64,000 bases of DNA from a virus. Location: positions 16,458 to 80,457 of IMG/VR virus record IMGVR_UViG_3300035145_001165; one strand, given 5' to 3'. Made by a program: the position numbers and the translations under genes. The first letter of the stretch is position 1. Every line of letters starts with the position of its first letter. Below the pieces are notes generated by a model. The model ran no database searches. It was not told where the DNA came from and worked only from the letters and a program-made list of their open reading frames with translations. This document shows positions 1 to 64,000 of this stretch, piece by piece.

Positions 1-690
1 TATCCGCGCCCCAGCAGTACCAGGAGTACCAATACGAGACACACCAACAACGTATTCAGTGCCTCCGTTGTGAGTTCCATCTGGGGTCTCCGAGAATGCC
101 AGGGTGTAGTTGAAGAGAGACGCCGATGAACAATCAATGTTCAAGACGTGTCCTGGCATTATATAATTGATTTCAGGGTTCTGAAAAGACCCATTGATAT
201 AAAACTTAGGACCGTAAGATGTATTTGTTACAGTCAGGGTAACACCGTACTGTGTACCAGCACCAACGGTGTAGGGAATAACGTTACCGTAATCAAGGGG
301 TTTAATTTGCTGTGCGAGACTTTCGGTAGTATCTCCTTCAGCGACTAGGGATGCAGCAATATCATTTCTATTTTGCAGGGTAGATGTAGGAGGATTGTTT
401 GCCAGATCCTCCAGAACTTCCTCGGGGCAGAACTGCACACCACCTTGTTCCTGACCTGCAGGATCAATAGTGATCTCTCTATCCCAGATAGCACCAATAA
501 CCTCAGGGAAATCATCACTCTTCAAAATAGTGATGAAATTATCATCTTTGCTTGCAAAATCAAGCATCACTGTCTTGAGTCTACTCAAGTCGTGAACATT
601 CTGTAGTGAGGTAAAACGCTGTTTTGCTCTCTCGATTACAGCGTGTGCTTGATTTTCTTTAGAAATCCTTGCAATAATTCTATTGCTCAT
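1..690 (-). CDS. Virion structural protein with cupredoxin-like segment (partial)
   Basis: Open frame entering from the left window edge, so the C-terminus is missing; 230 residues are visible from the ATG at 690. The first 130 residues are helical and polar. Residues ~135-230 are beta-rich and contain the pattern FYING, PEINY, LAFSETPDGTH, GGTEY, GTPGTAGA. I recognise this pattern from cupredoxin-like domains repeated in marine phage virion proteins (family knowledge from memory). A GATAAATAA late motif lies ~35 nt upstream. It leads the fibre/adhesin cluster in genome order, so a tail-associated role is inferred. No catalytic motif is seen. Confidence 0.75.
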   Translation of the reverse strand, partial: MSNRIIARISKENQAHAVIERAKQRFTSLQNVHDLSRLKTVMLDFASKDDNFITILKSDDFPEVIGAIWDREITIDPAGQEQGGVQFCPEEVLEDLANNPPTSTLQNRNDIAASLVAEGDTTESLAQQIKPLDYGNVIPYTVGAGTQYGVTLTVTNTSYGPKFYINGSFQNPEINYIMPGHVLNIDCSSASLFNYTLAFSETPDGTHNGGTEYVVGVSRIGTPGTAGARI

Positions 691-724
691 TACCCGAAAT
701 GAATACAGTACTTTCCCTGAAGGT

Positions 725-732
725 TATTTATC
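725..732 (-). promoter_or_regulatory. Late-type promoter motif GATAAATA
   Basis: GATAAATAA on the minus strand, 35 nt before the ATG at 690. It matches the T4 gp55-type late promoter core (TATAAATA) except for the first base. The motif recurs before many structural genes in this window. Confidence 0.55.
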
Positions 733-735
733 AGA

Positions 736-1422
736 TTACAGTTCTGCTTTGCTTCGTATCAGGTACATATGTTCCTCGTCAACGAACTTCTGCAGTTGCC
801 ACGCTGACCCTCCGTGTTGCAAATCTTCCCGAGAAAATTTTTCCGATAATTCTCTATTCATAAGGCGATTTCTGCCAAATGCTTCACGGTCACTAATGTT
901 ACGGAACATCGACTGGTGCCACATCAGTGCAACATCTCTTACACCATCAGTAACTTCAGTAACTTTATGTCGCAACCCTGTAGGATAACTAAATGCCCAT
1001 CCAGCAGGTAACTTAACAGACAAAATTTCTGTACCAAGTTCTATCAGCAGTTCCCCACCTTCATAGTCATCAGGATTACTAAGAAAGATAGTTGTACTGA
1101 CATCAGAGCGAAGTTTTTCATCGCCTCCCATTAATGTCGCATCGCAATGCCAATCGTAATGATGTCCTGGCAGATAGCGTGCAAATATAGGTAACGTCTG
1201 TCTGACTGGTGTTGTGAAATTCATCACCACGTGGTTTTCTTCCCACGAAGGTTTGATGAGATCCCACGCATTATAAGAGTTAGGATAATCCATCTGAAGA
1301 TTACTCTTCAGATTTTTATCTGGGGATCCTGTGTCAGATCCATCTATCCAATCACAAAAATCATAAAAGTTACCGACGTGCTTTAGTTGTACTTCACTCA
1401 AAAGTTCATAACGATAAAGCAT
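736..1422 (-). CDS. 2OG-Fe(II) oxygenase, PKHD/PiuC-like
   Basis: A 228-residue protein with a double-stranded beta-helix dioxygenase core. Visible iron ligands are H92-x-D94 (in the HCD motif) and H152 (in YPTGLRHKVTEV); R162 in DGVRD is the probable 2-oxoglutarate anchor. The YPTGLRHKV segment is typical of the Fe(II)-dependent prolyl/PKHD hydroxylase family. It sits between the partial virion gene and a tail-assembly-like gene, 2 nt downstream of the latter. A virion or fibre protein as substrate is only an inference from position. It is one of nine 2OG oxygenases in the window. Confidence 0.85.
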   Translation of the reverse strand: MLYRYELLSEVQLKHVGNFYDFCDWIDGSDTGSPDKNLKSNLQMDYPNSYNAWDLIKPSWEENHVVMNFTTPVRQTLPIFARYLPGHHYDWHCDATLMGGDEKLRSDVSTTIFLSNPDDYEGGELLIELGTEILSVKLPAGWAFSYPTGLRHKVTEVTDGVRDVALMWHQSMFRNISDREAFGRNRLMNRELSEKFSREDLQHGGSAWQLQKFVDEEHMYLIRSKAEL

Positions 1423-1424
1423 AA

Positions 1425-2081
1425 TTATTCAGGTTTAGTTGGCCAACCAGTAAAGTTATCGGGGTTATAAGGATCTGCCTGTTGCCCAGGAAGATCTCTA
1501 AGTGCTTGACGATATGTTGCCCACTCTGTTTTCTTTTCAGCGGTGAGGGGCGAATCAGGAAGTTGTGTCCAATCACTATCAATCAGTTTTTGGTTCCTGA
1601 AAGATTTCAATGTTGCCAAATTAGCAGGAACATTTGTGTCACCAACAAATTGTGACTCAGCAACAATGTTTGCTGCTTGCTCTGCGGCATCATCTCTCCA
1701 CTGCTGGAAAGATTCTTCCAGTTTTGATTTCAGACCATTATAAACCTTGGTTGCTTCAATTGCAGCAGGACCACCATTGTTAGGAGTTCTATTGTAATTG
1801 TTAGGAATATCACCAGTCATATCTGTCTGCTCAGTGATGTAGTGAGCAGGGAAATCTAATCCATCTCCATCACTAAACGGTTTCCAGTAATAGAACCAGT
1901 CCAAGTTATCTACACCAGGAACGTGCCACGTACCAGTGATCAGAGGAAGAACCAGGGATTCCCACTCATCATTACTCAAGACAAACTGAAGAATTCCATT
2001 GCCTTCCAGCAAGAAACCTCCGACTTTCTTTTGTTGTACGGAAATTACAAGATCCGCTCTACTGAAATCTCGTGCTGCCAT
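1425..2081 (-). CDS. Tail fibre assembly chaperone-like protein
   Basis: A 218-residue protein whose last ~60 residues contain RNQKLIDSDWTQLPD, SPLTAEKKTEWATYRQALRDL and a P-rich end. This is the signature of the phage tail assembly chaperone family (Phage_tail_APC, PF16778 as I recall it). The N-terminal half is unique and beta/loop-rich. Such proteins help fold tail fibres, and this one follows three collar-domain fibre genes, which fits. It is packed between two oxygenase genes with 1-2 nt gaps, so they are likely one transcript. Confidence 0.75.
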   Translation of the reverse strand: MAARDFSRADLVISVQQKKVGGFLLEGNGILQFVLSNDEWESLVLPLITGTWHVPGVDNLDWFYYWKPFSDGDGLDFPAHYITEQTDMTGDIPNNYNRTPNNGGPAAIEATKVYNGLKSKLEESFQQWRDDAAEQAANIVAESQFVGDTNVPANLATLKSFRNQKLIDSDWTQLPDSPLTAEKKTEWATYRQALRDLPGQQADPYNPDNFTGWPTKPE

Positions 2082-2082
2082 T

Positions 2083-2730
2083 TTAACTATTGAGAAGATA
2101 CCACCCAGTCAAGATATATTTATCGCCTTTAAGAACTAGGTTCCCTTTATGGACGTGAGTATATCCTGCTGGCCAAATAACAAGGGTTCCTTGGTTTGCT
2201 TTAATGCGACGCTTCTGGTGCAGAAACTCAGTTTCACCACCTTCATAATCATCATTCAAATAAATCGCCCACACCAGAACCCTAGAAGAATGATCTAGAC
2301 CCATCGCTTCATAATGAAACTGATGATAACCACCACCTTCAGGGGTGTGTTGCATCTTAATAGATGTACTGATCAGACCCTGACCACGAAGTTGACCATA
2401 CTCAAAAATATAATGTTCTAAAGCAGACTGAATATATTGATGTGCTATCTTAGTAAGTTCGTGGTTATTATGGTTCAGAAGAATCTGATTATCATTCCTA
2501 CCAAGAGAACCATTATGGAACTGAAATCTACCATCACCAACATTATCTTGAATGTCGGGAGAGTGTAAGGAATACTGATCCTTCAGTGTTCCCATCCAAT
2601 CAGTAAATTGCTTACATACAGCGGCTGGCATAAGTCCATCCCAGACGCCTATAAAATCTTTAAATTCAACATTAGTAATGTTTTCGTCCAACATCAGTTC
2701 GATGGGACGAATAGGGGGTACACCTTCCAT
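2083..2730 (-). CDS. 2OG-Fe(II) oxygenase (phage type)
   Basis: A 215-residue dioxygenase fold. Likely iron ligands are H139-x-E141 (in FHYE) and H192 (in AGYTHVHKG), with K202 or K204 after it as the probable 2OG anchor. The core strand pattern LVWAIYLNDDYEGGETEF is characteristic of the prolyl-4-hydroxylase-like superfamily. Glutamate in place of aspartate in the H-x-D/E motif is allowed. It lies 6 nt downstream of the 962-residue fibre gene, in the tail-fibre operon. The substrate is unknown. Confidence 0.85.
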   Translation of the reverse strand: MEGVPPIRPIELMLDENITNVEFKDFIGVWDGLMPAAVCKQFTDWMGTLKDQYSLHSPDIQDNVGDGRFQFHNGSLGRNDNQILLNHNNHELTKIAHQYIQSALEHYIFEYGQLRGQGLISTSIKMQHTPEGGGYHQFHYEAMGLDHSSRVLVWAIYLNDDYEGGETEFLHQKRRIKANQGTLVIWPAGYTHVHKGNLVLKGDKYILTGWYLLNS

Positions 2731-2736
2731 AATTAA

Positions 2737-5625
2737 TCAGGGATAAATCGACACTCCACATTCGTTGTAGTTTCCTTCGAGACCACCGTACTGTGCACGG
2801 AGTCCGAGTTCGTTACTAGCACCAACACCGATGCCATTAGCATCATTATATATCGCTTGGTCCAAATCCGCAAGTGTTGTAAAAGTAGAACCACCATTTG
2901 TTGTGTGCTGGTTGATAAATGCATTCATCCAACCATCAAATGCAGCAGCTTCAGGTTTTCTAGACAGAATAGTACCAAAACTGCTCAGAATTTGTGCGCC
3001 AATCTGACCATATGTGAACGTACTCACAGCAGTCGTACTAGCATACGAAGAGTTTGTACCAGTAACAAAGTATCTATTGCTACCACTATTGAACGGATTG
3101 TAAGTATATGGTGCAGCAGTACCATATCTCAGGTAACCAAAGACGGTATCACCATACCCTGCAGGAGTTGTACCTGTGCCAGCAGTACAGTTGACAGTAA
3201 CAGTAACTGTTCCGCTAGTACCCTGACCTGCAGGACCAGAAACAACCAGTTCGTAATCCTTACTACCGTCAGGCGGTGGACCCACACTGAAACTATCCGT
3301 TGTGGTGCCAGACAGTTGACTTGTGGTGAAACCAGTAGAAGACACCACTGTAGTGGCATCAGTGGAGCTCCAGGTCAATGTAGTTGTGCTGACAGGGTTA
3401 GCAGCGCCGCTACCAATCTCCATAACAGCAGGATTAGCAGTCAACGTTGCTGTAGGCAGTTGTGTGACTGTAACTGTAACAGTATCAGTTGTTGTACCTG
3501 CAGCGTTTGTTGCCGCAATAGTATATACTGTAGTGGCATCAGGCGAAGTTGTATAAGTGGTGCCAGTCAATGATGTCTGCGCATCCCATCCAGAATCTGC
3601 AGGACTAGAACTATATGTAATAGATGTAGCACCAGTAACAGTGATATCTAAGGTAGCACCAGGATCATCGTCAATGTTGATACTAAGGTTAGAAGAAGCA
3701 CTGGTATCAATTGTGGGAACTGCCAGAGGATTAACCGTCAGTTCAGCAGTTTCTGTAGTCGAACCATTAGCATTACTCAGTGTAACAGTATAAGTTGTAG
3801 TTGTTGTGGGACTAACATTAACAGACTGATATGCAGAACTGCTAGCACCAGGAATGTTAGATGATACAAACGTTGTAGCATCATAAGAACTGTAAGTAAC
3901 GTTAGCGGTCTCACCGAAGTCAATCGTACTCGGAGTAACACTCAGGTTGATTGTAGGTGCTGACGGAACAGTCACAGCAACGTCTTGCGTCACTGTAGTT
4001 GAACCATAAGCATTGCTCAACGTAAGCGAGTATGTCGTGGTCGCCGTGGGGGTAACGACAATGCTCTCCCCAGTTGGTACAGTAGCACCAAAATTACTAG
4101 CATCAACTGCAGTAGCACCAGGAGCACTATAAGTAATGGTGCTAGAGCTACCACTACTAATGCTGTCAGGAGAAGCAGAAATTGTGATAGAAGGTGCCGC
4201 AGCATACGTAACATTCGCATAACCAGTCTGTACCAGAACACTTTCATTATAGATTTGAATAGTATAACCAACAACTTCACCACCAACAGCAGACCCTTCC
4301 AGAGTCATTGATACTGTATCGCCAACAATGTAACCGCCTTTAGAGTTAGTTCCACTACCGCCGACGTTGATAGGTGATCCACTAACATTACCACCACTGG
4401 TTTTAGTTACCAGAATATCGAAATTATAAACAGCGTCACAACCTGCAATAGTGAAACTGGTAGACTGAGTTCCAGATGCAGTGGTAGTTGAGATGTTAAG
4501 AGGACCAAATGCATCTGGAACGTTGTCTCCAGTATCAGCAGGCGGTGGGGGAGCAGTGTATGCAGAACTACTAACTCCCAAGAAAATCATATATGCAGTT
4601 TCTTGGAATTCAGGTCGAATAGTAGGATCATTATCCAGACCCAGAGTAATACCTACCTCAAAAGAACATTGCGTTGCATCCGCTCCCTGCGGTTGCATAT
4701 ACGCTGACATTTGTGAGTGTGAAGGTCGAATGGTACAGGAACCATTGTTGATGCTAATGTTACCTTCATTCTGATTATTTGCCTGAACACAATAGGCATT
4801 ATACCAACTATTAAATCCGTATGCTGAAGAACTTGAACTAATATGACTGTTCTGACCTCTGTTTCCAATGGAATCTCCCCATCCTCTATGATAGGATACC
4901 GTTCCAGTAATACCCGACTTGAAAGAAAGCCAATGTGAGTGCTCCGCTCCAGCACCTGCCTGATCTGGCCAAGTATAAGAAGGACCACCTCTAGGATTGA
5001 TTTTAAAACCAGTGTCGCCGTTACCAGGGTTGGTTCTATCAATTCTTGTACTACCACCCTGACTTGTGGTACTTGTCGCGTTTCCGTGATCGTGAGTAGG
5101 TTGAGAATTAGCGGTGTGATTCGACAACGCACCACTATCGACTACAATATGTCCACCAGAAAGAGATACAGAAGACTGTGCTGTTCTACTAGTGTTGTAA
5201 GAGATATTAGGTGATCCGACAACCTGTACTCTAGGTGCAACATCAGGAAGTCTCAGAACATTTTGACCACCATATGATCCACACGTATCTGTGTCGCCGC
5301 TATCGTGATCTTCTAATTGAGGTGAAGATGCATCTTCAGGTCTAATTCTACCAGTTCCGATCGGTCTTCTATCACGCAGATCAGGAACATTAAAAGATCC
5401 AGTAATACTAGGGAACGAAGCTTCATCGCCAGCACTACCACCGTAAGTATTACCAATAATTTGATACAGAGCAAGAAACTCGTTAGGGTTCAGACTTCTG
5501 CCATTACATTCTTGCCATCCATCAGGAGCATAATAATTACCATTAGAATCTTTCGGCATCATCGCAATGGTGCCGACTTGGACTCCTGTCCACGCTGGAT
5601 TCGTCTCGGAATAATACTTAGACAT
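2737..5625 (-). CDS. Tail collar / Ig-like repeat adhesin
   Basis: A 962-residue protein. Residues ~10-95 form a phage tail collar domain (GTIAMMPKDS, DGWQECNGR, YQIIGNTYGGS, FNVPDLRDR). Residues ~430-830 hold at least four Ig/Big-like repeats that each start near PTINLSVTPSTI or SITISASPDSI and end in a TYTVTLSNANGSTT-type strand. The last ~90 residues (ILSRKPEAAAFDGWMNAFI) loosely resemble the DUF4214 linker domain. It probably forms a distal tail fibre or decoration that binds the host surface. The stop of the upstream gene and this ATG overlap as TAATG, indicating translational coupling. Confidence 0.8.
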   Translation of the reverse strand: MSKYYSETNPAWTGVQVGTIAMMPKDSNGNYYAPDGWQECNGRSLNPNEFLALYQIIGNTYGGSAGDEASFPSITGSFNVPDLRDRRPIGTGRIRPEDASSPQLEDHDSGDTDTCGSYGGQNVLRLPDVAPRVQVVGSPNISYNTSRTAQSSVSLSGGHIVVDSGALSNHTANSQPTHDHGNATSTTSQGGSTRIDRTNPGNGDTGFKINPRGGPSYTWPDQAGAGAEHSHWLSFKSGITGTVSYHRGWGDSIGNRGQNSHISSSSSAYGFNSWYNAYCVQANNQNEGNISINNGSCTIRPSHSQMSAYMQPQGADATQCSFEVGITLGLDNDPTIRPEFQETAYMIFLGVSSSAYTAPPPPADTGDNVPDAFGPLNISTTTASGTQSTSFTIAGCDAVYNFDILVTKTSGGNVSGSPINVGGSGTNSKGGYIVGDTVSMTLEGSAVGGEVVGYTIQIYNESVLVQTGYANVTYAAAPSITISASPDSISSGSSSTITYSAPGATAVDASNFGATVPTGESIVVTPTATTTYSLTLSNAYGSTTVTQDVAVTVPSAPTINLSVTPSTIDFGETANVTYSSYDATTFVSSNIPGASSSAYQSVNVSPTTTTTYTVTLSNANGSTTETAELTVNPLAVPTIDTSASSNLSINIDDDPGATLDITVTGATSITYSSSPADSGWDAQTSLTGTTYTTSPDATTVYTIAATNAAGTTTDTVTVTVTQLPTATLTANPAVMEIGSGAANPVSTTTLTWSSTDATTVVSSTGFTTSQLSGTTTDSFSVGPPPDGSKDYELVVSGPAGQGTSGTVTVTVNCTAGTGTTPAGYGDTVFGYLRYGTAAPYTYNPFNSGSNRYFVTGTNSSYASTTAVSTFTYGQIGAQILSSFGTILSRKPEAAAFDGWMNAFINQHTTNGGSTFTTLADLDQAIYNDANGIGVGASNELGLRAQYGGLEGNYNECGVSIYP

Positions 5626-6512
5626 TAGAATTTGATGATATATTCTACGATCATATAGGGAGTTGTCACGTGATTTAAACTTTCTCTAGGATCTGCGTTG
5701 ACATTTCCTTGACAGGAACTACCAGCAAAACTAATCGTAACCTGCTGTCTAGTGAACTGCAGGTGCTGAGCGACACTTTGACCAGATACACTATGATTGT
5801 GATTAATAGTACCGCCATTGTGGGAGATACTAAAAGTTTGAACATTACAACCAGTCAAATTGATATCAGTGTTATCCTGCATATCAGTATCAACACTTTC
5901 AGGTCTAACATCACTTTCTTGCCAAGCAAAACCACCGTGATTATGACGAGCAACGTTCGCCGCTGATAAAGATGCAGAACTGAGACTAGTTCCAGTAGCA
6001 GTTAACTGCGGATTGCCAGAAATGTCAGCAGTCTTTGCTGCTCCAGTAACAGAACCATTAAATGTAGAATTCACAGTAGGTTGAATAGTTGCTCTATATC
6101 CAATACCTGCTCTCTCATATGTTCCGCCACCACTCATTGACATATTGCCAGTAAACTCTTGACCAGCAGTACCAGATGGAATAAGTACCTTTGCGCCTAA
6201 GTTAGGAACACAAAATGTACCTGAAACAAAATCTCCAGCAGCATCAAATGTTGGATTTAATAGATTAGAACCCAGTAAACCAGGATTAAATCTACACCCA
6301 GCAACAGAACCACCACCAGTAGGACCGACGCCAATAATTCTAGCAAGAGAAGGGTAATCTCTTGCTTGATATATTTTACCGTCGCACCTTAAGTATCCAC
6401 CAGGAACTCTCTCGTCTTTTTCCGCAGTTGATTGACATTCTCTAGAAAAAGGGACAATAACTCCTGGCGCAACTCCCTGCGCTCCTTTTACTCTAGAATA
6501 TACTTTTGCCAT
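5625..6512 (-). CDS. Tail collar domain fibre protein
   Basis: A 295-residue protein with a collar-like N-terminal third (GVIVPFSRE, GGYLRCDGKIYQARDYPSLARIIG, FCVPNLGAKVLIPSG) and a long beta-rich C-terminus ending in PYMIVEYIIKF, the usual last strand of collar/receptor-binding fibre tips. It is the middle member of a run of three collar paralogs, with TAATG overlaps on both sides. A receptor-binding or fibre-tip role is inferred from domain and context. Confidence 0.8.
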   Translation of the reverse strand: MAKVYSRVKGAQGVAPGVIVPFSRECQSTAEKDERVPGGYLRCDGKIYQARDYPSLARIIGVGPTGGGSVAGCRFNPGLLGSNLLNPTFDAAGDFVSGTFCVPNLGAKVLIPSGTAGQEFTGNMSMSGGGTYERAGIGYRATIQPTVNSTFNGSVTGAAKTADISGNPQLTATGTSLSSASLSAANVARHNHGGFAWQESDVRPESVDTDMQDNTDINLTGCNVQTFSISHNGGTINHNHSVSGQSVAQHLQFTRQQVTISFAGSSCQGNVNADPRESLNHVTTPYMIVEYIIKF

Positions 6513-7294
6513 TAGTATGCTTTGATAATGTATATTGCAGTCTGGTACGGCGGAGTAAAATCCAAGGCAGCGTTACCTAAGCCTGGATTATTATTTAGGG
6601 AGATATTGTCACTTGTGTAAGACTCTTGATAGTTAGGAACTTGCATTCCTGCAGGATTTACATCATAACTAACTGAACTGTGCGAGTGTGCTCCACTAGG
6701 AACACTAAATCTATTGTTCTGATCATCATTAGGACAACCAACATAGTTAGTACTCTTCTGATGCATACCACGAGAAGTTTGGAATGTTTGGTCACCACCA
6801 GATTCAGCACTAGGAGTACCACCATACTGGTTAAGAATAGTATTAACGGTTTGGTTGTGACCGTGTGCTGGTATGTTCTCCAATGACATCACCCTAGGTT
6901 GAACATATGCAGTCTGAGACCACATATTACCAGAGTTCTGAACTTGAGAACTATTATAAGAAATAGTTTTATTTGGTTTGCCGTCTACATTCCACTGTGC
7001 ATACAAACCAACGTTATCAGTGTTGTTACCACCCTGACCAGTATATGTACTTCCTTTGTGGAAAGGTACTCTACCGTTGTTTAAATTAGGAACTTGAAAG
7101 TCACCAGATTGATCAGAACCACCATAGGTATAACCAATAACATCCTTTAGCAAAGGATAGTTTGCATTCTGATATGTACCACCATCACATTCCAACCATC
7201 CGTGGGGGATGTCGCCATTACCCCCAGTCCACGCCATAATTGTACCGATCGCGGCATTTTTAAAGCCGCGAACTTCTGCTAGATTCTTAGACAT
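6512..7294 (-). CDS. Tail collar domain fibre protein
   Basis: A 260-residue protein with the best-conserved collar domain of the three: AAIGTIMAWTGG, PHGWLECDGGTYQNANYPLLKDVIG, YGGSDQSGDFQVPNLNNGRVPFHKG (residues ~12-85). The C-terminus PPYQTAIYIIKAY matches the terminal strand of its neighbour. It is downstream of the 2161-residue fibre-like protein with a TAATG overlap, so all four are probably one late transcript. Likely a short-fibre or fibre-tip protein. Confidence 0.82.
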   Translation of the reverse strand: MSKNLAEVRGFKNAAIGTIMAWTGGNGDIPHGWLECDGGTYQNANYPLLKDVIGYTYGGSDQSGDFQVPNLNNGRVPFHKGSTYTGQGGNNTDNVGLYAQWNVDGKPNKTISYNSSQVQNSGNMWSQTAYVQPRVMSLENIPAHGHNQTVNTILNQYGGTPSAESGGDQTFQTSRGMHQKSTNYVGCPNDDQNNRFSVPSGAHSHSSVSYDVNPAGMQVPNYQESYTSDNISLNNNPGLGNAALDFTPPYQTAIYIIKAY

Positions 7295-10200
7295 TAGAGT
7301 TCAATGAGACGCCAACCAATAACTGCGTTGATATAAAGGAGACCAATACCTGCTCCAGGTGTCTGGATAACCAGTGTGCCGTCGGTAGCACCCTGAACAG
7401 GAATAGCGGTACCTGTCTTAACGATAATCGACTTATTATATGTAAGTGCATCTGTCACGTCAAGGATACGAATCTGATCACCCTTCTGTGCAGAAGGCAG
7501 TGTCAGTTCAACACTTGCACCAGAGAATGTAGTGACATAGTAGTTGACGTTGACTGCCAGGTTAGTATTGGTGCTAACCTCATCCCAGCGGCGACCAGCA
7601 GTAGGTGTGAAGTAACCAGTGACCTGATTAAGATCAACGGTACCATCAGCATATACCTTAATGTTGTTATCACCACCATTGTTGATGTCAAGACCACCAC
7701 CGTTAGCAGTGATGTTTCCATCAACGTCAAGGTTGCCACCGATGTTAGTATTGCTGGCAACACCAAGACCACCGTCAATAACAACAGCACCCTCATCATT
7801 GTCATTAGACTGCGCAGTGCTGTGTACTCTGAGTGTACCAGAGTTATCGGCATCGTTACCAATAACTGTGTTACCTGTAGCAGAATCAACGGTGAACGTT
7901 GTGTCAGCATTGATGTCAGTCTTCTTAATAGTAAGGTCATCACCCAGTGTCAGTGCACCAGTGGAGTGCATTCTGGAGTTAGGATCAGTCTCTGTACCAT
8001 CGCCAACGAAATCAATCTGACCAGTAGGCACCATCTTAAGGCGCATATCGCTGTCATCGAAGACAGTGAATGCTTCTGTAGAACTGATCTCGATCTTGGT
8101 AGAACCGTTGACCCACAGTTTCTGCAGAGAATCAGGTGTTGCTTCACCAATGGACACATTGCTGTTGAGATCCATCTGGATACCGCCGTCGGCATCACCG
8201 ATACGAGCGGAACCATCTGCCTTAATAACCAGTGTTGCGGTAGAAGCATCATCAAAGTGATCGTTGCTCCAGACTGCATCACCAACCACAAGATTCTGAC
8301 CTTGCAGAGTGGCGTAGTTGTTAGCACGATTTACATCATCTTGCTTGATATCGATACGAAGGTTGTCCGCACTAGTATCACTGTCAAGGCGATACATCTT
8401 AGCGTTGCCGCCACGGATGAACAGGTCCTTAGTAACAGTCAGGTCACCAACCAGTTCGTGAGAACCGTTGCTAAGAGCAGTCAGAGTACCGTCGATAGTC
8501 AGGTTACCGTTAGACTGACCACCGCCAACAGATTCAACCTCACCAGATCCAGCAGCGCCTGCACGAACAGTAACATCGCCACCGACCCAGAGACCCACAG
8601 AAGCGACAACTTCTGTAGAATCACCAGTGTTGATCGAGACGCGACCAACACCGTTGCCATCGTCATCATAGACGCGGAAAGCGTGGATGCCAGTGGGGTT
8701 CAGGTTGTCGCCACCAACCCACAGGGAGTTGCGGAAGATACCAGAACCTTCAACGTCCAGAGTCTGCTGAGGAATCACGCTACCGTTAGTAACGCGAGTG
8801 TTCTTCAGGTTGACACCCAAGCGCATATCGCTGCCTGTAGCAATCGAAGTAGAACCAGCGCCAGTGGTGTAGGTGGTCAACGCATCAGCGCCGATAACAC
8901 CCCATTCTCTCCATCCGTAGGAAGGAGTCTCGCCTTGCTGGAAACCATCGATCTGACACCAGATCCAACCCATCGTGGTGTTGTAGTTGATGTTAGCGAT
9001 ACGGTGTGCTTCGCCAACAGTCTCAGTACCACGCAGTTCAATCGTACCCTCTTGCTTAAAGGATTCCGATGCAGGAACAGTCTTGTCCTTGGATGCCTTG
9101 ATAGAATAGGTAAGACCAGAGGAGACGTTTCTGGGGTTGAGTTCCCAAACAGCAAACTGAATTGTGTTGGGTTTGAAGGGAGGGTTGAAGACCATATCAG
9201 TCTCAACCAGTGCGGGGTCAACACTAGAAATACCAGTGTTAGCAACCGACTTGATTGTCAGTGAACCAGGGTCATCGCTACTGTTAGCAAACTGATCACC
9301 AACCTCAATGGTGACAGGTGTGGAGAAGAATGTACCGCCAGGTGCAGAGATCTGGAAGTCATTTTGCAGGTCAAACTTGACTTTGTTGTTAACAGTCAGA
9401 GTATCAACCGTGAGATCGTTGGTGTTCTCGTCTTCGTCAGCGTTCTCACCAGCAACTCTCAACACAGAGTCATCAATCTTCGTCTCTTCACCAGAGATAG
9501 CGTTGATACGCTGGTTACCCACGAACAGGTCACCGTTAGCGTTCAGACCAGAGTAGAAGACCACACCGCCGTCTTGACGCTTCGCCTGAGAGAACAGGAC
9601 TTCATCGTCAGAGAGCACATACTCCTGTCTAGAGGGGAATGCGGTGGAGTAGTTACCAGGACCGAAACCAGTGTATTCAAAGGTGTGGTTACCAGAACGT
9701 GCCTGCGACGGACGACGCAGTTCCATATAGACACGACGGTCAGCAACAGCACTGCTGGTGCCTTCGATACCAATCCGACGATCCTCACGAGAGGCAACTG
9801 CCTTGCCATCTTGTGCTTCCAGAGTAACTGTTGAGGATCTATCAAGGTTCGCGATCAGGTTTGTAACCGATTCCTTAGTGATGCTGTTCTTGTTATCGTC
9901 AGCGGTAACAAGACCGTGGACATAGTTGTCAGCAACAGAGATAGTTGCAGGAGCATCCTTGACGGTTGAACCATCACCGTCGGGGTCAAACCACAGCGGA
10001 TCATCAGCAAACAGTTCAGGATACAGTCTCTCGGTCGGGTGACCAAACTTAAAGCTGTTAAATTCAGTAACAGAAGGAGAGAAGTCACCACGCAGACAAG
10101 TCAGGTAATAGATACCATCCTGCTGGTTGTAGATTCTGCGGCGCAGAGTCTTGACACGATACACATAGTAGGTGTTTTCGACTTCCTCAACATCAGTGAC

Positions 10201-13200
10201 GCTAACAACCTTGTAGTCTTTCTGGTTACCATCTGCCTCGTCACGAACAAAATCGCCAGGGGTCAGAGTGTAAACAGGAGCGTTACGAATGACATACTGT
10301 CTACCAAGGTCATCATCATACTTCTTAAAGTCGTCGCGGCCACCGTTAGGTTTCTCAGCAAGAATACCCGTAGCAGAACCGCTAGCGAGAATAGTAGCAG
10401 CGCCACTGTCATACTTCAGGTAAGGAAGTAGAGCGAAGTCACTACGTAGGATAAGGCGAGTAACGCCACCTTCAATATAAACCTTGTGGACTGTAGGCAG
10501 GTTACCACTGATCTCAGTGCTTTCACTGAAACCAGACCAAGCAACTGCCAGACCTTCAGTGAACACACCACCAGAAGTGCTGCTCAGTGTAACCTCAGTC
10601 AAGATTGTACCAGAGGTCAGTGCAGTACCAGCAGCGATGTTGGTATTAATAGTATGATCAAAAACCGTCAGTTCAATGCGGTTAGTACCACTGACACTCT
10701 TCTCTCTTGCAGATTCAATAGTAAACTTAACACCACAATCAGAAACCAGTTGCTTACTGTTGCCAGTCAGATATGGATCATAGTTAAAGTCATTCTGGAT
10801 TTCCAGGTTATTGCCATTAGGATCAATAGTAGGAGAACTACCAAAGAATACAGGCATATCTGTAGTGCCATCCACTGCTTCCAGAACAACTTTCTGGGGT
10901 CTTAGTCTTCTATTCTCGTCAGTTCTGACTTTAAGGACATAACCGAGCAGGGGTTCTCTAACGTTGTCGATCTCCTTCGGCACAACGTATCTGAGTCTGT
11001 AGATACGGTCATCTTCCCTACGGCGATCGTTGATACGCTTGATGTAGGTGTTGGAGGTGGAGATGATTTCTTCATTGACATATTCATCCAGGGTGGATAC
11101 ACGGTTGAAGATCGTGTTAGGTTGCTGAGCTGTATTCAGCACATCCAAGTACCACAGACCACTGCGGTTTGGAGATGCAGTCATCTCAGGGTCATACTTC
11201 AGCGGATGTCTGGTATTACAGGAGAACACAAAGATCTCATCCTGTCCAGAAACACCAACGGTGCCACTAGAGGTGAAGGAATACGGAATACCACCACCTT
11301 GAATTGCAAGTGCCGCAGTCTCTGCAACCTTGAACTTATTGATGTTGCCACTTGTATTGTCATAAATGGCATAGTACATCTTATTCGCATCGATGCCACC
11401 AGGCAATTGCGAACCAGGCTTAGCACGGAAGAACACAGCAGTTGCTGCTTTCGTGGCGAAACCTTTGTCAAAGACGTGGGGTGACTCCAGGGTGAATTCA
11501 TTAGTTGCAGGGTCAGCAACAGTAACCTTATACTTAAAGGGAGTCGGGTTCACATCGAAGATGTACTGATACATCTCAATCTGGACACCAGCGTTCAGTG
11601 CCTCAGGAATGTGAATAGCGTTACCAGCAGCAGCGTCATCCTCAGATGCTGCGAGCAGGAAGGTGTTCAGATCTTCTGTGGGGAAAGTCTGATCGGGAGG
11701 AACTGGTGCTGTATGGCGACCAGGAGCGATCACATAGTAGACCGTGTTGGGTTCCAGACCCTTAGGCAGTCTTACCAGAGCATCGTCAATGTTGGAATTA
11801 GTTCTTCTAGGAACCAGTCTGACAGGTGTACCAGTGTACAAACCGTGAGACTCAGGACAGGTGAAGATCGTAGCACGATATGTAATCGTCTCACCTTGAG
11901 CATTCTGTACCGACTGTGTTGCAGTGGACAGAGTATTAACAGTGAAGGTGTCGAAACCAGAAGGAGTCAGTTGTGCAGACTTCTCCTGAGGACCAGATTC
12001 ACCAGCAGCAATGTCTGGATCCAGTTTCGCATAGATTCGATCATCACGCTTACCACCGATCTTGTAGTCCTGCAGGATATAAGTTGGGGTGTTATCAGGA
12101 TCAGAAACTTCCTCAGCTTCACCATACAGATAGACACGAGTAGAACCAGAAGGTTCCTTCGATGCCAGGATGTCAACACCGTAGTACGGAGGTTGTGTGG
12201 TGTCGTCAAGGTCAATCGTCTCAGGAGGAACGATATCAGTAACGAAACCGTGCTTATCTTGGAAGAAGGCGAATCCCTTATATCCGATAGCATCCAGAGC
12301 GGTGTTACCGAAGTTAGAGTTAGAGTTGGTGATCGAGATGTCAGCACCAGACTCAATCAGGAAGTGATCTGCGAAACCCACCGCAAAGATCGACACCGCC
12401 TGAATGAATGCATCATTCGACAGTCTGACGTGAGCGTTTCTCCACTCGTTCTTAAAGTATGCTCTACCATCAGTGTGGTAGGGAGTGGTAGCAAACGAAC
12501 CTGTTGCCAGTTCTTCAGGGTCAGTGACAGCAACGCCGTTCCAAGCAGATTCAAACTGCGCAGTCTCTTCGTTGAACTTGGTGAATGCGCGGTCGTCTTT
12601 CTGCAGTGACACACCAGTGTACTGTGCGCACACCATCGACTTGAATCCAGTAACCTTAGATCCGTCAGCGTGCATACCTGCCAGACCCCAGGTAGAACGA
12701 ATCGACAGGTTAAAGATATAAGGTGATGCGGAGTCAACCGTATCGATCTCTGCCTGAACAATAGCGTTCTCGTTCAGTCTGTTTGGTGGCAGTGATGCTG
12801 TAGTATATGTTGTACCAGAAATCAGCGATGTGATGCTGGTATTAACACGGTAATAGAAAAGAGTATTATCTGCAGGGTCAAGACGGGTGATTAGGAACGA
12901 ACCGTGCAGATCGTTAGTCAGTCCAGTATCGTCAATAGTAACAAACTGACCCACGAAGTAACCGTGAGGTGCTTTTGTCTTGATCCTGATTTCAGTTGCG
13001 TTGCCACCCAACGCCTGAGGAGTGATCGACTCGATGACCTTTTTGTCAGAGAGAGGACCCACAATACGGTTTTCCAGGTCCGTCTCAGCAATAGCGCCGT
13101 CGGTATTGATGTCGGTGACCATATTTTCATAGGCATCACCGATCTTGTCGTAATAGAGTTCCAGATCTTCAGCGTCTGCAAACTCAAAGTTTGTAATCTT

Positions 13201-13779
13201 GTGGTGGGAGAAAGTCGGATCTGCCTTATTACCAGAGGCATCAAAGTAAACCTTCTGCTTACCATCAAAAATCGAGAATTGCCAGAAATAGCAACCACCA
13301 GTTACATTAAAGATGGATGTAGTAGGAATACTAGTATCCGTCGGGTTTGGCACATACAGAGGACGAATCTTAGTCTTCCTGAGGTCCATACCCACCAAGG
13401 AGGTACCTCTAGGAACAATAACACCACCAGTAGTCGAGTTAAACTTATAAAGATCGTTCTGGGAGTTACCCAGATCGAAGTTCACATTACTTGTGAAATC
13501 AGGAATTTGAGTGGCACTCGCAACACCAGGACGGTTGTCAATATAGTGGTCTCCAGGAGACAGCACAACTGTAAATTCGTCAAATCGGTCGTTATCAGGA
13601 CCTGATTTATACGAAAATCTAGCAACTTCCAGGAAAGCTCTCTGAACGCTCCTGAAAGGTCTAGTCGGGGAGTTACCCCTATTGTTTACGTCATCTGACG
13701 CATTAAAGTCGTCAGGCGACACATAAACAAAGCGTCCAGTCTTACTGGAAATTAGATTCTCTAGTCTGGTAAGTGCCAT
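7294..13779 (-). CDS. Giant fibre-like virion structural protein
   Basis: A 2161-residue protein, the largest in the window. Residues ~1-200 (SKTGRFVYVSPDDFNASDDVNNRGNS-type start, then FRSVQRAFLEVA and a pectate-lyase-like beta-helix pattern) are conserved among cyanophage virion proteins as I recall. The C-terminal ~700 residues are repetitive beta strands rich in VGGDNLN, LTVDGTL, NGNLTIDGTL and VDGNITANGGG, resembling trimeric beta-helical fibre shafts. It is followed by three collar proteins, so it likely forms a proximal fibre or large baseplate-attached fibre. Composition is slightly more GC-rich than the small genes around it. Exact T4 equivalence (gp10, gp34 or other) cannot be decided by eye. 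Confidence 0.75.
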   Translation of the reverse strand: MALTRLENLISSKTGRFVYVSPDDFNASDDVNNRGNSPTRPFRSVQRAFLEVARFSYKSGPDNDRFDEFTVVLSPGDHYIDNRPGVASATQIPDFTSNVNFDLGNSQNDLYKFNSTTGGVIVPRGTSLVGMDLRKTKIRPLYVPNPTDTSIPTTSIFNVTGGCYFWQFSIFDGKQKVYFDASGNKADPTFSHHKITNFEFADAEDLELYYDKIGDAYENMVTDINTDGAIAETDLENRIVGPLSDKKVIESITPQALGGNATEIRIKTKAPHGYFVGQFVTIDDTGLTNDLHGSFLITRLDPADNTLFYYRVNTSITSLISGTTYTTASLPPNRLNENAIVQAEIDTVDSASPYIFNLSIRSTWGLAGMHADGSKVTGFKSMVCAQYTGVSLQKDDRAFTKFNEETAQFESAWNGVAVTDPEELATGSFATTPYHTDGRAYFKNEWRNAHVRLSNDAFIQAVSIFAVGFADHFLIESGADISITNSNSNFGNTALDAIGYKGFAFFQDKHGFVTDIVPPETIDLDDTTQPPYYGVDILASKEPSGSTRVYLYGEAEEVSDPDNTPTYILQDYKIGGKRDDRIYAKLDPDIAAGESGPQEKSAQLTPSGFDTFTVNTLSTATQSVQNAQGETITYRATIFTCPESHGLYTGTPVRLVPRRTNSNIDDALVRLPKGLEPNTVYYVIAPGRHTAPVPPDQTFPTEDLNTFLLAASEDDAAAGNAIHIPEALNAGVQIEMYQYIFDVNPTPFKYKVTVADPATNEFTLESPHVFDKGFATKAATAVFFRAKPGSQLPGGIDANKMYYAIYDNTSGNINKFKVAETAALAIQGGGIPYSFTSSGTVGVSGQDEIFVFSCNTRHPLKYDPEMTASPNRSGLWYLDVLNTAQQPNTIFNRVSTLDEYVNEEIISTSNTYIKRINDRRREDDRIYRLRYVVPKEIDNVREPLLGYVLKVRTDENRRLRPQKVVLEAVDGTTDMPVFFGSSPTIDPNGNNLEIQNDFNYDPYLTGNSKQLVSDCGVKFTIESAREKSVSGTNRIELTVFDHTINTNIAAGTALTSGTILTEVTLSSTSGGVFTEGLAVAWSGFSESTEISGNLPTVHKVYIEGGVTRLILRSDFALLPYLKYDSGAATILASGSATGILAEKPNGGRDDFKKYDDDLGRQYVIRNAPVYTLTPGDFVRDEADGNQKDYKVVSVTDVEEVENTYYVYRVKTLRRRIYNQQDGIYYLTCLRGDFSPSVTEFNSFKFGHPTERLYPELFADDPLWFDPDGDGSTVKDAPATISVADNYVHGLVTADDNKNSITKESVTNLIANLDRSSTVTLEAQDGKAVASREDRRIGIEGTSSAVADRRVYMELRRPSQARSGNHTFEYTGFGPGNYSTAFPSRQEYVLSDDEVLFSQAKRQDGGVVFYSGLNANGDLFVGNQRINAISGEETKIDDSVLRVAGENADEDENTNDLTVDTLTVNNKVKFDLQNDFQISAPGGTFFSTPVTIEVGDQFANSSDDPGSLTIKSVANTGISSVDPALVETDMVFNPPFKPNTIQFAVWELNPRNVSSGLTYSIKASKDKTVPASESFKQEGTIELRGTETVGEAHRIANINYNTTMGWIWCQIDGFQQGETPSYGWREWGVIGADALTTYTTGAGSTSIATGSDMRLGVNLKNTRVTNGSVIPQQTLDVEGSGIFRNSLWVGGDNLNPTGIHAFRVYDDDGNGVGRVSINTGDSTEVVASVGLWVGGDVTVRAGAAGSGEVESVGGGQSNGNLTIDGTLTALSNGSHELVGDLTVTKDLFIRGGNAKMYRLDSDTSADNLRIDIKQDDVNRANNYATLQGQNLVVGDAVWSNDHFDDASTATLVIKADGSARIGDADGGIQMDLNSNVSIGEATPDSLQKLWVNGSTKIEISSTEAFTVFDDSDMRLKMVPTGQIDFVGDGTETDPNSRMHSTGALTLGDDLTIKKTDINADTTFTVDSATGNTVIGNDADNSGTLRVHSTAQSNDNDEGAVVIDGGLGVASNTNIGGNLDVDGNITANGGGLDINNGGDNNIKVYADGTVDLNQVTGYFTPTAGRRWDEVSTNTNLAVNVNYYVTTFSGASVELTLPSAQKGDQIRILDVTDALTYNKSIIVKTGTAIPVQGATDGTLVIQTPGAGIGLLYINAVIGWRLIEL

Positions 13780-13814
13780 TACCTAAAATATTATGATGGT
13801 GGTTGTCCTGTTTG

Positions 13815-13822
13815 ATATTTAT
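13815..13822 (-). promoter_or_regulatory. Late-type promoter motif GATAAATA
   Basis: GATAAATA on the minus strand, ~35 nt before the ATG of the giant fibre gene. It overlaps the last codons of the upstream glutaredoxin-like gene. It is a plausible late promoter for the whole fibre operon. Confidence 0.55.
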
Positions 13823-14073
13823 CAGAGGAACATTCCCTTGTCTGACAAATATCTTAGTGTGGTCTTCATATCGCCAATGTGCTTCAAACCGACAGCACAC
13901 TGTGGATATGTTGCGTCTTCACCAAATTCATTGCGAAATTGATGATCCTCGAAATGTTTACCTAATTCGTATTTTTGGAAGTCATCGACTTCGCTGAGAT
14001 TTTCCAAAAGTGCTGCTAGACGCTCACACTCTTGGCTGCCGTTGCTATACAGTACTGCTGTGGTCATACTCAA
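13822..14073 (-). CDS. Degenerate glutaredoxin-like protein
   Basis: An 83-residue protein with glutaredoxin layout: beta strand AVLYSN, then the active-site loop, later the cis-proline region TYPQCAVGLKHIGDM (P57) and a final helix. The usual C-x-x-C is S13-Q-E-C16, so the nucleophilic first cysteine is lost and only the second remains. It therefore cannot act as a normal dithiol glutaredoxin; a structural or binding role is inferred. A complete glutaredoxin (CKYC) is encoded elsewhere at 41.2-41.5 kb. The gene overlaps its upstream neighbour by 29 nt. Confidence 0.65.
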   Translation of the reverse strand: MSMTTAVLYSNGSQECERLAALLENLSEVDDFQKYELGKHFEDHQFRNEFGEDATYPQCAVGLKHIGDMKTTLRYLSDKGMFL

Positions 14074-14236
14074 TTACAATTTTTTTATAGGAAGATTTCC
14101 TATCAACCACTATGTAGTGTTTTACTTCACCGTCAAGAAGTTCACCGATACTTTGTACAAGATTATCAGCAATATTCTTGTTAGAGGCTTTACGCCAATC
14201 TTCAGCATTGGAACTAGTCACGTTGTCTCCAGTCAT
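14045..14236 (-). CDS. Hypothetical protein
   Basis: A 63-residue protein, not recognised. It overlaps both neighbours (29 and 23 nt), in a tightly packed row of small genes, which supports translation. The C-terminal half, GEVKHYIVVDRKSSYKKIVIEY, is a credible pair of beta strands. A GTG at 14223 is an alternative start nearer the upstream stop. Confidence 0.5.
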   Translation of the reverse strand: MTGDNVTSSNAEDWRKASNKNIADNLVQSIGELLDGEVKHYIVVDRKSSYKKIVIEYDHSSTV

Positions 14237-14528
14237 CAGGTTTATCTTGCTTGAACCAATCTACGATTTCATCAGCACCATCGAACCCCGTTTTGTAATT
14301 AGATGGGTCGGGGTCGCCTAATCCCATCTTATTCATAAAATCATCCATACTGCCCTCCTCAATATCCTGAGCAGCTTGACGGCGTGCTTTGTTTAACCAG
14401 TCGCGAGCAGTAGTATGGCGCTTTGCCAACTTTTCTGCCCAAATCATATCATCTAGTTTAACCTCTTCTTTGTTAGCAATTTTTTTACAAATGAACTCTA
14501 AACGTAGTCGATACTGGGTAGAAAGCAT
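14214..14528 (-). CDS. Conserved cyanophage hypothetical protein
   Basis: A 104-residue, charged, mostly helical protein (helix LRLEFICKKIANKEEVKLDDMI, then WAEKLAKRHTTARDWLNKARRQA) with an acidic tail. I recognise it only as a type common in T4-like cyanophages. No signal peptide, membrane segment or metal-binding motif is seen. The ATG directly follows the stop of the 65-residue gene upstream, so the two are probably co-translated. Confidence 0.65.
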   Translation of the reverse strand: MLSTQYRLRLEFICKKIANKEEVKLDDMIWAEKLAKRHTTARDWLNKARRQAAQDIEEGSMDDFMNKMGLGDPDPSNYKTGFDGADEIVDWFKQDKPDDWRQRD

Positions 14529-14726
14529 TTAGTCTTTTCGCAGTTTTCCTTCTAATTCCGAAATTCTGTTGAATTCAGCGTATGCTTGTTCTGAACGCTC
14601 CGCAAGAATATCTAAGATATCTTCGCGGATGGTGTCGTTGTCAACATAGTCGTCAAGGTATTTATCGAGAGCTTCCTTGAGATACCTGTATCTATGCCAT
14701 TCTGGTGAATAAGGTTTGTAATGCAT
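14529..14726 (-). CDS. Conserved cyanophage hypothetical protein
   Basis: A 65-residue acidic helical protein (LKEALDKYLDDYVDNDTIREDILDILAERSEQAYAEF). Its function is unknown. It is the first gene after tRNA-Asn and leads a four-gene row that ends in the glutaredoxin-like gene. Confidence 0.6.
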   Translation of the reverse strand: MHYKPYSPEWHRYRYLKEALDKYLDDYVDNDTIREDILDILAERSEQAYAEFNRISELEGKLRKD

Positions 14727-14741
14727 AACAGAAAAAATAAA

Positions 14742-14813
14742 CTCCCCCTCCTGGGATCGAACCAGGGACCAAACGATTAACAGTCGTTCGCTCTACCGCT
14801 GAGCTAAGGAGGA
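14742..14813 (-). tRNA. tRNA-Asn (GTT)
   Basis: A 72-nt cloverleaf read on the minus strand. Acceptor TCCTCCT/AGGGGGA (one G-T pair), anticodon loop CTGTTAA with GTT, T arm CCTGG-TTCGATC-CCAGG. No CCA is encoded. It lies between small genes with no spacer beyond ~20 nt. Confidence 0.92.
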
Positions 14814-14833
14814 ATGAAACCAGCGGTGCTGGG

Positions 14834-14998
14834 TTAAGAGGAATACTCCCCTAAAATATCGAGAACCTGAGAAAGGGCGTGGTGAGCGCCATCGTGCCAC
14901 TCACCACTTTTATCTCGATGCTCTCCATTATACAGCGCAGTCTTCATTTTGTAAACCCGCGCTTCAATGTCAATTTTAGACATACGAGATCTAGGCAT
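14834..14998 (-). CDS. Small hypothetical protein (54 aa)
   Basis: The frame is open far upstream, but that region is the antisense-frame shadow of the oxygenase gene, so the likely start is the ATG at 14998 (MPRSRMSKID...). An internal ATG at 14983 is possible. The protein is charged and ends HHALSQVLDILGEYSS. It begins 2 nt before the end of the oxygenase ORF, typical of coupled phage genes. Not recognised. Confidence 0.55.
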   Translation of the reverse strand: MPRSRMSKIDIEARVYKMKTALYNGEHRDKSGEWHDGAHHALSQVLDILGEYSS

Positions 14999-14999
14999 T

Positions 15000-15854
15000 T
15001 TAGAACCAATCGGAGGACCATTCCTCAGATGCCTGAGGACCACCTTCACCGTCTTGTGCAGGAGCAGAAGGAGCGATGTTGGGGTTGCCAGGAGCTGCGT
15101 TTTGTCCAGCACCCTCAAGTTGATCAGCAAGACGCTCACGTGCTTCGTTTTCGCTAACGAGTTCAACGTTGAACGAGAACGTCATACGGAGTTTACCGTC
15201 AGGATTCTTCTCAATGGTAGGTTGACGCTGCACCATATGATCCATCTGAGAGGGGAAGATGACAACATCACCCTCTGCAACAGTCAGAGACATTTCTTCC
15301 TTATAACAACCATACCCGAACATATCAGGATCGTAGTAATGCTTGTTATAACGAGGTCCTTCCGTATACATCTTGTTAGGATTCAGGAAGGTAGTGCCAC
15401 TGTGCAGATTCGGGTCAAAAGTGATGTAGTAGATGCCCGAAAGGTGTGACGGAACGTGATTGTGAGGTTCCTGATTTTGACCAGGACCATATGCGTTAAA
15501 CCACTGTTGCGCAACCAAGAATGCGTGAGGATAGAACTCTGCAGACTTAATCGCCTCTTGGAGGTTCACAGAAATGTCTGCGAGAAGTGCTTGCACCTCG
15601 ATTTCTTCTTCTTTAGTATGATCTTGCATACTTTCATCGAAGAAACTGGTATAGCAGTCACAGTTCCAGCAAGCTTGACCGTCTGTGCTACGGGTATTGC
15701 TGTTAGAACCGTTTACGTCCCGATAACGCTTTTCAAGAATCGGAACGAGGATTTCTTTCCATTTTTCGTGTGTCGCTAATTTGCCACGATACACGAAAGT
15801 CGGAAAGACAGAAAACAGACCATATTGGTCTTGTTTGTTGGAAGGTTGCGACAT
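15000..15854 (-). CDS. 2OG-Fe(II) oxygenase, Oxy_5-like
   Basis: A 284-residue protein with a core of the type I know as 2OG-FeII_Oxy_5 (PF13759). H131-x-H133 in EPHNHVPSHLSGIYYI, the strand GTTFLNPN, and the distal histidine region VVIFPSQMDHMVQ before a final RMTFSFNVEL strand. An extra Asn/Gly/Pro-rich tail of ~45 residues follows the core. A sigma70-like promoter fused to a late motif lies just upstream, and tRNA-Leu precedes it. The substrate is unknown. Confidence 0.82.
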   Translation of the reverse strand: MSQPSNKQDQYGLFSVFPTFVYRGKLATHEKWKEILVPILEKRYRDVNGSNSNTRSTDGQACWNCDCYTSFFDESMQDHTKEEEIEVQALLADISVNLQEAIKSAEFYPHAFLVAQQWFNAYGPGQNQEPHNHVPSHLSGIYYITFDPNLHSGTTFLNPNKMYTEGPRYNKHYYDPDMFGYGCYKEEMSLTVAEGDVVIFPSQMDHMVQRQPTIEKNPDGKLRMTFSFNVELVSENEARERLADQLEGAGQNAAPGNPNIAPSAPAQDGEGGPQASEEWSSDWF

Positions 15855-15878
15855 AACGACGTTATAACGAATCGTGAG

Positions 15879-15912
15879 TATTTATTATAGAAGAGAAGGG
15901 CGGTTTTGACCA
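15879..15912 (-). promoter_or_regulatory. Promoter: sigma70-like box fused to late motif
   Basis: Minus strand: TGGTCA (15907-15912), 17 bp spacer, then TATAAT (15884-15889) running directly into AATAAATA (ATAAATA at 15879-15885). The -35 matches the consensus at 4 of 6 bases. It is 25-30 nt before the oxygenase ATG. Both host-type and gp55-type polymerase could use it (inference). Confidence 0.5.
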
Positions 15913-15917
15913 CCCTA

Positions 15918-16002
15918 TGCGAGTGGCGGGACTTGAACCCGCAAGAACGCTACGTTCGGCAGATTTTAAGTCTGATGTGTTTACCAATTTCACCACACTC
16001 GC
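15918..16002 (-). tRNA. tRNA-Leu (TAA)
   Basis: An 85-nt class II tRNA on the minus strand. Acceptor GCGAGTG/CACTCGC with discriminator A, anticodon loop CTTAAAA (TAA), variable arm GAACGTAGCGTTC, T arm GCGGG-TTCAAGT-CCCGC. No encoded CCA. Confidence 0.94.
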
Positions 16003-16011
16003 AAAAAACCT

Positions 16012-16052
16012 AAAAAGTCGAAAAATTGGCGGACTTTTTTTTCCGACTTTTT
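16012..16052 (-). terminator. Possible terminator (9-bp inverted repeat)
   Basis: Arms AAAAAGTCG and CGACTTTTT flank a 23-nt loop. On the minus strand this is followed by AGG and a T6 run. It lies between the 62-residue gene and tRNA-Leu. The AT-rich stem and long loop make it weak. Confidence 0.35.
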
Positions 16053-16074
16053 GGTAATCAAAAGGCGAATTTGG

Positions 16075-16263
16075 TCAGGTAGTAGGTTCGACGTAAACCA
16101 TATAGTCTTCACCCTGATCGCGGCAGCGTTCAAGCATCACCATAAATGCTTCATAGTTGTCAGAGCAGTCAAGGGTGCGGTGCTCACCTTCATCAGAAAT
16201 GAGGTGGATCGCTCGGGACTGGATGTCCACGATGATCTTTTCAACAACAGCGTCAGGAGACAT
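16075..16263 (-). CDS. Conserved cyanophage hypothetical protein
   Basis: A 62-residue protein with a beta-beta-alpha pattern (KIIVDIQSRAIHLISDEGEHRTLDC, then NYEAFMVMLERCRDQG). No recognised function. An extended -10-like TGCTATAAT lies ~25 nt upstream. The gene separates the spike gene from the tRNA-Leu region. Confidence 0.6.
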   Translation of the reverse strand: MSPDAVVEKIIVDIQSRAIHLISDEGEHRTLDCSDNYEAFMVMLERCRDQGEDYMVYVEPTT

Positions 16264-16285
16264 AGGTCTTTGTCAGTACCCCGTA

Positions 16286-16293
16286 ATTATAGC
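16286..16293 (-). promoter_or_regulatory. Extended -10 element TGCTATAAT
   Basis: TATAAT (16286-16291) preceded by TGC on the minus strand, 23 nt before the ATG at 16263. There is no good -35 box. The same TGCTATA(A/C)T word recurs near 41.5 and 46.2 kb. Confidence 0.35.
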
Positions 16294-16307
16294 ACACGGG
16301 TTGTGCT

Positions 16308-17219
16308 TTAGTTGATGAAGACGGTCGCTCCAGCAATTGTCACATTGGCAGTGGCAGTCACCGTTGCGTTCACGCCTGCTGCTATTGTAACAGATCCAGC
16401 GCCTGCTGTCATCACATTGTTACCAGCTACAACATTGGTGATCTTGTTACCGACCACGACGGTGTTGACATCGTTACCAGTCATAATCTTTTCGACCCTA
16501 CCGAGACCGCCTGAGGCACCGATGATCGTGGTCTTGGTAGGACCACCAGGAGGGATTGTAGGCAGAGGAGGGACAGGAGGGAGTCCTAGAATCTTCTCAG
16601 ACTCTCTACCACCAATAGTTTTCTCGTGATCACCCTTAACCACAGTGACCATATGACCCATACTCATCAGAGTAAAAGTACCTCTGGGATCAGTCATTGC
16701 AATGGTTCTTTCACCAAAGATAATATCATTTTGAGGTCCAGTAATAGTCTCCGCTTTGATATCAGTCATAGCTTCCACTTTAGGAGCATTCTGAACAACT
16801 TTAGACTTACCGTTCAAAATAATAGATTGATCGGCATTAACAGTAAAGTTCTTGGCAGCATTAAAGTTAATGTTACCCTCCGACCGCATATTAATGTCTT
16901 TATATGCGTGGACATCTAACTGCCCATCAACCTCTAGTGTGCAAGCACCACCAACCTCGATATTAGCATCCTGCTCAACTTTGATGAGAGCATCACCATA
17001 TGCGTGAACCAGAAGCTTACCAGAGTTAGGGTTGTCGGCAGGAACCTTAACTGCTTTGATCTGGACACTACCATCTTGCCTTAAGTAGACGTGGTGTCCA
17101 TCTTTATGTTGAATTAATTGATATGGTTTGTCTGGATTATCACAAACCTGCCATATATGACCAGATCTGCTAACCTCGCTTTTAGTATTCTTCTTTTTTG
17201 GATCTGACTTACTAGACAT
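16308..17219 (-). CDS. Baseplate spike-like beta-helix protein
   Basis: About 303 residues from the ATG at 17219, chosen because it overlaps the upstream stop as TAATG (an in-frame ATG lies 9 nt earlier). The N-terminus SGHIWQVCDNPDKPYQLIQHKDGHHVYLRQDGS is followed by short repeats of the TLEVDGQLDVHAYKDINM and IEVGG type. These are typical of the triple-stranded beta-helix of T4 gp5 C-terminus and VgrG/gpV spikes. The C-terminal ~70 residues are V/T/A-rich repeats (NVVAGNNVMTAGAG, TVTATANVTIAGA). It probably forms the membrane-puncturing needle together with the preceding hub gene. Confidence 0.75.
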   Translation of the reverse strand: MSSKSDPKKKNTKSEVSRSGHIWQVCDNPDKPYQLIQHKDGHHVYLRQDGSVQIKAVKVPADNPNSGKLLVHAYGDALIKVEQDANIEVGGACTLEVDGQLDVHAYKDINMRSEGNINFNAAKNFTVNADQSIILNGKSKVVQNAPKVEAMTDIKAETITGPQNDIIFGERTIAMTDPRGTFTLMSMGHMVTVVKGDHEKTIGGRESEKILGLPPVPPLPTIPPGGPTKTTIIGASGGLGRVEKIMTGNDVNTVVVGNKITNVVAGNNVMTAGAGSVTIAAGVNATVTATANVTIAGATVFIN

Positions 17220-20200
17220 TACGGGCAATCAACGTAGTTAGCAGGATCTCTAGCGAGACCTTGGAGAATAAGTTCGGACTGTTCTTCAGGAACACACTGC
17301 AGATCTGGTTTAGCATATGCACCAAATCCGCCACCACCAGTGATGATGACTTCAGGAAGTTCAAGGTAATTCTGACCACCTTTGACCAGAACAATACCAT
17401 CCACAAAACCTTCATCAGAAATAGTTGCTTTAGCAATAGAACTATCTCCATTTACATATACTGTAGGTGCAGAAGTATAGAGACCACCAACATTAGTAAT
17501 AGCAAATCCTACCAGTTGACAAACAACATTAGTAGGTTTTGGTTTACCAGCATAACCTTGTCCAGGTCTAACAACTTTAACTCGTGTCAGATAACCTTCA
17601 CTATTGAGAATTGGTTCAATATAAGCACCAAATCCTCTTGCATTATCTTCAATTGAGATGAAAGGTCTCGCACGGTATCTTCTGCCAGACTTCAGAACTG
17701 CGATGTCAATAATACCACCGTCATCATCGATAACAGGAGTATCCAAGACAGGGAGACCATCATCATCGTCATCATCACCATCGAATATAATATCAGGTTG
17801 CTGATCAACATCGGCACGGATAACAATGGTAGCAGTTGCTGCATAGTCATTGATCGTGAACGACAGATTTTCTGCCAACTCACGCTCACTATCTTCTAAC
17901 ACATTGACAACCAGTTCACCCTTATTGCCTTCAATATAAACAGAACCTTCTAATGGTTCTAAAATATCACTCTGTGTAATTTGAGAACCGAACAAGGTGT
18001 AATTCAAACGCTCACCATCTTGGAAGTTTGTAGTAGTGACAGTAAATGTCACCGACTCTCCCTCTTCTACAGCAACTTTATCTGCAGCAACAGAAACAGA
18101 CTTAGCATTAGGATCAAGAACACCAGTTGCTACAGGATCCAACACAGCACAACCTGCTGCAACACCTAAACCGTTCAACTCAACGAAAATTTGCTCAGCA
18201 ACTTCGTTAGTGTCTTCTACAACACCATCATCTAGAAGTGCGATAGTGACTGAAGCTTGGTTATCAATGACAGTAAACTGGCGACCCATATCAGCAGGAC
18301 CAGTAACGTAACTCCGCTTACCATCTTCAACCACATATGAAATGTCTGCGAAGGTGATACCTGTGGACTCTCTTCCGATGGTGTAGTTGATTGTTGTTCC
18401 ATCCTCTACATTGTTGGTTTGTAAATTAAATGTAACCTCTTGTCCTTCATACACAACAGTTTTATCTGCTGTGAGTAGGTAAACAGGTGTGTCAAAGTCA
18501 AGAATAGATGCGGATCCAATTCCACCACCTGTATCCAAATTAGGAACAGTAGGATCACCTAACAATATATTGTTATCTAAGATCCAGATCTTACCTACAT
18601 CTTTAGGAACATCACCACAACCATCAGTCTTGATCTTAAGGAAGAAATACTTGTTACCCTCCTGAACATTGTCAGAGATAGTACGAACTTGAATAGTTTT
18701 TTCTACCTCGCCAACACCAAATCCTAAGAAACCACTTACAGGACAATAATCTTCGTTTGCTTTCGCAGTACCATCAATAGTATAGTAATTAAAAGAGTTT
18801 GAAGTAGAGGTGTCGCCGTTGCGTCTGACTTTAATTTCAGCAATAGATCCTTCGGGAACACCACCAGTCTCAGGAATATCTTCTACCCTAATAGTCCTTG
18901 CGGAACAAATAGCATTAGTAATGTCCTCGAAACCAATACCAGTACCAGTGCCAGCGCCAGTACCGTCACCAGTACCAACTCCATCACCGTCAAGACCATC
19001 ACTATCAGTGTCGCCTCCACCTGAACTGTTGGGAACTTGCGGACCCCACACGTTTACTTCAGTGGTGTGTTCTGGTTCAGTTAAGGCATCGGCACAGTAA
19101 CTATCGATAGGAAGATGGTTGCCAGACTCTAGTGCAGCGAGCAGTTCATCGAGATCGTTGTATCCCGCCTTGAGTCCTTCAAAACCACCTTCCTTGCTGT
19201 CTTTTTTCTTAGGACCACTCTTGCAGGCAGCGTTACCAGAGCAAGAGATGCCCAGCAGATTCATAATAGATGAAAGACCACCGCCAACAACATCAACTGC
19301 ACTACCAATAGCACCGAGGACAGAACTAAGTCCACCGAATACAGTATTAATAATACCAGACATCTCGGACAGAACGCGACCCAAGATAGCGTCAACAAAA
19401 CGCTTCGCCTGACACGCTGCAAAGGAAACAATGTCTCCGATGTATCCCAAGAGAATACCTTCGACAAAATCTGACATTCTGTCGATGAGGTTCTCCATAG
19501 TACACCCCATTTTCTCTAGCATCTGGGTGAACCAATCCACCACAGGTTTAAGAACACCAGGAAGAGGTGCCAACAGAGCTTTAATTAATGCTTGGATGCC
19601 TTTTTTGATCTGATTCATCAGTTCGCCAAACGCTCTGCTGATAGCAGCAGAAACGACTGCCTGAACTCTAGTAATATATCCCTGAGCAATTGATTGCAAC
19701 TCAAAGATACCACCAGTGTACTTACTAATGTAGTAACTACCAATGTTACCGTTAGTATGCTGCAGTGTGGCGAAGAATTCTCCTAGGATGTTTTCGATCT
19801 TGCTGCCAGGATCTGTAGCACACTTACCATCTGCTACAGTAACAGAGAATGTTCCTGCTTGGTTTGCATTGCTAGCAGGAGTTGAAATTGCTGAAACCTG
19901 TCTGCTTTCATCTTCATCACCAGTAGCACCAATTTGTTTTGAACCTAAGTTAGGATTCTTGTCTGGTTGGTCTCCAGTGACGTGTGATGCAGGGTTAGGT
20001 TGATCACCAGCTTCAGCATCCTGGGTGAGGTAACGCTGCAATGCTTGATATTCTGTAGCAGGATTGTCTTTACTAGATCCAGCAACAGCATTTTGCACAC
20101 CGATAACAAGACGCTGCTTGCTATCACCATTAATCAAGGATGCCCATACAATGTCACCTCGCTTCAGGTTATGTCCCGAACCAGAGGTACCTGTGCCACC

Positions 20201-20416
20201 TGCATTATCAGCAGGCATCAAAACAGTTGCCCAAGGAAGGTACTGTGTCTCGGGCACAGGAATAAACTGACCTCCGTCGCCAGAACGGAATTCTTTATTG
20301 ATTAAACGTACACGTACACGACCAGATTCTTTCGGGTCCGCAATGTCTTCAATAAATCCCTTCTGTAATGCGAAGAGGTCACTTACATTAGCTACATTGT
20401 ATGAGGTATCTGACAT
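17219..20416 (-). CDS. Baseplate hub protein, gp5-like OB-fold with Calx-beta inserts
   Basis: A 1065-residue protein. Residues ~12-120 (GFIEDIADPKESGRVRVRLI, LPWATVLMPAD, LKRGDIVWASLINGD, LVIGVQNA) are the gp5/VgrG OB fold. A helical region follows (~230-400). Then come at least two Calx-beta-like domains (~500-800; NYYTIDGTAKANEDYCPVSG, VQEGNKYFFLKI, VVEDTNEVAEQIFVEL) and C-terminal repeats with GGIIDIAVLKSGRRYRARP, GLYTSAPTVYV and GQNYLELPEVIITGGGG. No T4 lysozyme catalytic domain is visible. T4 gp5 is 575 residues, so this is nearly double. A CP12-like gene directly precedes it. Confidence 0.75.
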   Translation of the reverse strand: MSDTSYNVANVSDLFALQKGFIEDIADPKESGRVRVRLINKEFRSGDGGQFIPVPETQYLPWATVLMPADNAGGTGTSGSGHNLKRGDIVWASLINGDSKQRLVIGVQNAVAGSSKDNPATEYQALQRYLTQDAEAGDQPNPASHVTGDQPDKNPNLGSKQIGATGDEDESRQVSAISTPASNANQAGTFSVTVADGKCATDPGSKIENILGEFFATLQHTNGNIGSYYISKYTGGIFELQSIAQGYITRVQAVVSAAISRAFGELMNQIKKGIQALIKALLAPLPGVLKPVVDWFTQMLEKMGCTMENLIDRMSDFVEGILLGYIGDIVSFAACQAKRFVDAILGRVLSEMSGIINTVFGGLSSVLGAIGSAVDVVGGGLSSIMNLLGISCSGNAACKSGPKKKDSKEGGFEGLKAGYNDLDELLAALESGNHLPIDSYCADALTEPEHTTEVNVWGPQVPNSSGGGDTDSDGLDGDGVGTGDGTGAGTGTGIGFEDITNAICSARTIRVEDIPETGGVPEGSIAEIKVRRNGDTSTSNSFNYYTIDGTAKANEDYCPVSGFLGFGVGEVEKTIQVRTISDNVQEGNKYFFLKIKTDGCGDVPKDVGKIWILDNNILLGDPTVPNLDTGGGIGSASILDFDTPVYLLTADKTVVYEGQEVTFNLQTNNVEDGTTINYTIGRESTGITFADISYVVEDGKRSYVTGPADMGRQFTVIDNQASVTIALLDDGVVEDTNEVAEQIFVELNGLGVAAGCAVLDPVATGVLDPNAKSVSVAADKVAVEEGESVTFTVTTTNFQDGERLNYTLFGSQITQSDILEPLEGSVYIEGNKGELVVNVLEDSERELAENLSFTINDYAATATIVIRADVDQQPDIIFDGDDDDDDGLPVLDTPVIDDDGGIIDIAVLKSGRRYRARPFISIEDNARGFGAYIEPILNSEGYLTRVKVVRPGQGYAGKPKPTNVVCQLVGFAITNVGGLYTSAPTVYVNGDSSIAKATISDEGFVDGIVLVKGGQNYLELPEVIITGGGGFGAYAKPDLQCVPEEQSELILQGLARDPANYVDCP

Positions 20417-20643
20417 TAGTTATCGTGAATCTTACACTCTGGTGCGCCAGGTTCTTGATCGCAGTAGAGTTCGAGTGGTGAGGGATCGTGATGATCTCCT
20501 GCATCGATCTCTTCTTTATGATGCTCAACATACTCTTCTAGATCGTGCAGTTCACCTTCAATGTGGCGACGCTGCTGAGGAGAAGTCATAGGATTCTGAA
20601 GAATCTCTTTGTCCTTCTCGATATGCTGTTCGATAGAGTCCAT
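20416..20643 (-). CDS. cp12: CP12-like Calvin-cycle inhibitor
   Basis: A 75-residue protein. Its C-terminus (DPSPLELYCDQEPGAPECKIHDN, with C61 and C70) matches the conserved end of CP12 (pattern LExYCDxNPxxxECxxYDD). The N-terminal half is a charged helix without the N-terminal cysteine pair, a reduced form known in some CP12s. CP12 joins GAPDH and phosphoribulokinase into an inactive complex via the C-terminal disulfide loop, shutting the Calvin cycle. Host-like CP12 in cyanophages is established. The location inside a baseplate operon, overlapping the hub gene by TAATG, is unusual. A CTAAATA motif is upstream. Confidence 0.75.
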   Translation of the reverse strand: MDSIEQHIEKDKEILQNPMTSPQQRRHIEGELHDLEEYVEHHKEEIDAGDHHDPSPLELYCDQEPGAPECKIHDN

Positions 20644-20684
20644 TTGAAAACCTAAGGGGACGATTTTTTGGCGGAGTTTTTTTT

Positions 20685-20705
20685 CCAGATATCTGGTATA
20701 TTTAG
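20685..20705 (-). promoter_or_regulatory. Late motif CTAAATA plus palindrome CCAGATATCTGG
   Basis: CTAAATA on the minus strand (20699-20705) overlaps the 3' side of the 69-residue gene's end. It is followed by a perfect 12-bp palindrome (20685-20696) and an A8 run. The motif is ~56 nt before the CP12-like ATG, further away than at other late motifs here. Confidence 0.35.
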
Positions 20706-20706
20706 G

Positions 20707-20916
20707 TCAAATTTCGGTACGATTGACCACTTCCGTGACAGGTAATGCCTCGGGAGATTTCTCCAGTTCCATTTTAAGCCGTTCTAATTGAAGTGCAAGC
20801 TGTGCATACAATTTACTACGAATTGTAGTGTCTTCTTCGACTTCAATCTTTTCAAGAATCTGATACAGACTTTGTGTCAGATGCGTAGGGTATTGTTTTA
20901 AAAATTCCTTGTCCAT
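20707..20916 (-). CDS. Hypothetical helical protein
   Basis: A 69-residue protein, almost entirely helical (LTQSLYQILEKIEVEEDTTIRSKLYAQLALQLERLKMEL). It starts 1 nt after the gp27-like gene stops, in the baseplate operon. Function unknown. It could be a small baseplate assembly factor, but only position suggests that. Confidence 0.6.
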   Translation of the reverse strand: MDKEFLKQYPTHLTQSLYQILEKIEVEEDTTIRSKLYAQLALQLERLKMELEKSPEALPVTEVVNRTEI

Positions 20917-20917
20917 T

Positions 20918-22261
20918 TTAACAATTTTTGTTCATAGAATCTTTTACTAAAGTTGTTGCAGTAAAACATTCGCGTGGTGACATAGTATATCTATGCGCTA
21001 AGCGGAAGATTAAATAATCACCACCACGCCTGAGATCTTCATCGTCTGCTTCCTTTTCTGCATCAGGTTTTGAGGATTGAATGTGGAGTTTAATCTTGTC
21101 ACCAGCACGGAGTTCAGAGTTGCCTGGTACAACAACGTTGCTCACATTCATTGCCATTGTAGCACGGCGAGCGTTGTATTGACAAACAGTGTAGGGTTGC
21201 CAGTCAGGATACTCTGTATTAACTTCGCTACCGTCTCTACCTGTAGCATCAGATGCTGCTTCTTCTTCATTGAAGAATGCTTCGTTAGTGGTACTAAGTT
21301 TAAAAGTCCTGGTAGGTCTACCTTGAGACTGATCATAATCATCTAACCATTTCGTCAACCACTCAGGGAATGCACTTTTAGAACCGATGTGTGCCCAGTC
21401 ATCCCAGTGATCACTGAGTTTCCATTCTTCTTCTTTAAACTCCTGAGAATCTGTATTAGTAACAGCAATCACAGCACGGAAGACACCGTTGTCTGCTAAT
21501 GATTTGAGATCACCATCACGTTCGACAGTATAATTTTGAATGATCAAGTGCTCAGGAATTTTACCTGTGTTAGCAGGAGACTGATAGTATTCCCAGTCTG
21601 CTTCCTTACCACCATAATCATCTTCTTTGCCAGTAGATAGCAGATGATCAATAGATGCGAAAGTGTAACCATCTTTCGTACCCCACAAGAAATACCCACA
21701 GGTGTTTGCTTTCTGACCACTAGTAGGAATAGATTGAGTGCACACTCTGCGTGCCATCTTAGCAACAGAGATACCTTCGCCTCCGAATAGAAGTTTGTTG
21801 AATGGTTTATCACCACGCACCATAGGAGCTGTTGAGATACCAGAATCTTGGAAGACCGTAGCAAGAATCTGATCACCAGTTCCTACATATGTTTTCTCGC
21901 ACCTGAAGTTAGAGAATGCTTTGCTATCTGCACTGATCAGATTGATAGTAGCAATCTTACCCTTGAATGAAAGGAAAGGAGACTTAACGTCACCGACTAC
22001 AAACTTATACTCTTTTTCTTCGTCACTAGTCTGATCTGTCAGCAAAACAATTCTAAACTCTTCACCACCAGTGAGAGGGAGATCTTGTGCTGCTAAGTCT
22101 GTGACTGTAGCGACAGCAGTAGGACAAATTCTCTCCAGATCTTCGTAGTATGTAAAACTAGCGAGGTTATTGTTAAGAGTCAGGGTTTCACCTGTGTTCA
22201 AAGAAATCTCACACAGAATAAGTTTCCATCCAAGTTGTGCTTCGGAAGAGGGTTCTGCCAT
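20918..22261 (-). CDS. Baseplate hub protein (gp27-like)
   Basis: A 447-residue, beta-rich protein without signal or membrane segments. It has the pattern of hub proteins: strands FTYYEDLERICPTAVATVTD and EFRIVLLTDQ, TYVGTGDQILATVFQDSGI, and a late KIKLHIQSS/GGDYLIFRLAHRYTM segment. In T4 the hub gp27 (391 aa) sits between the tape measure and the gp5 spike. This gene sits between the tape measure and the gp5-like gene, so equivalence rests mainly on order and size. Confidence 0.6.
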   Translation of the reverse strand: MAEPSSEAQLGWKLILCEISLNTGETLTLNNNLASFTYYEDLERICPTAVATVTDLAAQDLPLTGGEEFRIVLLTDQTSDEEKEYKFVVGDVKSPFLSFKGKIATINLISADSKAFSNFRCEKTYVGTGDQILATVFQDSGISTAPMVRGDKPFNKLLFGGEGISVAKMARRVCTQSIPTSGQKANTCGYFLWGTKDGYTFASIDHLLSTGKEDDYGGKEADWEYYQSPANTGKIPEHLIIQNYTVERDGDLKSLADNGVFRAVIAVTNTDSQEFKEEEWKLSDHWDDWAHIGSKSAFPEWLTKWLDDYDQSQGRPTRTFKLSTTNEAFFNEEEAASDATGRDGSEVNTEYPDWQPYTVCQYNARRATMAMNVSNVVVPGNSELRAGDKIKLHIQSSKPDAEKEADDEDLRRGGDYLIFRLAHRYTMSPRECFTATTLVKDSMNKNC

Positions 22262-25200
22262 TAGAAATCAAGGTTGAAAATGTGACCGCCATCCTTGACG
22301 GGAGACATTGTGGGGAACAGTGCTACGTTGCCAGAGGCAGCAGTAGTACCACCATCAGCAGTAGCGGCACCCACAGGAGCGTTAGCAGCAGAAGTTAGTT
22401 TCTCCATCAGAGATGCCATCGGAGCGAAGGCAGCAGTTGCTGCTTCAGACATACGTTCTGGAACACCCTTCTCCTGCATAGAAGTTTGAGCTGATCTGAG
22501 TCTTCCCTCAAGACCTCTTAGTCTTCCAGTAACTCTCGAAGTCACAGAAGATGGTTGTGATGTGAACGCCGAGGAAGTAGAACTTAACATATCTGCTGAG
22601 TTGCTACTAAAGTTTGACTTACCAGAGAAGGGTGCCTTCCAATCGTATCCCATCTTGAGGGCGTCACCTCTAGTGCCAGGCATACTCTTAGGAGCTCCAA
22701 CATCAGTGGGACTAGTGGAAACTTCCCAGTGTAGGTGAGGACCACTAGATCTACCAGTGTTGCCAACATATCCAAGCAGATCTCCCTTCTTAATCTTCTG
22801 ACCTTCACGAACCTTAGCACGGTTCTGCATATGTGCCCAGAGGTGTGACCTTCCGTTGTCATCATTCCAGATCACGGTGTTACCGTAACCACCAAAGTAA
22901 CCAACACCACGGTTAGATTGAACAACACCATCAGAGAATGCTACCAGGGGTGTTCCTTCTGGTGCAGCAATATCAACACCCATATGGTTGTCTTCTTTCC
23001 TGCCATCACCATCCATATCACGCCAACCAAAGCGAGAAGTGACGACGATGTTATTCATTGCACCAGCGCCACCTTGACCACCCATACCACCTTGACCACC
23101 CATACCACCCATCATAGGAGTGCGACCAACGATACCTCTATCATCACCACTACCCGTTCCAGGTGGTGCTTGTGGAACTTCAGCGTTAGGAAGACTCAGA
23201 TCCATACCATCGACAAAAGAACTGAGGTTACCAATAACATCGCCACTGAAGACTTCCTCAGTACCCTTAACCATATTGCGGAGAGCATCACCACCCAACC
23301 AACTAGGAACATTGTCAATCAGTTTTTTAATGAATGACATTCCGTTTGCAACGAGACTGGCAACACCTTTGACAACAAAGGCGAACATATCAACCAAAGC
23401 TTTGTAGTACTTGGCAATGATCTGGATTATCGGTACCAACACTTTCATCAAAAGTTTAGCAAGAACACCAATAATTCTACCGATATTCTTCAGAGCACCA
23501 ATAAATCCGCCACCCTCACCAGACTCTCCACCGACACCGAAGACAGCAGCAAGTCCATCCATCGCGCTCACGATAGAACCACCAAGTTCTTTAAAGGATG
23601 TGATCACTGGACCGAAAGTCTTACCCCAGTCGAATGATTTAAATGTGTTCGCGAATCCTTCACCCAGGAACTTACCAACGTTCTCACCCAACCAGGAACC
23701 AACAGCAGCACCCAGTGCGATACCAACAGGACCACCAACAGCACCAAGGAAACCACCGATGACTGCACCTGAACCTGCACCGAGACCTGCGCCTGCTGAT
23801 CTACCAACGATCTTCGCTTTATCTTTCTGCAGACTACCATCAGCAAGACCAGCGTTGACTTGCTCTCGTGTCATATTATTCTCTTCCATCAAACGCTTTA
23901 TCTCTTCCTCGTTCGCTTCCATAGCACCGAAGCCAGCGGAGAGAAGAGAACCAATGACAGGAACTCTACCGACACCTTTACTCACTATACCACCAGTGCT
24001 CTTGAGTAAATCAGCGCCGCGCTGAGCAATACCAGCACCAGCACCGAGCACACCCTTACCACCTTTAAGAATTGCACTAGCACCACCAGCGAGTCCCTTG
24101 CCAGCACCTGCAAGAGCTTTGCCAAGGTTAAAGTTTAAGATACCACTCTTAGCAGCAGTTGCTAAGGTACCGACAAGACCCTTAGCACCCTTAGCAAGAT
24201 TTAAAATTTGTCCAGGCAATGCTTTGAAAATATTTGCCAGAGACTGTATTGATTTTACTTTTAATTTACCCAGGTTGGCTAACAGATCATTGAGGGCTTT
24301 ACCAGTTCTAATGTTTCTACCAGCACGGAAGAAACCACCCGCTTCATCTGCAAGACTACCAGCACCACGTGCCATATTTGGGAAGGGACGACCTGCGGTG
24401 CGGAGAACACTTGCATCCTGAGCACCAGTGATGCCCTGCATAAACAACGTACCCTGCTGCTTGATAGCACTAGCAGTGTTTACAAGTTTGCCTTTAGCAT
24501 TAGCACCACCACCGACAAGTCTTTGGAACCTAGAAGCAACACTCTTGGTAGGATCACCAGTACGTGCTGCTAATCTAGCATCAAATAAAATTTCATCAAG
24601 ACTATTCTTAAGACCTCCAACAGTAAAACCTTTGGTTTTTACTGGACTCTTTGCAACAGTATCCAACCCATCAGTGGCAGCATCGAATGCTCTACCAGCA
24701 CCTGCGCCAGCAGCGTTCCTAACAGTCTGTCTTATACCACCTTCTGCAGGATTTCGGAATCGCTTCGCAATGGCACCACGAACTGCTGCACCATCTTTAA
24801 GCTTGGACATCTTCTTAGATGTCGCAAGACCCATACCAATGTTACCAATGCCAAAGGCACTGAACCCCGCAATGGGGGTCATTAAATTCCTTAACTTATT
24901 ATACTCAATGGCAGCTCGCCTGCCAAAGTTTTGTAACTTAACGTCTGCTGTTTCTAAAGCATTAGCAAGACCTGCAACACCATCAGCAAGGACACCAAGG
25001 ATAGCATCCGACTGTGTTACAGCAAGAGTAAGAGCACCTGCGGCACCAGCAGCAAGCAGTGCCTTCTTTAACTTCTCAAAGTCCAGACCCTTCTTACTAC
25101 CACCTTTCTTTGCAAAGGGGTTAGAAATTCTGGGACCTGCCTTACGCTGCTTCTCAATTGCAGTTTCTTGGGCAGCGAACTTGCCCTTAGAAATCATCTT

Positions 25201-25383
25201 GTTTTCTAAGGCAAGACGAGAACGCTGAAGTTTAAGCGTCTGCGTCTGCAGATTTACCAGATCGTTAAGAAGAGCGTTAGTAACCATCTGCTGCTTCACA
25301 GAAGCAGCTTGGATTTTAACAAGATCAGTGTTAGCAGATCCCGTCAGCGGATTATTCTTATACTTACTGGTGTCTAATGCCAT
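22261..25383 (-). CDS. Tape measure protein with M23 peptidase domain
   Basis: A 1040-residue protein. The N-terminus is coiled-coil (LVKIQAASVKQQMVTNALLNDL and on). A long Ala/Gly/Lys-rich central region and hydrophobic Gly-rich stretches (GAGSGAVIGGFLGAVGGPVGIALGAAVGSWL; AKLLMKVLVPIIQIIAKYY) are typical of tape measures. Residues ~790-915 form an M23 LytM-type endopeptidase: HMGVD and HLHWEV zinc motifs, GTPLVAF, GYGNTVIW, GYVGNTGRSSGPH. The domain would cut peptidoglycan during DNA entry (family knowledge). Order chaperones-tape measure-hub fits T4 gp29. TAATG overlaps at both ends show coupling. Confidence 0.85.
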   Translation of the reverse strand: MALDTSKYKNNPLTGSANTDLVKIQAASVKQQMVTNALLNDLVNLQTQTLKLQRSRLALENKMISKGKFAAQETAIEKQRKAGPRISNPFAKKGGSKKGLDFEKLKKALLAAGAAGALTLAVTQSDAILGVLADGVAGLANALETADVKLQNFGRRAAIEYNKLRNLMTPIAGFSAFGIGNIGMGLATSKKMSKLKDGAAVRGAIAKRFRNPAEGGIRQTVRNAAGAGAGRAFDAATDGLDTVAKSPVKTKGFTVGGLKNSLDEILFDARLAARTGDPTKSVASRFQRLVGGGANAKGKLVNTASAIKQQGTLFMQGITGAQDASVLRTAGRPFPNMARGAGSLADEAGGFFRAGRNIRTGKALNDLLANLGKLKVKSIQSLANIFKALPGQILNLAKGAKGLVGTLATAAKSGILNFNLGKALAGAGKGLAGGASAILKGGKGVLGAGAGIAQRGADLLKSTGGIVSKGVGRVPVIGSLLSAGFGAMEANEEEIKRLMEENNMTREQVNAGLADGSLQKDKAKIVGRSAGAGLGAGSGAVIGGFLGAVGGPVGIALGAAVGSWLGENVGKFLGEGFANTFKSFDWGKTFGPVITSFKELGGSIVSAMDGLAAVFGVGGESGEGGGFIGALKNIGRIIGVLAKLLMKVLVPIIQIIAKYYKALVDMFAFVVKGVASLVANGMSFIKKLIDNVPSWLGGDALRNMVKGTEEVFSGDVIGNLSSFVDGMDLSLPNAEVPQAPPGTGSGDDRGIVGRTPMMGGMGGQGGMGGQGGAGAMNNIVVTSRFGWRDMDGDGRKEDNHMGVDIAAPEGTPLVAFSDGVVQSNRGVGYFGGYGNTVIWNDDNGRSHLWAHMQNRAKVREGQKIKKGDLLGYVGNTGRSSGPHLHWEVSTSPTDVGAPKSMPGTRGDALKMGYDWKAPFSGKSNFSSNSADMLSSTSSAFTSQPSSVTSRVTGRLRGLEGRLRSAQTSMQEKGVPERMSEAATAAFAPMASLMEKLTSAANAPVGAATADGGTTAASGNVALFPTMSPVKDGGHIFNLDF

Positions 25384-25571
25384 TACCTGTTAGCTTTTAG
25401 CTGTTGCTGCTGTAGCTTTTCTTCTTCCAGGTGCGCCAGCAGGAGAGCGATGTAAACATCTCTTTCCCAAGGCATCATCCCTTCGATCTCTGCTAGGTTA
25501 TATTTATGGTGCTGCATCAAAGAGAAGTTTGTCCTAAAATAGTTTTCAAGACTATTGTAAGACATACTCAC
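25383..25571 (-). CDS. gp51-like tape measure chaperone / hub assembly factor
   Basis: A 62-residue protein containing NLAEIEGMMPWERDVYIALLLAHL, the conserved segment of small proteins encoded directly before phage tape measures. In cyanophages it is usually linked with T4 gp51. The GTG start (25571) overlaps the gp26 stop as GTGA; an ATG at 25565 is an alternative. The frame is -1 relative to gp26, and a U UUU UUC slippery heptamer lies just upstream, so it may also be made as a gp26 fusion. Confidence 0.65.
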   Translation of the reverse strand: MSMSYNSLENYFRTNFSLMQHHKYNLAEIEGMMPWERDVYIALLLAHLEEEKLQQQQLKANR

Positions 25572-26281
25572 CCGAAAAAAGATGCAAGACCCTCCAGTGT
25601 ATACTCACACTCTGCTTTAGTATTAGGATTAATAACCGAGAAGGTGTGGGTAAGTTTAGGCATATTGCTGAAGAATTCCTGAACAGATTCAAACTGTTTA
25701 GAAGTCAGACTCTCCAAGAAACCAACCAATTCTTTTCTAGAAGAATTTGCTGCTTCATATACATCTTCACCATCAATAATCTGATCGATGCAGTCAGCGA
25801 TGAGTTCAAATACTTGGTCAGGACTCTGCTCCTGTTGAGCAAAGTTATTCTTGATGAATTGATCCAGAGAAGGATACTTCATCTTCACAGTGATGTCATC
25901 ATTGATATACACAGAGTCGCTGTGGTCATCAGGTTTGACAACTTTAATTTCATTCAGATCGATTGCAACATCAACCTGCGTTTCGTTGTCATCAGTGCAA
26001 GTAACTTTAAGTTCCAGTTCTTCGCCAACTGACTTAGAACGAATCATAAGAAACAGATATTCGAGATCGAACATCGCAAGTTTCTCAACTTTTAGTCTAC
26101 TAACAATACAACCCTTAAGAAGATCAACAATAGCTTGTTGAATTTGTTGTTCATCTTCTGATTCCATTGCTACGAGAAGAACTTTTTCTTCCTTAACTAG
26201 GAAGGGTCGGTACTTAATCGTTTGTCCAGTAGAAGGAAGCTCACACTGGTAAGTGGGCACCTCAAGCTTTGGTAAAGGCAT
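25568..26281 (-). CDS. 26: Baseplate hub subunit gp26
   Basis: A 237-residue protein, close to T4 gp26 (208 aa). The N-terminus PLPKLEVPTYQCELPSTGQTIKYRPFLVKEEKVLLVA is the hallmark of the T4 baseplate gp26 family (PF12322). Later blocks are LEVKVTCTDDNE-like strands and YEAANSSRKELVGFLESLTSKQFESVQEF. Its position just before the tape measure fits a tail-assembly chaperone role. A CTAAATA late motif is 23-29 nt upstream of the ATG, and a slippery heptamer overlaps the last codons. Confidence 0.8.
   Translation of the reverse strand: MPLPKLEVPTYQCELPSTGQTIKYRPFLVKEEKVLLVAMESEDEQQIQQAIVDLLKGCIVSRLKVEKLAMFDLEYLFLMIRSKSVGEELELKVTCTDDNETQVDVAIDLNEIKVVKPDDHSDSVYINDDITVKMKYPSLDQFIKNNFAQQEQSPDQVFELIADCIDQIIDGEDVYEAANSSRKELVGFLESLTSKQFESVQEFFSNMPKLTHTFSVINPNTKAECEYTLEGLASFFG
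25574..25580 (-). other. Putative -1 ribosomal frameshift site TTTTTTC
   Basis: At the end of gp26 the codons are TCT TTT TTC GGG TGA. The heptamer T TTT TTC fits X XXY YYZ in phase. A -1 slip enters the downstream 62-residue frame (CGG GTG AGT ATG) and gives a ~299-residue fusion. A weak 6-bp hairpin (25538-25556) starts 17 nt downstream. Confidence 0.5.
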
Positions 26282-26303
26282 AGTGAGTTCAGTTCAATAC
26301 TAT

Positions 26304-26310
26304 TATTTAG
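26304..26310 (-). promoter_or_regulatory. Late-type motif CTAAATA
   Basis: CTAAATAA on the minus strand, 23 nt upstream of the gp26 ATG, in the short gap after the tube-initiator-like gene. Placement matches other late motifs in this window. Confidence 0.5.
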
Positions 26311-26315
26311 AGCGG

Positions 26316-27083
26316 TTAGTTAAAGAGGTTCCCCATATCATTTGTGAACGAACTGAATGCTCGCCCAACGTTTCCTATCGCACTGCTAAGTGATGCTGGA
26401 TTAGATGTGCGGATGTTATTTGATTTACTTTTTAAATTCTTACGGGCGTCTTCAAACTGTACTTCAAATCTTTCGTAGTACAAATTGACAGTACACTTCA
26501 TTAGTGTAGCAGCACCTGCGTCTAGTGGAACAGCATCAATAGCATAAGGATAGCATTCTGTAAAGAAGTATCTTAAACTTCTACCTTGCTCAGAGTATCT
26601 CTTGCCAGGTTCAAACTTATCAACTGCAATAGTTGTCTGATAACTATCAGGATAAGATAGTCTAGTAAATCTATTGCGATTCCTCTGAGGAATAGAAGAC
26701 ATCTCATCAGGGATGACTTGTGTCTGTCCGAACTGAGATTTCTCTTGGAAGATTTTATCGAACCAAGCGTGGAAAACTTTCAACGCTGTCATATTACCAT
26801 CACAAATAAATGACAGTGACAGATCGTTGTACATCTTCATCGTCGGATACTTCATACTGTGACCAGTATAATATCCATTGACCTGAGAGGTCGCTGCTTG
26901 CACACTAGGAAGTGCTACGTTATCACAGAAGATCTCTAGCGTCCTCTGATCAGGAACGTTGCTACCAAAACCTTCCAGTCCCAAACGATCTAGGGACGGG
27001 ATAACAACACGAAAAGAATTGGACTTTGCAATCCCTCCACCGCGTGCTATCTGTTCCTGTACTTTTTGGTATAGATTCGCCAT
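26316..27083 (-). CDS. Baseplate tail-tube initiator, gp54-like
   Basis: A 255-residue protein with a tail-tube-type fold pattern: N-terminal SNSFRVVIPSLDRLG, RTLEIFCDNVALPSVQ, then YPTMKMYNDLSLSFICDGNMTALKVFHAWFDKIF and VNLYYERFEVQFED. The block LPxxQ followed by a strand-helix ending in W is shared by T4 gp19/gp54/gp48 family proteins. Since gp48 is encoded nearby at 28.1 kb, gp54 is the best match. Transcribed divergently from gp4, with a CATAAATAA motif 25 nt upstream. Confidence 0.65.
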   Translation of the reverse strand: MANLYQKVQEQIARGGGIAKSNSFRVVIPSLDRLGLEGFGSNVPDQRTLEIFCDNVALPSVQAATSQVNGYYTGHSMKYPTMKMYNDLSLSFICDGNMTALKVFHAWFDKIFQEKSQFGQTQVIPDEMSSIPQRNRNRFTRLSYPDSYQTTIAVDKFEPGKRYSEQGRSLRYFFTECYPYAIDAVPLDAGAATLMKCTVNLYYERFEVQFEDARKNLKSKSNNIRTSNPASLSSAIGNVGRAFSSFTNDMGNLFN

Positions 27084-27115
27084 CTAAATAGGCTGGAAGG
27101 ATACGTTTTATTTAT
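27084..27115. promoter_or_regulatory. Divergent late promoter pair
   Basis: In the 30-bp gap between divergent genes, the plus strand carries CTAAATA (27084-27090), ending 23 nt before the gp4 ATG. The minus strand carries ATAAATA (27109-27115), 25 nt before the gp54-like ATG and overlapping the gp4 start codon. The arrangement is nearly symmetric. Confidence 0.55.
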
Positions 27116-27554
27116 GGCGTACTCGGGGCAGTACAAACCAGTGAACTACCAAAAGTATAAAGGCAATCCCAGTAGGATCTTTTACAGATCATCCTGGGAA
27201 CTTATGTTTATGAAGTACTGTGATCGTGAAGCTAATGTAATCGAGTGGGGTAGCGAAGAGATCATTATACCATATCGTTGTCCCACTGACGGTAGAGTAC
27301 ATAGATATTATCCCGATTTCTATTTGAAAGTGAGGGACAAAGATGGTTCTCTCAAAAAATATATTGTCGAAGTAAAACCTAAGAAGCAGACCAAACCTCC
27401 TGCTCAACCCAAGCGTAAAACTAAAAAGTTTATGCAAGAGACGTTTACCTTTATGAAGAACACTGCCAAGTGGAAGGCAGCGAAAAACTACTGTGATGAT
27501 AGAAGAATGGAGTTTCTAATTCTCACGGAGGATCATCTTGGAATCAGTCTTTGA
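27114..27554 (+). CDS. 4: Head completion protein gp4
   Basis: A 146-residue protein (T4 gp4 is 150). It has a TnsA/restriction-endonuclease-like core: SRIFYRSSWELMFMKYCD (E29), RYYPDFYLKV (D68) and YIVEVKPKKQ (E86-V-K88), then a helical C-terminus with FMKNTAKWKAAKNYC. In T4 gp4 acts with gp2 to finish filled heads for tail joining. It is first in the only plus-strand block of the window and overlaps the next gene by 17 nt. Confidence 0.85.
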   Translation: MAYSGQYKPVNYQKYKGNPSRIFYRSSWELMFMKYCDREANVIEWGSEEIIIPYRCPTDGRVHRYYPDFYLKVRDKDGSLKKYIVEVKPKKQTKPPAQPKRKTKKFMQETFTFMKNTAKWKAAKNYCDDRRMEFLILTEDHLGISL

Positions 27555-28134
27555 AAAATTAGAGAAAGCGCAGGACGGTAAAGATAGATCTGCATCCTGG
27601 TGGCGTTCAGCATCCAAGAATGCAATGCGCAGTGCGTTAGCAGATGGCACCAAGGAAGCTGTTCTTCTCAATGAGGTCGGCAACGATGATGATCTCAATC
27701 AAGTTAGAAGAACACCTAGGGAGGGTACCATAGTCTTATTTGAATACGATGCCAAGACTACGAAGCAGAAACTAGCTTACTACGATCAGTTACCACTGGT
27801 AGTAGTTCTGGAAGTAAAGACAGATCATTTCTGGGGAGCGAACCTACATTATATCAGTCCGAAGAAGAGAATAAAAACTCTTAGCGCACTCCTCAGCAAT
27901 AAGATAGATGTACCTCGGAACATCATCCATAAATATAAAAAAAGTGATGTGAAAAACGCCAATCTTTTTATTGAGATTGACGAAAATGATTGGGACTCAG
28001 CGATCCATCTACCACTAGAGCAATTTGTTTCTGCTGTTGGTAAGATAGAAGTACCTGTTCTCTCCAAAAAAGTCTGGTTAAAGTATGATGCCCTTGCAAA
28101 ATATAGGTTCAGAGCGAAACGCAAAGTGTCCTAA
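27538..28134 (+). CDS. DNA end protector / head completion gp2-like
   Basis: A 198-residue protein from a TTG start at 27538 that overlaps the end of gp4. Its conserved segment TIVLFEYDAKTTKQKLAYYDQLPLVVVLE followed by FWGANLHYISPKKRIKTLSALL is a family I associate with the gp2 slot of T4-like phages. The order gp4, this gene, gp48, gp53 resembles T4 2-4-53. The assignment is from synteny and a remembered family pattern, so moderate. An alternative is a generic portal-neck or baseplate factor. Confidence 0.55.
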   Translation: MESVFEKLEKAQDGKDRSASWWRSASKNAMRSALADGTKEAVLLNEVGNDDDLNQVRRTPREGTIVLFEYDAKTTKQKLAYYDQLPLVVVLEVKTDHFWGANLHYISPKKRIKTLSALLSNKIDVPRNIIHKYKKSDVKNANLFIEIDENDWDSAIHLPLEQFVSAVGKIEVPVLSKKVWLKYDALAKYRFRAKRKVS

Positions 28135-29066
28135 TGGCAATTCTCGACGCACTTACAAGTAAATCATCGTTAAGGTTTCCTGCTGATAAGGTAGAGGACT
28201 TTGATGACTATATGATGTTCACTGTGTATGAATATCAACCTCCTTTCCGTAAAGCAAAGTGCATCGGTGAAGCAGGTGGTAGTCTTTATGGTGGTAGATA
28301 CGCTGACTATGATGTAACTGGTTTTGGTGGTGGCGAACTATCGCAGTCATCATACAAGAATATGATTCTCTATATGCCTGAGGACATCAGGGATAGTCAC
28401 TCTAGAGCGTGGGGTGATGTTCGTATGGGTAACCTTGAGCGTGCTGGTCTACGTATGGCTGGTTCCGCAATCGATGCTGCACCAGATATATTAACTCAAG
28501 GTGCTGGAGGTATATCAAATACCTTAAAGGGTATGATGCCTGGCAATCCTAGAGAGCAAGGCAAAGCATTAGCAAAGTCACTAGCAATTAATGCTGGTGC
28601 ATCGATGACTGGTCTGCAAGCTAACGCAGTTGCTGGTGGTCTTACAGGTACGATTCTCAATCCAAACATAGAAGTTATGTTTGATGGTGTTGGTATGAGA
28701 ACGTTCCAATTCAATTGGAGTTTAGTACCACGCAACGCTAGAGAATCTAAGATCATTCAAGAAATGATCTGGCAATTTAAAAAGTCATCTGCACCTTCGA
28801 TGGAAGCAGATGGTTGGTTTATGAAAGTCCCCTATGTATATAAAATCCAGTACAAGCAGGGTTCTAAGGACAATCACTGGTTAAATAAGATGAAGGCGTG
28901 CGCCTTACAAAACATCTCTGTTAGTTATACAGGAGCAGGTTCTTATTCCACAATGGAAGATGGTGCTCCCACCTCTGTGCAAATGTCACTATCGTTCAAA
29001 GAACTCAAGATGGTGATCTCCAATGACTTCGGTGACAAATTCAAGTACGGAACACAATACTACTGA
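28134..29066 (+). CDS. 48: Baseplate tail-tube cap gp48
   Basis: A 310-residue protein (T4 gp48 is 364). The region LNPNIEVMFDGVGMRTFQFNWSLVPRNARESKIIQEMIWQFKKS is the recognisable gp48 core. Earlier there is MVYMPEDI-like ILYMPEDIRDSHSRAWGDV, and a Gly/Ala-rich helical insert (~115-185). It caps the baseplate and nucleates the tail tube. TAATG-type 1-nt overlaps link it to both neighbours. Confidence 0.8.
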   Translation: MAILDALTSKSSLRFPADKVEDFDDYMMFTVYEYQPPFRKAKCIGEAGGSLYGGRYADYDVTGFGGGELSQSSYKNMILYMPEDIRDSHSRAWGDVRMGNLERAGLRMAGSAIDAAPDILTQGAGGISNTLKGMMPGNPREQGKALAKSLAINAGASMTGLQANAVAGGLTGTILNPNIEVMFDGVGMRTFQFNWSLVPRNARESKIIQEMIWQFKKSSAPSMEADGWFMKVPYVYKIQYKQGSKDNHWLNKMKACALQNISVSYTGAGSYSTMEDGAPTSVQMSLSFKELKMVISNDFGDKFKYGTQYY

Positions 29067-31138
29067 TGGCATCTTATTTTTCCTATCTACCTAATATTGA
29101 TCTCGCTATTCGTCCGATCAGATTTCCCTGGTCGGAGCAGCAATATAAGGTAGCAAAAAATATTTTTAGGAGATTTAAACTCTCCGATAGTGTTCTAGAC
29201 ACAGCAACATATTTCAAGAAGTATGTCATCGATGACTCAGATCGTCCTGATCTAGTATCAGAACTTCTTTATGGTCGTAGTGATTACGACTGGGTTATTA
29301 TGATGTGCAATAACATTATGAATCCATACTACGACTGGCCTATGTCTACACCAGTCTTGAATGATTATATCAACAACAAATATGATAATCCATATGATAT
29401 CAAACACTATGTAACAAATGAAGTAAAAGATAGTGCTGGCAATGTTGTGTTGCCTGCTGGTCAGATTGTAGATGAAGGATTCTACAAGGCACCTTACTGG
29501 GTAGAGTATGATAAAACTGATGTTGAATTCCCAGAACCAGAAAACGAAGTTCGATTAAACATAACGAAGAAGTTAGTTGTCGAAAGTATCAACATCGATA
29601 ACGCTGGTTTTGGTTACGAAACCACACCTAGCATCACCATCTCTGCTCCCAGTGGTAACAATGGTGAGATGCCTGCTGTAAGAGCAACTGCTGAAGCAGT
29701 AATGACTCCAGGTGGTCCTCTAGATTTACTAGAAGTTTTATCTGGTGGAGAAAACTATACTTATCCCCCTACTGTTTCTTTTGATGGAGGTCTAGCAAAC
29801 GAGAGTGCTAGCACTGTGATCGAAGACGGAAAAGTCGTGGAGATCAGACTCAATGGTACCTCTTTCGATACTACTGTTGCAGATAACATCTACGAATTTG
29901 GAAATGGTACAGTCATTGCCCAAAACGGTACAGGAACTGGATCGGGAGGAGGTTTTGACGTTGGTGGTACGCACCTCAGATTCGGTGACACGTGGGGAAC
30001 CCGTTACGCTACCCTTAACTCAGTAGATATGACGGACTTCGATACCGTCATAGTCTATGCTGTGCGTGGTAACGGAAGTAACGGTGGCGAAACACCTGAC
30101 ATCAATGGTGTGGAAGATCTCTACCTGAGATACCAGATTGTTGATGGTGCACCTGTTGCAGAGAATTGGGTCAACCTCGGTATCGTGATCGATGCTGTGC
30201 CTAATGGTACTGGCAGTGGTGTCTTAACAGGTTATGAATTCCAGGTACCTGAAGAAGTAAGAACTCAAAACGTTTACTTCCAGTTGTACCAACCTGGCAA
30301 CAGTGGTCCTCCGTATGATCACTACGGCATCACTACAGTCAACTTCGTCAACACTACGAAGGTGTATGCTTCTGATGCAAATATGTACTTCACCAACAAC
30401 CCGTTAGATACTACTGGTTCTGGTGCTGTTGGACGTGTGACTTTGAAGAAGAGCATTCAAAGTATTAACATCACTAACCCTGGTTCTTATGACGAGGAAG
30501 GTGAAGAACTTTTAATTACTTTAGGTACGGGTACTTTCAACCGTGGTTTTATGTACGGGTCTGAAAATATTCCTTACTATGCTGACGTTCCTGCACAGTT
30601 AAGTGCAACTGTGGTACAAGAAAGTGCTGCTATTAATGTAGGTGACGAAGTGACATTCAGTAATGGTATCGTTGCAGATGTCACTCAAGTTGAAGGCGAC
30701 TTCTTAGCAGTTAGTCTACAAGAAATTGATGTAGAGAATCCAATCTCAGAGGGTATGCAGTTCAGCATCAACCCTACTGGTGTTGTGACTAGTGTTGTCT
30801 CCACCACACTGACAGAACCTACGTTTGTAGATGATAAAAACAACTACTTTAGATACAAACTGCAGCGTCCTTCTGGTACTAGTGGGTGGGAAAAATTAGT
30901 TCGTGATAGTTTCCGTTACCGTGATCCTGATGGTTCTATTGTGACCCTACAAGGTGAAGCGATTGCTAGAGCAATCAGTCATCACGAGTATGAAACTGAA
31001 GCAAATGATAAAAAGCGTGAGATTTATATCCTTAAGAAAAGATATCTCCCACGCTTTATTCAAGAAATGAAGGAGCAACTTCCTTATAAGAAGAGCTCCG
31101 ATTATGTTAGCAAGACACTAAAGAGATCAAGTATTTGA
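29066..31138 (+). CDS. 53: Baseplate wedge gp53 with large central insertion
   Basis: A 690-residue protein. Residues ~1-150 (SYLPNIDLAIRPIRFPWSE, RPDLVSELLYGRSDYDWVIMMCNNIMNPYYDWPMS, YDIKHYVTNE) match T4 gp53, which is only 196 residues. The C-terminal ~60 residues (RYRDPDGSIVTLQGEAI, ATREISHHEYE-like RAISHHEYETEANDKKREIYILKKRY) are the gp53 end. Between them are ~450 residues of beta-rich, Gly/Thr/Asn-rich sequence, including SINIDNAGFGYETTPSITI and VLSGGENYTYPPTVSF repeats like those of the gp5-like hub. The insertion probably decorates the baseplate. Confidence 0.8.
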   Translation: MASYFSYLPNIDLAIRPIRFPWSEQQYKVAKNIFRRFKLSDSVLDTATYFKKYVIDDSDRPDLVSELLYGRSDYDWVIMMCNNIMNPYYDWPMSTPVLNDYINNKYDNPYDIKHYVTNEVKDSAGNVVLPAGQIVDEGFYKAPYWVEYDKTDVEFPEPENEVRLNITKKLVVESINIDNAGFGYETTPSITISAPSGNNGEMPAVRATAEAVMTPGGPLDLLEVLSGGENYTYPPTVSFDGGLANESASTVIEDGKVVEIRLNGTSFDTTVADNIYEFGNGTVIAQNGTGTGSGGGFDVGGTHLRFGDTWGTRYATLNSVDMTDFDTVIVYAVRGNGSNGGETPDINGVEDLYLRYQIVDGAPVAENWVNLGIVIDAVPNGTGSGVLTGYEFQVPEEVRTQNVYFQLYQPGNSGPPYDHYGITTVNFVNTTKVYASDANMYFTNNPLDTTGSGAVGRVTLKKSIQSINITNPGSYDEEGEELLITLGTGTFNRGFMYGSENIPYYADVPAQLSATVVQESAAINVGDEVTFSNGIVADVTQVEGDFLAVSLQEIDVENPISEGMQFSINPTGVVTSVVSTTLTEPTFVDDKNNYFRYKLQRPSGTSGWEKLVRDSFRYRDPDGSIVTLQGEAIARAISHHEYETEANDKKREIYILKKRYLPRFIQEMKEQLPYKKSSDYVSKTLKRSSI

Positions 31139-31354
31139 TCCAGGCATAGAATCCTTTTCGGATTTCTTATTGAATCCGAAGGGATCAAGCTTGTCTTCCA
31201 TCTTCAGTCGCAATGCTACTGTACCAATGGACTCAAGGATCTTGAGGATATCCTCTGCCCTAGCATCTTCACCAAGTTCCTTGGCAACATACCAGTACTT
31301 TGGCCAGAAGGTTTCACCTGCCTTCTGGTAATCTTCGAGAGTCAATAATTTCAT
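31127..31354 (-). CDS. Conserved cyanophage hypothetical protein
   Basis: A 75-residue protein, helical at the start (LTLEDYQKAGETFWPKYWYVAKELG) with a charged C-terminus. It converges on gp53 with a 12-bp tail-to-tail overlap. Its ATG overlaps the stop of a 38-residue gene as ATGA. Unknown function. It is in the gp32 transcript, so expression with replication genes is inferred. Confidence 0.65.
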   Translation of the reverse strand: MKLLTLEDYQKAGETFWPKYWYVAKELGEDARAEDILKILESIGTVALRLKMEDKLDPFGFNKKSEKDSMPGSNT

Positions 31355-31467
31355 CGTGTAAAGTAGCGGTCCATACGGAGTTTAATGTAATACATCCCGA
31401 TGACCCAGAGGGAGAAGAGAAACCCTTCTCCGTAGGACATAGAATTCCAAGCGTGCACAACGTCCAT
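31351..31467 (-). CDS. Small membrane protein (38 aa)
   Basis: A short frame that exactly fills the gap between gp32 and the 75-residue gene. Its ATG overlaps the gp32 stop (TGATG) and its stop overlaps the next ATG (ATGA). The sequence is MDVVHAWNSMSYGEG, then a hydrophobic FLFSLWVIGMYYI segment and a basic end KLRMDRYFTR, a single transmembrane helix. The double overlap is strong evidence for a real gene. No homolog recalled. Confidence 0.65.
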   Translation of the reverse strand: MDVVHAWNSMSYGEGFLFSLWVIGMYYIKLRMDRYFTR

Positions 31468-32384
31468 CAGTCTTCCTCAGCAAGGCGAGCGAAGTAGGAC
31501 AGTTGGTCATCATCATCAGATGTTTTACCAGCGATGTCAGGTGCATTGAAGTCACCTTCATCAGTCTTCTTCTCGAACTTAGGAGTGAAAGAAGGAGCAG
31601 AGACTACGGGTTCAAACTCTTCGTCATCAACAGTCGGAGTGGCAGGTCGCTTGTTAATGCCGAGGACTTCGTTCAAACGTGACGTAAGTTCTTCGTAGGT
31701 CTTGAACTGATCAGCAGCAGTGAAAGCAGTGAGAGAATACTCTTGCTTCCAGATACCTTCCAGTTCATCATCGTCCTTAGACAATGCAGACTGACGATCG
31801 AACTCAGACTTGTCGTAGTTCCAGTAACCAGCGACCTTACAGATCTTCAGTTTGAAGTTAGCACCTTCCCACAGATCGAAGGGGTTCACAGGAGTCTCGT
31901 CCTCAAACTCGGGTTGCATTGCTGCAGTGATCTTATCGTAGATCTTCTTACCGAACTTGTAGAGGAACACCTTGCCCTCGTTCTCGGGGTGTGCAGGATC
32001 GCGCACGACATAGATGTTGGTGTAGTAAGAGAGTTTACGCTTCTGCTTACGTGCAACTTCCTTGTCGGCATCGATGCCAGAATTCCAGAGTTTACGGTTG
32101 ACTTCACCGACAGGATCCTTGCCACCGATAGTGGTCAGGGAGTTCTCGATGTACCAACCGCCAGGACCTTGGAATGCGTGGGAGTATACTTTTGCCCACG
32201 GAAGTTCCTCTCCATCAGGAGCAGGGAGGAAACGGATGACGGCGTAACCGTTACCAGACTTATCAAGCTCTGGTTTCCAGAAACGTTCGTCGGCACCACC
32301 ACCAGACTTGTTAATCTTCTCTGCTTCCTGCACTAGTGCTTGGAGCTGAGAGGTGGAACGGCGCTTGAGGTCGCTAAAAGACAT
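31467..32384 (-). CDS. 32: Single-stranded DNA-binding protein gp32
   Basis: A 305-residue protein (T4 gp32 is 301). N-terminal basic cooperativity segment SFSDLKRRSTSQLQALVQE (LAST-like KRRST), then the OB core with ERFWKPELDKSGNGYAVIRFLPAPDGEELPWAKVYSHAFQGPGGWYIENS. The C-terminus is acidic (KTDEGDFNAPDIAGKTSDDDDQLSYFARLAEED), as needed for protein contacts. The T4 Cys/His zinc site is not visible. It coats ssDNA in replication and recombination. tRNA-Thr and a consensus promoter lie upstream. Confidence 0.9.
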   Translation of the reverse strand: MSFSDLKRRSTSQLQALVQEAEKINKSGGGADERFWKPELDKSGNGYAVIRFLPAPDGEELPWAKVYSHAFQGPGGWYIENSLTTIGGKDPVGEVNRKLWNSGIDADKEVARKQKRKLSYYTNIYVVRDPAHPENEGKVFLYKFGKKIYDKITAAMQPEFEDETPVNPFDLWEGANFKLKICKVAGYWNYDKSEFDRQSALSKDDDELEGIWKQEYSLTAFTAADQFKTYEELTSRLNEVLGINKRPATPTVDDEEFEPVVSAPSFTPKFEKKTDEGDFNAPDIAGKTSDDDDQLSYFARLAEED

Positions 32385-32432
32385 TGGATTACCTTGGATT
32401 AGTTAGGATTTGGTTTGTAGGGGTTGCCCCCA

Positions 32433-32506
32433 AGCCACACGTCGGACTTGAACCGACGACCTACGGTTTACAAAACCGTTGCTCTATCCAGCTGAGCTAG
32501 AGTGGC
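32433..32506 (-). tRNA. tRNA-Thr (TGT)
   Basis: A 74-nt cloverleaf on the minus strand. D arm TAGCTCAGCTGGATAGAGC, anticodon loop TTTGTAA (TGT), T arm GTCGG-TTCAAGT-CCGAC. Acceptor GCCACTC/GTGTGGC with one T-T mismatch. It lies between the strong promoter and gp32. Confidence 0.92.
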
Positions 32507-32564
32507 GAGTGGGTGGCGGGGAGCAGTTTGTCGCTCCCTCTTACTGTCTGCCACCATTATAATA

Positions 32565-32586
32565 CCGCTGCTGCGTCCAGCAGCGG
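32565..32586. repeat. Perfect hairpin in gp32 leader
   Basis: Inverted repeat CCGCTGCTG-CGTC-CAGCAGCGG: 9-bp GC-rich stem with a 4-nt loop, ~60 nt upstream of tRNA-Thr. There is no T-run after it in the transcribed direction, so it is more likely an RNA processing or stability element than a terminator. Confidence 0.5.
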
Positions 32587-32689
32587 GGCACCAAGAGGGG
32601 TCCCACCTCTCTCTCACGTGGGTTGGGATTCCGATTCTTTTTTCTCTCGGAGACGTGAGCACGGATGTATTCCAGTCCGTTGTGTACTA

Positions 32690-32718
32690 ATTATAAGGGA
32701 TAACGGACCAGGCGTCAA
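32690..32718 (-). promoter_or_regulatory. sigma70-like promoter for tRNA-Thr/gp32
   Basis: Minus strand TTGACG (32713-32718), 17-bp spacer, TATAAT (32690-32695). It is near-consensus and overlaps the end of the 98-residue gene. It would drive a ~200-nt leader, tRNA-Thr and gp32. Confidence 0.8.
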
Positions 32719-33011
32719 GAGTCTTTGCCACGGAAACGGTCGTCCATCTCCCTGTATTTCTCGTGGAAACCAGTGGTGATCTCGTCCAAGCGTTTGTCCC
32801 AGGAGTCACCATATTTTACACTAGCATCAGTACCCTTGGCAGGATTGATGCACTTTTCGTTACCGTGTTTGTTGCAGACGAGACCTGCTAGATCGAATTC
32901 ACTACCTTTTACTCCTGTTCTCCAGTAGTGTTCACCATTTAACCATACCGCGCCACATTTTTCGCATTCAACGCGGTCCATTTTAAATAGACTATCGGGA
33001 TCGTCAGTCAT
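32715..33011 (-). CDS. Zinc-finger-like conserved phage protein
   Basis: A 98-residue protein. It has C-x-x-C near residues 16-19 (VECEKCGAVW) and later cysteines in LVCNKHGNEKCINPAKG, which together could bind zinc. The C-terminal third is charged and helical (DSWDKRLDEITTGFHEKYREM). Function unknown. It overlaps the upstream membrane protein gene by 8 nt and its end carries the gp32 promoter. Confidence 0.65.
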   Translation of the reverse strand: MTDDPDSLFKMDRVECEKCGAVWLNGEHYWRTGVKGSEFDLAGLVCNKHGNEKCINPAKGTDASVKYGDSWDKRLDEITTGFHEKYREMDDRFRGKDS

Positions 33012-33234
33012 CCTTGGTGTGCTCCTTGATTAGTTTGTTATACTCGGGGAGATCTTTAAGAAGTTGCTGCTTAAGTTTTCTACGCATTAACATCATTCTA
33101 AATCTAACCCAGGCGTAGCGCAACTGCAGATCTGCATAAGCAAATAATCGCATTGTCTCTTCTACACCAGCGTAAGCAATCAGAAGAGCTATGATGGTGA
33201 CTGTTATCCACAGTCCCATAGTAGATGGATCCAT
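33004..33234 (-). CDS. Small membrane protein
   Basis: A 76-residue protein with one N-terminal transmembrane helix (GLWITVTIIALLIAYAGV) followed by a basic amphipathic region (RYAWVRFRMMLMRRKLKQQLLKDL). An ATG 15 nt inside the ORF (MGLWIT) is a possible start. It is the first gene after a 76-bp intergenic gap holding an apparent dual promoter. Not recognised; inner-membrane location inferred. Confidence 0.6.
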   Translation of the reverse strand: MDPSTMGLWITVTIIALLIAYAGVEETMRLFAYADLQLRYAWVRFRMMLMRRKLKQQLLKDLPEYNKLIKEHTKDD

Positions 33235-33259
33235 TAAGGCACAGTGCTACTTAAGTACT

Positions 33260-33293
33260 TATTTATTGTATCACTTTGACACAATATTGTCTA
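33260..33293 (-). promoter_or_regulatory. Promoter: sigma70-like box fused to late motif
   Basis: Minus strand TAGACA (33288-33293), 17-bp spacer, TACAAT (33265-33270) continuing as AATAAATAA (ATAAATA at 33260-33266). It is 26 nt before the membrane-protein ATG. The 10-bp palindrome ACAATATTGT (33281-33290) overlaps the -35 box and could be an operator. Confidence 0.5.
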
Positions 33294-33310
33294 GGTATAA
33301 AACCTTAAGA

Positions 33311-33652
33311 TTAATCTAGGTCCTCGATGGTTCTTTTTAAGGTTGTTATCATCTCATCGATGTTACCGAAAACATCAGTGACCGTAACGTCTTTGGGGAT
33401 TCCGATAGCGTCCATTACTTTACGAACATCGTTCGCCATAAGAGCAGCAGTTTCGTCGTGATTCTTTGACAATTCAACACGTGTCCACAGTATACGCTGC
33501 TTCTCCAGTAGTGTCTCGACGATCTCTACGTACTCCTCACGCTCCTCTGCAGTCATAGCAGGGAAGGCGAGAGTCATCTCCGCAAGTTGATCTTGCAGAG
33601 AGTTAATAATTTGAACTTCTTTCTGGACAATATCTGATTCTCTAAAAGACAT
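33311..33652 (-). CDS. DUF1825 family protein
   Basis: A 113-residue protein: SFRESDIVQKEVQIINSLQDQLA, EEREEYVEIVETLLEKQRILWTRVELSKN, then a helical C-terminus. It matches the cyanobacterial DUF1825 family, which typically starts with a phrase like FFDSDIVQEE and has an MEALM-x-R-x-R-I block. The family is shared by cyanobacteria and their phages; function unknown. It overlaps the gp33 gene by TAATG. In T4 the UvsY-like role cannot be assigned to it. Confidence 0.7.
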   Translation of the reverse strand: MSFRESDIVQKEVQIINSLQDQLAEMTLAFPAMTAEEREEYVEIVETLLEKQRILWTRVELSKNHDETAALMANDVRKVMDAIGIPKDVTVTDVFGNIDEMITTLKRTIEDLD

Positions 33653-33909
33653 TAGAACATTAACTTAGCACGACTAGTTTTCTTTATGAAATTAAGGCGT
33701 TGAGCATCATACTTCAGTTTCTCTTTAAGAGGTTTGGAAATAAGTTTACTAACACCGTCAAGTTCAATACTATTTAACTCACAGAAGTGAACTACAGCAT
33801 CGATGTAGTTCATATCGTGGTTCTCAACGACTAGTTTTTCAATTTCACCAGCAAATTTTGTAGCAGTCATAAATTTATTTTCTATATCATCAGGTTGTTG
33901 TGAGGGCAT
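33652..33909 (-). CDS. 33: Late transcription coactivator gp33
   Basis: An 85-residue protein (T4 gp33 is 112). The conserved core is FAGEIEKLVVENHDMNYIDAVVHFCELNSIELDGVSKLISKPLKEKLKYDAQRLNF, ending in the hydrophobic KLMF tail that in this family contacts the sliding clamp. Gp33 bridges host RNA polymerase to gp45 during late transcription with gp55. Adjacency to gp32 follows T4 order. Gene start overlaps the nuclease gene end by 20 nt. Confidence 0.7.
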   Translation of the reverse strand: MPSQQPDDIENKFMTATKFAGEIEKLVVENHDMNYIDAVVHFCELNSIELDGVSKLISKPLKEKLKYDAQRLNFIKKTSRAKLMF

Positions 33910-34576
33910 TTGTCATTTCGTATTCTTTGATTGCCTCAAGTAGTTTAACGAAGTGGGGTTCTTTAACTGAAGTTTCAACAACCTGACACTCACCATCTTC
34001 GCACGCAACGATGGCAATAAGTTTTTCTACTTCAATCTTGTAATGTTCGTAGAACATATAACCGTAGGCACACAGTTGCGGGAAATAATCCTGAGCAATG
34101 TATGGTTTCTTTGGTGACTTGGATGTCTTGAAATCAATCACAGACAATACGCCATCAAACTCTGCGATAAGGTCTACCTGTCCAGCAATCTTTAACTTAT
34201 CAGACCATAGCATCGACTCGATTAAACGTGGTCGATCTATTCTATCTATAACACTTTTAGAAGTGTGAAACATCTGCACAGGCAGAGGTGAATTCTTATG
34301 ATCCTCTAAGTTAAGTTGGTTCCTGACATACTGCTCAACAATACCGTGATAATTTGTACCACGTGTAGCGGCACGAGTAGAGGTTCGGTTAGCAACTTCG
34401 GCACCAACACGATTCCGCCACTTGGCAATCGCCTCTTTCTTTTTCTTACGATTAGATAGGACTGTAGTGACAGAGGGGTAGCGATTCTCCCCAACGGAGT
34501 AGAGTCGCCGCCCCTCAAACAATCCTCGCTTCAGTGTTTTAGATTCTAGAAGTTCAGAGTGGTCAAATTTTTTCAT
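33890..34576 (-). CDS. PD-(D/E)XK (RecB-like) nuclease
   Basis: A 228-residue protein. Catalytic motifs visible are AGQVDLIAEF (D135) and SVIDFKTSKSP (D148-F-K150), plus a C-terminal QLCAYGYMF helix like RecB-family nucleases. The N-terminus RYPSVTTVLSNRKK is the typical phage exonuclease start. Likely a DNA-processing or host-DNA-degrading nuclease. It lies between phoH and gp33, overlapping both (14 and 20 nt). Confidence 0.8.
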   Translation of the reverse strand: MKKFDHSELLESKTLKRGLFEGRRLYSVGENRYPSVTTVLSNRKKKKEAIAKWRNRVGAEVANRTSTRAATRGTNYHGIVEQYVRNQLNLEDHKNSPLPVQMFHTSKSVIDRIDRPRLIESMLWSDKLKIAGQVDLIAEFDGVLSVIDFKTSKSPKKPYIAQDYFPQLCAYGYMFYEHYKIEVEKLIAIVACEDGECQVVETSVKEPHFVKLLEAIKEYEMTNALTTT

Positions 34577-35312
34577 TGTAACCTTGGTTGATCTTGGAGA
34601 CCAGATACGATCTAACCAGACCAGACCTTACAATATCCTCAATGCCGAATTCAACCTTCGACACTTCGGGCATACCCTCAAGGATTTGCATAAAATCTAG
34701 AATGCCAGTGCGCTCTGTGACCTTTTGGAGGTCGGTTTGGGTGGCGTCTCCAGCAAACATAATCTTGCTGTTCTCACCAACCCTAGTGATTATACTATCA
34801 AGTTCGTGAAAATTCAAGTTCTGAAATTCATCAACTATAACAATAGCATTATCAAGAGTCGTACCCCTAAGGAAAGAAGTAGACCAGAAGCTAATAGTTT
34901 CTTGACGTTGTAGGTCGTCATAGAGTGTGTCAAATTCCTTATCAGTATACATCGAGAACATATGCTTCACCATATTCTTATAAGGAATCTGGTAAAGAAA
35001 GCTCTTGTCGTCGTGTGTTCCAGGAAGGAAACCAATCTCTCTGGTTGCTACTAAAGAGCGAACTAGATAAACCTTTTCGTAAGGAGAATCTTCAGAGAGA
35101 CATTCTTTTAGTGCGTTATAAAGAAGACAGAAAGTTTTTCCTGTGCCTGCTGCTCCATATGCTACTAGGTTTTGACCTTTGGCGTACTCCTCCCAAACTT
35201 TCTCTTGGTTATCTGTAAGAGGTTCGATGTTACGCAGCAGTGAAGTATTAATCGGTTTTGATCTTTTCATCTGCTTAGTTGAAAGAACTGTTGGCGACTT
35301 CTTTCTCGGCAT
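34563..35312 (-). CDS. phoH: PhoH-like ATPase
   Basis: A 249-residue protein. Walker A is GAAGTGKT (53-60), Walker B IVIVDEFQN (157-165), sensor-like FAGDATQTDL. The RGTTLDNA motif before Walker B is characteristic of PhoH. PhoH is a common marine phage gene, often assumed to be phosphate-stress related, but its true role is unresolved (RNA-related ATPase is likely). No Pho box is evident at its start. Confidence 0.9.
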   Translation of the reverse strand: MPRKKSPTVLSTKQMKRSKPINTSLLRNIEPLTDNQEKVWEEYAKGQNLVAYGAAGTGKTFCLLYNALKECLSEDSPYEKVYLVRSLVATREIGFLPGTHDDKSFLYQIPYKNMVKHMFSMYTDKEFDTLYDDLQRQETISFWSTSFLRGTTLDNAIVIVDEFQNLNFHELDSIITRVGENSKIMFAGDATQTDLQKVTERTGILDFMQILEGMPEVSKVEFGIEDIVRSGLVRSYLVSKINQGYNEKI

Positions 35313-35320
35313 AGAATTGA

Positions 35321-35557
35321 TTACTTGTAGGGTTTAACGTTAGATCCAGGAACTTGGGAAACTTTTTGGAGAACTTCATTCCAGCCTCCATCAGTTTTGT
35401 TTCTCCAATCACCCACTTCACCTAAACCAGCGACGCCTTTAGACCAATCTTTATCCCAGTCGGGATTGTCTTTTCGCCACTGTTCATAGGCAGATAGCGA
35501 AAGATTTAATTCTTTTCTTTCACCTGTAGTATTGTTTTTTACTGGATAAATCGGCAT
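35321..35557 (-). CDS. Small conserved protein with MPxYxxxNxxTGE start
   Basis: A 78-residue protein starting MPIYPVKNNTTGERKELNLSLSAYEQW. The same start pattern opens the next gene upstream (MPQYEFNNKETGES...). Both look like FmdB-type zinc-ribbon proteins that have lost the cysteines. The C-terminus is Gly/Trp-rich. Function unknown. A CTAAATA motif lies only ~4-11 nt before the ATG, too close for a normal leader. Confidence 0.6.
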   Translation of the reverse strand: MPIYPVKNNTTGERKELNLSLSAYEQWRKDNPDWDKDWSKGVAGLGEVGDWRNKTDGGWNEVLQKVSQVPGSNVKPYK

Positions 35558-35570
35558 AACTATTTAGACC

Positions 35571-36284
35571 TCATTGAGCTTCGTGGGGATCGTAATCAGG
35601 ATTCATTGCTTCGTACTCACGTTTTTTATCTTTGTGGATACGAACAGTATCTTCATCAGCAGAATCTTTATATGCTTCAGCGTGTTCTTCAGTGAAACCG
35701 ACTTCCCACGGCATTAGTTGCTGAGAACCAAGAGTAGGTTTGATAGGATCACGACTATCAAGACCCTTCATATTCATACGATTTTCAACAGCGCGGCGAC
35801 TGTTACCTTCTTCCGCCTCCTGCATCTCTTCGTACTGACGTTGCTCCTCGATAGTGATAGGTTCATTAGAAGTAACACTATCAACGTGGAAATCTTTTTC
35901 AGAACCACCACCAAGAAACTTAGGTGCACCAGTAATATAACCGTGCTCCTCGATATCTTTTTGGAAGTGACTGATTTTATTCTTACGTTTGTCAGTTACT
36001 TTATACCGAGTATAGTTCTCGGTAGGATCTGTAGTATCTGACCAAGATGCAGGTTGTGCTGGTACAAATTTAGGATCCTTCTCCTCCACAGTTCTAGTCT
36101 GGTTATCCATATCAGGATAACTAGGGAAGGACTCATCACTTTTAAATTGCAAGTACCTGAGTTTGCCAGGTGCTACACAGAGGTTAGGATTCTGACGGAG
36201 AAAATCTTCTAATCCCTCTAGAGATAAGAACAGTTCACCTACAGACTCACCAGTCTCTTTGTTGTTGAATTCGTATTGAGGCAT
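35571..36284 (-). CDS. Conserved cyanophage hypothetical protein
   Basis: A 237-residue, acidic, low-complexity protein. The N-terminal ~45 residues (MPQYEFNNKETGESVGELFLSLEGLEDFL) are paralogous to the 78-residue neighbour. The rest is Glu/Lys/Asp-rich and probably disordered, with PMEVGFTEEHAEAYKDSADEDT-like charged segments. It may be a scaffold or internal protein, but nothing proves that. TAATG-type overlap with the downstream end of the oxygenase gene. Confidence 0.6.
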   Translation of the reverse strand: MPQYEFNNKETGESVGELFLSLEGLEDFLRQNPNLCVAPGKLRYLQFKSDESFPSYPDMDNQTRTVEEKDPKFVPAQPASWSDTTDPTENYTRYKVTDKRKNKISHFQKDIEEHGYITGAPKFLGGGSEKDFHVDSVTSNEPITIEEQRQYEEMQEAEEGNSRRAVENRMNMKGLDSRDPIKPTLGSQQLMPWEVGFTEEHAEAYKDSADEDTVRIHKDKKREYEAMNPDYDPHEAQ

Positions 36285-36931
36285 CAGAATTTCATCACCG
36301 TAATATATCTAGGTTCGTAAGCAGCAGTCACAGGAGGTCTAGCAGAGTGGGGAATCCGACCATCAAATGATACCACTCTTCCTGCTTTAGGAAGAACCGA
36401 TTTGATAATGTTGTCATCAAAATCATAGAAGACAGTCTCGCCACCCCAGTCGCGATGCCACTTGGAATTAGTGTAGAACATCACGGTACGATTCTTCTCG
36501 TCTAGATTATCGATGTGCGCCTTAGGGCGGTCCATAGAGCGCAGCATATTGGTATAGACGTTTCCGAGCATCTCATACGGAGGGAGAGGACAGACGCCTT
36601 CTAGCGCCTGGTAGAGTGCTCTGCAGAGGTCTTCGTCTTCCTTGCTGCACTCAGGTGCACCCTTGTGGATGCGTGTCCAATACTTATCAGCAGCGGGGAT
36701 GGTGTTGCCATCAGTAAGTTGCTGCTGTTGAGCAATGAGAGAACGCTTAAATTCCTCGACCTCTTCGGGAGACCGAGGAATACGGAGGAAGCTCTTCGCC
36801 TCCTCTAGTTTTCCTGCATCGTTAGAACGTTGCAGGACATAGAACTGACGTGACAAGAACTGAAAGATATCAATACAAGCACGTTCGTCTATGACATTAT
36901 CATATACTTTGATGTCGTTCAGGAAGTCCAT
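36284..36931 (-). CDS. 2OG-Fe(II) oxygenase
   Basis: A 215-residue prolyl-hydroxylase-like protein. Ligands: H139-x-D141 (KAHIDN), distal H195 (GRIPHSARPP), with the strand HRDWGGETVFYDF between and a final RYITVMKF strand. It overlaps the ThyX gene end by 13 nt. The substrate is unknown. This protein is of a type seen next to thyX in other cyanophages, as far as I recall. Confidence 0.82.
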   Translation of the reverse strand: MDFLNDIKVYDNVIDERACIDIFQFLSRQFYVLQRSNDAGKLEEAKSFLRIPRSPEEVEEFKRSLIAQQQQLTDGNTIPAADKYWTRIHKGAPECSKEDEDLCRALYQALEGVCPLPPYEMLGNVYTNMLRSMDRPKAHIDNLDEKNRTVMFYTNSKWHRDWGGETVFYDFDDNIIKSVLPKAGRVVSFDGRIPHSARPPVTAAYEPRYITVMKF

Positions 36932-37560
36932 TCTAATGCTTCAGATACTGTAGGAAATTGTTCAACAAAGATCTGCTTGCAGGAATTAGCAAGATCCATA
37001 TGTTCTTTCTGAGTTCCGTTAGCGGATCTCAAAGTTATGTAGTGGATCCACGATCGCACTGATCCTGACATATAGATTTTTGTGGGCACGGCGAGGGGAA
37101 GCACAAAACGCGAACACTCCTTTGCGATTCCTTTGGCAAGCATTTGTTGATACAGATCCATTGCTTCTGCAAAGTGCTTTTGAATTAAAATCTCAAAGTG
37201 CTGCTTGGTAAAAGGATCAACATCATCAATAGAATTCTGTCTGTTCTTAGTATCCTGAGAACGAAGATCAAACATAGGAATTCTTTCTGCCAACATAGAG
37301 CTGTCAGCATACCGCTGGGAAAACTCTTGATATGTGAACGAACGGTGGCGCAGCACTTGAGCTGCGATACCCCTGGTAGTTTCCAGTTCCAGAGTCATAA
37401 ATGCCTGCTCGAATACAGACCAGTGGTTGTGCTTAATGCAGTAACCTAGAAGCTTAGCGTAGTTAGGATTCTCCTGGTTATTTGGATTCGACACACGTGC
37501 CACGTATGCCATTGTAGATTCAGCGTCGGGCGTAACAGAGATCAGTCGTGCAGTATTCAT
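36919..37560 (-). CDS. thyX: Flavin-dependent thymidylate synthase ThyX
   Basis: A 213-residue protein, normal ThyX length. The signature RHRSFTYQEFSQRY (71-84) fits the RHR-x7-S/E-x-S-x-R ThyX motif. LRSANGTQKEHMDLA near the C-terminus provides the FAD/dUMP site. It converts dUMP to dTMP using methylene-THF and FAD, supplying dTTP with NrdAB. Overlaps its neighbours by 4 and 13 nt, so co-transcribed with oxygenases. Confidence 0.93.
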   Translation of the reverse strand: MNTARLISVTPDAESTMAYVARVSNPNNQENPNYAKLLGYCIKHNHWSVFEQAFMTLELETTRGIAAQVLRHRSFTYQEFSQRYADSSMLAERIPMFDLRSQDTKNRQNSIDDVDPFTKQHFEILIQKHFAEAMDLYQQMLAKGIAKECSRFVLPLAVPTKIYMSGSVRSWIHYITLRSANGTQKEHMDLANSCKQIFVEQFPTVSEALEWTS

Positions 37561-38207
37561 CGAGAGAGGCGAAGGCGATAGATTCCAGTGTCTAGTTCAG
37601 AGGGAACGAAGTTCATCGAGATAGAAACCCTACGGACATCTTCCTGTAGGATTTTTGTTTCGTGTGTAATGTTACTAGGCCAGAGGAACAGTATACTCTC
37701 TTCTGGCATCATAGTCAAGGACTCAGCGTTGTACTTAGAAGGACCCTTCGGCATAGCAGAAAGGTATGGTGATGTCTTCTCTATTGATGGTGAGTGGAAA
37801 CTCAGTCCTGTAGATCCTTGAGGAAAGTTCAGGTAGTATGTACCCGAGACGAAGCAGTTAGCGTGACTATGTTTATACTGCCAACCACCCTTGGTAGTAA
37901 CGTTGACCCAACAGTCAGTAATGAAATGTTCCTTAGTAACATCCCACTTGTATACGTTTTGGGTGTAATCAACGTAAGATTTCGATAGAAACTTCTTGAA
38001 CTCATCTAGGATAGGTTCTTCTTCATCTAAGAAGTTTTCTCCTGTGGTGTTCCAGAAATGAAAGATGTCAGGTGATATGGGAGAACCATCAATCTGTCTA
38101 CCCTTAATTAATCTACGAACAGTATCTTTTAATTCATCGTGTTTGTCATCATCCCACTTGTAGATACCTAGAGGGACGGGAAATAAATCTACAACCTCAA
38201 CTCTCAT
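37557..38207 (-). CDS. 2OG-Fe(II) oxygenase, Oxy_5-like (tandem copy 1)
   Basis: 216 residues from the ATG at 38207; an ATG 27 nt further upstream is possible, but it would lengthen the overlap. Core: YKHSHANCFVSGTYYLNFPQG (H-x-H), STGLSFHSPS, EESILFLWPSNITHETK, RRVSISMNF. The downstream neighbour in transcription is ThyX; the upstream neighbour is a paralog with the same motifs, so the pair arose by duplication. Substrate unknown. Confidence 0.82.
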   Translation of the reverse strand: MRVEVVDLFPVPLGIYKWDDDKHDELKDTVRRLIKGRQIDGSPISPDIFHFWNTTGENFLDEEEPILDEFKKFLSKSYVDYTQNVYKWDVTKEHFITDCWVNVTTKGGWQYKHSHANCFVSGTYYLNFPQGSTGLSFHSPSIEKTSPYLSAMPKGPSKYNAESLTMMPEESILFLWPSNITHETKILQEDVRRVSISMNFVPSELDTGIYRLRLSR

Positions 38208-38880
38208 CACGTACGACTCGATAATTATATGCACCTGCTGAAAGTTGTGCAGGCATAAAGTTCATAGAAATACTAGTCCTGGTGGCACCCTTTTGTGTAG
38301 GTGCTGTCAGGTGTGCGATATTACCTGGCCACAGCAACAGGTAACTCTCTTGACAGTCACCATACCACTGAGTAGAACTGTAAGGTGTGGTCTTGACAGT
38401 ATCAAAACCAATGTAGGGTCTTCCTGGTTGTGAAGTAGGATTCATAAACAAGATAGGACCAGCACCGTCTTCCATATGAAGATAGTAAGTACCAGATACA
38501 AAAGCATTAGCGTGAGTGTGGATCACTTGCTGCCCACCTTCCTTGGTGATGTTAACCCAGCAGTCAGTGATCGACGCTTCTTTCACAACATTCCATCCAC
38601 AAAGATCAATAACATAATCTTCATAGCACTTTTCTATCCAACGTCCAAATTCTACAAGGACTTTATCTTCTTTGTTATCATTAAGAAGATGTTCGTTAGA
38701 GTGCTGATAGAAGTGGAACATATTTTGTGACCACTCACTCGGACCCTCACGAACTTTGGCAATGGCGCGACGAACAGAATTCTTTAGTGCGTCGTGGAGT
38801 TCGGAATCGAGTTTGTAATAACCAATAGCAGTAGAAAATATCTGCTCTACTTTTTCACGTTCAACTCCTTCACGAATCAT
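38197..38880 (-). CDS. 2OG-Fe(II) oxygenase, Oxy_5-like (tandem copy 2)
   Basis: About 227 residues from ATG 38880 (38886 also possible). Core: VIHTHANAFVSGTYYLHMEDG (H-x-H), GPILFMNPTS, ESYLLLWPGNIAHLTAP, TRTSISMNFMPAQL. The N-terminus EKVEQIFSTAIGYYKLDSELH resembles copy 1 (DLFPVPLGIYKWDDDKHD). Shared motifs across the whole length indicate paralogy. It overlaps copy 1 by 11 nt. Confidence 0.82.
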   Translation of the reverse strand: MIREGVEREKVEQIFSTAIGYYKLDSELHDALKNSVRRAIAKVREGPSEWSQNMFHFYQHSNEHLLNDNKEDKVLVEFGRWIEKCYEDYVIDLCGWNVVKEASITDCWVNITKEGGQQVIHTHANAFVSGTYYLHMEDGAGPILFMNPTSQPGRPYIGFDTVKTTPYSSTQWYGDCQESYLLLWPGNIAHLTAPTQKGATRTSISMNFMPAQLSAGAYNYRVVRDES

Positions 38881-39055
38881 AACCAAAACCTTTTTCTACT
38901 TTGCGGCGTCGTTGTTTTTCTTTTAGTTGTTGTTTAGCAACCTTAAGTTGCATTTTCATATACTGAAGTTCTTCATCAGTATAAAGTTCAGGGCGAGTGT
39001 CGGCAACTTTAAGTGCTGCTTTCGCCAGTCTGATCTGGTCTTTGAGTCGGGTCAT
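38870..39055 (-). CDS. Small basic helical protein (61 aa)
   Basis: The open frame extends upstream, but that part lies inside another gene. The likely start is the ATG at 39055 (MTRLKDQIRLAKAALKVADTRPELY). The protein is helical and highly basic at the end (QLKEKQRRRKVEKG). It overlaps its upstream neighbour by 47 nt and the oxygenase by ~11 nt. Not recognised. A nucleic-acid-binding role is possible but unsupported. Confidence 0.55.
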   Translation of the reverse strand: MTRLKDQIRLAKAALKVADTRPELYTDEELQYMKMQLKVAKQQLKEKQRRRKVEKGFGYDS

Positions 39056-39269
39056 AGTAGGCTTTGTAATATGCAACGATTCCGCTGGAGATCTTATGAC
39101 CCTGTGAGATCCAGTCGTGACAACACTCGTAGATTGCCTGTCCATTATTAGGAATGGTATCACCACCAAACTTCTTCAACAAAATTGCTAGGCACTCTTG
39201 CCGCAACTTCATCTTGTGATCGGAGTAACGCCAGTCAGTCAGGGATTCCATCGTCATCGTTGATTTCAT
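39009..39269 (-). CDS. Hypothetical protein
   Basis: An 86-residue protein with several candidate starts (ATG at 39269, 39257, 39251). The conserved-looking part is KMKLRQECLAILLKKFGGDTIPNNGQAIYECCHDWISQGHKISSGIVAYYKAYY, with a CC pair. Overlaps both neighbours. Unknown function. Confidence 0.6.
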   Translation of the reverse strand: MKSTMTMESLTDWRYSDHKMKLRQECLAILLKKFGGDTIPNNGQAIYECCHDWISQGHKISSGIVAYYKAYYDPTQRPDQTGESST

Positions 39270-39456
39270 TATAAGTGAGGGAATTTTTAAACAAATCCTC
39301 GTACTTTACGTTGAGGTAACTGGGACTTCCTTTAGTCTCTCCACCCATAGGAGGAGTATATGCGTCTGGATCAGAGTAAATTTCAGACTCCAGGGCATTC
39401 ACTAAGGACTTGAGATTCTTCAGGATTAGCTTGAGGCGTTCCCGATCGGGTTCCAT
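39235..39456 (-). CDS. Hypothetical acidic protein
   Basis: 73 residues from the ATG at 39456 (MEPDRERLKLILKNLKSLVNALESEIY). A longer in-frame ATG at 39516 would start inside the terminator and promoter and is rejected. The C-terminus is acidic (NEINDDDGIPD). It is first in the small-gene operon driven by the promoter at 39478-39506. Confidence 0.6.
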   Translation of the reverse strand: MEPDRERLKLILKNLKSLVNALESEIYSDPDAYTPPMGGETKGSPSYLNVKYEDLFKNSLTYNEINDDDGIPD

Positions 39457-39477
39457 AAGACCTGTTCGTTTAAGTAT

Positions 39478-39506
39478 ATAGTAGCACAAAAAAAGAGGGG
39501 TGACAA
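39478..39506 (-). promoter_or_regulatory. sigma70-like promoter with -35 in terminator loop
   Basis: Minus strand TTGTCA (39501-39506), 17-bp spacer, TACTAT (39478-39483), 22 nt before the ATG at 39456. The -35 box coincides with the loop of the upstream gene's terminator. Confidence 0.6.
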
Positions 39507-39512
39507 CCCCTC
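39488..39512 (-). terminator. Intrinsic terminator GAGGGGT-TGTC-ACCCCTC-T7
   Basis: 7-bp stem (39495-39501 with 39506-39512), 4-nt loop, then T7 on the minus strand. It directly follows the stop of the 52-residue gene. Classic rho-independent layout. Confidence 0.75.
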
Positions 39513-39671
39513 TCAAGAACTGATCTTCCAGTTTTTATTGCCACGTGACTTGAGATCAACCCACTTGGCATAGTGTACACCACGGTACGTTAAGAACGCG
39601 AATGTTCTATCTGGATCGTGTTTAGCAGGATCATAGTCTGGAAGGTCATATTGAAATCTGACCTTCAGCAT
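39513..39671 (-). CDS. Small protein with YRG motif (52 aa)
   Basis: ATG at 39671, stop TGA just before the terminator. It starts MLKVRFQYDLPDYDPAK, contains FAFLTYRGVHYAKW and ends basic (KSRGNKNWKISS). The TYRGVxY segment matches DUF4278-type repeats shared with its neighbour. Cyanobacterial DUF4278 proteins are common and uncharacterised. Codon pattern and the terminator placement support a real gene. Confidence 0.6.
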   Translation of the reverse strand: MLKVRFQYDLPDYDPAKHDPDRTFAFLTYRGVHYAKWVDLKSRGNKNWKISS

Positions 39672-39680
39672 TACCTATCC

Positions 39681-39848
39681 TCACTTGGTATAGGTATGAC
39701 CTCTATAGCAGAAAGTACCGTGTACCTCGTCAGCATCACCTTGCTTGCACTCAAACTTGACACCGCGATAGGTAGTCATAGCAATCTGTGCATCGTGGAG
39801 AGCTGCTGCTTTCTTGATCTGCTTTTTGATTAGAGTAAGTGTGTTCAT
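39681..39848 (-). CDS. DUF4278-like YRG protein (55 aa)
   Basis: ATG at 39848. N-terminal helix MNTLTLIKKQIKKAAALHDAQIAM, then TTYRGVKFECKQ and GTFCYRGHTYTK: two YRG units as in DUF4278. C31 area and C near residue 48 are the only cysteines. It stops 9 nt before the 52-residue neighbour starts. Function unknown. The family is shared with cyanobacteria, which hints at host origin. Confidence 0.65.
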   Translation of the reverse strand: MNTLTLIKKQIKKAAALHDAQIAMTTYRGVKFECKQGDADEVHGTFCYRGHTYTK

Positions 39849-39885
39849 TGTACTGAAATAATAGGGTTGGTTAAAACCCGTTCCT

Positions 39886-40146
39886 TCAGTCGTTTGCGTC
39901 CCAATAGTGACTACACTCAGGCACGGATTCCTTTACGGTCTCCACTAACTCCACAACAATGTGAGGAGGAACCTCTGCTCTGTTCTTTTGGATCCTGAGC
40001 ACTAATGCATCAGCATCAGAACAGATCATATTTGCATAGAGTAAAAACTCAACCATTGGGATGAACGCTCCGTTCCGCGACTTACTTGCGTCCTCAGGTA
40101 AAGGTACCGCTACATTGACCTTCCACTTTTGTCTTGAGATATCCAA
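39886..40146 (-). CDS. Hypothetical protein
   Basis: An 86-residue protein (KVNVAVPLPEDASKSRNGAFIPMVEFLLYANMICSDADALVLRIQ, acidic end). It overlaps the 66-residue gene by 53 nt, which is long for this genome, so the true start may be downstream. Not recognised. Confidence 0.5.
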   Translation of the reverse strand: MDISRQKWKVNVAVPLPEDASKSRNGAFIPMVEFLLYANMICSDADALVLRIQKNRAEVPPHIVVELVETVKESVPECSHYWDAND

Positions 40147-40294
40147 TCAGATTCCACTTAGATCGTTGATCTAGGTTGGGATCCATTTGAATCTCCACTC
40201 GACGTTGGAGGAACCTTTCACAGGACATATGCCAACCATAAGGATTGGCGTCATCGTGATGGGCAAGGGTCAATGCCAACAGCAGACTTACCAT
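40094..40294 (-). CDS. Hypothetical protein, possible secreted start
   Basis: A 66-residue protein. A short hydrophobic start (MVSLLLALTLAHHDD) could be a signal peptide or membrane anchor. It is followed by NPYGWHMSCERFLQRRVEIQMDPNLDQRSKW. It is first in a transcription unit, with a near-consensus promoter 18 nt upstream. Common in cyanophages as far as I recall, with unknown function. Confidence 0.6.
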   Translation of the reverse strand: MVSLLLALTLAHHDDANPYGWHMSCERFLQRRVEIQMDPNLDQRSKWNLIGYLKTKVEGQCSGTFT

Positions 40295-40311
40295 TGGATG
40301 AACGTACAGAC

Positions 40312-40341
40312 ATTATACGATGTCTTGTACTATGTAGTCAA
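40312..40341 (-). promoter_or_regulatory. sigma70-like promoter
   Basis: Minus strand TTGACT (40336-40341), 18-bp spacer, TATAAT (40312-40317), 18 nt before the ATG at 40294. A 9-bp palindrome sits 4 nt upstream of the -35 box. Confidence 0.75.
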
Positions 40342-40345
40342 GGTG

Positions 40346-40367
40346 TTTGGTATACTACTATACCAAA
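40346..40367. repeat. Operator-like palindrome TTTGGTATA-N4-TATACCAAA
   Basis: Perfect 9-bp arms around CTAC, between the stop of the DUF6433-like gene and the -35 box of the next promoter. No T-run follows on the minus strand, so a terminator is unlikely; a protein-binding site is a better guess. Confidence 0.5.
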
Positions 40368-40368
40368 T

Positions 40369-40806
40369 TTATTTTCTGTTTCCCCACTGAACCTTGGGAA
40401 ACGCTGCCTTGACTACGTTCTCGGTGATCCTGTACTTTTTCTTAAGACTTTTATCTTTGGCGAGAAGGAGAACCTCTGCTTCAGACTCGTGTAACCCCTC
40501 CAGGAGACCCACGAACATCGTCTCTCGCTTCAGAGATGTAAGACTATCAGCGCCACCCTTCACGAAGTAGTGGAGCAGTCTGTGCTCTGTGCTGAGGCGT
40601 GCGTGCTCTGTTCCAGCAGGTGCCTCGTTTGGTTTATAAGGAACAGAACCCTCAGGGAGATTAGATTCAATACTTTCATCAAAATTGATGATCAGAATCT
40701 TCCTGAGAGCATCACTGTTATGTTGCTGCAGAAGTTTAATCTTCTGCTCTTTTGTCTTAGCGTTGCTAACTTTTTGAAGGACTTCGGAAACTAATAATTC
40801 AGCCAT
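40369..40806 (-). CDS. DUF6433 family phage protein
   Basis: A 145-residue protein with VLQKVSNAKTKEQKIKLLQQHNSDALRKILIINFDESIESNLPEGSVPYKPNEAPAGTEH and RETMFVGLLEGLHESEAEVLLLAKDKSL near the end. I recognise it as the DUF6433-type protein widespread in T4-like phages. Function unknown. A CATAAATA late motif lies 18 nt upstream. The length is normal for the family. Confidence 0.75.
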   Translation of the reverse strand: MAELLVSEVLQKVSNAKTKEQKIKLLQQHNSDALRKILIINFDESIESNLPEGSVPYKPNEAPAGTEHARLSTEHRLLHYFVKGGADSLTSLKRETMFVGLLEGLHESEAEVLLLAKDKSLKKKYRITENVVKAAFPKVQWGNRK

Positions 40807-40823
40807 AGTAAAAGATTTTCTAG

Positions 40824-40830
40824 TATTTAT
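40824..40830 (-). promoter_or_regulatory. Late-type motif ATAAATA
   Basis: CATAAATAC on the minus strand, 18 nt before the ATG at 40806, overlapping the stop region of the membrane protein gene. Confidence 0.45.
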
Positions 40831-41054
40831 GCCTCGTCTTCTTCCTCGTAATCCTCGAAGGTGAGAGAAAGAAGTTCGCCAGTATATGCTCTACCTTTAG
40901 AGTCATACATCTCGGGATGATCAAACGGTTCCTCCGCTTCACCCCCATTAAGTGAGAAAACTACATCGTTTCCTACCCAACCAATGATGCCTCCTAGAAC
41001 AAAAAAGATCACACAAGAGACAGCAGAGAAAAATAGTGTAATGGATACTGGCAT
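40827..41054 (-). CDS. Small membrane protein
   Basis: 75 residues from ATG 41054, chosen over the longer frame because an AAGGAG ribosome site lies 8 nt upstream. One transmembrane helix (ITLFFSAVSCVIFFVLGGIIGWVG) then an acidic cytoplasmic or lumenal tail (GGEAEEPFDHPEMY... EDYEEEDEA). Starts 4 nt after the 55-residue gene. Not recognised beyond being a cyanophage type. Confidence 0.65.
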   Translation of the reverse strand: MPVSITLFFSAVSCVIFFVLGGIIGWVGNDVVFSLNGGEAEEPFDHPEMYDSKGRAYTGELLSLTFEDYEEEDEA

Positions 41055-41058
41055 CGAA

Positions 41059-41226
41059 TTACTCCTTGTTAATATCCTCCCACTCAATACTAAACTGGAG
41101 ATAGTACTTTTTATGGAAGAGTTTGATGTTGGGGTTAAAAGCGAACCCCTTACGCTCTACCCTGGGTTCGGGTTTCTTAGACCTCCTAAGCATCAACTCT
41201 ATGCCCTTATTTATCTTGGAACTCAT
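41059..41226 (-). CDS. Small basic protein (55 aa)
   Basis: ATG at 41226 overlaps the glutaredoxin stop (ATGA); stop TAA is 4 nt before the next gene's ATG. Sequence begins MSSKINKGIELMLRRSKKPEPRVERKG and ends YYLQFSIEWEDINKE. Basic N-terminus and beta-like C-terminus. The tight packing on both sides supports it. Unknown function. Confidence 0.65.
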   Translation of the reverse strand: MSSKINKGIELMLRRSKKPEPRVERKGFAFNPNIKLFHKKYYLQFSIEWEDINKE

Positions 41227-41483
41227 ACAAATCCTTGCGCTTGGAAATACTTTGCAGTCTCGACAAGACCACCAAGTTGTTGTCCTTTAAAGACAACTTG
41301 AGGGAAGGTAATAGATTCTTTATCAAAGACTTCTAGGATCTGTTGCTTAGTAGCATCCTTACCAAGTTTGATCTCAACGTATTCAAACCCAGCACGTTCC
41401 ATAAGTTCTTTAACCATCTTGCAATACTTACAAGCGGACATAGTATAGATGACAATAGTGTCTTCCATTAAAAAGGAGGGCAT
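41223..41483 (-). CDS. grx: Glutaredoxin
   Basis: About 80-86 residues. Motifs: IVIYTMSACKYCKMV (dithiol active site C-K-Y-C), ITFPQVVFKGQQLGGL (cis-Pro and GSH-binding GG). It would reduce NrdAB or other thiols. Two starts exist: ATG 41483 with a good GGAGG site but inside a terminator-like hairpin, and ATG 41468 just after the T-run. The first is reported because only it has a ribosome site. It is downstream of psbD. Confidence 0.88.
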   Translation of the reverse strand: MPSFLMEDTIVIYTMSACKYCKMVKELMERAGFEYVEIKLGKDATKQQILEVFDKESITFPQVVFKGQQLGGLVETAKYFQAQGFV

Positions 41484-41499
41484 TTGCCCTCCAAGTATA
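41470..41499 (-). terminator. psbD terminator overlapping glutaredoxin start and a -10 box
   Basis: Minus strand GGAGGGC-AAAT-GCCCTCC (41475-41492) followed by T5. The loop contains the ATG at 41483 and the 5' arm its Shine-Dalgarno. TATACT (41494-41499, preceded by TGC) lies immediately upstream. Hence terminator, start site and -10 box share 30 bp. Confidence 0.6.
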
Positions 41500-41551
41500 G
41501 CACAGGTTTACTGGATTTTGCCAGCACCTATTAGCGGCGACGACACTTTAT

Positions 41552-42607
41552 TTAGAGAGCGTTGCCTCTAGGAAGAACTTCCTCGGGGAACACAAAGTTC
41601 TCGTGAGGTTGATCGACTTGCGCCATCCAGTTACGAAGACCTTCGTTCAAGAGAATGTTCTTGGTGTAGAAGGTTTCAAACTCTGGATCTTCTGCTGCTC
41701 TGATCTCTTGGGAAACAAAGTCATAAGCGCGAAGGTTGAGAGCAAGACCAATAATACCGATGGAAGCTGTCCAAAGACCCATAACAGGAACAAACAACAT
41801 AAAGAAGTGCAACCACCTCTTATTACTAAACGCAATACCAAAGATCTGAGACCAGAAGCGGTTTGCTGTAACCATCGAATAGGTTTCTTCTTCCTGAGTG
41901 CTATCAAATGCCTTGAAAGTGTTTGCATCGTCACCATCTTGATACAAAGTATTCTCTACTGTAACACCGTGGATCGCAGAGAGCAATGCTCCTCCTAAGA
42001 TTCCTGCTACCCCCATCATATGAAACGGGTTGAGTGTCCAGTTGTGGAAGCCCTGTAGGAAGAGAAGGAAGCGGAAAATCGCCGCGACACCGAAACTCGG
42101 CGCAAAGAACCAACTGGACTGTCCGAGAGGATAGATGAGAAAAACAGAAGTAAAGACAGCAATCGGACCAGAAAAAGCAATCGCATTGTACGGACGGATA
42201 CCTACTAGACGTGCAATCTCAAACTGCCTGAGCATAAACCCGATCAGGGCGAAAGCTCCGTGGAGCGCCACAAAAGCCCAGAGTCCCCCAAGTTGGCACC
42301 AGCGGATGAAATCTCCCTGAGACTCAGGACCCCAAAGTAAAAGAAGAGAATGACCCATAGCATCAGCAGGCGTTGACACAGCCGCTGTAAGGAAGTTAGC
42401 ACCCTCCAGGTAACTACTTGCAAGTCCGTGGGTGTACCAACTCGTGACAAACGTTGTGCCAGTAAGCCAGCCACCAATTGCAAGATAAGCAGTGGGAAAA
42501 AGAAGTAGTCCAGACCAACCCACAAAGACAAAGCGATCTCGTTTAAGCCAGTCATCAAGGATGTCAAACCATTCCCTCCTCGGTTGTTGTAGTGTTGACG
42601 CTACCAT
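41552..42607 (-). CDS. psbD: Photosystem II D2 protein
   Basis: A 351-residue protein, full D2 length. It has [26 protein letters not shown] at the start, five transmembrane helices, [22 protein letters not shown] (His ligand region), and C-terminal [21 protein letters not shown]2 pairs with D1 in the PSII reaction centre. Phage copies maintain PSII during infection (established). It lies 197 bp downstream of psbA, separated by psbA's terminator, so it needs its own promoter, which I could not locate convincingly. Confidence 0.97.
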
Positions 42608-42704
42608 TGTTGTTTACCTTTTTGAATTCCTTTAAGTAGTAAAGTTGTGGCCAAGTATCACGTATGATCTCAGCGAGTTTGTAAGGCGTGTCCTTATCGA
42701 TCAT
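42564..42704 (-). CDS. Possible 46-aa ORF in psbD leader
   Basis: Frame starting ATG 42704 ([29 protein letters not shown]) and running 44 nt into psbD in another frame. The first 30 residues look protein-like (amphipathic helix); the overlap part is low complexity (NTTTTEEG). It would end downstream of the psbD ATG and could couple translation. No clear ribosome site, so tentative. Confidence 0.35.
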
Positions 42705-42751
42705 AATAGTAACACACAAAGTAGGGGTAGTGCGACCGTAGAAATGCCTAG

Positions 42752-42782
42752 AAAAAACCCCGCCAGATATTCTCTGACGGGG
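42752..42782 (-). terminator. psbA intrinsic terminator
   Basis: 10-bp stem CCCCGTCAGA/TCTGGCGGGG (one G-T pair), loop GAATA, then T6 on the minus strand, 22 nt after the psbA stop. Strong rho-independent terminator. Confidence 0.85.
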
Positions 42783-42803
42783 CGTAGACTACCATCGTCC
42801 ATA

Positions 42804-43886
42804 TCAGCCGATAGCAGGTGCTTTAAGAGCAACAGGGGTGTTCTCGACAGCGGCGAGATCCAGGGGGAAGTTGTGAGCATTACGCTCGTGCATAACTTCC
42901 ATACCGAGACCAGCGCGGTTCAGAACATCTGCCCAGGTGTTGATCACCTTTCCTTGCGATTCAACAATGGACTGGTTGAAGTTGAAACCGTTCAGGTTGA
43001 ACGCCATCGTGCTCACACCAAGGGCGGTGAACCAGATGCCAACCACAGGCCACGCTGCCAGGAAGAAGTGCAGCGAACGGGAGTTGTTGAATGAAGCGTA
43101 TTGGAAGATCAGGCGACCGAAGTAACCGTGAGCGGCGACAATGTTGTAGGTCTCTTCTTCTTGACCGAACTTGTAACCGTAGTTTTGTGACTCAGTTTCA
43201 GTCGTTTCGCGAACCAGCGAGGAAGTAACGAGACTTCCGTGCATAGCAGAGAAAAGAGATCCACCGAATACCCCAGCAACACCGAGCATATGGAACGGAT
43301 GCATAAGGATGTTGTGCTCTGCTTGGAAAACAAGCATATAGTTAAACGTGCCGCTGATACCCAGAGGCATACCATCAGAAAAACTACCTTGACCAAAGGG
43401 GTAGACGAGGAAGACGGCGCTTGCGGCAGCGACGGGAGCGGAGTAAGCAACACAGATCCAAGGGCGCATACCCAGGCGATAGGACAGTTCCCATTCGCGT
43501 CCCATATAGCAGAAGACGCCGATCAGGAAGTGGAAGACGACAAGCTGGTAAGGACCACCGTTGTAAAGCCATTCATCCAGACTTGCTGCTTCCCAAATGG
43601 GGTAGAAGTGAAGACCAATTGCGTTGGAGCTAGGCACCACTGCGCCAGAGATGATGTTGTTACCATACATCAGAGAACCTGCAACAGGTTCGCGGATACC
43701 GTCGATGTCAACAGGAGGTGCTGCCACGAAGGCGGTGATAAAGCAGATGGTTGCTGCCAACAGAGTTGGGATCATCAGCACACCAAACCAACCCACATAC
43801 AGTCGGTTGTTAGTTGAGGTCACCCAGGAACAAAAGTTTTCCCAGGTAGATGCGCCTTGCTGGCGCGAGAGAGTTGAAGCGGACAT
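42804..43886 (-). CDS. psbA: Photosystem II D1 protein
   Basis: A 360-residue protein, complete with no intron. Motifs: [46 protein letters not shown], ending [22 protein letters not shown] (processing after the Ala of LDLA). The residue aligned with D1 position 130 is Glu (E131 here, after a one-residue N-terminal offset), the high-light D1:2 form. It replaces host D1 lost to photodamage. Driven by a TTGACA-N17-TATACT promoter; leader ~160 nt with a 7-bp hairpin (43937-43957). Confidence 0.98.
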
Positions 43887-44049
43887 TAAATTAACAGAAA
43901 AGTAAGACCATCAGGGAAATGGTGGAGTTACTATTTCCTCACCACCCTCGGGTGAGGATATGAGAGACGTGATTTATACACCCTAGAGGTCTCGGTTTGT
44001 GGGGTGTTTACAACAGTCTAAAAAACGTTACGTTTCTTAACCGATGATT

Positions 44050-44083
44050 TATTTAGTATACAGGAGTTCGGTTTTCCTGTCAA
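44050..44083 (-). promoter_or_regulatory. psbA promoter: consensus sigma70 box fused to late motif
   Basis: Minus strand TTGACA (44078-44083), 17-bp spacer, TATACT (44055-44060) running into CTAAATAAA (CTAAATA 44050-44056). The -35 overlaps the stop of the carbamoyltransferase gene. It allows early expression by host polymerase and continued late expression (inference). Confidence 0.8.
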
Positions 44084-45819
44084 GACTCAGAAGATAAGTA
44101 CTTGTACTCATTAGCAAGCGTGTCCTCGTCCACAAAGTAAACGTAGTCAAGCATTGAATCTTGGAGTGTGTCCAATGCGTCTTGCTTAGTGTGCACCAAG
44201 GGTTTACCTGCGAGATTGAAACTGGTGTTCATCAGAACTGGAACGCCAGTGATCTTATTATACTCTCTCAAGACTTCCGACATAAAACCTGTTGTGACAG
44301 TTTGCATTCTGCACGTACCGTCCACGTGGATGACGCCAGGGATCTCTTGTAATGCTTTCTCTTTAGCATCAAAAGATATGGTCATATTAGGTGACGAGGT
44401 GACACCAAGCGTCTCAAAGTAATCTTGGAAGTATTCTTCCAGGATGATACCTGCAAAGGGGCGATACCATTCTCTCTTCTTAATCAGATTCAGACGGTCC
44501 TTAGCGTCCTTCTGACGGGCATCAAACAGGATCGAACGGTGTCCAAGGGCACGGGGTCCTGCCTCAGGGTTACCATCGTACAGCGCCACAGAGCGACCAT
44601 CAGCAATCAACTGAGCGATCTCCTGTGCAGTAGCACCCTTGCCACCGACCTCAGGTTGTGGGTCTAAGTGATGGTAGAAGGTGTCCAGCATCGGGTGTGG
44701 GGTAGCATCGTTGGTTGCTTTCCTATAGATGTACCACGCTGCACCCAAGCTGTTACCAGTGTCATCAGCATTAGGTTCAAAATAGAAGTTGACATCAGGA
44801 TTATTTGCAATCAAATAATTGTTGGCAACAACATTCAGACCATATCCACCAGTAATAATGACATCTTTTAGTCCTGTTTTCTTCACCCAACGCTGCACCA
44901 TATGATTCAATGCCTGTTGCGTCTGGCGCTGAAGGTGGTATGCCCAGTCAGCATAAGGTTTGTGGTTCTCAGGTGTAACCTTACCTGTCATCTTTGCCTT
45001 AGGATTAGCGACAGTAACACACCAGGATTCGTGAGTCAGGTACTGATCGATAGGAGTTGATCCGATGAACAGTGGAGGGAAGTCCTTAGGTTCACCATAA
45101 GCAGCAAGACCCATCGTCTTGCCATTCTCCATAGGACCCTCACCAATAAGAGTGGTACCACTCTCATATGTTTTGGTGATACCGAAACTACTCTTGAGAC
45201 TAAGTTCGCAACCAGGATACTTTGCCTGAAGTTTCTTACAGAAATCGTAGTAACCCTTGGGTCTGTTGGCGTGCGTCCTAGGGTTGGTAGGATTACGCAT
45301 CCAGAATGCTTTATAAAGTTCCTTATAAAGACAAGGTTGCTGGATTGCATACACGCTTTCTGTTTCTCTACCGATCCACTCTGCTGTAGGGAGACCAGTA
45401 GCAGGATCAACAGCAACTGGTTCATCATCAGGATCATAGATCTGAGAACCATCGCGATCAATCACAAACACCAATGCCCTTTCAAATCCACTGTTATTAT
45501 AAGCATTAAACAAGTGCGAGATATGGTGCGCCGCAGTTAGATCAATGAAATCTGTATCAGGATCTAGATTTAATTTCTTACAGATGTAACAACGATATAC
45601 ATCTAAGTATGCAGGGTGATGTGTCGGTGACTGCATCACCACAGTATTAATAGGACCCTTTGCAGCAGCAATTGCTCTGTCGATAGCACTGAAGGGTTGC
45701 TTATCTCTCTTCTCTCCAGTGTACCTCTCTTCCTTAGCAAAGAATTCAAGTTCACCGTCACAGATAACACAGACACTGGAATCGTGCGCTGTACTAAAAC
45801 CAAGAACTCTATAACTCAT
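44080..45819 (-). CDS. NodU/CmcH-type carbamoyltransferase
   Basis: A 579-residue protein, normal length. N-terminal Kae1-like half: VLGFSTAHDSSVCVICDG, EERYTGEKRD, TAAHHISHLFNAY, DGSQIYD. C-terminal YrdC-like region: GNPEAGPRALGHRSILFDARQKDAKDRLN and KKREWYRPFAGIILEE (near residue 415). The family transfers carbamoyl groups to sugars or antibiotics. The cyanophage substrate is unknown; modification of host or phage glycan is a guess. The ATG abuts a terminator T-run with no ribosome site. Confidence 0.88.
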   Translation of the reverse strand: MSYRVLGFSTAHDSSVCVICDGELEFFAKEERYTGEKRDKQPFSAIDRAIAAAKGPINTVVMQSPTHHPAYLDVYRCYICKKLNLDPDTDFIDLTAAHHISHLFNAYNNSGFERALVFVIDRDGSQIYDPDDEPVAVDPATGLPTAEWIGRETESVYAIQQPCLYKELYKAFWMRNPTNPRTHANRPKGYYDFCKKLQAKYPGCELSLKSSFGITKTYESGTTLIGEGPMENGKTMGLAAYGEPKDFPPLFIGSTPIDQYLTHESWCVTVANPKAKMTGKVTPENHKPYADWAYHLQRQTQQALNHMVQRWVKKTGLKDVIITGGYGLNVVANNYLIANNPDVNFYFEPNADDTGNSLGAAWYIYRKATNDATPHPMLDTFYHHLDPQPEVGGKGATAQEIAQLIADGRSVALYDGNPEAGPRALGHRSILFDARQKDAKDRLNLIKKREWYRPFAGIILEEYFQDYFETLGVTSSPNMTISFDAKEKALQEIPGVIHVDGTCRMQTVTTGFMSEVLREYNKITGVPVLMNTSFNLAGKPLVHTKQDALDTLQDSMLDYVYFVDEDTLANEYKYLSSES

Positions 45820-45868
45820 AAAAAAAGGGAGCGCGATGCTCCCAGTATAACAGGATATTGATATTTAG
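45820..45868 (-). terminator. Terminator GGGAGC-N5-GCTCCC-T7 with overlapping promoter elements
   Basis: Stem 45827-45832/45838-45843, then T7 touching the carbamoyltransferase ATG. TATACT (45844-45849) directly precedes the hairpin and CTAAATA (45862-45868) lies just beyond. It ends the 91-residue gene's transcript and carries promoter elements for the next gene. Confidence 0.6.
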
Positions 45869-46140
45869 GGTGCCTTTGAAGGTTCAAAAGGTGACCGATT
45901 TTTATTTTTAATTACAATGAAGGCGTCCTTGTTATATTTGCGGGTACCCTTGACAGGTGCCCACTTAGTACCAGCGCCATCAATTTCATAAACAGAGGTG
46001 CCTGCGATCTCTACAGCAACATCATCACCGTAGTCCCAACCTAATGCTTCCAGAGCAATGGCGAGTTGTCCAAGCATACCTCCAGGATACATTACGTGGT
46101 CTTCCATAACGTGTTCTTCGGGTTCAAGATTTCCGTGCAT
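45865..46140 (-). CDS. Hypothetical protein
   Basis: A 91-residue protein: acidic/His start (MHGNLEPEEHVMEDHVMYPGG), then MLGQLAIALEALGWDYGDDVAVEIAG and a basic end. Unknown. TATACT with TGC before it (46162-46167) lies 22 nt upstream. A terminator follows 22 nt after its stop, so it may form its own transcript. Confidence 0.6.
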   Translation of the reverse strand: MHGNLEPEEHVMEDHVMYPGGMLGQLAIALEALGWDYGDDVAVEIAGTSVYEIDGAGTKWAPVKGTRKYNKDAFIVIKNKNRSPFEPSKAP

Positions 46141-46177
46141 TCAAGTAGGGGCGACCAGTAAAGTATAGCAGGTTTTC

Positions 46178-46285
46178 TCACCAAACGCCAGGGATGACCT
46201 GACCTGTTGTGAAGTAAGCACCAACTGCGGCAATGAAACCAATCATAGCGGCGCGACCATTCCAACGTTCTGCTTTTTCAGTCAT
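46178..46285 (-). CDS. hli: Minimal high-light-inducible protein (35 aa)
   Basis: ATG 46285. The complete sequence is one Hli helix: ERWNGRAAMIGFIAAVGAYFTTGQ, with the chlorophyll-binding ExxNGRAAMxG motif (E6, N9, G10, R11, M14, G16). Only ~5 residues precede the motif, so it is about as short as an Hli can be. Hlips bind chlorophyll and carotenoid in the thylakoid and dissipate excess light. It overlaps the 49-residue upstream gene by 8 nt. Confidence 0.85.
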   Translation of the reverse strand: MTEKAERWNGRAAMIGFIAAVGAYFTTGQVIPGVW

Positions 46286-46427
46286 TGTTTTCTAGTGTGA
46301 GGTTTTTAATGATAATTTTTTCACCATCGTGGGTGAACTGTAGCTCGTCATCAGGATGCCACAGAAGCTCTTCGTACATATCGTCAAGCTTTTGCATATC
46401 CTTCCACAAAGCATCAGGGTCTGGCAT
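46278..46427 (-). CDS. Small acidic protein (49 aa)
   Basis: ATG 46427 to TGA at 46280-46278, overlapping the 35-residue hli start. Sequence MPDPDALWKDMQKLDDMYEELLWHPDDELQFTHDG then KIIIKNLTLENND. Acidic helix plus a strand. Its position between two hli genes suggests one photosynthesis-related transcript. Unknown function. Confidence 0.65.
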   Translation of the reverse strand: MPDPDALWKDMQKLDDMYEELLWHPDDELQFTHDGEKIIIKNLTLENND

Positions 46428-46454
46428 AATTCTAAGATATTTCTTCTAATTATA

Positions 46455-46658
46455 TCAGAAAATACCGAAGAAGAATTTACCAGTGATAGCATATGAAATG
46501 AAACCAGAGATGATACCCATCATCGCCCAGCGTCCATTGTACTTTTCAATGTACTCCTGAGGGGAATCAAGTCCCTTACGGTTGTACTCTTCGACAACCA
46601 TCTGGGGTTCTTTGGCAAACAGATTATTCTGTCCGTACTCATTGGTCGTAACAGTCAT
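46455..46658 (-). CDS. hli: High-light-inducible protein (67 aa)
   Basis: 67 residues from ATG 46658; a longer frame (ATG 46721) would start inside the upstream terminator and is rejected. The Hli motif is EYIEKYNGRWAMMGIISGFISYAITG (E38, N41, G42, R43, M47, G48), preceded by a ~35-residue polar leader. Single transmembrane helix. A near-consensus promoter is 25-55 nt upstream. Confidence 0.92.
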   Translation of the reverse strand: MTVTTNEYGQNNLFAKEPQMVVEEYNRKGLDSPQEYIEKYNGRWAMMGIISGFISYAITGKFFFGIF

Positions 46659-46682
46659 TGAAGTATTGTGAAGAACTGTAAC

Positions 46683-46712
46683 ATTATATAGCATAGAAAA
46701 GGGGGGCGTCAA
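46683..46712 (-). promoter_or_regulatory. hli promoter with -35 inside pstS terminator loop
   Basis: Minus strand TTGACG (46707-46712), 18-bp spacer, TATAAT (46683-46688), 24 nt before the hli ATG. Confidence 0.72.
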
Positions 46713-46719
46713 GCCCCCC
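46697..46719 (-). terminator. pstS intrinsic terminator
   Basis: Minus strand GGGGGG-CTTGACG-CCCCCC then TTTT (stem 46701-46706 and 46714-46719). The loop is the -35 box of the hli promoter. It lies 28 nt after the pstS stop. Confidence 0.75.
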
Positions 46720-46746
46720 ATCGTTAGGATTCCTTAACAATCCACA

Positions 46747-47724
46747 TCACTTCAGCTTATCAGTGGCAGCGAGTGCCTTCTGACGCAACTCCTCAGGAAG
46801 AGGAACATAACCAAGAGCGTCTGCTTTACCCTGTTGTGTAGGGGTCAGCATCCAGTTGAGCATCTCCTTCACCTCAGCATTCTTCTCATACTCAGGATAC
46901 GCTAGGATCCAAGTAAGGGAGACAATAGGGTATGCATTGGAACCAGCAGGGTTAGCGTCAGCACCACGAAGCTGATCGTCCAGGACGATCTTTGATAGAC
47001 CTGCTGCAGATGTTTCAGCATTTGCTGTGACATAATTACCTGCCTTGTTTTGTAGAGCAACCTGTTGGAACTTACCACCACTTACATAACCATAATTCAG
47101 ATAACCGATAGCACCTTCAGTGTTCTTGATGTTACCAGCAACACCAGAGTTGCCCTTACCACCAATACCAACTGGCCACATAACAGACTTACCAGTTCCT
47201 ACAGTCTTCTTCCACTCAGGAGAGAATGCTGACAGAGAGTTAGTGAAACCTTTGGTGGTGCCACTACCATCAGAGCGATGAACGGTAACAATCTGCTTGT
47301 CAGCACAACCAAATGTGCTCCAGTTAGTAATCTTACCAAGGAAAACATCAGCAAGTTCAGTCTGTGTCATCTTGGCATCACAACCAGGATAGTTGTATGC
47401 AGGAACGATAGCACCACCAGTCATAGGAATGTGAACCATACCTTCAGCAGGTTGCTTGCTGTCCTTTACGGCACCATCAGAGGCACCGAAGTCAACAGTC
47501 TTTGCCTTGAACTGACGGACACCAGCACCACTACCAACTGCTTGGTAGTTTACTTTGTTGCCAGTTGACTGAGCGAAGTCAGCCAGAACAGCATTGTAAT
47601 AAGGAGCAGGGAAGGTAGCGCCTGCACCATTCAGGGTGAACGGTGCTTTTGCACTCTCGGTGGAACCACACGCCACCACCAGGGGTGCTGCCAAGGCGGC
47701 AGCAGCGATTGCTTTGAGTTTCAT
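46747..47724 (-). CDS. pstS: Phosphate-binding protein PstS
   Basis: A 325-residue protein. Lipoprotein signal with lipobox LVVAC (C19), then the PstS core: NGAGATFPAPYYNAVLADF, GSGAGVRQFKAKTVDFGASDG, VHRSDGSGTTKGFTNSLS (phosphate loop), GNSGVAGNIKNTEGAIGYLNYGYV. It binds periplasmic phosphate for the host Pst transporter. Cyanophage pstS is known to be host PhoB-responsive. A Pho-box-like repeat lies upstream of the preceding gene, with which it is probably co-transcribed (11-nt gap). Confidence 0.95.
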   Translation of the reverse strand: MKLKAIAAAALAAPLVVACGSTESAKAPFTLNGAGATFPAPYYNAVLADFAQSTGNKVNYQAVGSGAGVRQFKAKTVDFGASDGAVKDSKQPAEGMVHIPMTGGAIVPAYNYPGCDAKMTQTELADVFLGKITNWSTFGCADKQIVTVHRSDGSGTTKGFTNSLSAFSPEWKKTVGTGKSVMWPVGIGGKGNSGVAGNIKNTEGAIGYLNYGYVSGGKFQQVALQNKAGNYVTANAETSAAGLSKIVLDDQLRGADANPAGSNAYPIVSLTWILAYPEYEKNAEVKEMLNWMLTPTQQGKADALGYVPLPEELRQKALAATDKLK

Positions 47725-47735
47725 TCTCCTTTACC

Positions 47736-48098
47736 TCAGAACTTGTACTTGGTTCCGACTTCAACCTTCCAGTCGCGAGTGTCATCGCTATCTTGGAAGA
47801 CGTTCTCCCACTTACCATAAGCAGAGAAGGAATCAGTGATCTTCAGTTTGCTACCAACTTCAAGAACCTTGAAGGTGTCACTGTCACCACCGTCAGGGTA
47901 GGAGACACCCAGACCTGCTTCGATGTAGGGTTTCAGAGCACCCATTTTAGTTTCATATCCGATTCGACCTTGGTGAACTGCCTTGGAATAATCTTCATCA
48001 GTTCCTTTAAATTCGTGTTTGGACTCAACATAGGGTCCTGCAAGGGCAGGTGTCGCCAGGGCGGAAAGTGCCAGTGCGGCAAGAGCGATTGCTTTCAT
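47736..48098 (-). CDS. Secreted barrel-like protein A
   Basis: A 120-residue protein with a signal peptide (MKAIALAALALSALATPALAG). The mature part starts GPYVESKHEFKG and is short amphipathic strands ending KVEVGTKYKF with a C-terminal Phe, the usual outer-membrane beta-barrel signature. Likely exported; whether to host outer membrane or virion is unknown. Paralogous to the gene at 48.2-48.6 kb (same GPYV start and Phe end). Between a terminator and pstS. Confidence 0.7.
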   Translation of the reverse strand: MKAIALAALALSALATPALAGPYVESKHEFKGTDEDYSKAVHQGRIGYETKMGALKPYIEAGLGVSYPDGGDSDTFKVLEVGSKLKITDSFSAYGKWENVFQDSDDTRDWKVEVGTKYKF

Positions 48099-48129
48099 TT
48101 GTAATGTACAGGGGGTTAACTTTAGTCTT

Positions 48130-48160
48130 AAAAAAAGACCTCTGTATTGTAACAGAGGTC
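48130..48160 (-). terminator. Intrinsic terminator before secreted protein A
   Basis: Minus strand GACCTCTGT-N6-ACAGAGGTC (9-bp stem, 48137-48145/48152-48160), then T7. It ends the secreted protein B transcript. A TACAAT -10-like word sits in the stem/loop. Confidence 0.8.
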
Positions 48161-48164
48161 CGCT

Positions 48165-48189
48165 TATTTAGATTTAAGGGTAGGTTAAA
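48165..48189 (-). promoter_or_regulatory. Pho-box-like repeats with CTAAATA
   Basis: Minus strand TTTAACCT (48182-48189), ACC, CTTAAATC (48171-48178): two 8-bp units with 3-bp spacing resembling the cyanobacterial Pho box (CTTAACCT-type). CTAAATA (48165-48171) overlaps its end. It would act on secreted protein A and pstS. Distance to a good -10 box is not ideal. Confidence 0.45.
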
Positions 48190-48203
48190 GTTGATTCCCT
48201 GAC

Positions 48204-48575
48204 TCAGAAGGAGTAGGTTACACCAAGCTTGGTGCCATAACCGTTGTCAGCATCGTCAACGCCACCAGCGAAGGAGAGTTCGCCATAGATGTCGAGTGCC
48301 TCGGTAGCAGCAACGCTGCCATAGACTTTACCAGACAGCACGGTGTCAGACTCACCACCGTCAACGACGACGAAGGAGGGACCGATTTGAGCGCCGTAGG
48401 AAACAGCACCAGCGGATCCAGCGTAGCCTACGTGAGCGTCGGTCGTGGTTCCAGTGTAGTCCGATCCCGTGAAACCAGAGTTTGCCTCTACGTTAACGTA
48501 GGGACCTGCAAGGGCAGCACCAGGAGCAGCGAAAGCGACAGCTGCAGCTGCAGCAGCGAAAGCAGTTTTGATCAT
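48204..48575 (-). CDS. Secreted barrel-like protein B
   Basis: A 123-residue protein: signal peptide MIKTAFAAAAAAVAFAAPGAALA, then GPYVNVEANSGFTG, strands rich in G/S/A/V, ending YGTKLGVTYSF. The C-terminal Phe and even strand pattern suggest an outer-membrane barrel or porin-like fragment. Paralog of protein A by signal, GPYV start and end. Preceded by a late motif and a structured ~95-nt leader. Confidence 0.7.
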   Translation of the reverse strand: MIKTAFAAAAAAVAFAAPGAALAGPYVNVEANSGFTGSDYTGTTTDAHVGYAGSAGAVSYGAQIGPSFVVVDGGESDTVLSGKVYGSVAATEALDIYGELSFAGGVDDADNGYGTKLGVTYSF

Positions 48576-48668
48576 TGTAGTAAGGTTGTTGTGTACTTGC
48601 GGAATGGTTACCCGCAGATGGAAGGGGAATCGACATCTCCCCGTGGTGTAACGAAAAGTTACAAGTAG

Positions 48669-49115
48669 TTATTTATGCTTAGTAACTTTTTCAAAGAAGT
48701 ACGGGTTTCGCCCACCGAAGATGTGCTCCCCGTCTTTCTCCGCGTAATCATAGCATTCGATGGTGTCCTCTGTCAATCTAAAGTGAGACTCGACTTGGGC
48801 ACCACGGGCAGTACATAAAGGACTGCCTTTTCCGACCCACACCTCAAGGCGCGAATCGAAGGTGACAAGCATATCACAGTTCTCGTTCCTTGTCCAGTCA
48901 CTCAGGTAATTCCTGACCAGGACTTCAGTGTCGGAGAAGTAAACGAGATCGTGATACCGCTCGCGATAGATCTTACCGTCGTACATATACTTCTGCACAA
49001 CGTGGATGGTACCATCCTCATTAAGATCGTAAGTAAGTTGAACGTGGGAGTAAACCGTAGGTTGAGACTGAGCTTGCCTCAGGTTATCCCACTTGCCAAT
49101 TAACCAATCTTTCAT
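48669..49115 (-). CDS. cpeT: CpeT/CpcT-like bilin lyase
   Basis: A 148-residue protein. Matches the CpeT pattern: LIGKWDNLRQAQSQPTVYSHVQLTYD, YRERYHDLVYF, ENCDMLVTFDSRLEVWVGKGSPLCTARGAQVESHFRLTEDTIECYDYAEKDGEHIFGG (DCxM-like and GxxPLC). Host CpeT/CpcT attach phycobilins to phycobiliproteins; phage copies are known. Somewhat shorter than host CpeT (~200 aa). Overlaps the oxygenase gene by 4 nt. Relevant to a phycoerythrin-containing Synechococcus host. Confidence 0.8.
   Translation of the reverse strand: MKDWLIGKWDNLRQAQSQPTVYSHVQLTYDLNEDGTIHVVQKYMYDGKIYRERYHDLVYFSDTEVLVRNYLSDWTRNENCDMLVTFDSRLEVWVGKGSPLCTARGAQVESHFRLTEDTIECYDYAEKDGEHIFGGRNPYFFEKVTKHK
48670..48676 (-). promoter_or_regulatory. 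Late-type motif ATAAATA
   Basis: CATAAATAA on the minus strand at the end of the cpeT-like gene, ~95 nt before secreted protein B. The leader between carries TGTAAC-TTTTC-GTTACA and GGGGA/TCCCC hairpins. Confidence 0.4.
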
Positions 49116-49744
49116 CCTTCATCAATAGTAAGATTAAAACTGACAATAATTTTGTCTTCGGTGTCCTGGTTAGGACCCGTCTCGTGTTCCAACCAACCAG
49201 GGAACATCAACAGTGTACCTGTCTCAGGTACGATGTCAATCTCACCAGCAGTCTCGAAGATAAGATCAGGGTGACCTAGGTGGTTGATCAATGGTGCAAG
49301 AGGATTAAAGAATGTAATCGGTCCTGCTCCAGGTGGTTGCTTAAAATAATAAGCACCACTGATTTGAGAATTAGGATGTGTATGCCTAGGAATGTATGCT
49401 CCAGGACCATACACAGTCCACCACGCTTGACGTGCGTTGAACTTTACTTCTGGTACCCACTTCCGATATGTCTTATAGATGTTGCTCATAATGTGCATCA
49501 TCAGAGGACGATACTCAGGTACCTTGAAGAGATTCATATCATAGTAACAGGTTGTACCGTGTGTACCACGATCGAAAGTACCCTTAACATTCTCGTATCG
49601 GTTGTCTTCGTACGTGAGATTTTTGATGTCTTGATACATCTTTGCTTCAATCTCACTGAAGTCTGGTTGATCGGTATCGATTTGGAGTACCGAGAAAACA
49701 TCACGAGTATGTTTTTTAATGTTGTCAGTCACAGAGAACGTCAT
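49112..49744 (-). CDS. 2OG-Fe(II) oxygenase, Oxy_5-like
   Basis: A 210-residue protein. IPRHTHPNSQISGAYYFKQPPGAG (H121-x-H123), PITFFNPLAP, GTLLMFPGWLEHETGP (distal His) and DKIIVSFNLTID. Typical PF13759-like core. Adjacent to cpeT, overlapping by 4 nt at both ends of the cluster. Substrate unknown. Confidence 0.85.
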   Translation of the reverse strand: MTFSVTDNIKKHTRDVFSVLQIDTDQPDFSEIEAKMYQDIKNLTYEDNRYENVKGTFDRGTHGTTCYYDMNLFKVPEYRPLMMHIMSNIYKTYRKWVPEVKFNARQAWWTVYGPGAYIPRHTHPNSQISGAYYFKQPPGAGPITFFNPLAPLINHLGHPDLIFETAGEIDIVPETGTLLMFPGWLEHETGPNQDTEDKIIVSFNLTIDEG

Positions 49745-50151
49745 CGCAACAGAAAGTATGGTTTTAATTCTTCAAAATCAAACAGGTAAAACTTACCTAC
49801 AGACGCGCCAGAGTGTATTAGTCTTTGCATACGATGCTTACCGTCAAGCAGTCTATACTTTTTCCCAAAAGGGTTAGACGCATTGGTAATTATACCAGGG
49901 TATTTTGGATCACACTCACGATACCGTACACCACCACAACAGGAACAGTTGTCTCCCTGCAGTGAAGGTAAGTTCATACCCCAGTATGCAATGTCATCCA
50001 GAGGAAGTTCTACTAACCTATCTGGACACAAAAGAGGGGCGATATCGCCAAGAAACAATATCGCCCTACTTGTTTTGGGGAACTCGGTAAACTTCCAGTT
50101 TCCGTAGATAGGATCTACCCATCCCCCAGTGTATTCAGCAGTACCATTCAC
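49741..50151 (-). CDS. Hypothetical protein with ParB-like DGKHR motif
   Basis: A 136-residue protein. A Cys-rich stretch GDNCSCCGGVRYREC (possible metal site) is followed by NPFGKKYRLLDGKHRMQRLIHSGASVGKFYLF. The DGKHRxxR segment resembles the ParB/sulfiredoxin nucleotide-binding motif. The function is unknown. Overlaps both neighbours by 4 nt. Confidence 0.6.
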   Translation of the reverse strand: MNGTAEYTGGWVDPIYGNWKFTEFPKTSRAILFLGDIAPLLCPDRLVELPLDDIAYWGMNLPSLQGDNCSCCGGVRYRECDPKYPGIITNASNPFGKKYRLLDGKHRMQRLIHSGASVGKFYLFDFEELKPYFLLR

Positions 50152-50468
50152 AGTTTGATGGTATCTGTGCCTTCACCGCCAGTGATAACAGTATCACCAA
50201 AGGTAATGACATCTTGACCAAGACCATAACCATAGTCTACAGGTTGTGCGGCACCCCAAGAACCATACTCCTCAGGAGCATAGAAGCTGGAAGAGAACGA
50301 AATAGTATCGGTTTCTTCCACGTGCTTGTGGTTGTCGGCAATGTGACGAAGACCCAGGTAATGACGCCACAGTTCAGCGAGCGTATTGGTTTCTTCGTTG
50401 GTATTCAGTCCGTGAATAACTGCTTCTTTAGCAGCAGCCACGGCAGATTTGTACTTAGTGCAACTCAT
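50148..50468 (-). CDS. Hypothetical protein
   Basis: A 106-residue protein: helical N-half (SAVAAAKEAVIHGLNTNEETNTLAELWRHYLGLRHIADNHK) and a Gly/Asp/Thr-rich C-half (GQDVITFGDTVITGGEGTDTIKL). Its ATG overlaps the 48-residue gene stop. Unknown. Confidence 0.6.
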   Translation of the reverse strand: MSCTKYKSAVAAAKEAVIHGLNTNEETNTLAELWRHYLGLRHIADNHKHVEETDTISFSSSFYAPEEYGSWGAAQPVDYGYGLGQDVITFGDTVITGGEGTDTIKL

Positions 50469-50611
50469 CGTTGTTCCAGATAGCAGTAATTAAATTCCCG
50501 ACGACCAGCCTCGGTAAGAAGGAACTCATCCAATTTGAAATCTTCCTTCTCTTCTTTGAACTTGATAATGCGACGCTGTGCAGCGACGCTAGATTTTACA
50601 ACCCAACCCAT
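50465..50611 (-). CDS. Small protein (48 aa)
   Basis: ATG 50611 overlaps the upstream stop (TGATG); TGA overlaps the next ATG (ATGA). Sequence MGWVVKSSVAAQRRIIKFKEEKEDFK, then DEFLLTEAGRREFNYCYLEQR. Basic/charged. Overlaps at both ends support a real gene. The GRREFNYCYLE end suggests a short helix. Unknown function. Confidence 0.65.
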   Translation of the reverse strand: MGWVVKSSVAAQRRIIKFKEEKEDFKLDEFLLTEAGRREFNYCYLEQR

Positions 50612-50841
50612 CAAAATACTCCACTTTCAATAAGATCTGCTTCCACAGAATCGAGAATGACATTGTAATCATCCTCGGGATCATCATACAACTGGACTCC
50701 TCTATCTTCATAGAAGCGAATAAGTTTCTGATAAAGACGTGGATACTCTTCGTCGAGAGTAACGTCACCAGACACAGCAGCTGTTAACTTACCAAGATCT
50801 TGTTTGAACTTAGAAGTCAGTGAGGACTTGCGAACGGTCAT
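50611..50841 (-). CDS. Hypothetical protein
   Basis: A 76-residue protein (SSLTSKFKQDLGKLTAAVSGDVTLDEEYPRLYQKLIRFYEDRG, acidic end). First gene of the transcript from the promoter at 50863-50892, which leads into the oxygenase and cpeT-like genes. Not recognised. Confidence 0.6.
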   Translation of the reverse strand: MTVRKSSLTSKFKQDLGKLTAAVSGDVTLDEEYPRLYQKLIRFYEDRGVQLYDDPEDDYNVILDSVEADLIESGVF

Positions 50842-50862
50842 TGTTTTCTAATGAACTCTAGT

Positions 50863-50892
50863 AGTATAGGAGAGGGGTGCCGATTTTGTCAA
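50863..50892 (-). promoter_or_regulatory. sigma70-like promoter
   Basis: Minus strand TTGACA (50887-50892), 18-bp spacer, TATACT (50863-50868), 22 nt before the ATG at 50841. Perfect -35. It lies in the 65-bp gap after the Phd-like antitoxin gene. Confidence 0.8.
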
Positions 50893-50906
50893 CACCCTTC
50901 TTTAAT

Positions 50907-51110
50907 TTAGCAGGCGTCGTCGTGATTAGAATAAGTATCGTACCAGTCGGATTCCCCAACCTCACCTACGTGCTGTTCCAGATCCGTTGCTGGCACAGCG
51001 ACAACCCCACGCCCATCAGGTTGTCGAATGATGAATCTCTCACCAGCTTCGATGCGATCCATATACTTATCGAAATCTTTCTCGAATTCTACGACGCTAA
51101 CTTCAATCAT
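50907..51110 (-). CDS. Phd/YefM-like antitoxin, solitary
   Basis: A 67-residue protein: IEVSVVEFEKDFDKYMDRIEAGERFIIRQPDGRGVVAVPATDLEQ. It matches the Phd/YefM N-terminal DNA-binding fold (pattern M-x-x-S-x-x-x-F-x-x-x-x-x-x-Y-x-D-R-x-x-x-GE-x-x-I-I). The C-terminal toxin-binding part is short and acidic. No Doc/YoeB-type toxin gene is adjacent. Overlaps talC by ATGA-type 4 nt. It may neutralise a host toxin or regulate transcription. Confidence 0.75.
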   Translation of the reverse strand: MIEVSVVEFEKDFDKYMDRIEAGERFIIRQPDGRGVVAVPATDLEQHVGEVGESDWYDTYSNHDDAC

Positions 51111-51766
51111 TTGTTAGTAAGTTCGCTCCAATCTTTGTTGAACTGATCCAGACCAGCATCAGTCAGGATATGATTGTACATATTATCAAACACCTTCAGA
51201 GGAAGTGTGCAGATATGTGCTCCATTGTACCACGAACGCACAGCGCGATGTACTTCACGGACAGATGCAGACAAGATCTGTGTCCGTACACCGTGGCGGC
51301 AGTACAGTTCAGAGATAGATCGAATAACTTCCAGTCCAGCAATGCTCTGGTCATCCAGGCGTCCCACAAAAGGAGACACGTAGGTAGCACCAGACTTAGC
51401 AGCCAGGATCGCCTGAGCGGCGTTGAAGATCAGAGTAACGTTAACAGACGTACCTTGCTCCGAGAGGGTCTTGCAGGCGAGCAGACCGTCCACTGTGCAG
51501 GGAACTTTAATCGTAACCTTAGGAGAGATCTCGCGATAGATCTCCGCCATCTCCAGCATCTCCTCAGCATCATCACCTGAAACTTCAGCAGAGATGCTAG
51601 CGTTCTCATCTGCAGCAAAGATGTCACAGATTTCTTCAATGACGACCCTGGGGTCTCTACCCTCTCTCAGCATAAGAGTGGGGTTAGTTGTAACTCCGTC
51701 GATCAGACCAGTGTAATAACGCTTTCTGATCTCATCGACATTAGATGTGTCGAGAAAAATTTTCAT
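51107..51766 (-). CDS. talC: Transaldolase-like TalC
   Basis: 219 residues from ATG 51766 (MKIFLDTSNVDEIRKRY; the in-frame upstream extension is another gene). FSA/TalC barrel: DGVTTNPTLMLREG, Schiff-base Lys K87 in VTIKVPCT, TLIFNAAQAILAAKSGATYVSPFVGRLDD, and QILSASVREVHRAV. Cyanophages use it to boost pentose phosphate flux during infection (established). Paired in this phage with a CP12-like inhibitor at 20.4 kb. Confidence 0.93.
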   Translation of the reverse strand: MKIFLDTSNVDEIRKRYYTGLIDGVTTNPTLMLREGRDPRVVIEEICDIFAADENASISAEVSGDDAEEMLEMAEIYREISPKVTIKVPCTVDGLLACKTLSEQGTSVNVTLIFNAAQAILAAKSGATYVSPFVGRLDDQSIAGLEVIRSISELYCRHGVRTQILSASVREVHRAVRSWYNGAHICTLPLKVFDNMYNHILTDAGLDQFNKDWSELTNK

Positions 51767-52371
51767 TGATGTGTCCAAGTGTGCCATTGATTTCCAGAGA
51801 CATTGCCTTCGGGGTCTCTGGTAGGGCAGAAGCAATCAAACGCTGCACTTACACGGACACCTTCCCCACTGTACGAACGAACAGCGTGGGAGATGTTTGG
51901 CGGGAAAAGCGTAAATTGCCCAAACTCGTTAGGCACATCAGTTTTTTGCCCGCCTAGTATATATGTAGTAGCAGTAGGTTTTTCAGACCCTAAAAAGACA
52001 TTACCAGAAACACTCTGAGGATTAACATCATAGGTTTTAGGTATCCCGAAGTGTCTATGAGGATAGATTTTGTTATCCATCCTTAGTATATTACCCCAGG
52101 ATTTGATCGTACAGACCTCACCTGAGGTAAGTGATAGGAAGTCAGCAACTATCTCCTTAATAAAGGGTAGAGCGTAACGTTCCCATTCTTCTAAGTCTAC
52201 TACAAGATTGTAGTAGTTTTGTTTTCCTGTGATCTGATCTTCAGGATAATTGAAGACAGATCTACCAAGGGAATTGATTCCCTCTTCACATTCTAGCAGA
52301 CTATCACGAAGAATTCTAGCAGTAGTTTCACCAATGTTATACTGCTTGAATCCATAATCATCTAGTTTCAA
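51763..52371 (-). CDS. 2OG-Fe(II) oxygenase-like protein
   Basis: A 202-residue protein. YPHRHFGIPK (H-x-H), VSGNVFLGSE, QFTLFPPNISHAVRSYSGEGVRVSAAFDCF (distal His and Arg). Dioxygenase fold is likely, but motif spacing differs from the other copies, so iron binding is less certain. Overlaps talC by 4 nt, suggesting co-expression with it. Confidence 0.65.
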   Translation of the reverse strand: MKLDDYGFKQYNIGETTARILRDSLLECEEGINSLGRSVFNYPEDQITGKQNYYNLVVDLEEWERYALPFIKEIVADFLSLTSGEVCTIKSWGNILRMDNKIYPHRHFGIPKTYDVNPQSVSGNVFLGSEKPTATTYILGGQKTDVPNEFGQFTLFPPNISHAVRSYSGEGVRVSAAFDCFCPTRDPEGNVSGNQWHTWTHQ

Positions 52372-52615
52372 AGTTTATCCTCCTAATCTTACGCTGACGA
52401 CGTGACTCCTGAAACTGTTTGTCTTCAGGTGATAGGACACCAGGAGTAGGACCAGATTGAAACTTATCTTTACTGATGATTTCAATCAGACTCAAGTCTT
52501 CACCAGTGATAGTAGTACCTGATACGGTAGACATATTAGGGCAACCACAACACTTGGTTTCAATAGTATAACTTGTTAACTCTTTACCACAATTTTTGCA
52601 ACGGATAGAAAGCAT
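52358..52615 (-). CDS. Zinc-ribbon conserved cyanophage protein
   Basis: An 85-residue protein. MLSIRCKNCGKELTSYTIETKCCGCPNMSTV: C-x-x-C and C-C-x-C cysteines form a zinc ribbon. The C-terminus is basic (QESRRQRKIRRINFETR). A type common in cyanophages, unknown role. It overlaps the oxygenase gene by 14 nt. Confidence 0.7.
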   Translation of the reverse strand: MLSIRCKNCGKELTSYTIETKCCGCPNMSTVSGTTITGEDLSLIEIISKDKFQSGPTPGVLSPEDKQFQESRRQRKIRRINFETR

Positions 52616-52616
52616 C

Positions 52617-53405
52617 TTATTTTCTCCACAAGAATGACACGGGACATTTAGATTCCTCTACATCATCTTTGATCATACCCCAAGACTTCTTAGGCAACCA
52701 AGTCTTAAGACCCTGGTTGTTTCTGAACTTCCTGGTAACCTCTGGAGGAGGAACAAGATCTTCCCATCGTTCCAAGGAATAACTATTATCCTTGGAACCA
52801 CGGAAACGTACACAGTATAAGGGAGTACCCCTAGGGATGTCAACAGTTTGTTTGTGACATCTATAAGCACCATTGATAGAACGATACCATCTGCCTAGAG
52901 GAAATTCAGCAGTGATAAGTTCTAACCCTGTCTTATGATGTAAGTCAGGGTATGGTACCATCTCAACCCACAAATTTTTGTTAGGTTTCTTAGGCCAGAA
53001 CATCATACTCTGTGCCCACTGGATAACCAGGAACTGTTTGTATGAAAAGGGAGCGTGCTGATTAATACTACTATCGTAGTTACCAATCTTTCCTTCCTGA
53101 ATATACACGAAGTCAGCAGCATTGTTCTGAGGGAAACTAGTATCGTATACACGACCAGTTTCTTTTTCCCACTTAAAAGATATATCTAGTTGATTAAAAA
53201 TGACAAAGGTATTCGCCCAGTAACTTTTCCAAGCAGGACATTTATAGAAACTATGCTTCTCGTTATCCTTCTGGGTGTATTCTAGATATGTTACAGGTTT
53301 AATATAATACTCTGGAATGAACAACGGATGATTCATATCCGTCTGCTGCATACTAGCAGTCGCCTTAATGGTTTGGTAGTTAGGGGTGTAGTTAATTACA
53401 GTCAT
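52617..53405 (-). CDS. Tandem paralog protein 1
   Basis: A 262-residue protein. Distinctive motifs: FYKCPAWKSYWANTFVIFNQLDISF, MMFWPKKPNKNLWVEMVPYPDLHHKTGLELITAEFPLGRWYRSINGAY, RGTPLYCVRFRGSKDN, and KCPVSFLWRK at the C-terminus. The neighbour shares them all. No known catalytic motif is evident; conserved Cys/Trp/His suggest a fold, possibly a DUF6065-like one, that I cannot assign. Not secreted. Confidence 0.65.
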   Translation of the reverse strand: MTVINYTPNYQTIKATASMQQTDMNHPLFIPEYYIKPVTYLEYTQKDNEKHSFYKCPAWKSYWANTFVIFNQLDISFKWEKETGRVYDTSFPQNNAADFVYIQEGKIGNYDSSINQHAPFSYKQFLVIQWAQSMMFWPKKPNKNLWVEMVPYPDLHHKTGLELITAEFPLGRWYRSINGAYRCHKQTVDIPRGTPLYCVRFRGSKDNSYSLERWEDLVPPPEVTRKFRNNQGLKTWLPKKSWGMIKDDVEESKCPVSFLWRK

Positions 53406-54202
53406 TTCCAGAGAAAACTAAAGGGACATTTTTCTTCTTCATCTTTTTTGATAAGACCCCAAGAGACACCTTTTACCCACTGCTTGAGGGACTGGTGCTG
53501 GTTCAGTTTAACCTTGAGTTCTTCAGGAGGATGAGCATCCTTCCAGCGGCGCAGATCATATGCATTATTCTTGCCACCCCTAAAGCGCATACAGTACATA
53601 GGTTGACCACGCTTCAGTTTGAACCTACTACCGTGTGCCTTGAATGCAGCGTTGACAGGTTTATACCAGCGACTAAAAGGATACTCAACACTGATAAACT
53701 CCAGTCCTGTGTCGTGGAACAAGGAAGGGTATGCACTACACTCAACCCAGATATTTCTCTCCTTCTTAGGCAACCACATAAACATCAGTTGAGGCAGTTG
53801 GAACACAAGGTTACCAACGTAATCCAAACCGATCTGTGTGCTGCTGTAATTGACACCATCACCACGAAGTTTACCCTCATTAATCATCAGGTAATCACCG
53901 AATGCTGACGGACGGAAACTCTGGTTAGTAATGAAACCAGAATCCTTATCATATTCGATTTCTAGATCAATCTGATTGAATACAACCCAGGTGTTTGCCC
54001 AATAACTACGCCAAGCAGGGCACTCCCAATAACTATGACCCTTGTGCTTCTCCTCTTCGTACTCCAGGACCCTCTGAGGAGGGATGTACGCCTCTGGAGA
54101 GTGCAGAGGGTGGTCCCAGATGTCTGTGTTAGATCCAGGAGGTTGTTCAATGAACCCACTAGGCAGGTGCCACACAGGTGCATAATTAATTCTTACTGCC
54201 AT
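53402..54202 (-). CDS. Tandem paralog protein 2
   Basis: A 266-residue protein aligned along its length with the preceding gene: YWECPAWRSYWANTWVVFNQIDLEI, MFMWLPKKERNIWVECSAYPSLFHDTGLEFISVEYPFSRWYKPVNAAF, RGQPMYCMRFRGGKNN, EKCPFSFLWK. The two overlap by 4 nt, and an oxygenase gene follows upstream. Duplication within the phage is clear; function is not. Confidence 0.65.
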   Translation of the reverse strand: MAVRINYAPVWHLPSGFIEQPPGSNTDIWDHPLHSPEAYIPPQRVLEYEEEKHKGHSYWECPAWRSYWANTWVVFNQIDLEIEYDKDSGFITNQSFRPSAFGDYLMINEGKLRGDGVNYSSTQIGLDYVGNLVFQLPQLMFMWLPKKERNIWVECSAYPSLFHDTGLEFISVEYPFSRWYKPVNAAFKAHGSRFKLKRGQPMYCMRFRGGKNNAYDLRRWKDAHPPEELKVKLNQHQSLKQWVKGVSWGLIKKDEEEKCPFSFLWK

Positions 54203-54765
54203 CAGTCTCTGTCTCCAAAACGAGGGGAACCATACTTACGGAAATCGAAATCAGGACCACACTTCTCATACTTCAAAGCAAATGTGTATCTAACTTCTTT
54301 ATTGAAGGTAGTAGCACGGTGCCACTGAGTTGCTTCAAAACACACAGCACGGTTAGGCAAAGGAAGTGATCCGTGGATACCGTTGCCATCATCCCAGAAC
54401 TCTGTACATCCGCCAGCGTTTCTTTCCCACTGTAAGTGAGGGTAGTATAGCACAGTATATGCTTCTAATCCTGGTATCTTTTCAGCATCAACGTGCCACC
54501 TAGGATACTCACAGGGAAAGAAAACATTGATGTACATACGTACTAGTTCATATCCATCTAGAACAGGGAATGCTTCTCTAGATGTCTCATCAAATTTCTT
54601 AAAGACTGCTTCTTTAGTTTTGATATTGATGGTGCACCCAGAAGGTTCCTCTGGGATGTCATCATACTCACCCCACCTCGCTTTACTGTTGACACAATAG
54701 TGCCACGCTTTGTGGTGAAGACGTTCAGGAAAGAAATCTTCCTTAGTATAAATTTCAAGAGTCAT
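54202..54765 (-). CDS. 2OG-Fe(II) oxygenase, prolyl-hydroxylase-like
   Basis: A 187-residue protein. H91-x-D93 (PRWHVDAEK), then TVLYYPHLQWERNAGGCTEFWDD and distal H149 (CFEATQWHRATTF), final RYTFALKYEKC strand. Complete P4H-like core. It precedes the tandem paralogs with a 1-nt overlap. The paralogs might be its substrates or partners (inference). Confidence 0.85.
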   Translation of the reverse strand: MTLEIYTKEDFFPERLHHKAWHYCVNSKARWGEYDDIPEEPSGCTINIKTKEAVFKKFDETSREAFPVLDGYELVRMYINVFFPCEYPRWHVDAEKIPGLEAYTVLYYPHLQWERNAGGCTEFWDDGNGIHGSLPLPNRAVCFEATQWHRATTFNKEVRYTFALKYEKCGPDFDFRKYGSPRFGDRD

Positions 54766-55193
54766 ATTCCCAGAAGGGTTTCGTATAAATGCATAACGTT
54801 TTTAAGAACTAGATCATCACTATCTGGATGTTGTTCTTTACCATTACAATAATCAAGCCATCGCAATGAAGTTTTTAGAGGTTCGTCGTATTCTATCCCA
54901 CCCATAATACGGAAGGGACGAACTTCGGGTTGCGAGAAGATGTAAACGATCTCTTCTGCTTGCTCTCCGATGTTCTTGCGAACGTTTTCTCTAGTAAGAT
55001 TTAGGCGACCTCGGAGAGGGAAAAATTCGGTGCCGTAAATAGCGTGAAACAGACCAGCACGTTGTTCGTAATCTGGTCTGTTGTGGTGTGCTAGTAATTC
55101 TTGTACTCCCACAAGGTGATCGTAAAGAGTTCTAGTGTCGTGAGGGATGTCTTGTGTCCCTATAGATTTGAGGAAGTCTTTTTCTTTTTGCAT
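54762..55193 (-). CDS. DUF6817-like (HD-type) protein
   Basis: A 143-residue protein: IPHDTRTLYDHLVGVQELLAHHNRPDYEQRAGLFHAIYGTEFFP (H18, D25-H26, H50). This matches the DUF6817 pattern (H-x-x-x-LxDHLxGxxxLL, AGLFHSIYGT), an HD-superfamily metal-binding fold. A hydrolase role is possible. Downstream of tRNA-Arg, 3 nt gap; overlaps the oxygenase gene by 4 nt. Confidence 0.75.
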   Translation of the reverse strand: MQKEKDFLKSIGTQDIPHDTRTLYDHLVGVQELLAHHNRPDYEQRAGLFHAIYGTEFFPLRGRLNLTRENVRKNIGEQAEEIVYIFSQPEVRPFRIMGGIEYDEPLKTSLRWLDYCNGKEQHPDSDDLVLKNVMHLYETLLGI

Positions 55194-55195
55194 AA

Positions 55196-55267
55196 CAGGT
55201 CCACTAGGAATCGAACCTAGAACATCCGCTTAGAAGGCGGGGGTTATATCCGTTTAACTATGGACCC
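55196..55267 (-). tRNA. tRNA-Arg (TCT)
   Basis: A 72-nt cloverleaf on the minus strand. Acceptor GGGTCCA/TGGACCT (terminal G-T), anticodon loop CTTCTAA (TCT), T arm CTAGG-TTCGATT-CCTAG. Reads AGA, common in phage genes. No encoded CCA. Confidence 0.92.
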
Positions 55268-55272
55268 AGGGG

Positions 55273-55470
55273 TCAGGAAAATTCCCGATCGATCCACTCG
55301 CCAAACTCCTCCATCAATGCGATGCAGGCACCAGCGTCTTGGTTTTCTGTGTGATACTGGATCATATCCAGTACGTAGTTGTTGATAGCGGAGCGTTCTT
55401 CACTGGTCAAAGTAATCTTTACGGTAGTACCGTCCGAGAATATTGCTATTATAGTACGCTGGTGTCCCAT
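55273..55470 (-). CDS. Hypothetical protein
   Basis: About 65 residues (ATG 55470; 55476 also possible). Sequence IIAIFSDGTTVKITLTSEERSAINNYVLDMIQYH and IALMEEFGEWIDREF. A strong promoter lies inside this N-terminus, so transcripts from it would lack the start codon. Either the gene is read from upstream transcripts or a later start is used. It overlaps the GIY-YIG gene by ~70 nt. Confidence 0.5.
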   Translation of the reverse strand: MGHQRTIIAIFSDGTTVKITLTSEERSAINNYVLDMIQYHTENQDAGACIALMEEFGEWIDREFS

Positions 55471-55834
55471 CGTCAAGACGCTCGCTCAATACGTTGTGGA
55501 GAAAGAGCTGACGTGTTTCCTCGTAGTTTGTTTTTCCTTTAGAGGAATGTACAGAGAGGATTTCGCGCTTGAAAAAGGAGTTGTTCTTAACTCCACGACG
55601 CTCCCCAGTAAGTTCGTCAGAGCTGCCGTAGTATTTTTTCCAGTTGCTTTCACTTTTAACTCTCCTACCTCCACCTCTAGGTTTTCGTAACTGGTGAAAG
55701 TATTTGCGTCCGATGTATTTCCTACCGTTGAGGAGATTTGTAATGCAATAGACGAAACCGAAACTATCGTCAATGTGCGAAGATAGAAAAGGGTGTCCGT
55801 TAAAAATCCAGGGGTTTTCATAGTCAGGTTCCAC
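55400..55834 (-). CDS. GIY-YIG endonuclease
   Basis: A 144-residue protein. The motif FGFVYCITNLLNGRKYIG (G26-F-V-Y29 ... K39-Y-I-G42) is the GIY-YIG core, followed by basic RKPRGGGRRVKSESNWKKYYGSS. A C-terminal KTNYEETRQLFLHNVLSERL helix is shared with phage Seg-like endonucleases. It may be a free-standing homing nuclease near nrdB and tRNA-Arg. A GATAAATAA late motif is upstream. Confidence 0.75.
   Translation of the reverse strand: MEPDYENPWIFNGHPFLSSHIDDSFGFVYCITNLLNGRKYIGRKYFHQLRKPRGGGRRVKSESNWKKYYGSSDELTGERRGVKNNSFFKREILSVHSSKGKTNYEETRQLFLHNVLSERLDDGTPAYYNSNILGRYYRKDYFDQ
55448..55476 (-). promoter_or_regulatory. sigma70-like promoter within gene ends
   Basis: Minus strand TTGACG (55471-55476), 17-bp spacer, TATAAT (55448-55453). 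It lies in the end of the GIY-YIG gene and start of the 65-residue gene. It would drive tRNA-Arg and downstream genes. Confidence 0.7.
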
Positions 55835-55856
55835 AGAGATCCATAGCGATCTCTTG

Positions 55857-56015
55857 TTATTTATCGTTAGGGTTAGTAGATACCCAGCGGTATTTTAAGG
55901 CAGAAAGATGCCACGCTTGCGCTAAGGACTTAGGACCCTCTTGGAGGAGGATAACCTCCTCCTCGGTGAGAGTATACCGACTGTCAGTCAGCATCTTTCG
56001 TTTCCACATTTTCAT
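55857..56015 (-). CDS. Small protein (52 aa)
   Basis: ATG 56015 overlaps the nrdB stop (ATGA). Sequence MKMWKRKMLTDSRYTLTEEEVILLQEGPK, SLAQAWHLSALKYRWV. Basic start and helical end. Unknown. Its stop overlaps the late motif of the next gene. Confidence 0.6.
   Translation of the reverse strand: MKMWKRKMLTDSRYTLTEEEVILLQEGPKSLAQAWHLSALKYRWVSTNPNDK
55858..55864 (-). promoter_or_regulatory. Late-type motif ATAAATA
   Basis: GATAAATAA on the minus strand, overlapping the stop of the 52-residue gene, 24 nt before the GIY-YIG ATG. Confidence 0.45.
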
Positions 56016-57142
56016 AATTGGAAACCAGCGAAGGTATCTTTCTTGACATCTTGTTTGATGCCACCTACAAGATACGATTCTACTTCAGTTTCCTGTGGAG
56101 CAACCTGCATACCCTTGGAAGAGATCCAATGTTCTGTCCAGGGCAGAGGATTGTTGTTAGCAGGCACGTCATAGAATGCTTTGATACCAATCGATTTCAT
56201 ACGACGGTTAGCAATCCACTCAACATACTGACTGAGGAGACGATCATTAAGACCAAGAATAGATCCGTCTTTAAACAGATACTTTGCCCACTCTTTTTCT
56301 TCCTCAACACATTGCTTAAAGCAAGAGAGGGTATACTCCTCTTCTTCCTTAGCAATCTCTACCATCTCGGGGTCGTCCCCTTGCTGCCACTTTTTGATAA
56401 TGTTTTGAGTGAGGACAAGATGTTGATTTTCGTCTCGTGCGATGAGAGAGATAATCTTAGCGGATCCTTCCATAAGTTTGAGTTCAGCAAATGCGAAGCT
56501 GCACGCAAACGAGACATAAAATCGAATCCCTTCGAGGATGTTGACATTGACGATAGCACGATAAAGTTTACGCTTAAGGTCGCGGAGTGTCCATTGAGCA
56601 CTAGGAGAATCTTTCCAGTCTGGTTTCCACCAGTTACCAGTTCCATACTCCTGAGCAGCGTTGATGAATTCATCATACGCTTTAGTCACTGACTGTGCTC
56701 GTTCAAGAATTCTAGCGTCAGTTGTGATGTGGTCAAGTACCTCAGCAGGATCGCTGTAGACATTCTTAATAATGTAGGTGTAGGAGCGGGAGTGGATCAT
56801 CTCCATCATCTCCCATACGGTCATAGCAGACTCGAGCTCAGGTAGTGAGCAGTAAGGACCAAAAGCCATCCCAGGACCACGCCCTTGTACAGAATCCAAG
56901 AGGATCTGGTACTTAAGATTCGAGGTGAAGATGTGCTTTTGTACATCGTTAAGGGTCTGGTAGTCAGACCTGTCTTTTTGAAGGGAGACCTCTTCAGGTC
57001 TCCAGAAGTAACTGAGTTGAGTCTGTGTAAGTTTCTCAAATACAGGATATTTTTGCTTGTCGTAGCGTTGGACGCCAAGAGGGCGTCCAAAGAACATAGG
57101 TTGGTTGCTATAATCGACAGCATTCTCGTTAAAAACTGTCAT
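56012..57142 (-). CDS. nrdB: Ribonucleotide reductase beta subunit
   Basis: 376 residues from ATG 57142 (MTVFNENAVDYSNQPMFFGRPLG), the typical family start. A GTG at 57172 with an AAGGAG site 9 nt upstream would add 10 residues and overlap nrdA by 20 nt. Iron/tyrosyl centre: EMMEMIHSRSYTYII (E, H, Tyr) and ARDENQHLVLTQ (E-x-x-H). It provides the radical for NrdA. Confidence 0.93.
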   Translation of the reverse strand: MTVFNENAVDYSNQPMFFGRPLGVQRYDKQKYPVFEKLTQTQLSYFWRPEEVSLQKDRSDYQTLNDVQKHIFTSNLKYQILLDSVQGRGPGMAFGPYCSLPELESAMTVWEMMEMIHSRSYTYIIKNVYSDPAEVLDHITTDARILERAQSVTKAYDEFINAAQEYGTGNWWKPDWKDSPSAQWTLRDLKRKLYRAIVNVNILEGIRFYVSFACSFAFAELKLMEGSAKIISLIARDENQHLVLTQNIIKKWQQGDDPEMVEIAKEEEEYTLSCFKQCVEEEKEWAKYLFKDGSILGLNDRLLSQYVEWIANRRMKSIGIKAFYDVPANNNPLPWTEHWISSKGMQVAPQETEVESYLVGGIKQDVKKDTFAGFQL

Positions 57143-57152
57143 TCCGTCGATC

Positions 57153-59462
57153 TTAGATGGTGCAACTGTCACAGGGTTCGTCTCCTTCGGTGGCGTAGAT
57201 TTGTTCTAATAAATCTTTTTCATCAGATACATCATCAGTCTTATTATCAAATGTATTCTGGTAGTAAGATGTCTTCCAACCGTACTTGTATGTCTTCAGG
57301 AGATCCTGTGCCATCACAGAGACAGGAACTTCGCCACCTTCAAACTTAAGGGGGTTGTATGACCAATTACCAGAGATTGCTTGATCAAAGAATTTCTGGA
57401 GAATTGCCACGATTTTGATGTAACCATCGTTGTCGGGCATATCCCAGAGTAAAGTGTAGTCGTTTTTAAGTCTAGAGTATTGTGGGACAATCTGCTTGAG
57501 GACACCCTTCTTAGACTTCTTAACAGAAAGATAGTCGCGGGGTGGTTCAATGCCGTTGGTGGTGCCACAGACGACGCTGGAGGACTCCGAGGGCATTTGA
57601 GCAGTCAAGGTAGAGTTACGCAAACCGTAGTTCCAGATCTCTTCCTTGAGAGCGTCCCAGTCCATAGTCAGTTCAAACTTCTGATCCTTATCATCACGAC
57701 AGAATTCATCGATTTCCCTCTTATAGGTATCGACGGGAGCAAGTCTACGGGCATACTTGAGTTGTTCGTATGCGTCGCAGGGTCCGTACTCCTTCGCAAG
57801 TTGCAGGGAAGATTCCAGTAGGAAGAACTGGAACTTCTCAGCAAGGATATGAACTGCTTTGTGTGCTTGCCAGGATTCGTACTTGAATCCCAGCTTAGCA
57901 AGATAGTGTGCGAGACCGATGAAACCGATTCCAAGAGAACGACGCTGACGGGTAGCATTTTCTGCTGCCTTTACAGGGTATTTTTGGTAATCGATAAGAA
58001 TATCTAGCGATCGCACAGAGAGATCACACAGTCTCCGCAGGTGATCCCAGTCCTTCAGTTTACTGAGGTTCACAGCGGAGAGAATACAGAGGGCAATCTC
58101 TCCACCACCATCGATGTGCTGCAGAGGATCTGTCGGAAGAGTAATCTCTTGGCACAGGTTGCTCATCTTGATAGGAGTATCGAAAGATGAGTGCTCGTTA
58201 CAGTGGTCAATGTTCATAATATAAACACGACCTGTTTCAGCACGTTCCTTCAGGAGAGCGAGGAAGAGTTCTTGTGCTCCGATTGTCTTCCTAGGAATAC
58301 TTTCGTCAGCTTCTGCCGCAGTATAGAGTTTATCGAATTCAGGAGAACCAAACTCTTCGTAGACCTCAGGAACATCGTGAGGAGAGAAGAGGGTGATGTC
58401 TTCATTGTCAATAAAACGCTGATAGAACAGCTTAGAAATCTGAATAGAATAGTCTAGTTTACGGACACGGTTGTCCTCAGTACCTTTGTTATTCTTGAGG
58501 ACTAGAATGTCTTCGATTTCTTGGTGCCAGATGGGGAAGTGGACTGTTGCGCTTCCACCTCGGATGCCATTTTGAGTGCAGCATCTGACAGTTGACTCAA
58601 ACTTTTTGAGAAATGGTACAACGCCTGTGTGCTGAACCTCACCGCCCCTGATCTTGCTGTTGATGCCCCTGATGCGACCCGCGTTGATACCAATTCCCGC
58701 ACGTTGAGCGACATATTTGCCAATAGCCATATCGCTAGTAAAGATACTATCGAGGGTGTCATCAACGTCAACCAAAACACAGCTTGCATACTGTCGAATT
58801 GGAGTCCTAACTCCTCCCATAATTGGCGTGGGGAGGTTGAGTTCGTGCTTGGAGATTGCATCGTAGTAGTCTCTGATGTACTTCATCCGAGTTTCTCTGG
58901 GATAAGCAGAGAAAATCGTCGCAGCGATCAGGAGATACATCTGTTGAGGGGTCTCATACAGTTGTCCTGTCGAACGATCCTGTACCAGATACTTGTCGCA
59001 CACCTGGCGCAGACCAGCATAGGTAAAACGATCGTCGCGATCATAATCAATGTAGTTATCTAGGCGTTCCCACTCAATATCATTGAACGCCATTAACAAG
59101 GTGTCATCATAGATGCCTTTATCAACACCTTTCTTGACGTGATCGTAAATTTTAGGGTGCTTACGATTCCTACCAAATAATTTTTTACGGAGAGAAATAG
59201 TCAGCAGACGTGCAGCAACGTACTGATAATTAGGATTCTCCAGAGTGATGAGATCTGCAGCAGAACGGATCAAAATGTCTTGAATTTGCTCTGTAGAGAT
59301 GCCATCGAAGAACTGAAGGTTGGAATTCATCTCAACCTGCGATGCTGAAACTCCACTGAGTTTTGCACACGCTTCTTCTACCATAGTATGAATCTTCTCA
59401 AGACACAAAGGTTCAGGAAGACCATTTCTTTTAACAACTGTTAGCGATTCGGTCGCCATCAT
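57153..59462 (-). CDS. nrdA: Ribonucleotide reductase alpha subunit
   Basis: 769 residues from ATG 59462, which overlaps the primase stop (ATGA); the ATG at 59474 is less likely. ATP-cone region (~5-95), catalytic loop SNLCQEITLP (N, C, E), redox Cys pair CDSCTI at the C-terminus and CVLVDVDDT region. Class Ia. Reduces ribonucleotides with NrdB; glutaredoxin at 41.2 kb could be its donor. Placed between primase and nrdB. Confidence 0.95.
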   Translation of the reverse strand: MMATESLTVVKRNGLPEPLCLEKIHTMVEEACAKLSGVSASQVEMNSNLQFFDGISTEQIQDILIRSAADLITLENPNYQYVAARLLTISLRKKLFGRNRKHPKIYDHVKKGVDKGIYDDTLLMAFNDIEWERLDNYIDYDRDDRFTYAGLRQVCDKYLVQDRSTGQLYETPQQMYLLIAATIFSAYPRETRMKYIRDYYDAISKHELNLPTPIMGGVRTPIRQYASCVLVDVDDTLDSIFTSDMAIGKYVAQRAGIGINAGRIRGINSKIRGGEVQHTGVVPFLKKFESTVRCCTQNGIRGGSATVHFPIWHQEIEDILVLKNNKGTEDNRVRKLDYSIQISKLFYQRFIDNEDITLFSPHDVPEVYEEFGSPEFDKLYTAAEADESIPRKTIGAQELFLALLKERAETGRVYIMNIDHCNEHSSFDTPIKMSNLCQEITLPTDPLQHIDGGGEIALCILSAVNLSKLKDWDHLRRLCDLSVRSLDILIDYQKYPVKAAENATRQRRSLGIGFIGLAHYLAKLGFKYESWQAHKAVHILAEKFQFFLLESSLQLAKEYGPCDAYEQLKYARRLAPVDTYKREIDEFCRDDKDQKFELTMDWDALKEEIWNYGLRNSTLTAQMPSESSSVVCGTTNGIEPPRDYLSVKKSKKGVLKQIVPQYSRLKNDYTLLWDMPDNDGYIKIVAILQKFFDQAISGNWSYNPLKFEGGEVPVSVMAQDLLKTYKYGWKTSYYQNTFDNKTDDVSDEKDLLEQIYATEGDEPCDSCTI

Positions 59463-60451
59463 ACTCGTTTCCATTCAGATAATTTTACTTGAGCTTCTAG
59501 TCCTTGGTAGGTGTTCAATTTTACCACGTTTTCAACGTTATGACCACCTAGTACCATATCGTTGATATCTTTTTCTTTAACAGAGGAGGGCCATATGACT
59601 ACCTTATCTCCGTTGAGGGCGGCTCTTGTAATCTTCTCAACAATCTGTTTGTTTCTTGGTTCGTTGTCGAAGACGAAGACAAACTGATAATCCAGATTGC
59701 GCAAGTCAACATCGCTACCACACATAGCAATAGCGTTGGCAAGGAAATTACTGTCGAGTGGTCCTTCGGTAACGTAGACGGGGGAGGTTTTTTCAACTTC
59801 ATTAAGTCCATAAATTTTGGGTACATCATCAGATAGCATTACAGTGACGTAACGCAGTTTGTCTTTTGGTTGCAGTGACCTACCTTGGTAACCAAAGAGG
59901 TTTCCTTCCTCATCTAACAAAGGAATAACAATCCGAGACTCCTCACTGTCTATAGAATCGTAAGTATGCTTCAAGGAATTTGTCCACGCCTTGAACTTCT
60001 CTGCGAAATAGAACTTTGACAGTTTTTCTTCAGGAATTCCTCTGGATGTTAAGTACTCGCGAGCGGGGTGTTGTTTATTTAGCTCAGATAGACGTGGCAA
60101 ATCTATCTTTTTTTTGTTTTTGAAGACAGGTTTTTTGAAAACAGTAGTATCGATGACCTTACGCTTACGGGTGCCCGAACTCTCCTTGAATTTTTCAAGG
60201 TTGTATGCTTCCCACAAACTTTTATCCTGGTCCTTCAGGAAGTTGTGGAACGCCTTAGAAGTGCCACAGTTATGACATTTGTACGCAAGTCCAGTCTTGG
60301 TACTAAAAAGGTACCCACGTGCTTTAGACTTGCGTTTAGCAGAGTCGCCGCAGTATGGGCACCTGAAGTTGTATAGACCGTCTTTCTTCTTAGCGAAATT
60401 CTGGAGCCGCGGGGACAACTGCGACACGTACTGAAGGTCTAAGTAGTTCAT
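59459..60451 (-). CDS. 61: DNA primase gp61
   Basis: A 330-residue protein (T4 gp61 is 342). N-terminal zinc ribbon RCPYCGDSAKRK and YKCHNCGTSKAFHNF (C31, C34, C59, C62). Toprim motifs VTEGPLDSNFLANA and VFVFDNEPRNKQI (E and D catalytic), then VVIWPSSVKEKDINDMVLGG. It makes primers with the gp41 helicase. Overlaps the coiled-coil gene upstream by 62 nt. Confidence 0.88.
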   Translation of the reverse strand: MNYLDLQYVSQLSPRLQNFAKKKDGLYNFRCPYCGDSAKRKSKARGYLFSTKTGLAYKCHNCGTSKAFHNFLKDQDKSLWEAYNLEKFKESSGTRKRKVIDTTVFKKPVFKNKKKIDLPRLSELNKQHPAREYLTSRGIPEEKLSKFYFAEKFKAWTNSLKHTYDSIDSEESRIVIPLLDEEGNLFGYQGRSLQPKDKLRYVTVMLSDDVPKIYGLNEVEKTSPVYVTEGPLDSNFLANAIAMCGSDVDLRNLDYQFVFVFDNEPRNKQIVEKITRAALNGDKVVIWPSSVKEKDINDMVLGGHNVENVVKLNTYQGLEAQVKLSEWKRV

Positions 60452-60836
60452 CCGTGACTGGAACCGATCGTTCTATTCTAGCACCACCTTCTGCTGATAG
60501 CAAGGGGACCAAAAACTTCTGTGCGGCAGGGTGACCCACAAAAACGAAGGCAGCAATAGCGCCAGCAGCAATATAAATTTTCTTCTCAACCGCTTCAATC
60601 TGATTCTTAACCAATAAAATATCACGCTCACATCCAGTCTTGATCTCATCAGTTTTCTGATGAAGATCTTTGTGGAGGTGATCTATCTTAGAGAACAATA
60701 CATCATCTGTCTTCTCTTGCTGCTCAAGTTTCTCTTGGTGCACAGCGAGAAGTTGTCCCATCTTAATGGAATTTTCTTGAAGCGATGTTACTACCGCTTC
60801 CAACCGCTCTAGAATAGCGATTCCTGTAGCGTCCAT
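60390..60836 (-). CDS. Coiled-coil protein with membrane segment
   Basis: A 148-residue protein. N-terminal coiled coil (VVTSLQENSIKMGQLLAVHQEKLEQQEK... KIDHLHKDLHQ), then a hydrophobic stretch KKIYIAAGAIAAFVFVG and AAQKFLVPLL. The layout resembles XhlA/holin-associated proteins, but homology is not established. A lysis or membrane-anchoring role is possible. Overlap with primase is long, so the start or end of one may be off. Confidence 0.5.
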   Translation of the reverse strand: MDATGIAILERLEAVVTSLQENSIKMGQLLAVHQEKLEQQEKTDDVLFSKIDHLHKDLHQKTDEIKTGCERDILLVKNQIEAVEKKIYIAAGAIAAFVFVGHPAAQKFLVPLLSAEGGARIERSVPVTDELLRPSVRVAVVPAAPEFR

Positions 60837-60844
60837 CGTTCACC

Positions 60845-61510
60845 TCAGTTTTGGCGAACAGCGAAATCGATAGCAGCAAGATAAGATTCAGGGGACTGGT
60901 TCAGCATCTGCTGAAACTTGATTTGATTCGCAGGATCCAATGCCTGATGGACAGCAACCGCACGCTTGGCAGAATACTCATCCATTTTCATAGACTTCTC
61001 ACCGACTTGAACGTCAGCAAAACCCTGGGTGTCACCGATCTCGCCAGCAGCGAGTTGGGTAGCGATAGTAAGAACGTCGTTTTCCATAATAAATTCTTCT
61101 TTCTTAAGTTTCTTTTGTTGATCAGATGCCTTCTTTTTGAAATCAGAAAGGCGAGCTTTCATAAGAGTGTCCATCTCTTTGGTTTTGGACTGCATCTTAC
61201 CTTTAGCATCGTCACGCTTCTTTTGAAGTTCTTTTTGACGACCGAGTTTTTTCTGTTGAGCGATTTGCTTTTGAGCACGCTCAGTCTCGGTAGGGGCTTC
61301 GGTAAGTTTAGTAAGTTCCTCAGACATTTTTCTCTTACGATTCAGTAGAACACGAGATACAAGTTTACGACCTGCTTTAGTACGACCGTCATACTTGCGG
61401 TCCTTATTCTTATATTTAGTGCGTGAACGTTTTCCGACTATGACGTGAGCAGGAGGCAGTGCAACTCTACTGCCATCGCCAGCGGAATTTACAGGTGCAT
61501 CCTCATTCAT
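60845..61510 (-). CDS. Basic coiled-coil cyanophage protein
   Basis: A 221-residue protein: basic N-terminus (KRSRTKYKNKDRKYDGRTKAGRKLVSRVLLNRKRKM), then a long Lys/Gln coiled coil (AQKQIAQQKKLGRQKELQKKRDDAKGK) and an ordered C-terminus. No catalytic motif. Possibly DNA-binding or a scaffold. Starts within 4 nt of the 119-residue gene. Confidence 0.6.
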   Translation of the reverse strand: MNEDAPVNSAGDGSRVALPPAHVIVGKRSRTKYKNKDRKYDGRTKAGRKLVSRVLLNRKRKMSEELTKLTEAPTETERAQKQIAQQKKLGRQKELQKKRDDAKGKMQSKTKEMDTLMKARLSDFKKKASDQQKKLKKEEFIMENDVLTIATQLAAGEIGDTQGFADVQVGEKSMKMDEYSAKRAVAVHQALDPANQIKFQQMLNQSPESYLAAIDFAVRQN

Positions 61511-61866
61511 AATAGGTCTAGTTCTTCTAAAGTATATGTATCGAAGTAGGGATCGTTCAATTCGTCTGGGAGTTGATTGATATACTTCAGGAATGATTTA
61601 AGTATTGCCCAATACTTTTCCTCAAGTTTGTGGAATAGCATCGGTGTTGTGGCATCACCAAAGATATTATACAACACGATAATATGATTAAGAATCAGAT
61701 GAGTTTTAAGTTCACCAGTCTTCTCATATCGTTTGAACAATCTCTTGATATATTTAAAGCGTTTTAAATCCTCAAGGAAGTCATCATATGTGATTCCTTG
61801 AGGATTCTCGTAATGCTTTGAAGCGAATAAGAGGAAGTTTTCATCATTTAGGTATTCAAATCTCAT
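61507..61866 (-). CDS. Conserved T4-like phage protein
   Basis: A 119-residue helical protein: FLLFASKHYENPQGITYDDFLEDLKRFKYIKRLFKRYEKTG, LKTHLILNHIIVLYNIFGDATTPMLFHKLEE. Known to me as a conserved T4-like cyanophage type of unknown function. It overlaps the basic coiled-coil gene by 4 nt. Confidence 0.65.
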   Translation of the reverse strand: MRFEYLNDENFLLFASKHYENPQGITYDDFLEDLKRFKYIKRLFKRYEKTGELKTHLILNHIIVLYNIFGDATTPMLFHKLEEKYWAILKSFLKYINQLPDELNDPYFDTYTLEELDLL

Positions 61867-61877
61867 CCTCTAATTCA

Positions 61878-62456
61878 TTATGCAGTGGTGATGACAGCGG
61901 TATCGGAGATGACTTCAGATGCTCCGTTGGTGGAGTTAATCTTCACGCGGTAAGTACCTGCATTTGTGGTAGCGTAGCTAGCAACCTGATACTGGTACGC
62001 GGTAGCGCCAGAGATGTTCTTGAAACGGTTGCCATCTTTCTTCTGCCACTGGAAAGTGAGGAGAGAAGAGTTGCCAGGAGGTGTAGAAGTAGCAGTGACA
62101 GTCAAGGTCATTGCGTCACCAACAGCAACGGCAGCGTCAGCAGGTTGAACAGCAATAGCAATGGTTGCTGCAACGTCTGCTGCGATAGCGTCGTCTGCCT
62201 GGGTCTCAGATGCGTTAGCTTCAGGACCTTGGATGTTCACCAGGCACTCTGCCTTATGGCGGGTGTTACCTGCGTGGTCAGTGTAAGTCTGATAGGACCA
62301 CCAACCAGGAGAAACGAGACCACGCTCACGGTTAGCAGCGAGACCTGCCTCAGTGGCGTCAATGAATACAACAGTAGCACCGCTAGCATCAGCGGCAATT
62401 GTCTTTTCAACAGATGCCTTTGCGGCATTGCTGTCTTCAGAAGCGTAAAGGGACAT
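61878..62456 (-). CDS. Ig-like virion protein
   Basis: A 192-residue protein. The N-terminal ~100 residues (SNAAKASVEKTIAADASGATVVFIDATEAG, GWWSYQTYTDHAGNTRHKAECLVNI) are unique. The C-terminal ~90 form an Ig-like domain (VGDAMTLTVTATSTPPGNSSLLTFQWQKKD, ATTNAGTYRVKINSTNGAS). Probably a capsid or tail decoration protein. A TATAAATA late motif with a leader shared with another gene lies 22 nt upstream. Confidence 0.75.
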   Translation of the reverse strand: MSLYASEDSNAAKASVEKTIAADASGATVVFIDATEAGLAANRERGLVSPGWWSYQTYTDHAGNTRHKAECLVNIQGPEANASETQADDAIAADVAATIAIAVQPADAAVAVGDAMTLTVTATSTPPGNSSLLTFQWQKKDGNRFKNISGATAYQYQVASYATTNAGTYRVKINSTNGASEVISDTAVITTA

Positions 62457-62477
62457 CTTACTAAGTCTGTTTTTAAG

Positions 62478-62485
62478 TATTTATA
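62478..62485 (-). promoter_or_regulatory. Consensus late promoter TATAAATA
   Basis: TATAAATACTTAAAAAC on the minus strand, 22 nt before the ATG at 62456. Nearly identical leader at 63892. Confidence 0.7.
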
Positions 62486-62487
62486 AA

Positions 62488-63075
62488 TCAGAGAGTCGGC
62501 AGACCCTTGATACTATCACGGGAGATAGTGTCATTGTTAAGACCGCGCTCATCTGCACGACCAGCAAGAACGTTTTGAACACCAGGCTTGGAAGCTCTAA
62601 CAGCAGAAGCGTGAGCGGAAGCTTGACGCTTGTTATGCTCATCAACTTCAGATGCAGTCATCTCCACCCACTGACCAGAATTGAGGATTACACGTCCCTT
62701 AGCAGGGCGGTAAGTGTCAGCAGCATTCTCGGTACGGAACTCCAGGAACAGAGGCGTCTCCTCAGAGAAACCAGATCCAGTGTGACCCTCAGGGAGGAGG
62801 ACACGGAGAACAGATTCGTTTTTCATAATCACGCGGAACACAGCTCCAGCGTGATCAACGTCATCACCGTTAGCATCTACAATCTGGGCACGAGGTGTCA
62901 CGCCTTTCTTGTACTTACCTGCCTCATCCATACCGATGCGGTCGATCGTACCAAGCAGATCATAGTTACCAAGGAAATAACGGATGCTACCATTAGTTTG
63001 GGGGACAGGAGTAATGGTACTCTGCTCCTCACGCTCGTTAAATTGGGGTTTCCAATTGTTAGGATCGACAGCCAT
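62488..63075 (-). CDS. Virion-associated hypothetical protein
   Basis: A 195-residue protein with strands GSIRYFLGNYDLLGTIDRIGMDEAGKY and SVLRVLLPEGHTGSGFSEETPLFLEFRTENA, and a C-terminal charged/Ala region. No recognised domain. Late promoter, neighbouring virion genes and the beta-rich core suggest a structural role. Confidence 0.6.
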   Translation of the reverse strand: MAVDPNNWKPQFNEREEQSTITPVPQTNGSIRYFLGNYDLLGTIDRIGMDEAGKYKKGVTPRAQIVDANGDDVDHAGAVFRVIMKNESVLRVLLPEGHTGSGFSEETPLFLEFRTENAADTYRPAKGRVILNSGQWVEMTASEVDEHNKRQASAHASAVRASKPGVQNVLAGRADERGLNNDTISRDSIKGLPTL

Positions 63076-63103
63076 TATGCTAGGTCTAACTACAGTCTAG
63101 GAT

Positions 63104-63111
63104 TATTTATA
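63104..63111 (-). promoter_or_regulatory. Consensus late promoter TATAAATA
   Basis: TATAAATAAT on the minus strand, 29 nt before the ATG at 63075, directly after the T-run of the preceding gene's terminator. Confidence 0.7.
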
Positions 63112-63140
63112 AAAAAAGAAAGGGCGGTAGTTCCGCCCCT
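63112..63140 (-). terminator. Intrinsic terminator
   Basis: Minus strand AGGGGCGG-AACTA-CCGCCCTT then a T-rich run (TTCTTTTTTT). It ends the 68-residue gene transcript and immediately precedes a late promoter. Confidence 0.7.
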
Positions 63141-63146
63141 TCTGTA

Positions 63147-63353
63147 TCACGCTTCTTCTTCGCGGGCAACCATTGCCTTCTTAACCACCTCTAGGAGCTG
63201 GTCATCCATATCGGTTTTGGTTAACTTAACCGCTTTACCCAAGATAACAAGACAGATCTCAACCAACTTCTCACCGAGTTCTTCATTCTCAGGAATGTTG
63301 GCGACGGCATCTCTAATTACCTTAGACGCGAGAGGGAGTAAAAATGCGAGCAT
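63147..63353 (-). CDS. Small conserved hypothetical protein
   Basis: A 68-residue helical protein (LAFLLPLASKVIRDAVANIPENEELGEKLVEICLVILGKAVKL). The hydrophobic start could be a membrane anchor, but length is borderline. CTAAATA is 25 nt upstream; a terminator follows. Probably a separate late transcript. Confidence 0.6.
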   Translation of the reverse strand: MLAFLLPLASKVIRDAVANIPENEELGEKLVEICLVILGKAVKLTKTDMDDQLLEVVKKAMVAREEEA

Positions 63354-63377
63354 AGCAATAAAATATCTAACTAGAGA

Positions 63378-63384
63378 TATTTAG
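63378..63384 (-). promoter_or_regulatory. Late-type motif CTAAATA
   Basis: CTAAATAT on the minus strand, 25 nt before the ATG at 63353, next to the stop of the 158-residue gene. Confidence 0.5.
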
Positions 63385-63386
63385 AC

Positions 63387-63863
63387 TCACTTTTTCTTTT
63401 TTCCAATTGCCTTAGCAATTGCACGGCGACGATTCATCAGATACTTATCAGACTTATCCTTGTCACCATCGTTATCAACATCACCATCTTCTTTGCCGAC
63501 GGGATCAAGTTTTTTCTCAGCGATTTCTTCGCCTTCAGGTTCAAAACCTGCCTTCACACAGTTGTTAACTTCCTTGCCACCTTTAACTTTGGTGCCTTTT
63601 TTCTTGTAACCTTTCCAGCACTTAGTGTTACCGTTGTCATCGACGCCATCCATCTTGACCTCTTGGAGATCATACTCAACGCCATCGATTTCGAGAACGT
63701 ACTCAGAATCAGAAGCAGATTCTTTCTTAACACGCTTCTTCTTCAGTTTTACTTCCTTGGGATCATCGGAATCACCGTTGATCTCGGGCATAATCTCTAC
63801 TTCAGAGGTAGCTTCGGGAGCATACTCAAGCACAGATTCAAGGATTTGCTTGAATGATTTCAT
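63387..63863 (-). CDS. Prohead/virion-type protein (acidic, Lys-rich)
   Basis: A 158-residue protein. MKSFKQILESV start (a start typical of T4-like head/scaffold proteins), highly charged, then CWKGYKKKGTKVKGGKEVNNC (Cys pair) and LDPVGKEDGDVDNDGDKDKSDKYLMNRRRAIAKAIGKKKK. The VGKEDxDVDNDGDK-x-SDxYL block recurs in marine phage structural proteins as I recall. Role uncertain; head-related is likely. A consensus late promoter precedes it. Confidence 0.55.
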   Translation of the reverse strand: MKSFKQILESVLEYAPEATSEVEIMPEINGDSDDPKEVKLKKKRVKKESASDSEYVLEIDGVEYDLQEVKMDGVDDNGNTKCWKGYKKKGTKVKGGKEVNNCVKAGFEPEGEEIAEKKLDPVGKEDGDVDNDGDKDKSDKYLMNRRRAIAKAIGKKKK

Positions 63864-63891
63864 CTTACTATGGTTTTTAAGTATTTATAGA

Positions 63892-63899
63892 ATGGAATG
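63892..63899 (-). promoter_or_regulatory. Consensus late promoter TATAAATA
   Basis: TATAAATACTTAAAAACC on the minus strand, 29 nt before the ATG at 63863 and overlapping the stop of the edge gene. Confidence 0.7.
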
Positions 63900-64000
63900 T
63901 TCTTGGAGGTCTTTGACCCACGACCTAAAGATCTTATTATCCTCACCCAATGCAATAATATAATTAGGACCACGACGGATAACTTTACCAGTTTTACCGT
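63895..64000 (-). CDS. C-terminal end of a protein (partial)
   Basis: Open frame entering from the right edge and stopping with TAA at 63895-63897. The last 35 residues are visible: KTGKVIRRGPNYIIALGEDNKIFRSWVKDLQEHSIL. The RRGPNYI-x-x-x-GxxxxRxWxKD pattern is reminiscent of the C-termini of proteins encoded with T4-like head genes. Too little remains to assign a function. Confidence 0.6.

Follow-up and report, generated by a model that had tools for sequence, protein, structure and literature searches.

A predicted -1 frameshift joining gp26-like and gp51-like reading frames into a lambda-type pair of tail assembly chaperones in a cyanophage-like virus

Phage lambda produces a short protein, which binds the tape measure protein, together with a -1 frameshift fusion (excerpts of PMC5009743). 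The same excerpts describe this lambda-type frameshift as widely conserved 'except T4' (PMC5009743). In T4, gp26 and gp51 are hub assembly chaperones, gp51 being essential and of unknown function, and the conclusions on hub assembly have been contradictory, as excerpts of PMC3004832 put it. The tail assembly chaperones (TACs) of T4-like phages have been treated by Vladimirov et al. 2022 (Virology 566:9-15), a study cited for polyT slippery sequences in TAC-N genes (per PMC12846349) and for T4-like phages in which the short and the long form each have a gene (Vladimirov, Gautam & Davidson 2022, per PMC10885494). In the Vandenendeviridae and Andersonviridae, a -1 frameshift at a GTTTTT motif has been proposed for a tail assembly chaperone (excerpts of PMC12846349). 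Judging from these citing passages, the core idea of frameshifting in T4-like phages is in essence already in print (Vladimirov et al. 2022), and the fuller three-part signal and the tandem pair of RB43 described below may be new. No description of a Shine-Dalgarno (SD)-like element or a hairpin of the gp26-like gene was found among the listings and selected passages of a literature search.

The window, which is the whole stretch of DNA analysed, comprises 64,000 nucleotides of the viral record IMGVR_UViG_3300035145_001165 (positions 16,458 to 80,457). No near-identical DNA to its positions 22000-30000 was found by megablast in the phages collection. The features of interest lie on the minus strand (Table 1). 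The gp26-like open reading frame (ORF) matches PF12322 (T4_baseplate, E 3.2e-72) and phrog_150 (E 9.9e-81), and it ends with the codons TCT TTT TTC GGG TGA at 25582-25568 (-). The in-phase U UUU UUC heptamer that the first-pass annotation had pointed out is indeed present here. A -1 slip on the heptamer would add 63 residues and give a gp26-like/gp51-like fusion of 299 residues, in agreement with the length of about 299 residues foreseen from the overlapping 62-residue ORF. Among 112 ORFs of the window, defined mechanically as those of at least 100 aa on both strands and in all frames, only the gp26-like ORF carries an in-phase T TTT TTN within two codons of its stop. The 62-aa gp51-like ORF matches phrog_634 (E 6e-27) and lacks PF12322. 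It also matches phrog_150 at positions 240-276, which gave an early indication that the extension may be carried in frame by some gp26 family members. In the possibly incomplete record of 80,457 bases, PF12322 has a single match, and a separate gene for the full-length long form, as in the two-gene arrangement of T4, was not found in the window. The stop codon of the fusion (25385-25383) shares base 25383 with the ATG of the tape-measure-like ORF. The M23 peptidase domain of the latter (window 22261-25383) occupies residues 799-890. Because the tape-measure PHROGs match the 1040-aa ORF in its M23 region only, the assignment is drawn from place and length, and the ORF is likely to encode the tape measure protein.

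Table 1. Features of the gp26-like/gp51-like locus, in window coordinates
Feature	Position	Strand	Remarks
gp26-like ORF, 237 aa	25568..26281	-	putative short tail assembly chaperone (TAC-N); PF12322, phrog_150, AlphaFold2 model
Slippery heptamer T TTT TTC	25574..25580	-	in phase, one codon ahead of the TGA stop
SD-like GAGGG	25590..25594	-	candidate upstream stimulator; 10 nt from the end of GAGG to the heptamer
Downstream hairpin	25525..25569, core 25530-25564	-	candidate downstream stimulator; spacer 4 nt
-1 frame extension, 63 aa + stop	25383..25574	-	gp51-like, putative TAC-C; would be read after the slip
gp51-like stand-alone ORF, 62 aa	25383..25571	-	same -1 frame; GTG 25571, ATG 25565, separate initiation possible
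Tape-measure-like ORF, 1040 aa	22261..25383	-	M23 peptidase domain, PF01551 E 3e-27

As a reading of the sequence, we hold with high confidence that programmed -1 frameshifting produces a short and a long tail assembly chaperone of the lambda gpG/gpGT type. Both the gp26-like protein and the fusion would be made from one reading start. Most ribosomes would end at the TGA and release the 237-residue short form, whereas some would move back by one base on U UUU UUC and continue to the 299-residue long form (TAC-NC). The slip is probably aided by the SD-like GAGG 10 nt upstream and by the hairpin just downstream. If the two forms act like lambda gpG/gpGT, the tape measure protein encoded next would be coated by many copies of the short form and few of the long one, and the extension would recruit tail-tube subunits. 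We infer the occurrence of slippage, its rate and the chaperone action of the two products. A chaperone pair of this kind directly before the tape measure gene had been suggested at the outset, and the gene order, the phase and the slip site all support it.

The signal, its conservation and the -1 phase are observed in a survey of related contigs. A total of 327 related contig loci were fetched, in part through distant searches with single proteins, and 6 of them are cut short; the 321 complete junctions comprise 269 distinct ones, including one (L001) whose gp26 is identical to that of the window. In 269/269 distinct junctions, T TTT TTN is located in phase 0-2 codons before the gp26 stop, although these relatives are not independent and such counts overstate the number of independent events. 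The comparison of junctions across relatives that had been proposed as a check therefore favours the slip site, with both the heptamer and the -1 phase found throughout. The last codon of the heptamer is TTC in 231 junctions, TTA in 20, TTT in 17 and TTG in 1. In none of the 269 is the -1 frame closed by a stop over the first 40 codons, and the extension is complete in 263 (57-69 aa), the remaining 6 reaching the end of the stored DNA before a stop. The codon before the heptamer TTT ends in T in all 248 junctions with TTC or TTT. This codon is TCT, AGT, AAT, GAT, GGT or GCT and thus encodes Ser, Asn, Asp, Gly or Ala. Because the T is kept across several amino-acid changes, selection at the protein level in the gp26 frame does not explain it. 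The first set contained 69 distinct junctions; the second Phe codon is TTC in all of them, whereas TTC makes up 235 of the 792 Phe codons in the rest of these genes. When columns are ranked by excess codon conservation, the two Phe columns stand third and fourth of 100, with two columns at the gene start above them.

A further set of more distant relatives comprises 23 loci, namely 21 named phage records and two contigs shared with the survey, L096 and L097. All 23 loci have an open -1 frame, and the T TTT TTN heptamer is present in 17/23; of the two features expected to be conserved, the phase thus stood throughout and the heptamer did not in six. Carriers of the heptamer include Kyanoviridae, Straboviridae of Vibrio and Aeromonas, Stenotrophomonas phage YB07, Pseudomonas phage Milchi and Rhizobium/Sinorhizobium phages. 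No T TTT TTN is found in SH19 (L108), phiDP10.3 (L109), XDRKpn-1 (L110), 3M (L111), Vibrio D509 (L088) and SD25 (L089), where the junction at the gp26 stop reads, for example, ATT TTC ATT TAA. Four of the six, SD25, SH19, phiDP10.3 and 3M, are Ackermannviridae according to their records, and the five that were placed in the tree form one clade (99/99). In SH19, XDRKpn-1 and 3M, the 30 nt that follow the gp26 stop also contain no start codon. This clade with the Ackermannviridae counts against the frameshift reading, because the -1 frame is kept there without T TTT TTN.

Switching of the ribosome between frames may depend on elements that flank the slip site. The -1 signal of E. coli dnaX consists of an SD-like element about 10 nt upstream, a heptamer and a downstream hairpin, and all three parts are found in the window. 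An SD-like GAGG, GGAG or AGGA occurs at positions -22 to -3 in 202/269 loci, compared with 917/8036 control windows, and is absent at 67/269. Its position peaks at -14/-15, which resembles the spacing of the dnaX stimulator. Part of the excess arises because a Glu-Gly is conserved at this site. The Glu codon there is GAG in 56/69 junctions, compared with 650/1789 Glu codons elsewhere.

On the downstream side, the hairpin had been described as a weak one of 6 bp. This has to be corrected: the 50 nt past the heptamer form a long interrupted stem with a folding energy of -14.3 kcal/mol and a spacer of 4 nt. In 68 of the 269 loci, sampled for folding against dinucleotide shuffles, the mean z has its peak of -2.77 in 50-nt windows beginning 6 nt past the heptamer, where 76% of the loci lie below -1.5; for starts between -600 and -20 or between +30 and +120, the mean z ranges from -1.19 to +0.14. 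A single conserved structure over all loci was also sought, and RNAalifold yielded no consensus hairpin in any of four ranges. The fold lies near the same place and differs in shape between clades. Most of the 13 inner pairs of the window are formed only in the clade of the window and a few other loci, and the majority of loci cannot form its stem. In the stem of the window clade, 85.5% of the cells are paired over 18 sequences. Three outer-stem pairs show changes on both sides within this close clade, one of them being UA:10 / CG:8, and two inner-stem pairs are unpaired in 6 and 13 of the 18 rows. Three measures of the stem count over the 18 rows lie above all or nearly all shuffles, while further pair types do not exceed them (5 observed, 5.4 in shuffles); the rows were chosen as members of the window/Syn1 clade or as keepers of the stem, so that the count leans towards structure, and it left out L032 and L240, which belong to other clades and have pairs equal to those of some rows used, and L125, a copy of L126. 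Because the rows were picked for the stem of the window, the compensatory changes would provide support, not proof, for the hairpin of the window clade. The SD-like element and the hairpin are candidate stimulators that may raise slippage.

T4 genes 26 and 51 lie on opposite strands. Frameshifting is reportedly kept in several T4-like groups, and T4 itself is said to use genes 26 and 51. The first-pass annotation had regarded the two T4 products as merely separate hub factors, a view that needs revising, since T4 gp51 comprises the whole gp26-like domain and the extension. T4 gp51 matches PF12322 over residues 1-201 and phrog_150 at positions 13-280 of 282, whereas T4 gp26 matches phrog_150 at positions 14-235 only. 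Comparison of a profile of 53 of the 263 fusions with one of 8 T4-type gp51 rows gives a probability of 98.9 (E 1.4e-17, 228 columns), and the alignment continues across the slip point, the 10 residues on either side being free of gaps. The extension alone aligns with the C-terminus of gp51 with a probability of 93.6 (E 2e-7). Because gp51 is collinear with the fusion through the slip point, T4 gp51 corresponds to an in-frame long form and T4 gp26 to a short form. In one T4-like contig (L106:3001-3746), the length of the gp51 match is not divisible by three and the match cannot be translated in one frame, which reflects either a real or a sequencing break.

In RB43 (L117:2501-3794), a gp51-like gene (2501-3244) and a gp26-like gene (3237-3794) overlap head to tail on a single strand, an arrangement that a tandem duplication would leave. 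Genes with the -1 extension fall on one side of the tree (91/94), the T4-type gp51 proteins form a clade (100/97) and six gp26 rows form another (98/98). RB43 gp26 is placed outside the gp26 clade on a long branch, and its place is unsure. The tree was rooted at its midpoint and gives no date for the duplication. A model can be drawn in which the ancestor of the T4 superfamily had a single chaperone gene with a frameshift and the full dnaX-like signal, that is, an SD-like element, U UUU UUN and a hairpin that varies between clades. In the T4 branch, a tandem duplication would then have taken the place of recoding and given separate short and long genes, which are still head to tail in RB43 and were later inverted in T4. 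We consider the chances of this history to be evenly balanced.

No solved structure was matched by sequence. The AlphaFold2 model of gp26 has a pLDDT of 86.3, and VIA-align places its N-terminal domain with 3fgx (Z 7.7), 2ob9_A (Z 7.7) and 5ir0 (Z 5.5), the next row being at Z 2.5. The entry 2ob9_A is the HK97 tail assembly chaperone, aligned over 84 residues with an rmsd of 4.3 and a Z of 7.7, which is under 8 and falls in the range of 7 to 8 that VIA-align itself cautions is common for the best hit of models without clear relatives. Because such values are common, what gives the HK97 match its weight is the distance in Z from the next row, together with what the hit is. In Foldseek, too, 2ob9 comes first for the gp26 model, as a weak hit (E 0.66). 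The modelled resemblance of the N-terminal domain to the HK97 tail assembly chaperone is therefore supportive, not decisive. The model of a T4-type gp51 (row L103, pLDDT 88.1) has a similar order of helices and strands and extra C-terminal helices. Neither Foldseek nor VIA-align gave a chaperone match for this gp51 model, which does not make the folds different.

Start codons near the gp26 stop raise other ways in which the extension may be made. Both routes could operate together, the long form being made by frameshifting and some free extension by re-initiation. This would be compatible with the frameshift reading, and start codons near the stop are frequent, an ATG lying within 12 codons after the slip in 164/269 relatives; such ATG codons may be plain Met residues of the linker, and the same protein is kept in loci that lack a start, so that we think the combination rather unlikely.

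Translational coupling would dispense with the fusion altogether, the ribosome re-initiating after the gp26 TGA at the GTG or at the ATG two bases on. In the window, the GTG and ATG overlap or follow the gp26 stop and would allow such re-initiation, and the ATG codons of the 164 relatives agree with it. So does current annotation: among the 21 named records, the gp51-like coding sequence starts near the overlap in 11 and at an internal start in 5, and it is unannotated in 5, so that a separate coding sequence, whole or shortened, appears in 16/21 and a joined gene in 0. The internal starts are those of Melnitz-2 (L082:3750-3893), Milchi (L084:3798-3941), IG49 (L090:3684-3824), Syn1 (L115:3268-3399) and Aeromonas 65 (Aer65; L114:3316-3396), and the extension is unannotated in AsFcp_2 (L087), D509 (L088), SH19 (L108), XDRKpn-1 (L110) and 3M (L111). 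However, coupling explains neither the invariant heptamer and its T wobble base nor the T4-type in-frame protein that is collinear across the slip point. More than 20 nt separate the SD-like motif from the ATG downstream, a distance too great for an SD to serve that start codon. Furthermore, no ATG, GTG or TTG is present in the first 12 codons after the slip in 52/269 loci, and no ATG in 105/269. In 40 listed examples of the 52 start-less loci, the residues at this place are similar to those of loci with starts. Coupling likewise leaves Melnitz-2, Aer65 and others of the distant set unexplained: Aer65 has no start in 25 codons past the stop, and the sole ATG of Melnitz-2 is inside the conserved block. 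Without frameshifting, it is hard to see how these start-less phages would make the conserved linker, and we judge coupling without a fusion to be very improbable. Transcriptional slippage in place of ribosomal frameshifting is the least probable of the three and barely credible, because the six-T run, conserved as it is, is short for slippage by RNA polymerase, the phase shows the constraint of tandem tRNA slippage, and the run is flanked by elements that may stimulate slipping of the ribosome.

If the frameshift reading is right, database entries split one recoded gene into two, and 10/21 named records shorten or omit its second part. An uncultivated cyanophage-like virus and 269 distinct contig junctions would be placed in the lambda-type chaperone scheme, and the stoichiometry of gp26 and gp51 in T4-like tail assembly becomes testable.

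The present locus can be compared with known systems as follows. Lambda gpG/gpGT has the same arrangement of a short protein and a -1 fusion directly before the tape measure gene. The slip site here is U UUU UUC in a T4-like phage. The dnaX signal shares the three-part layout and differs in its heptamer and its gene. As far as excerpts describe them, the T4-like chaperones of Vladimirov et al. 2022 likewise come in a short and a long form, and for the Vandenendeviridae and Andersonviridae the proposed -1 frameshift is at a T run close to where TAC-N ends, ahead of the tape measure. The latter two are other phage families. T4 gp26 and gp51 belong to the same domain family, PF12322, and gp51 has the same C-terminal extension. 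However, the two forms in T4 are separate genes on opposite strands, and a frameshift is not needed to make them.
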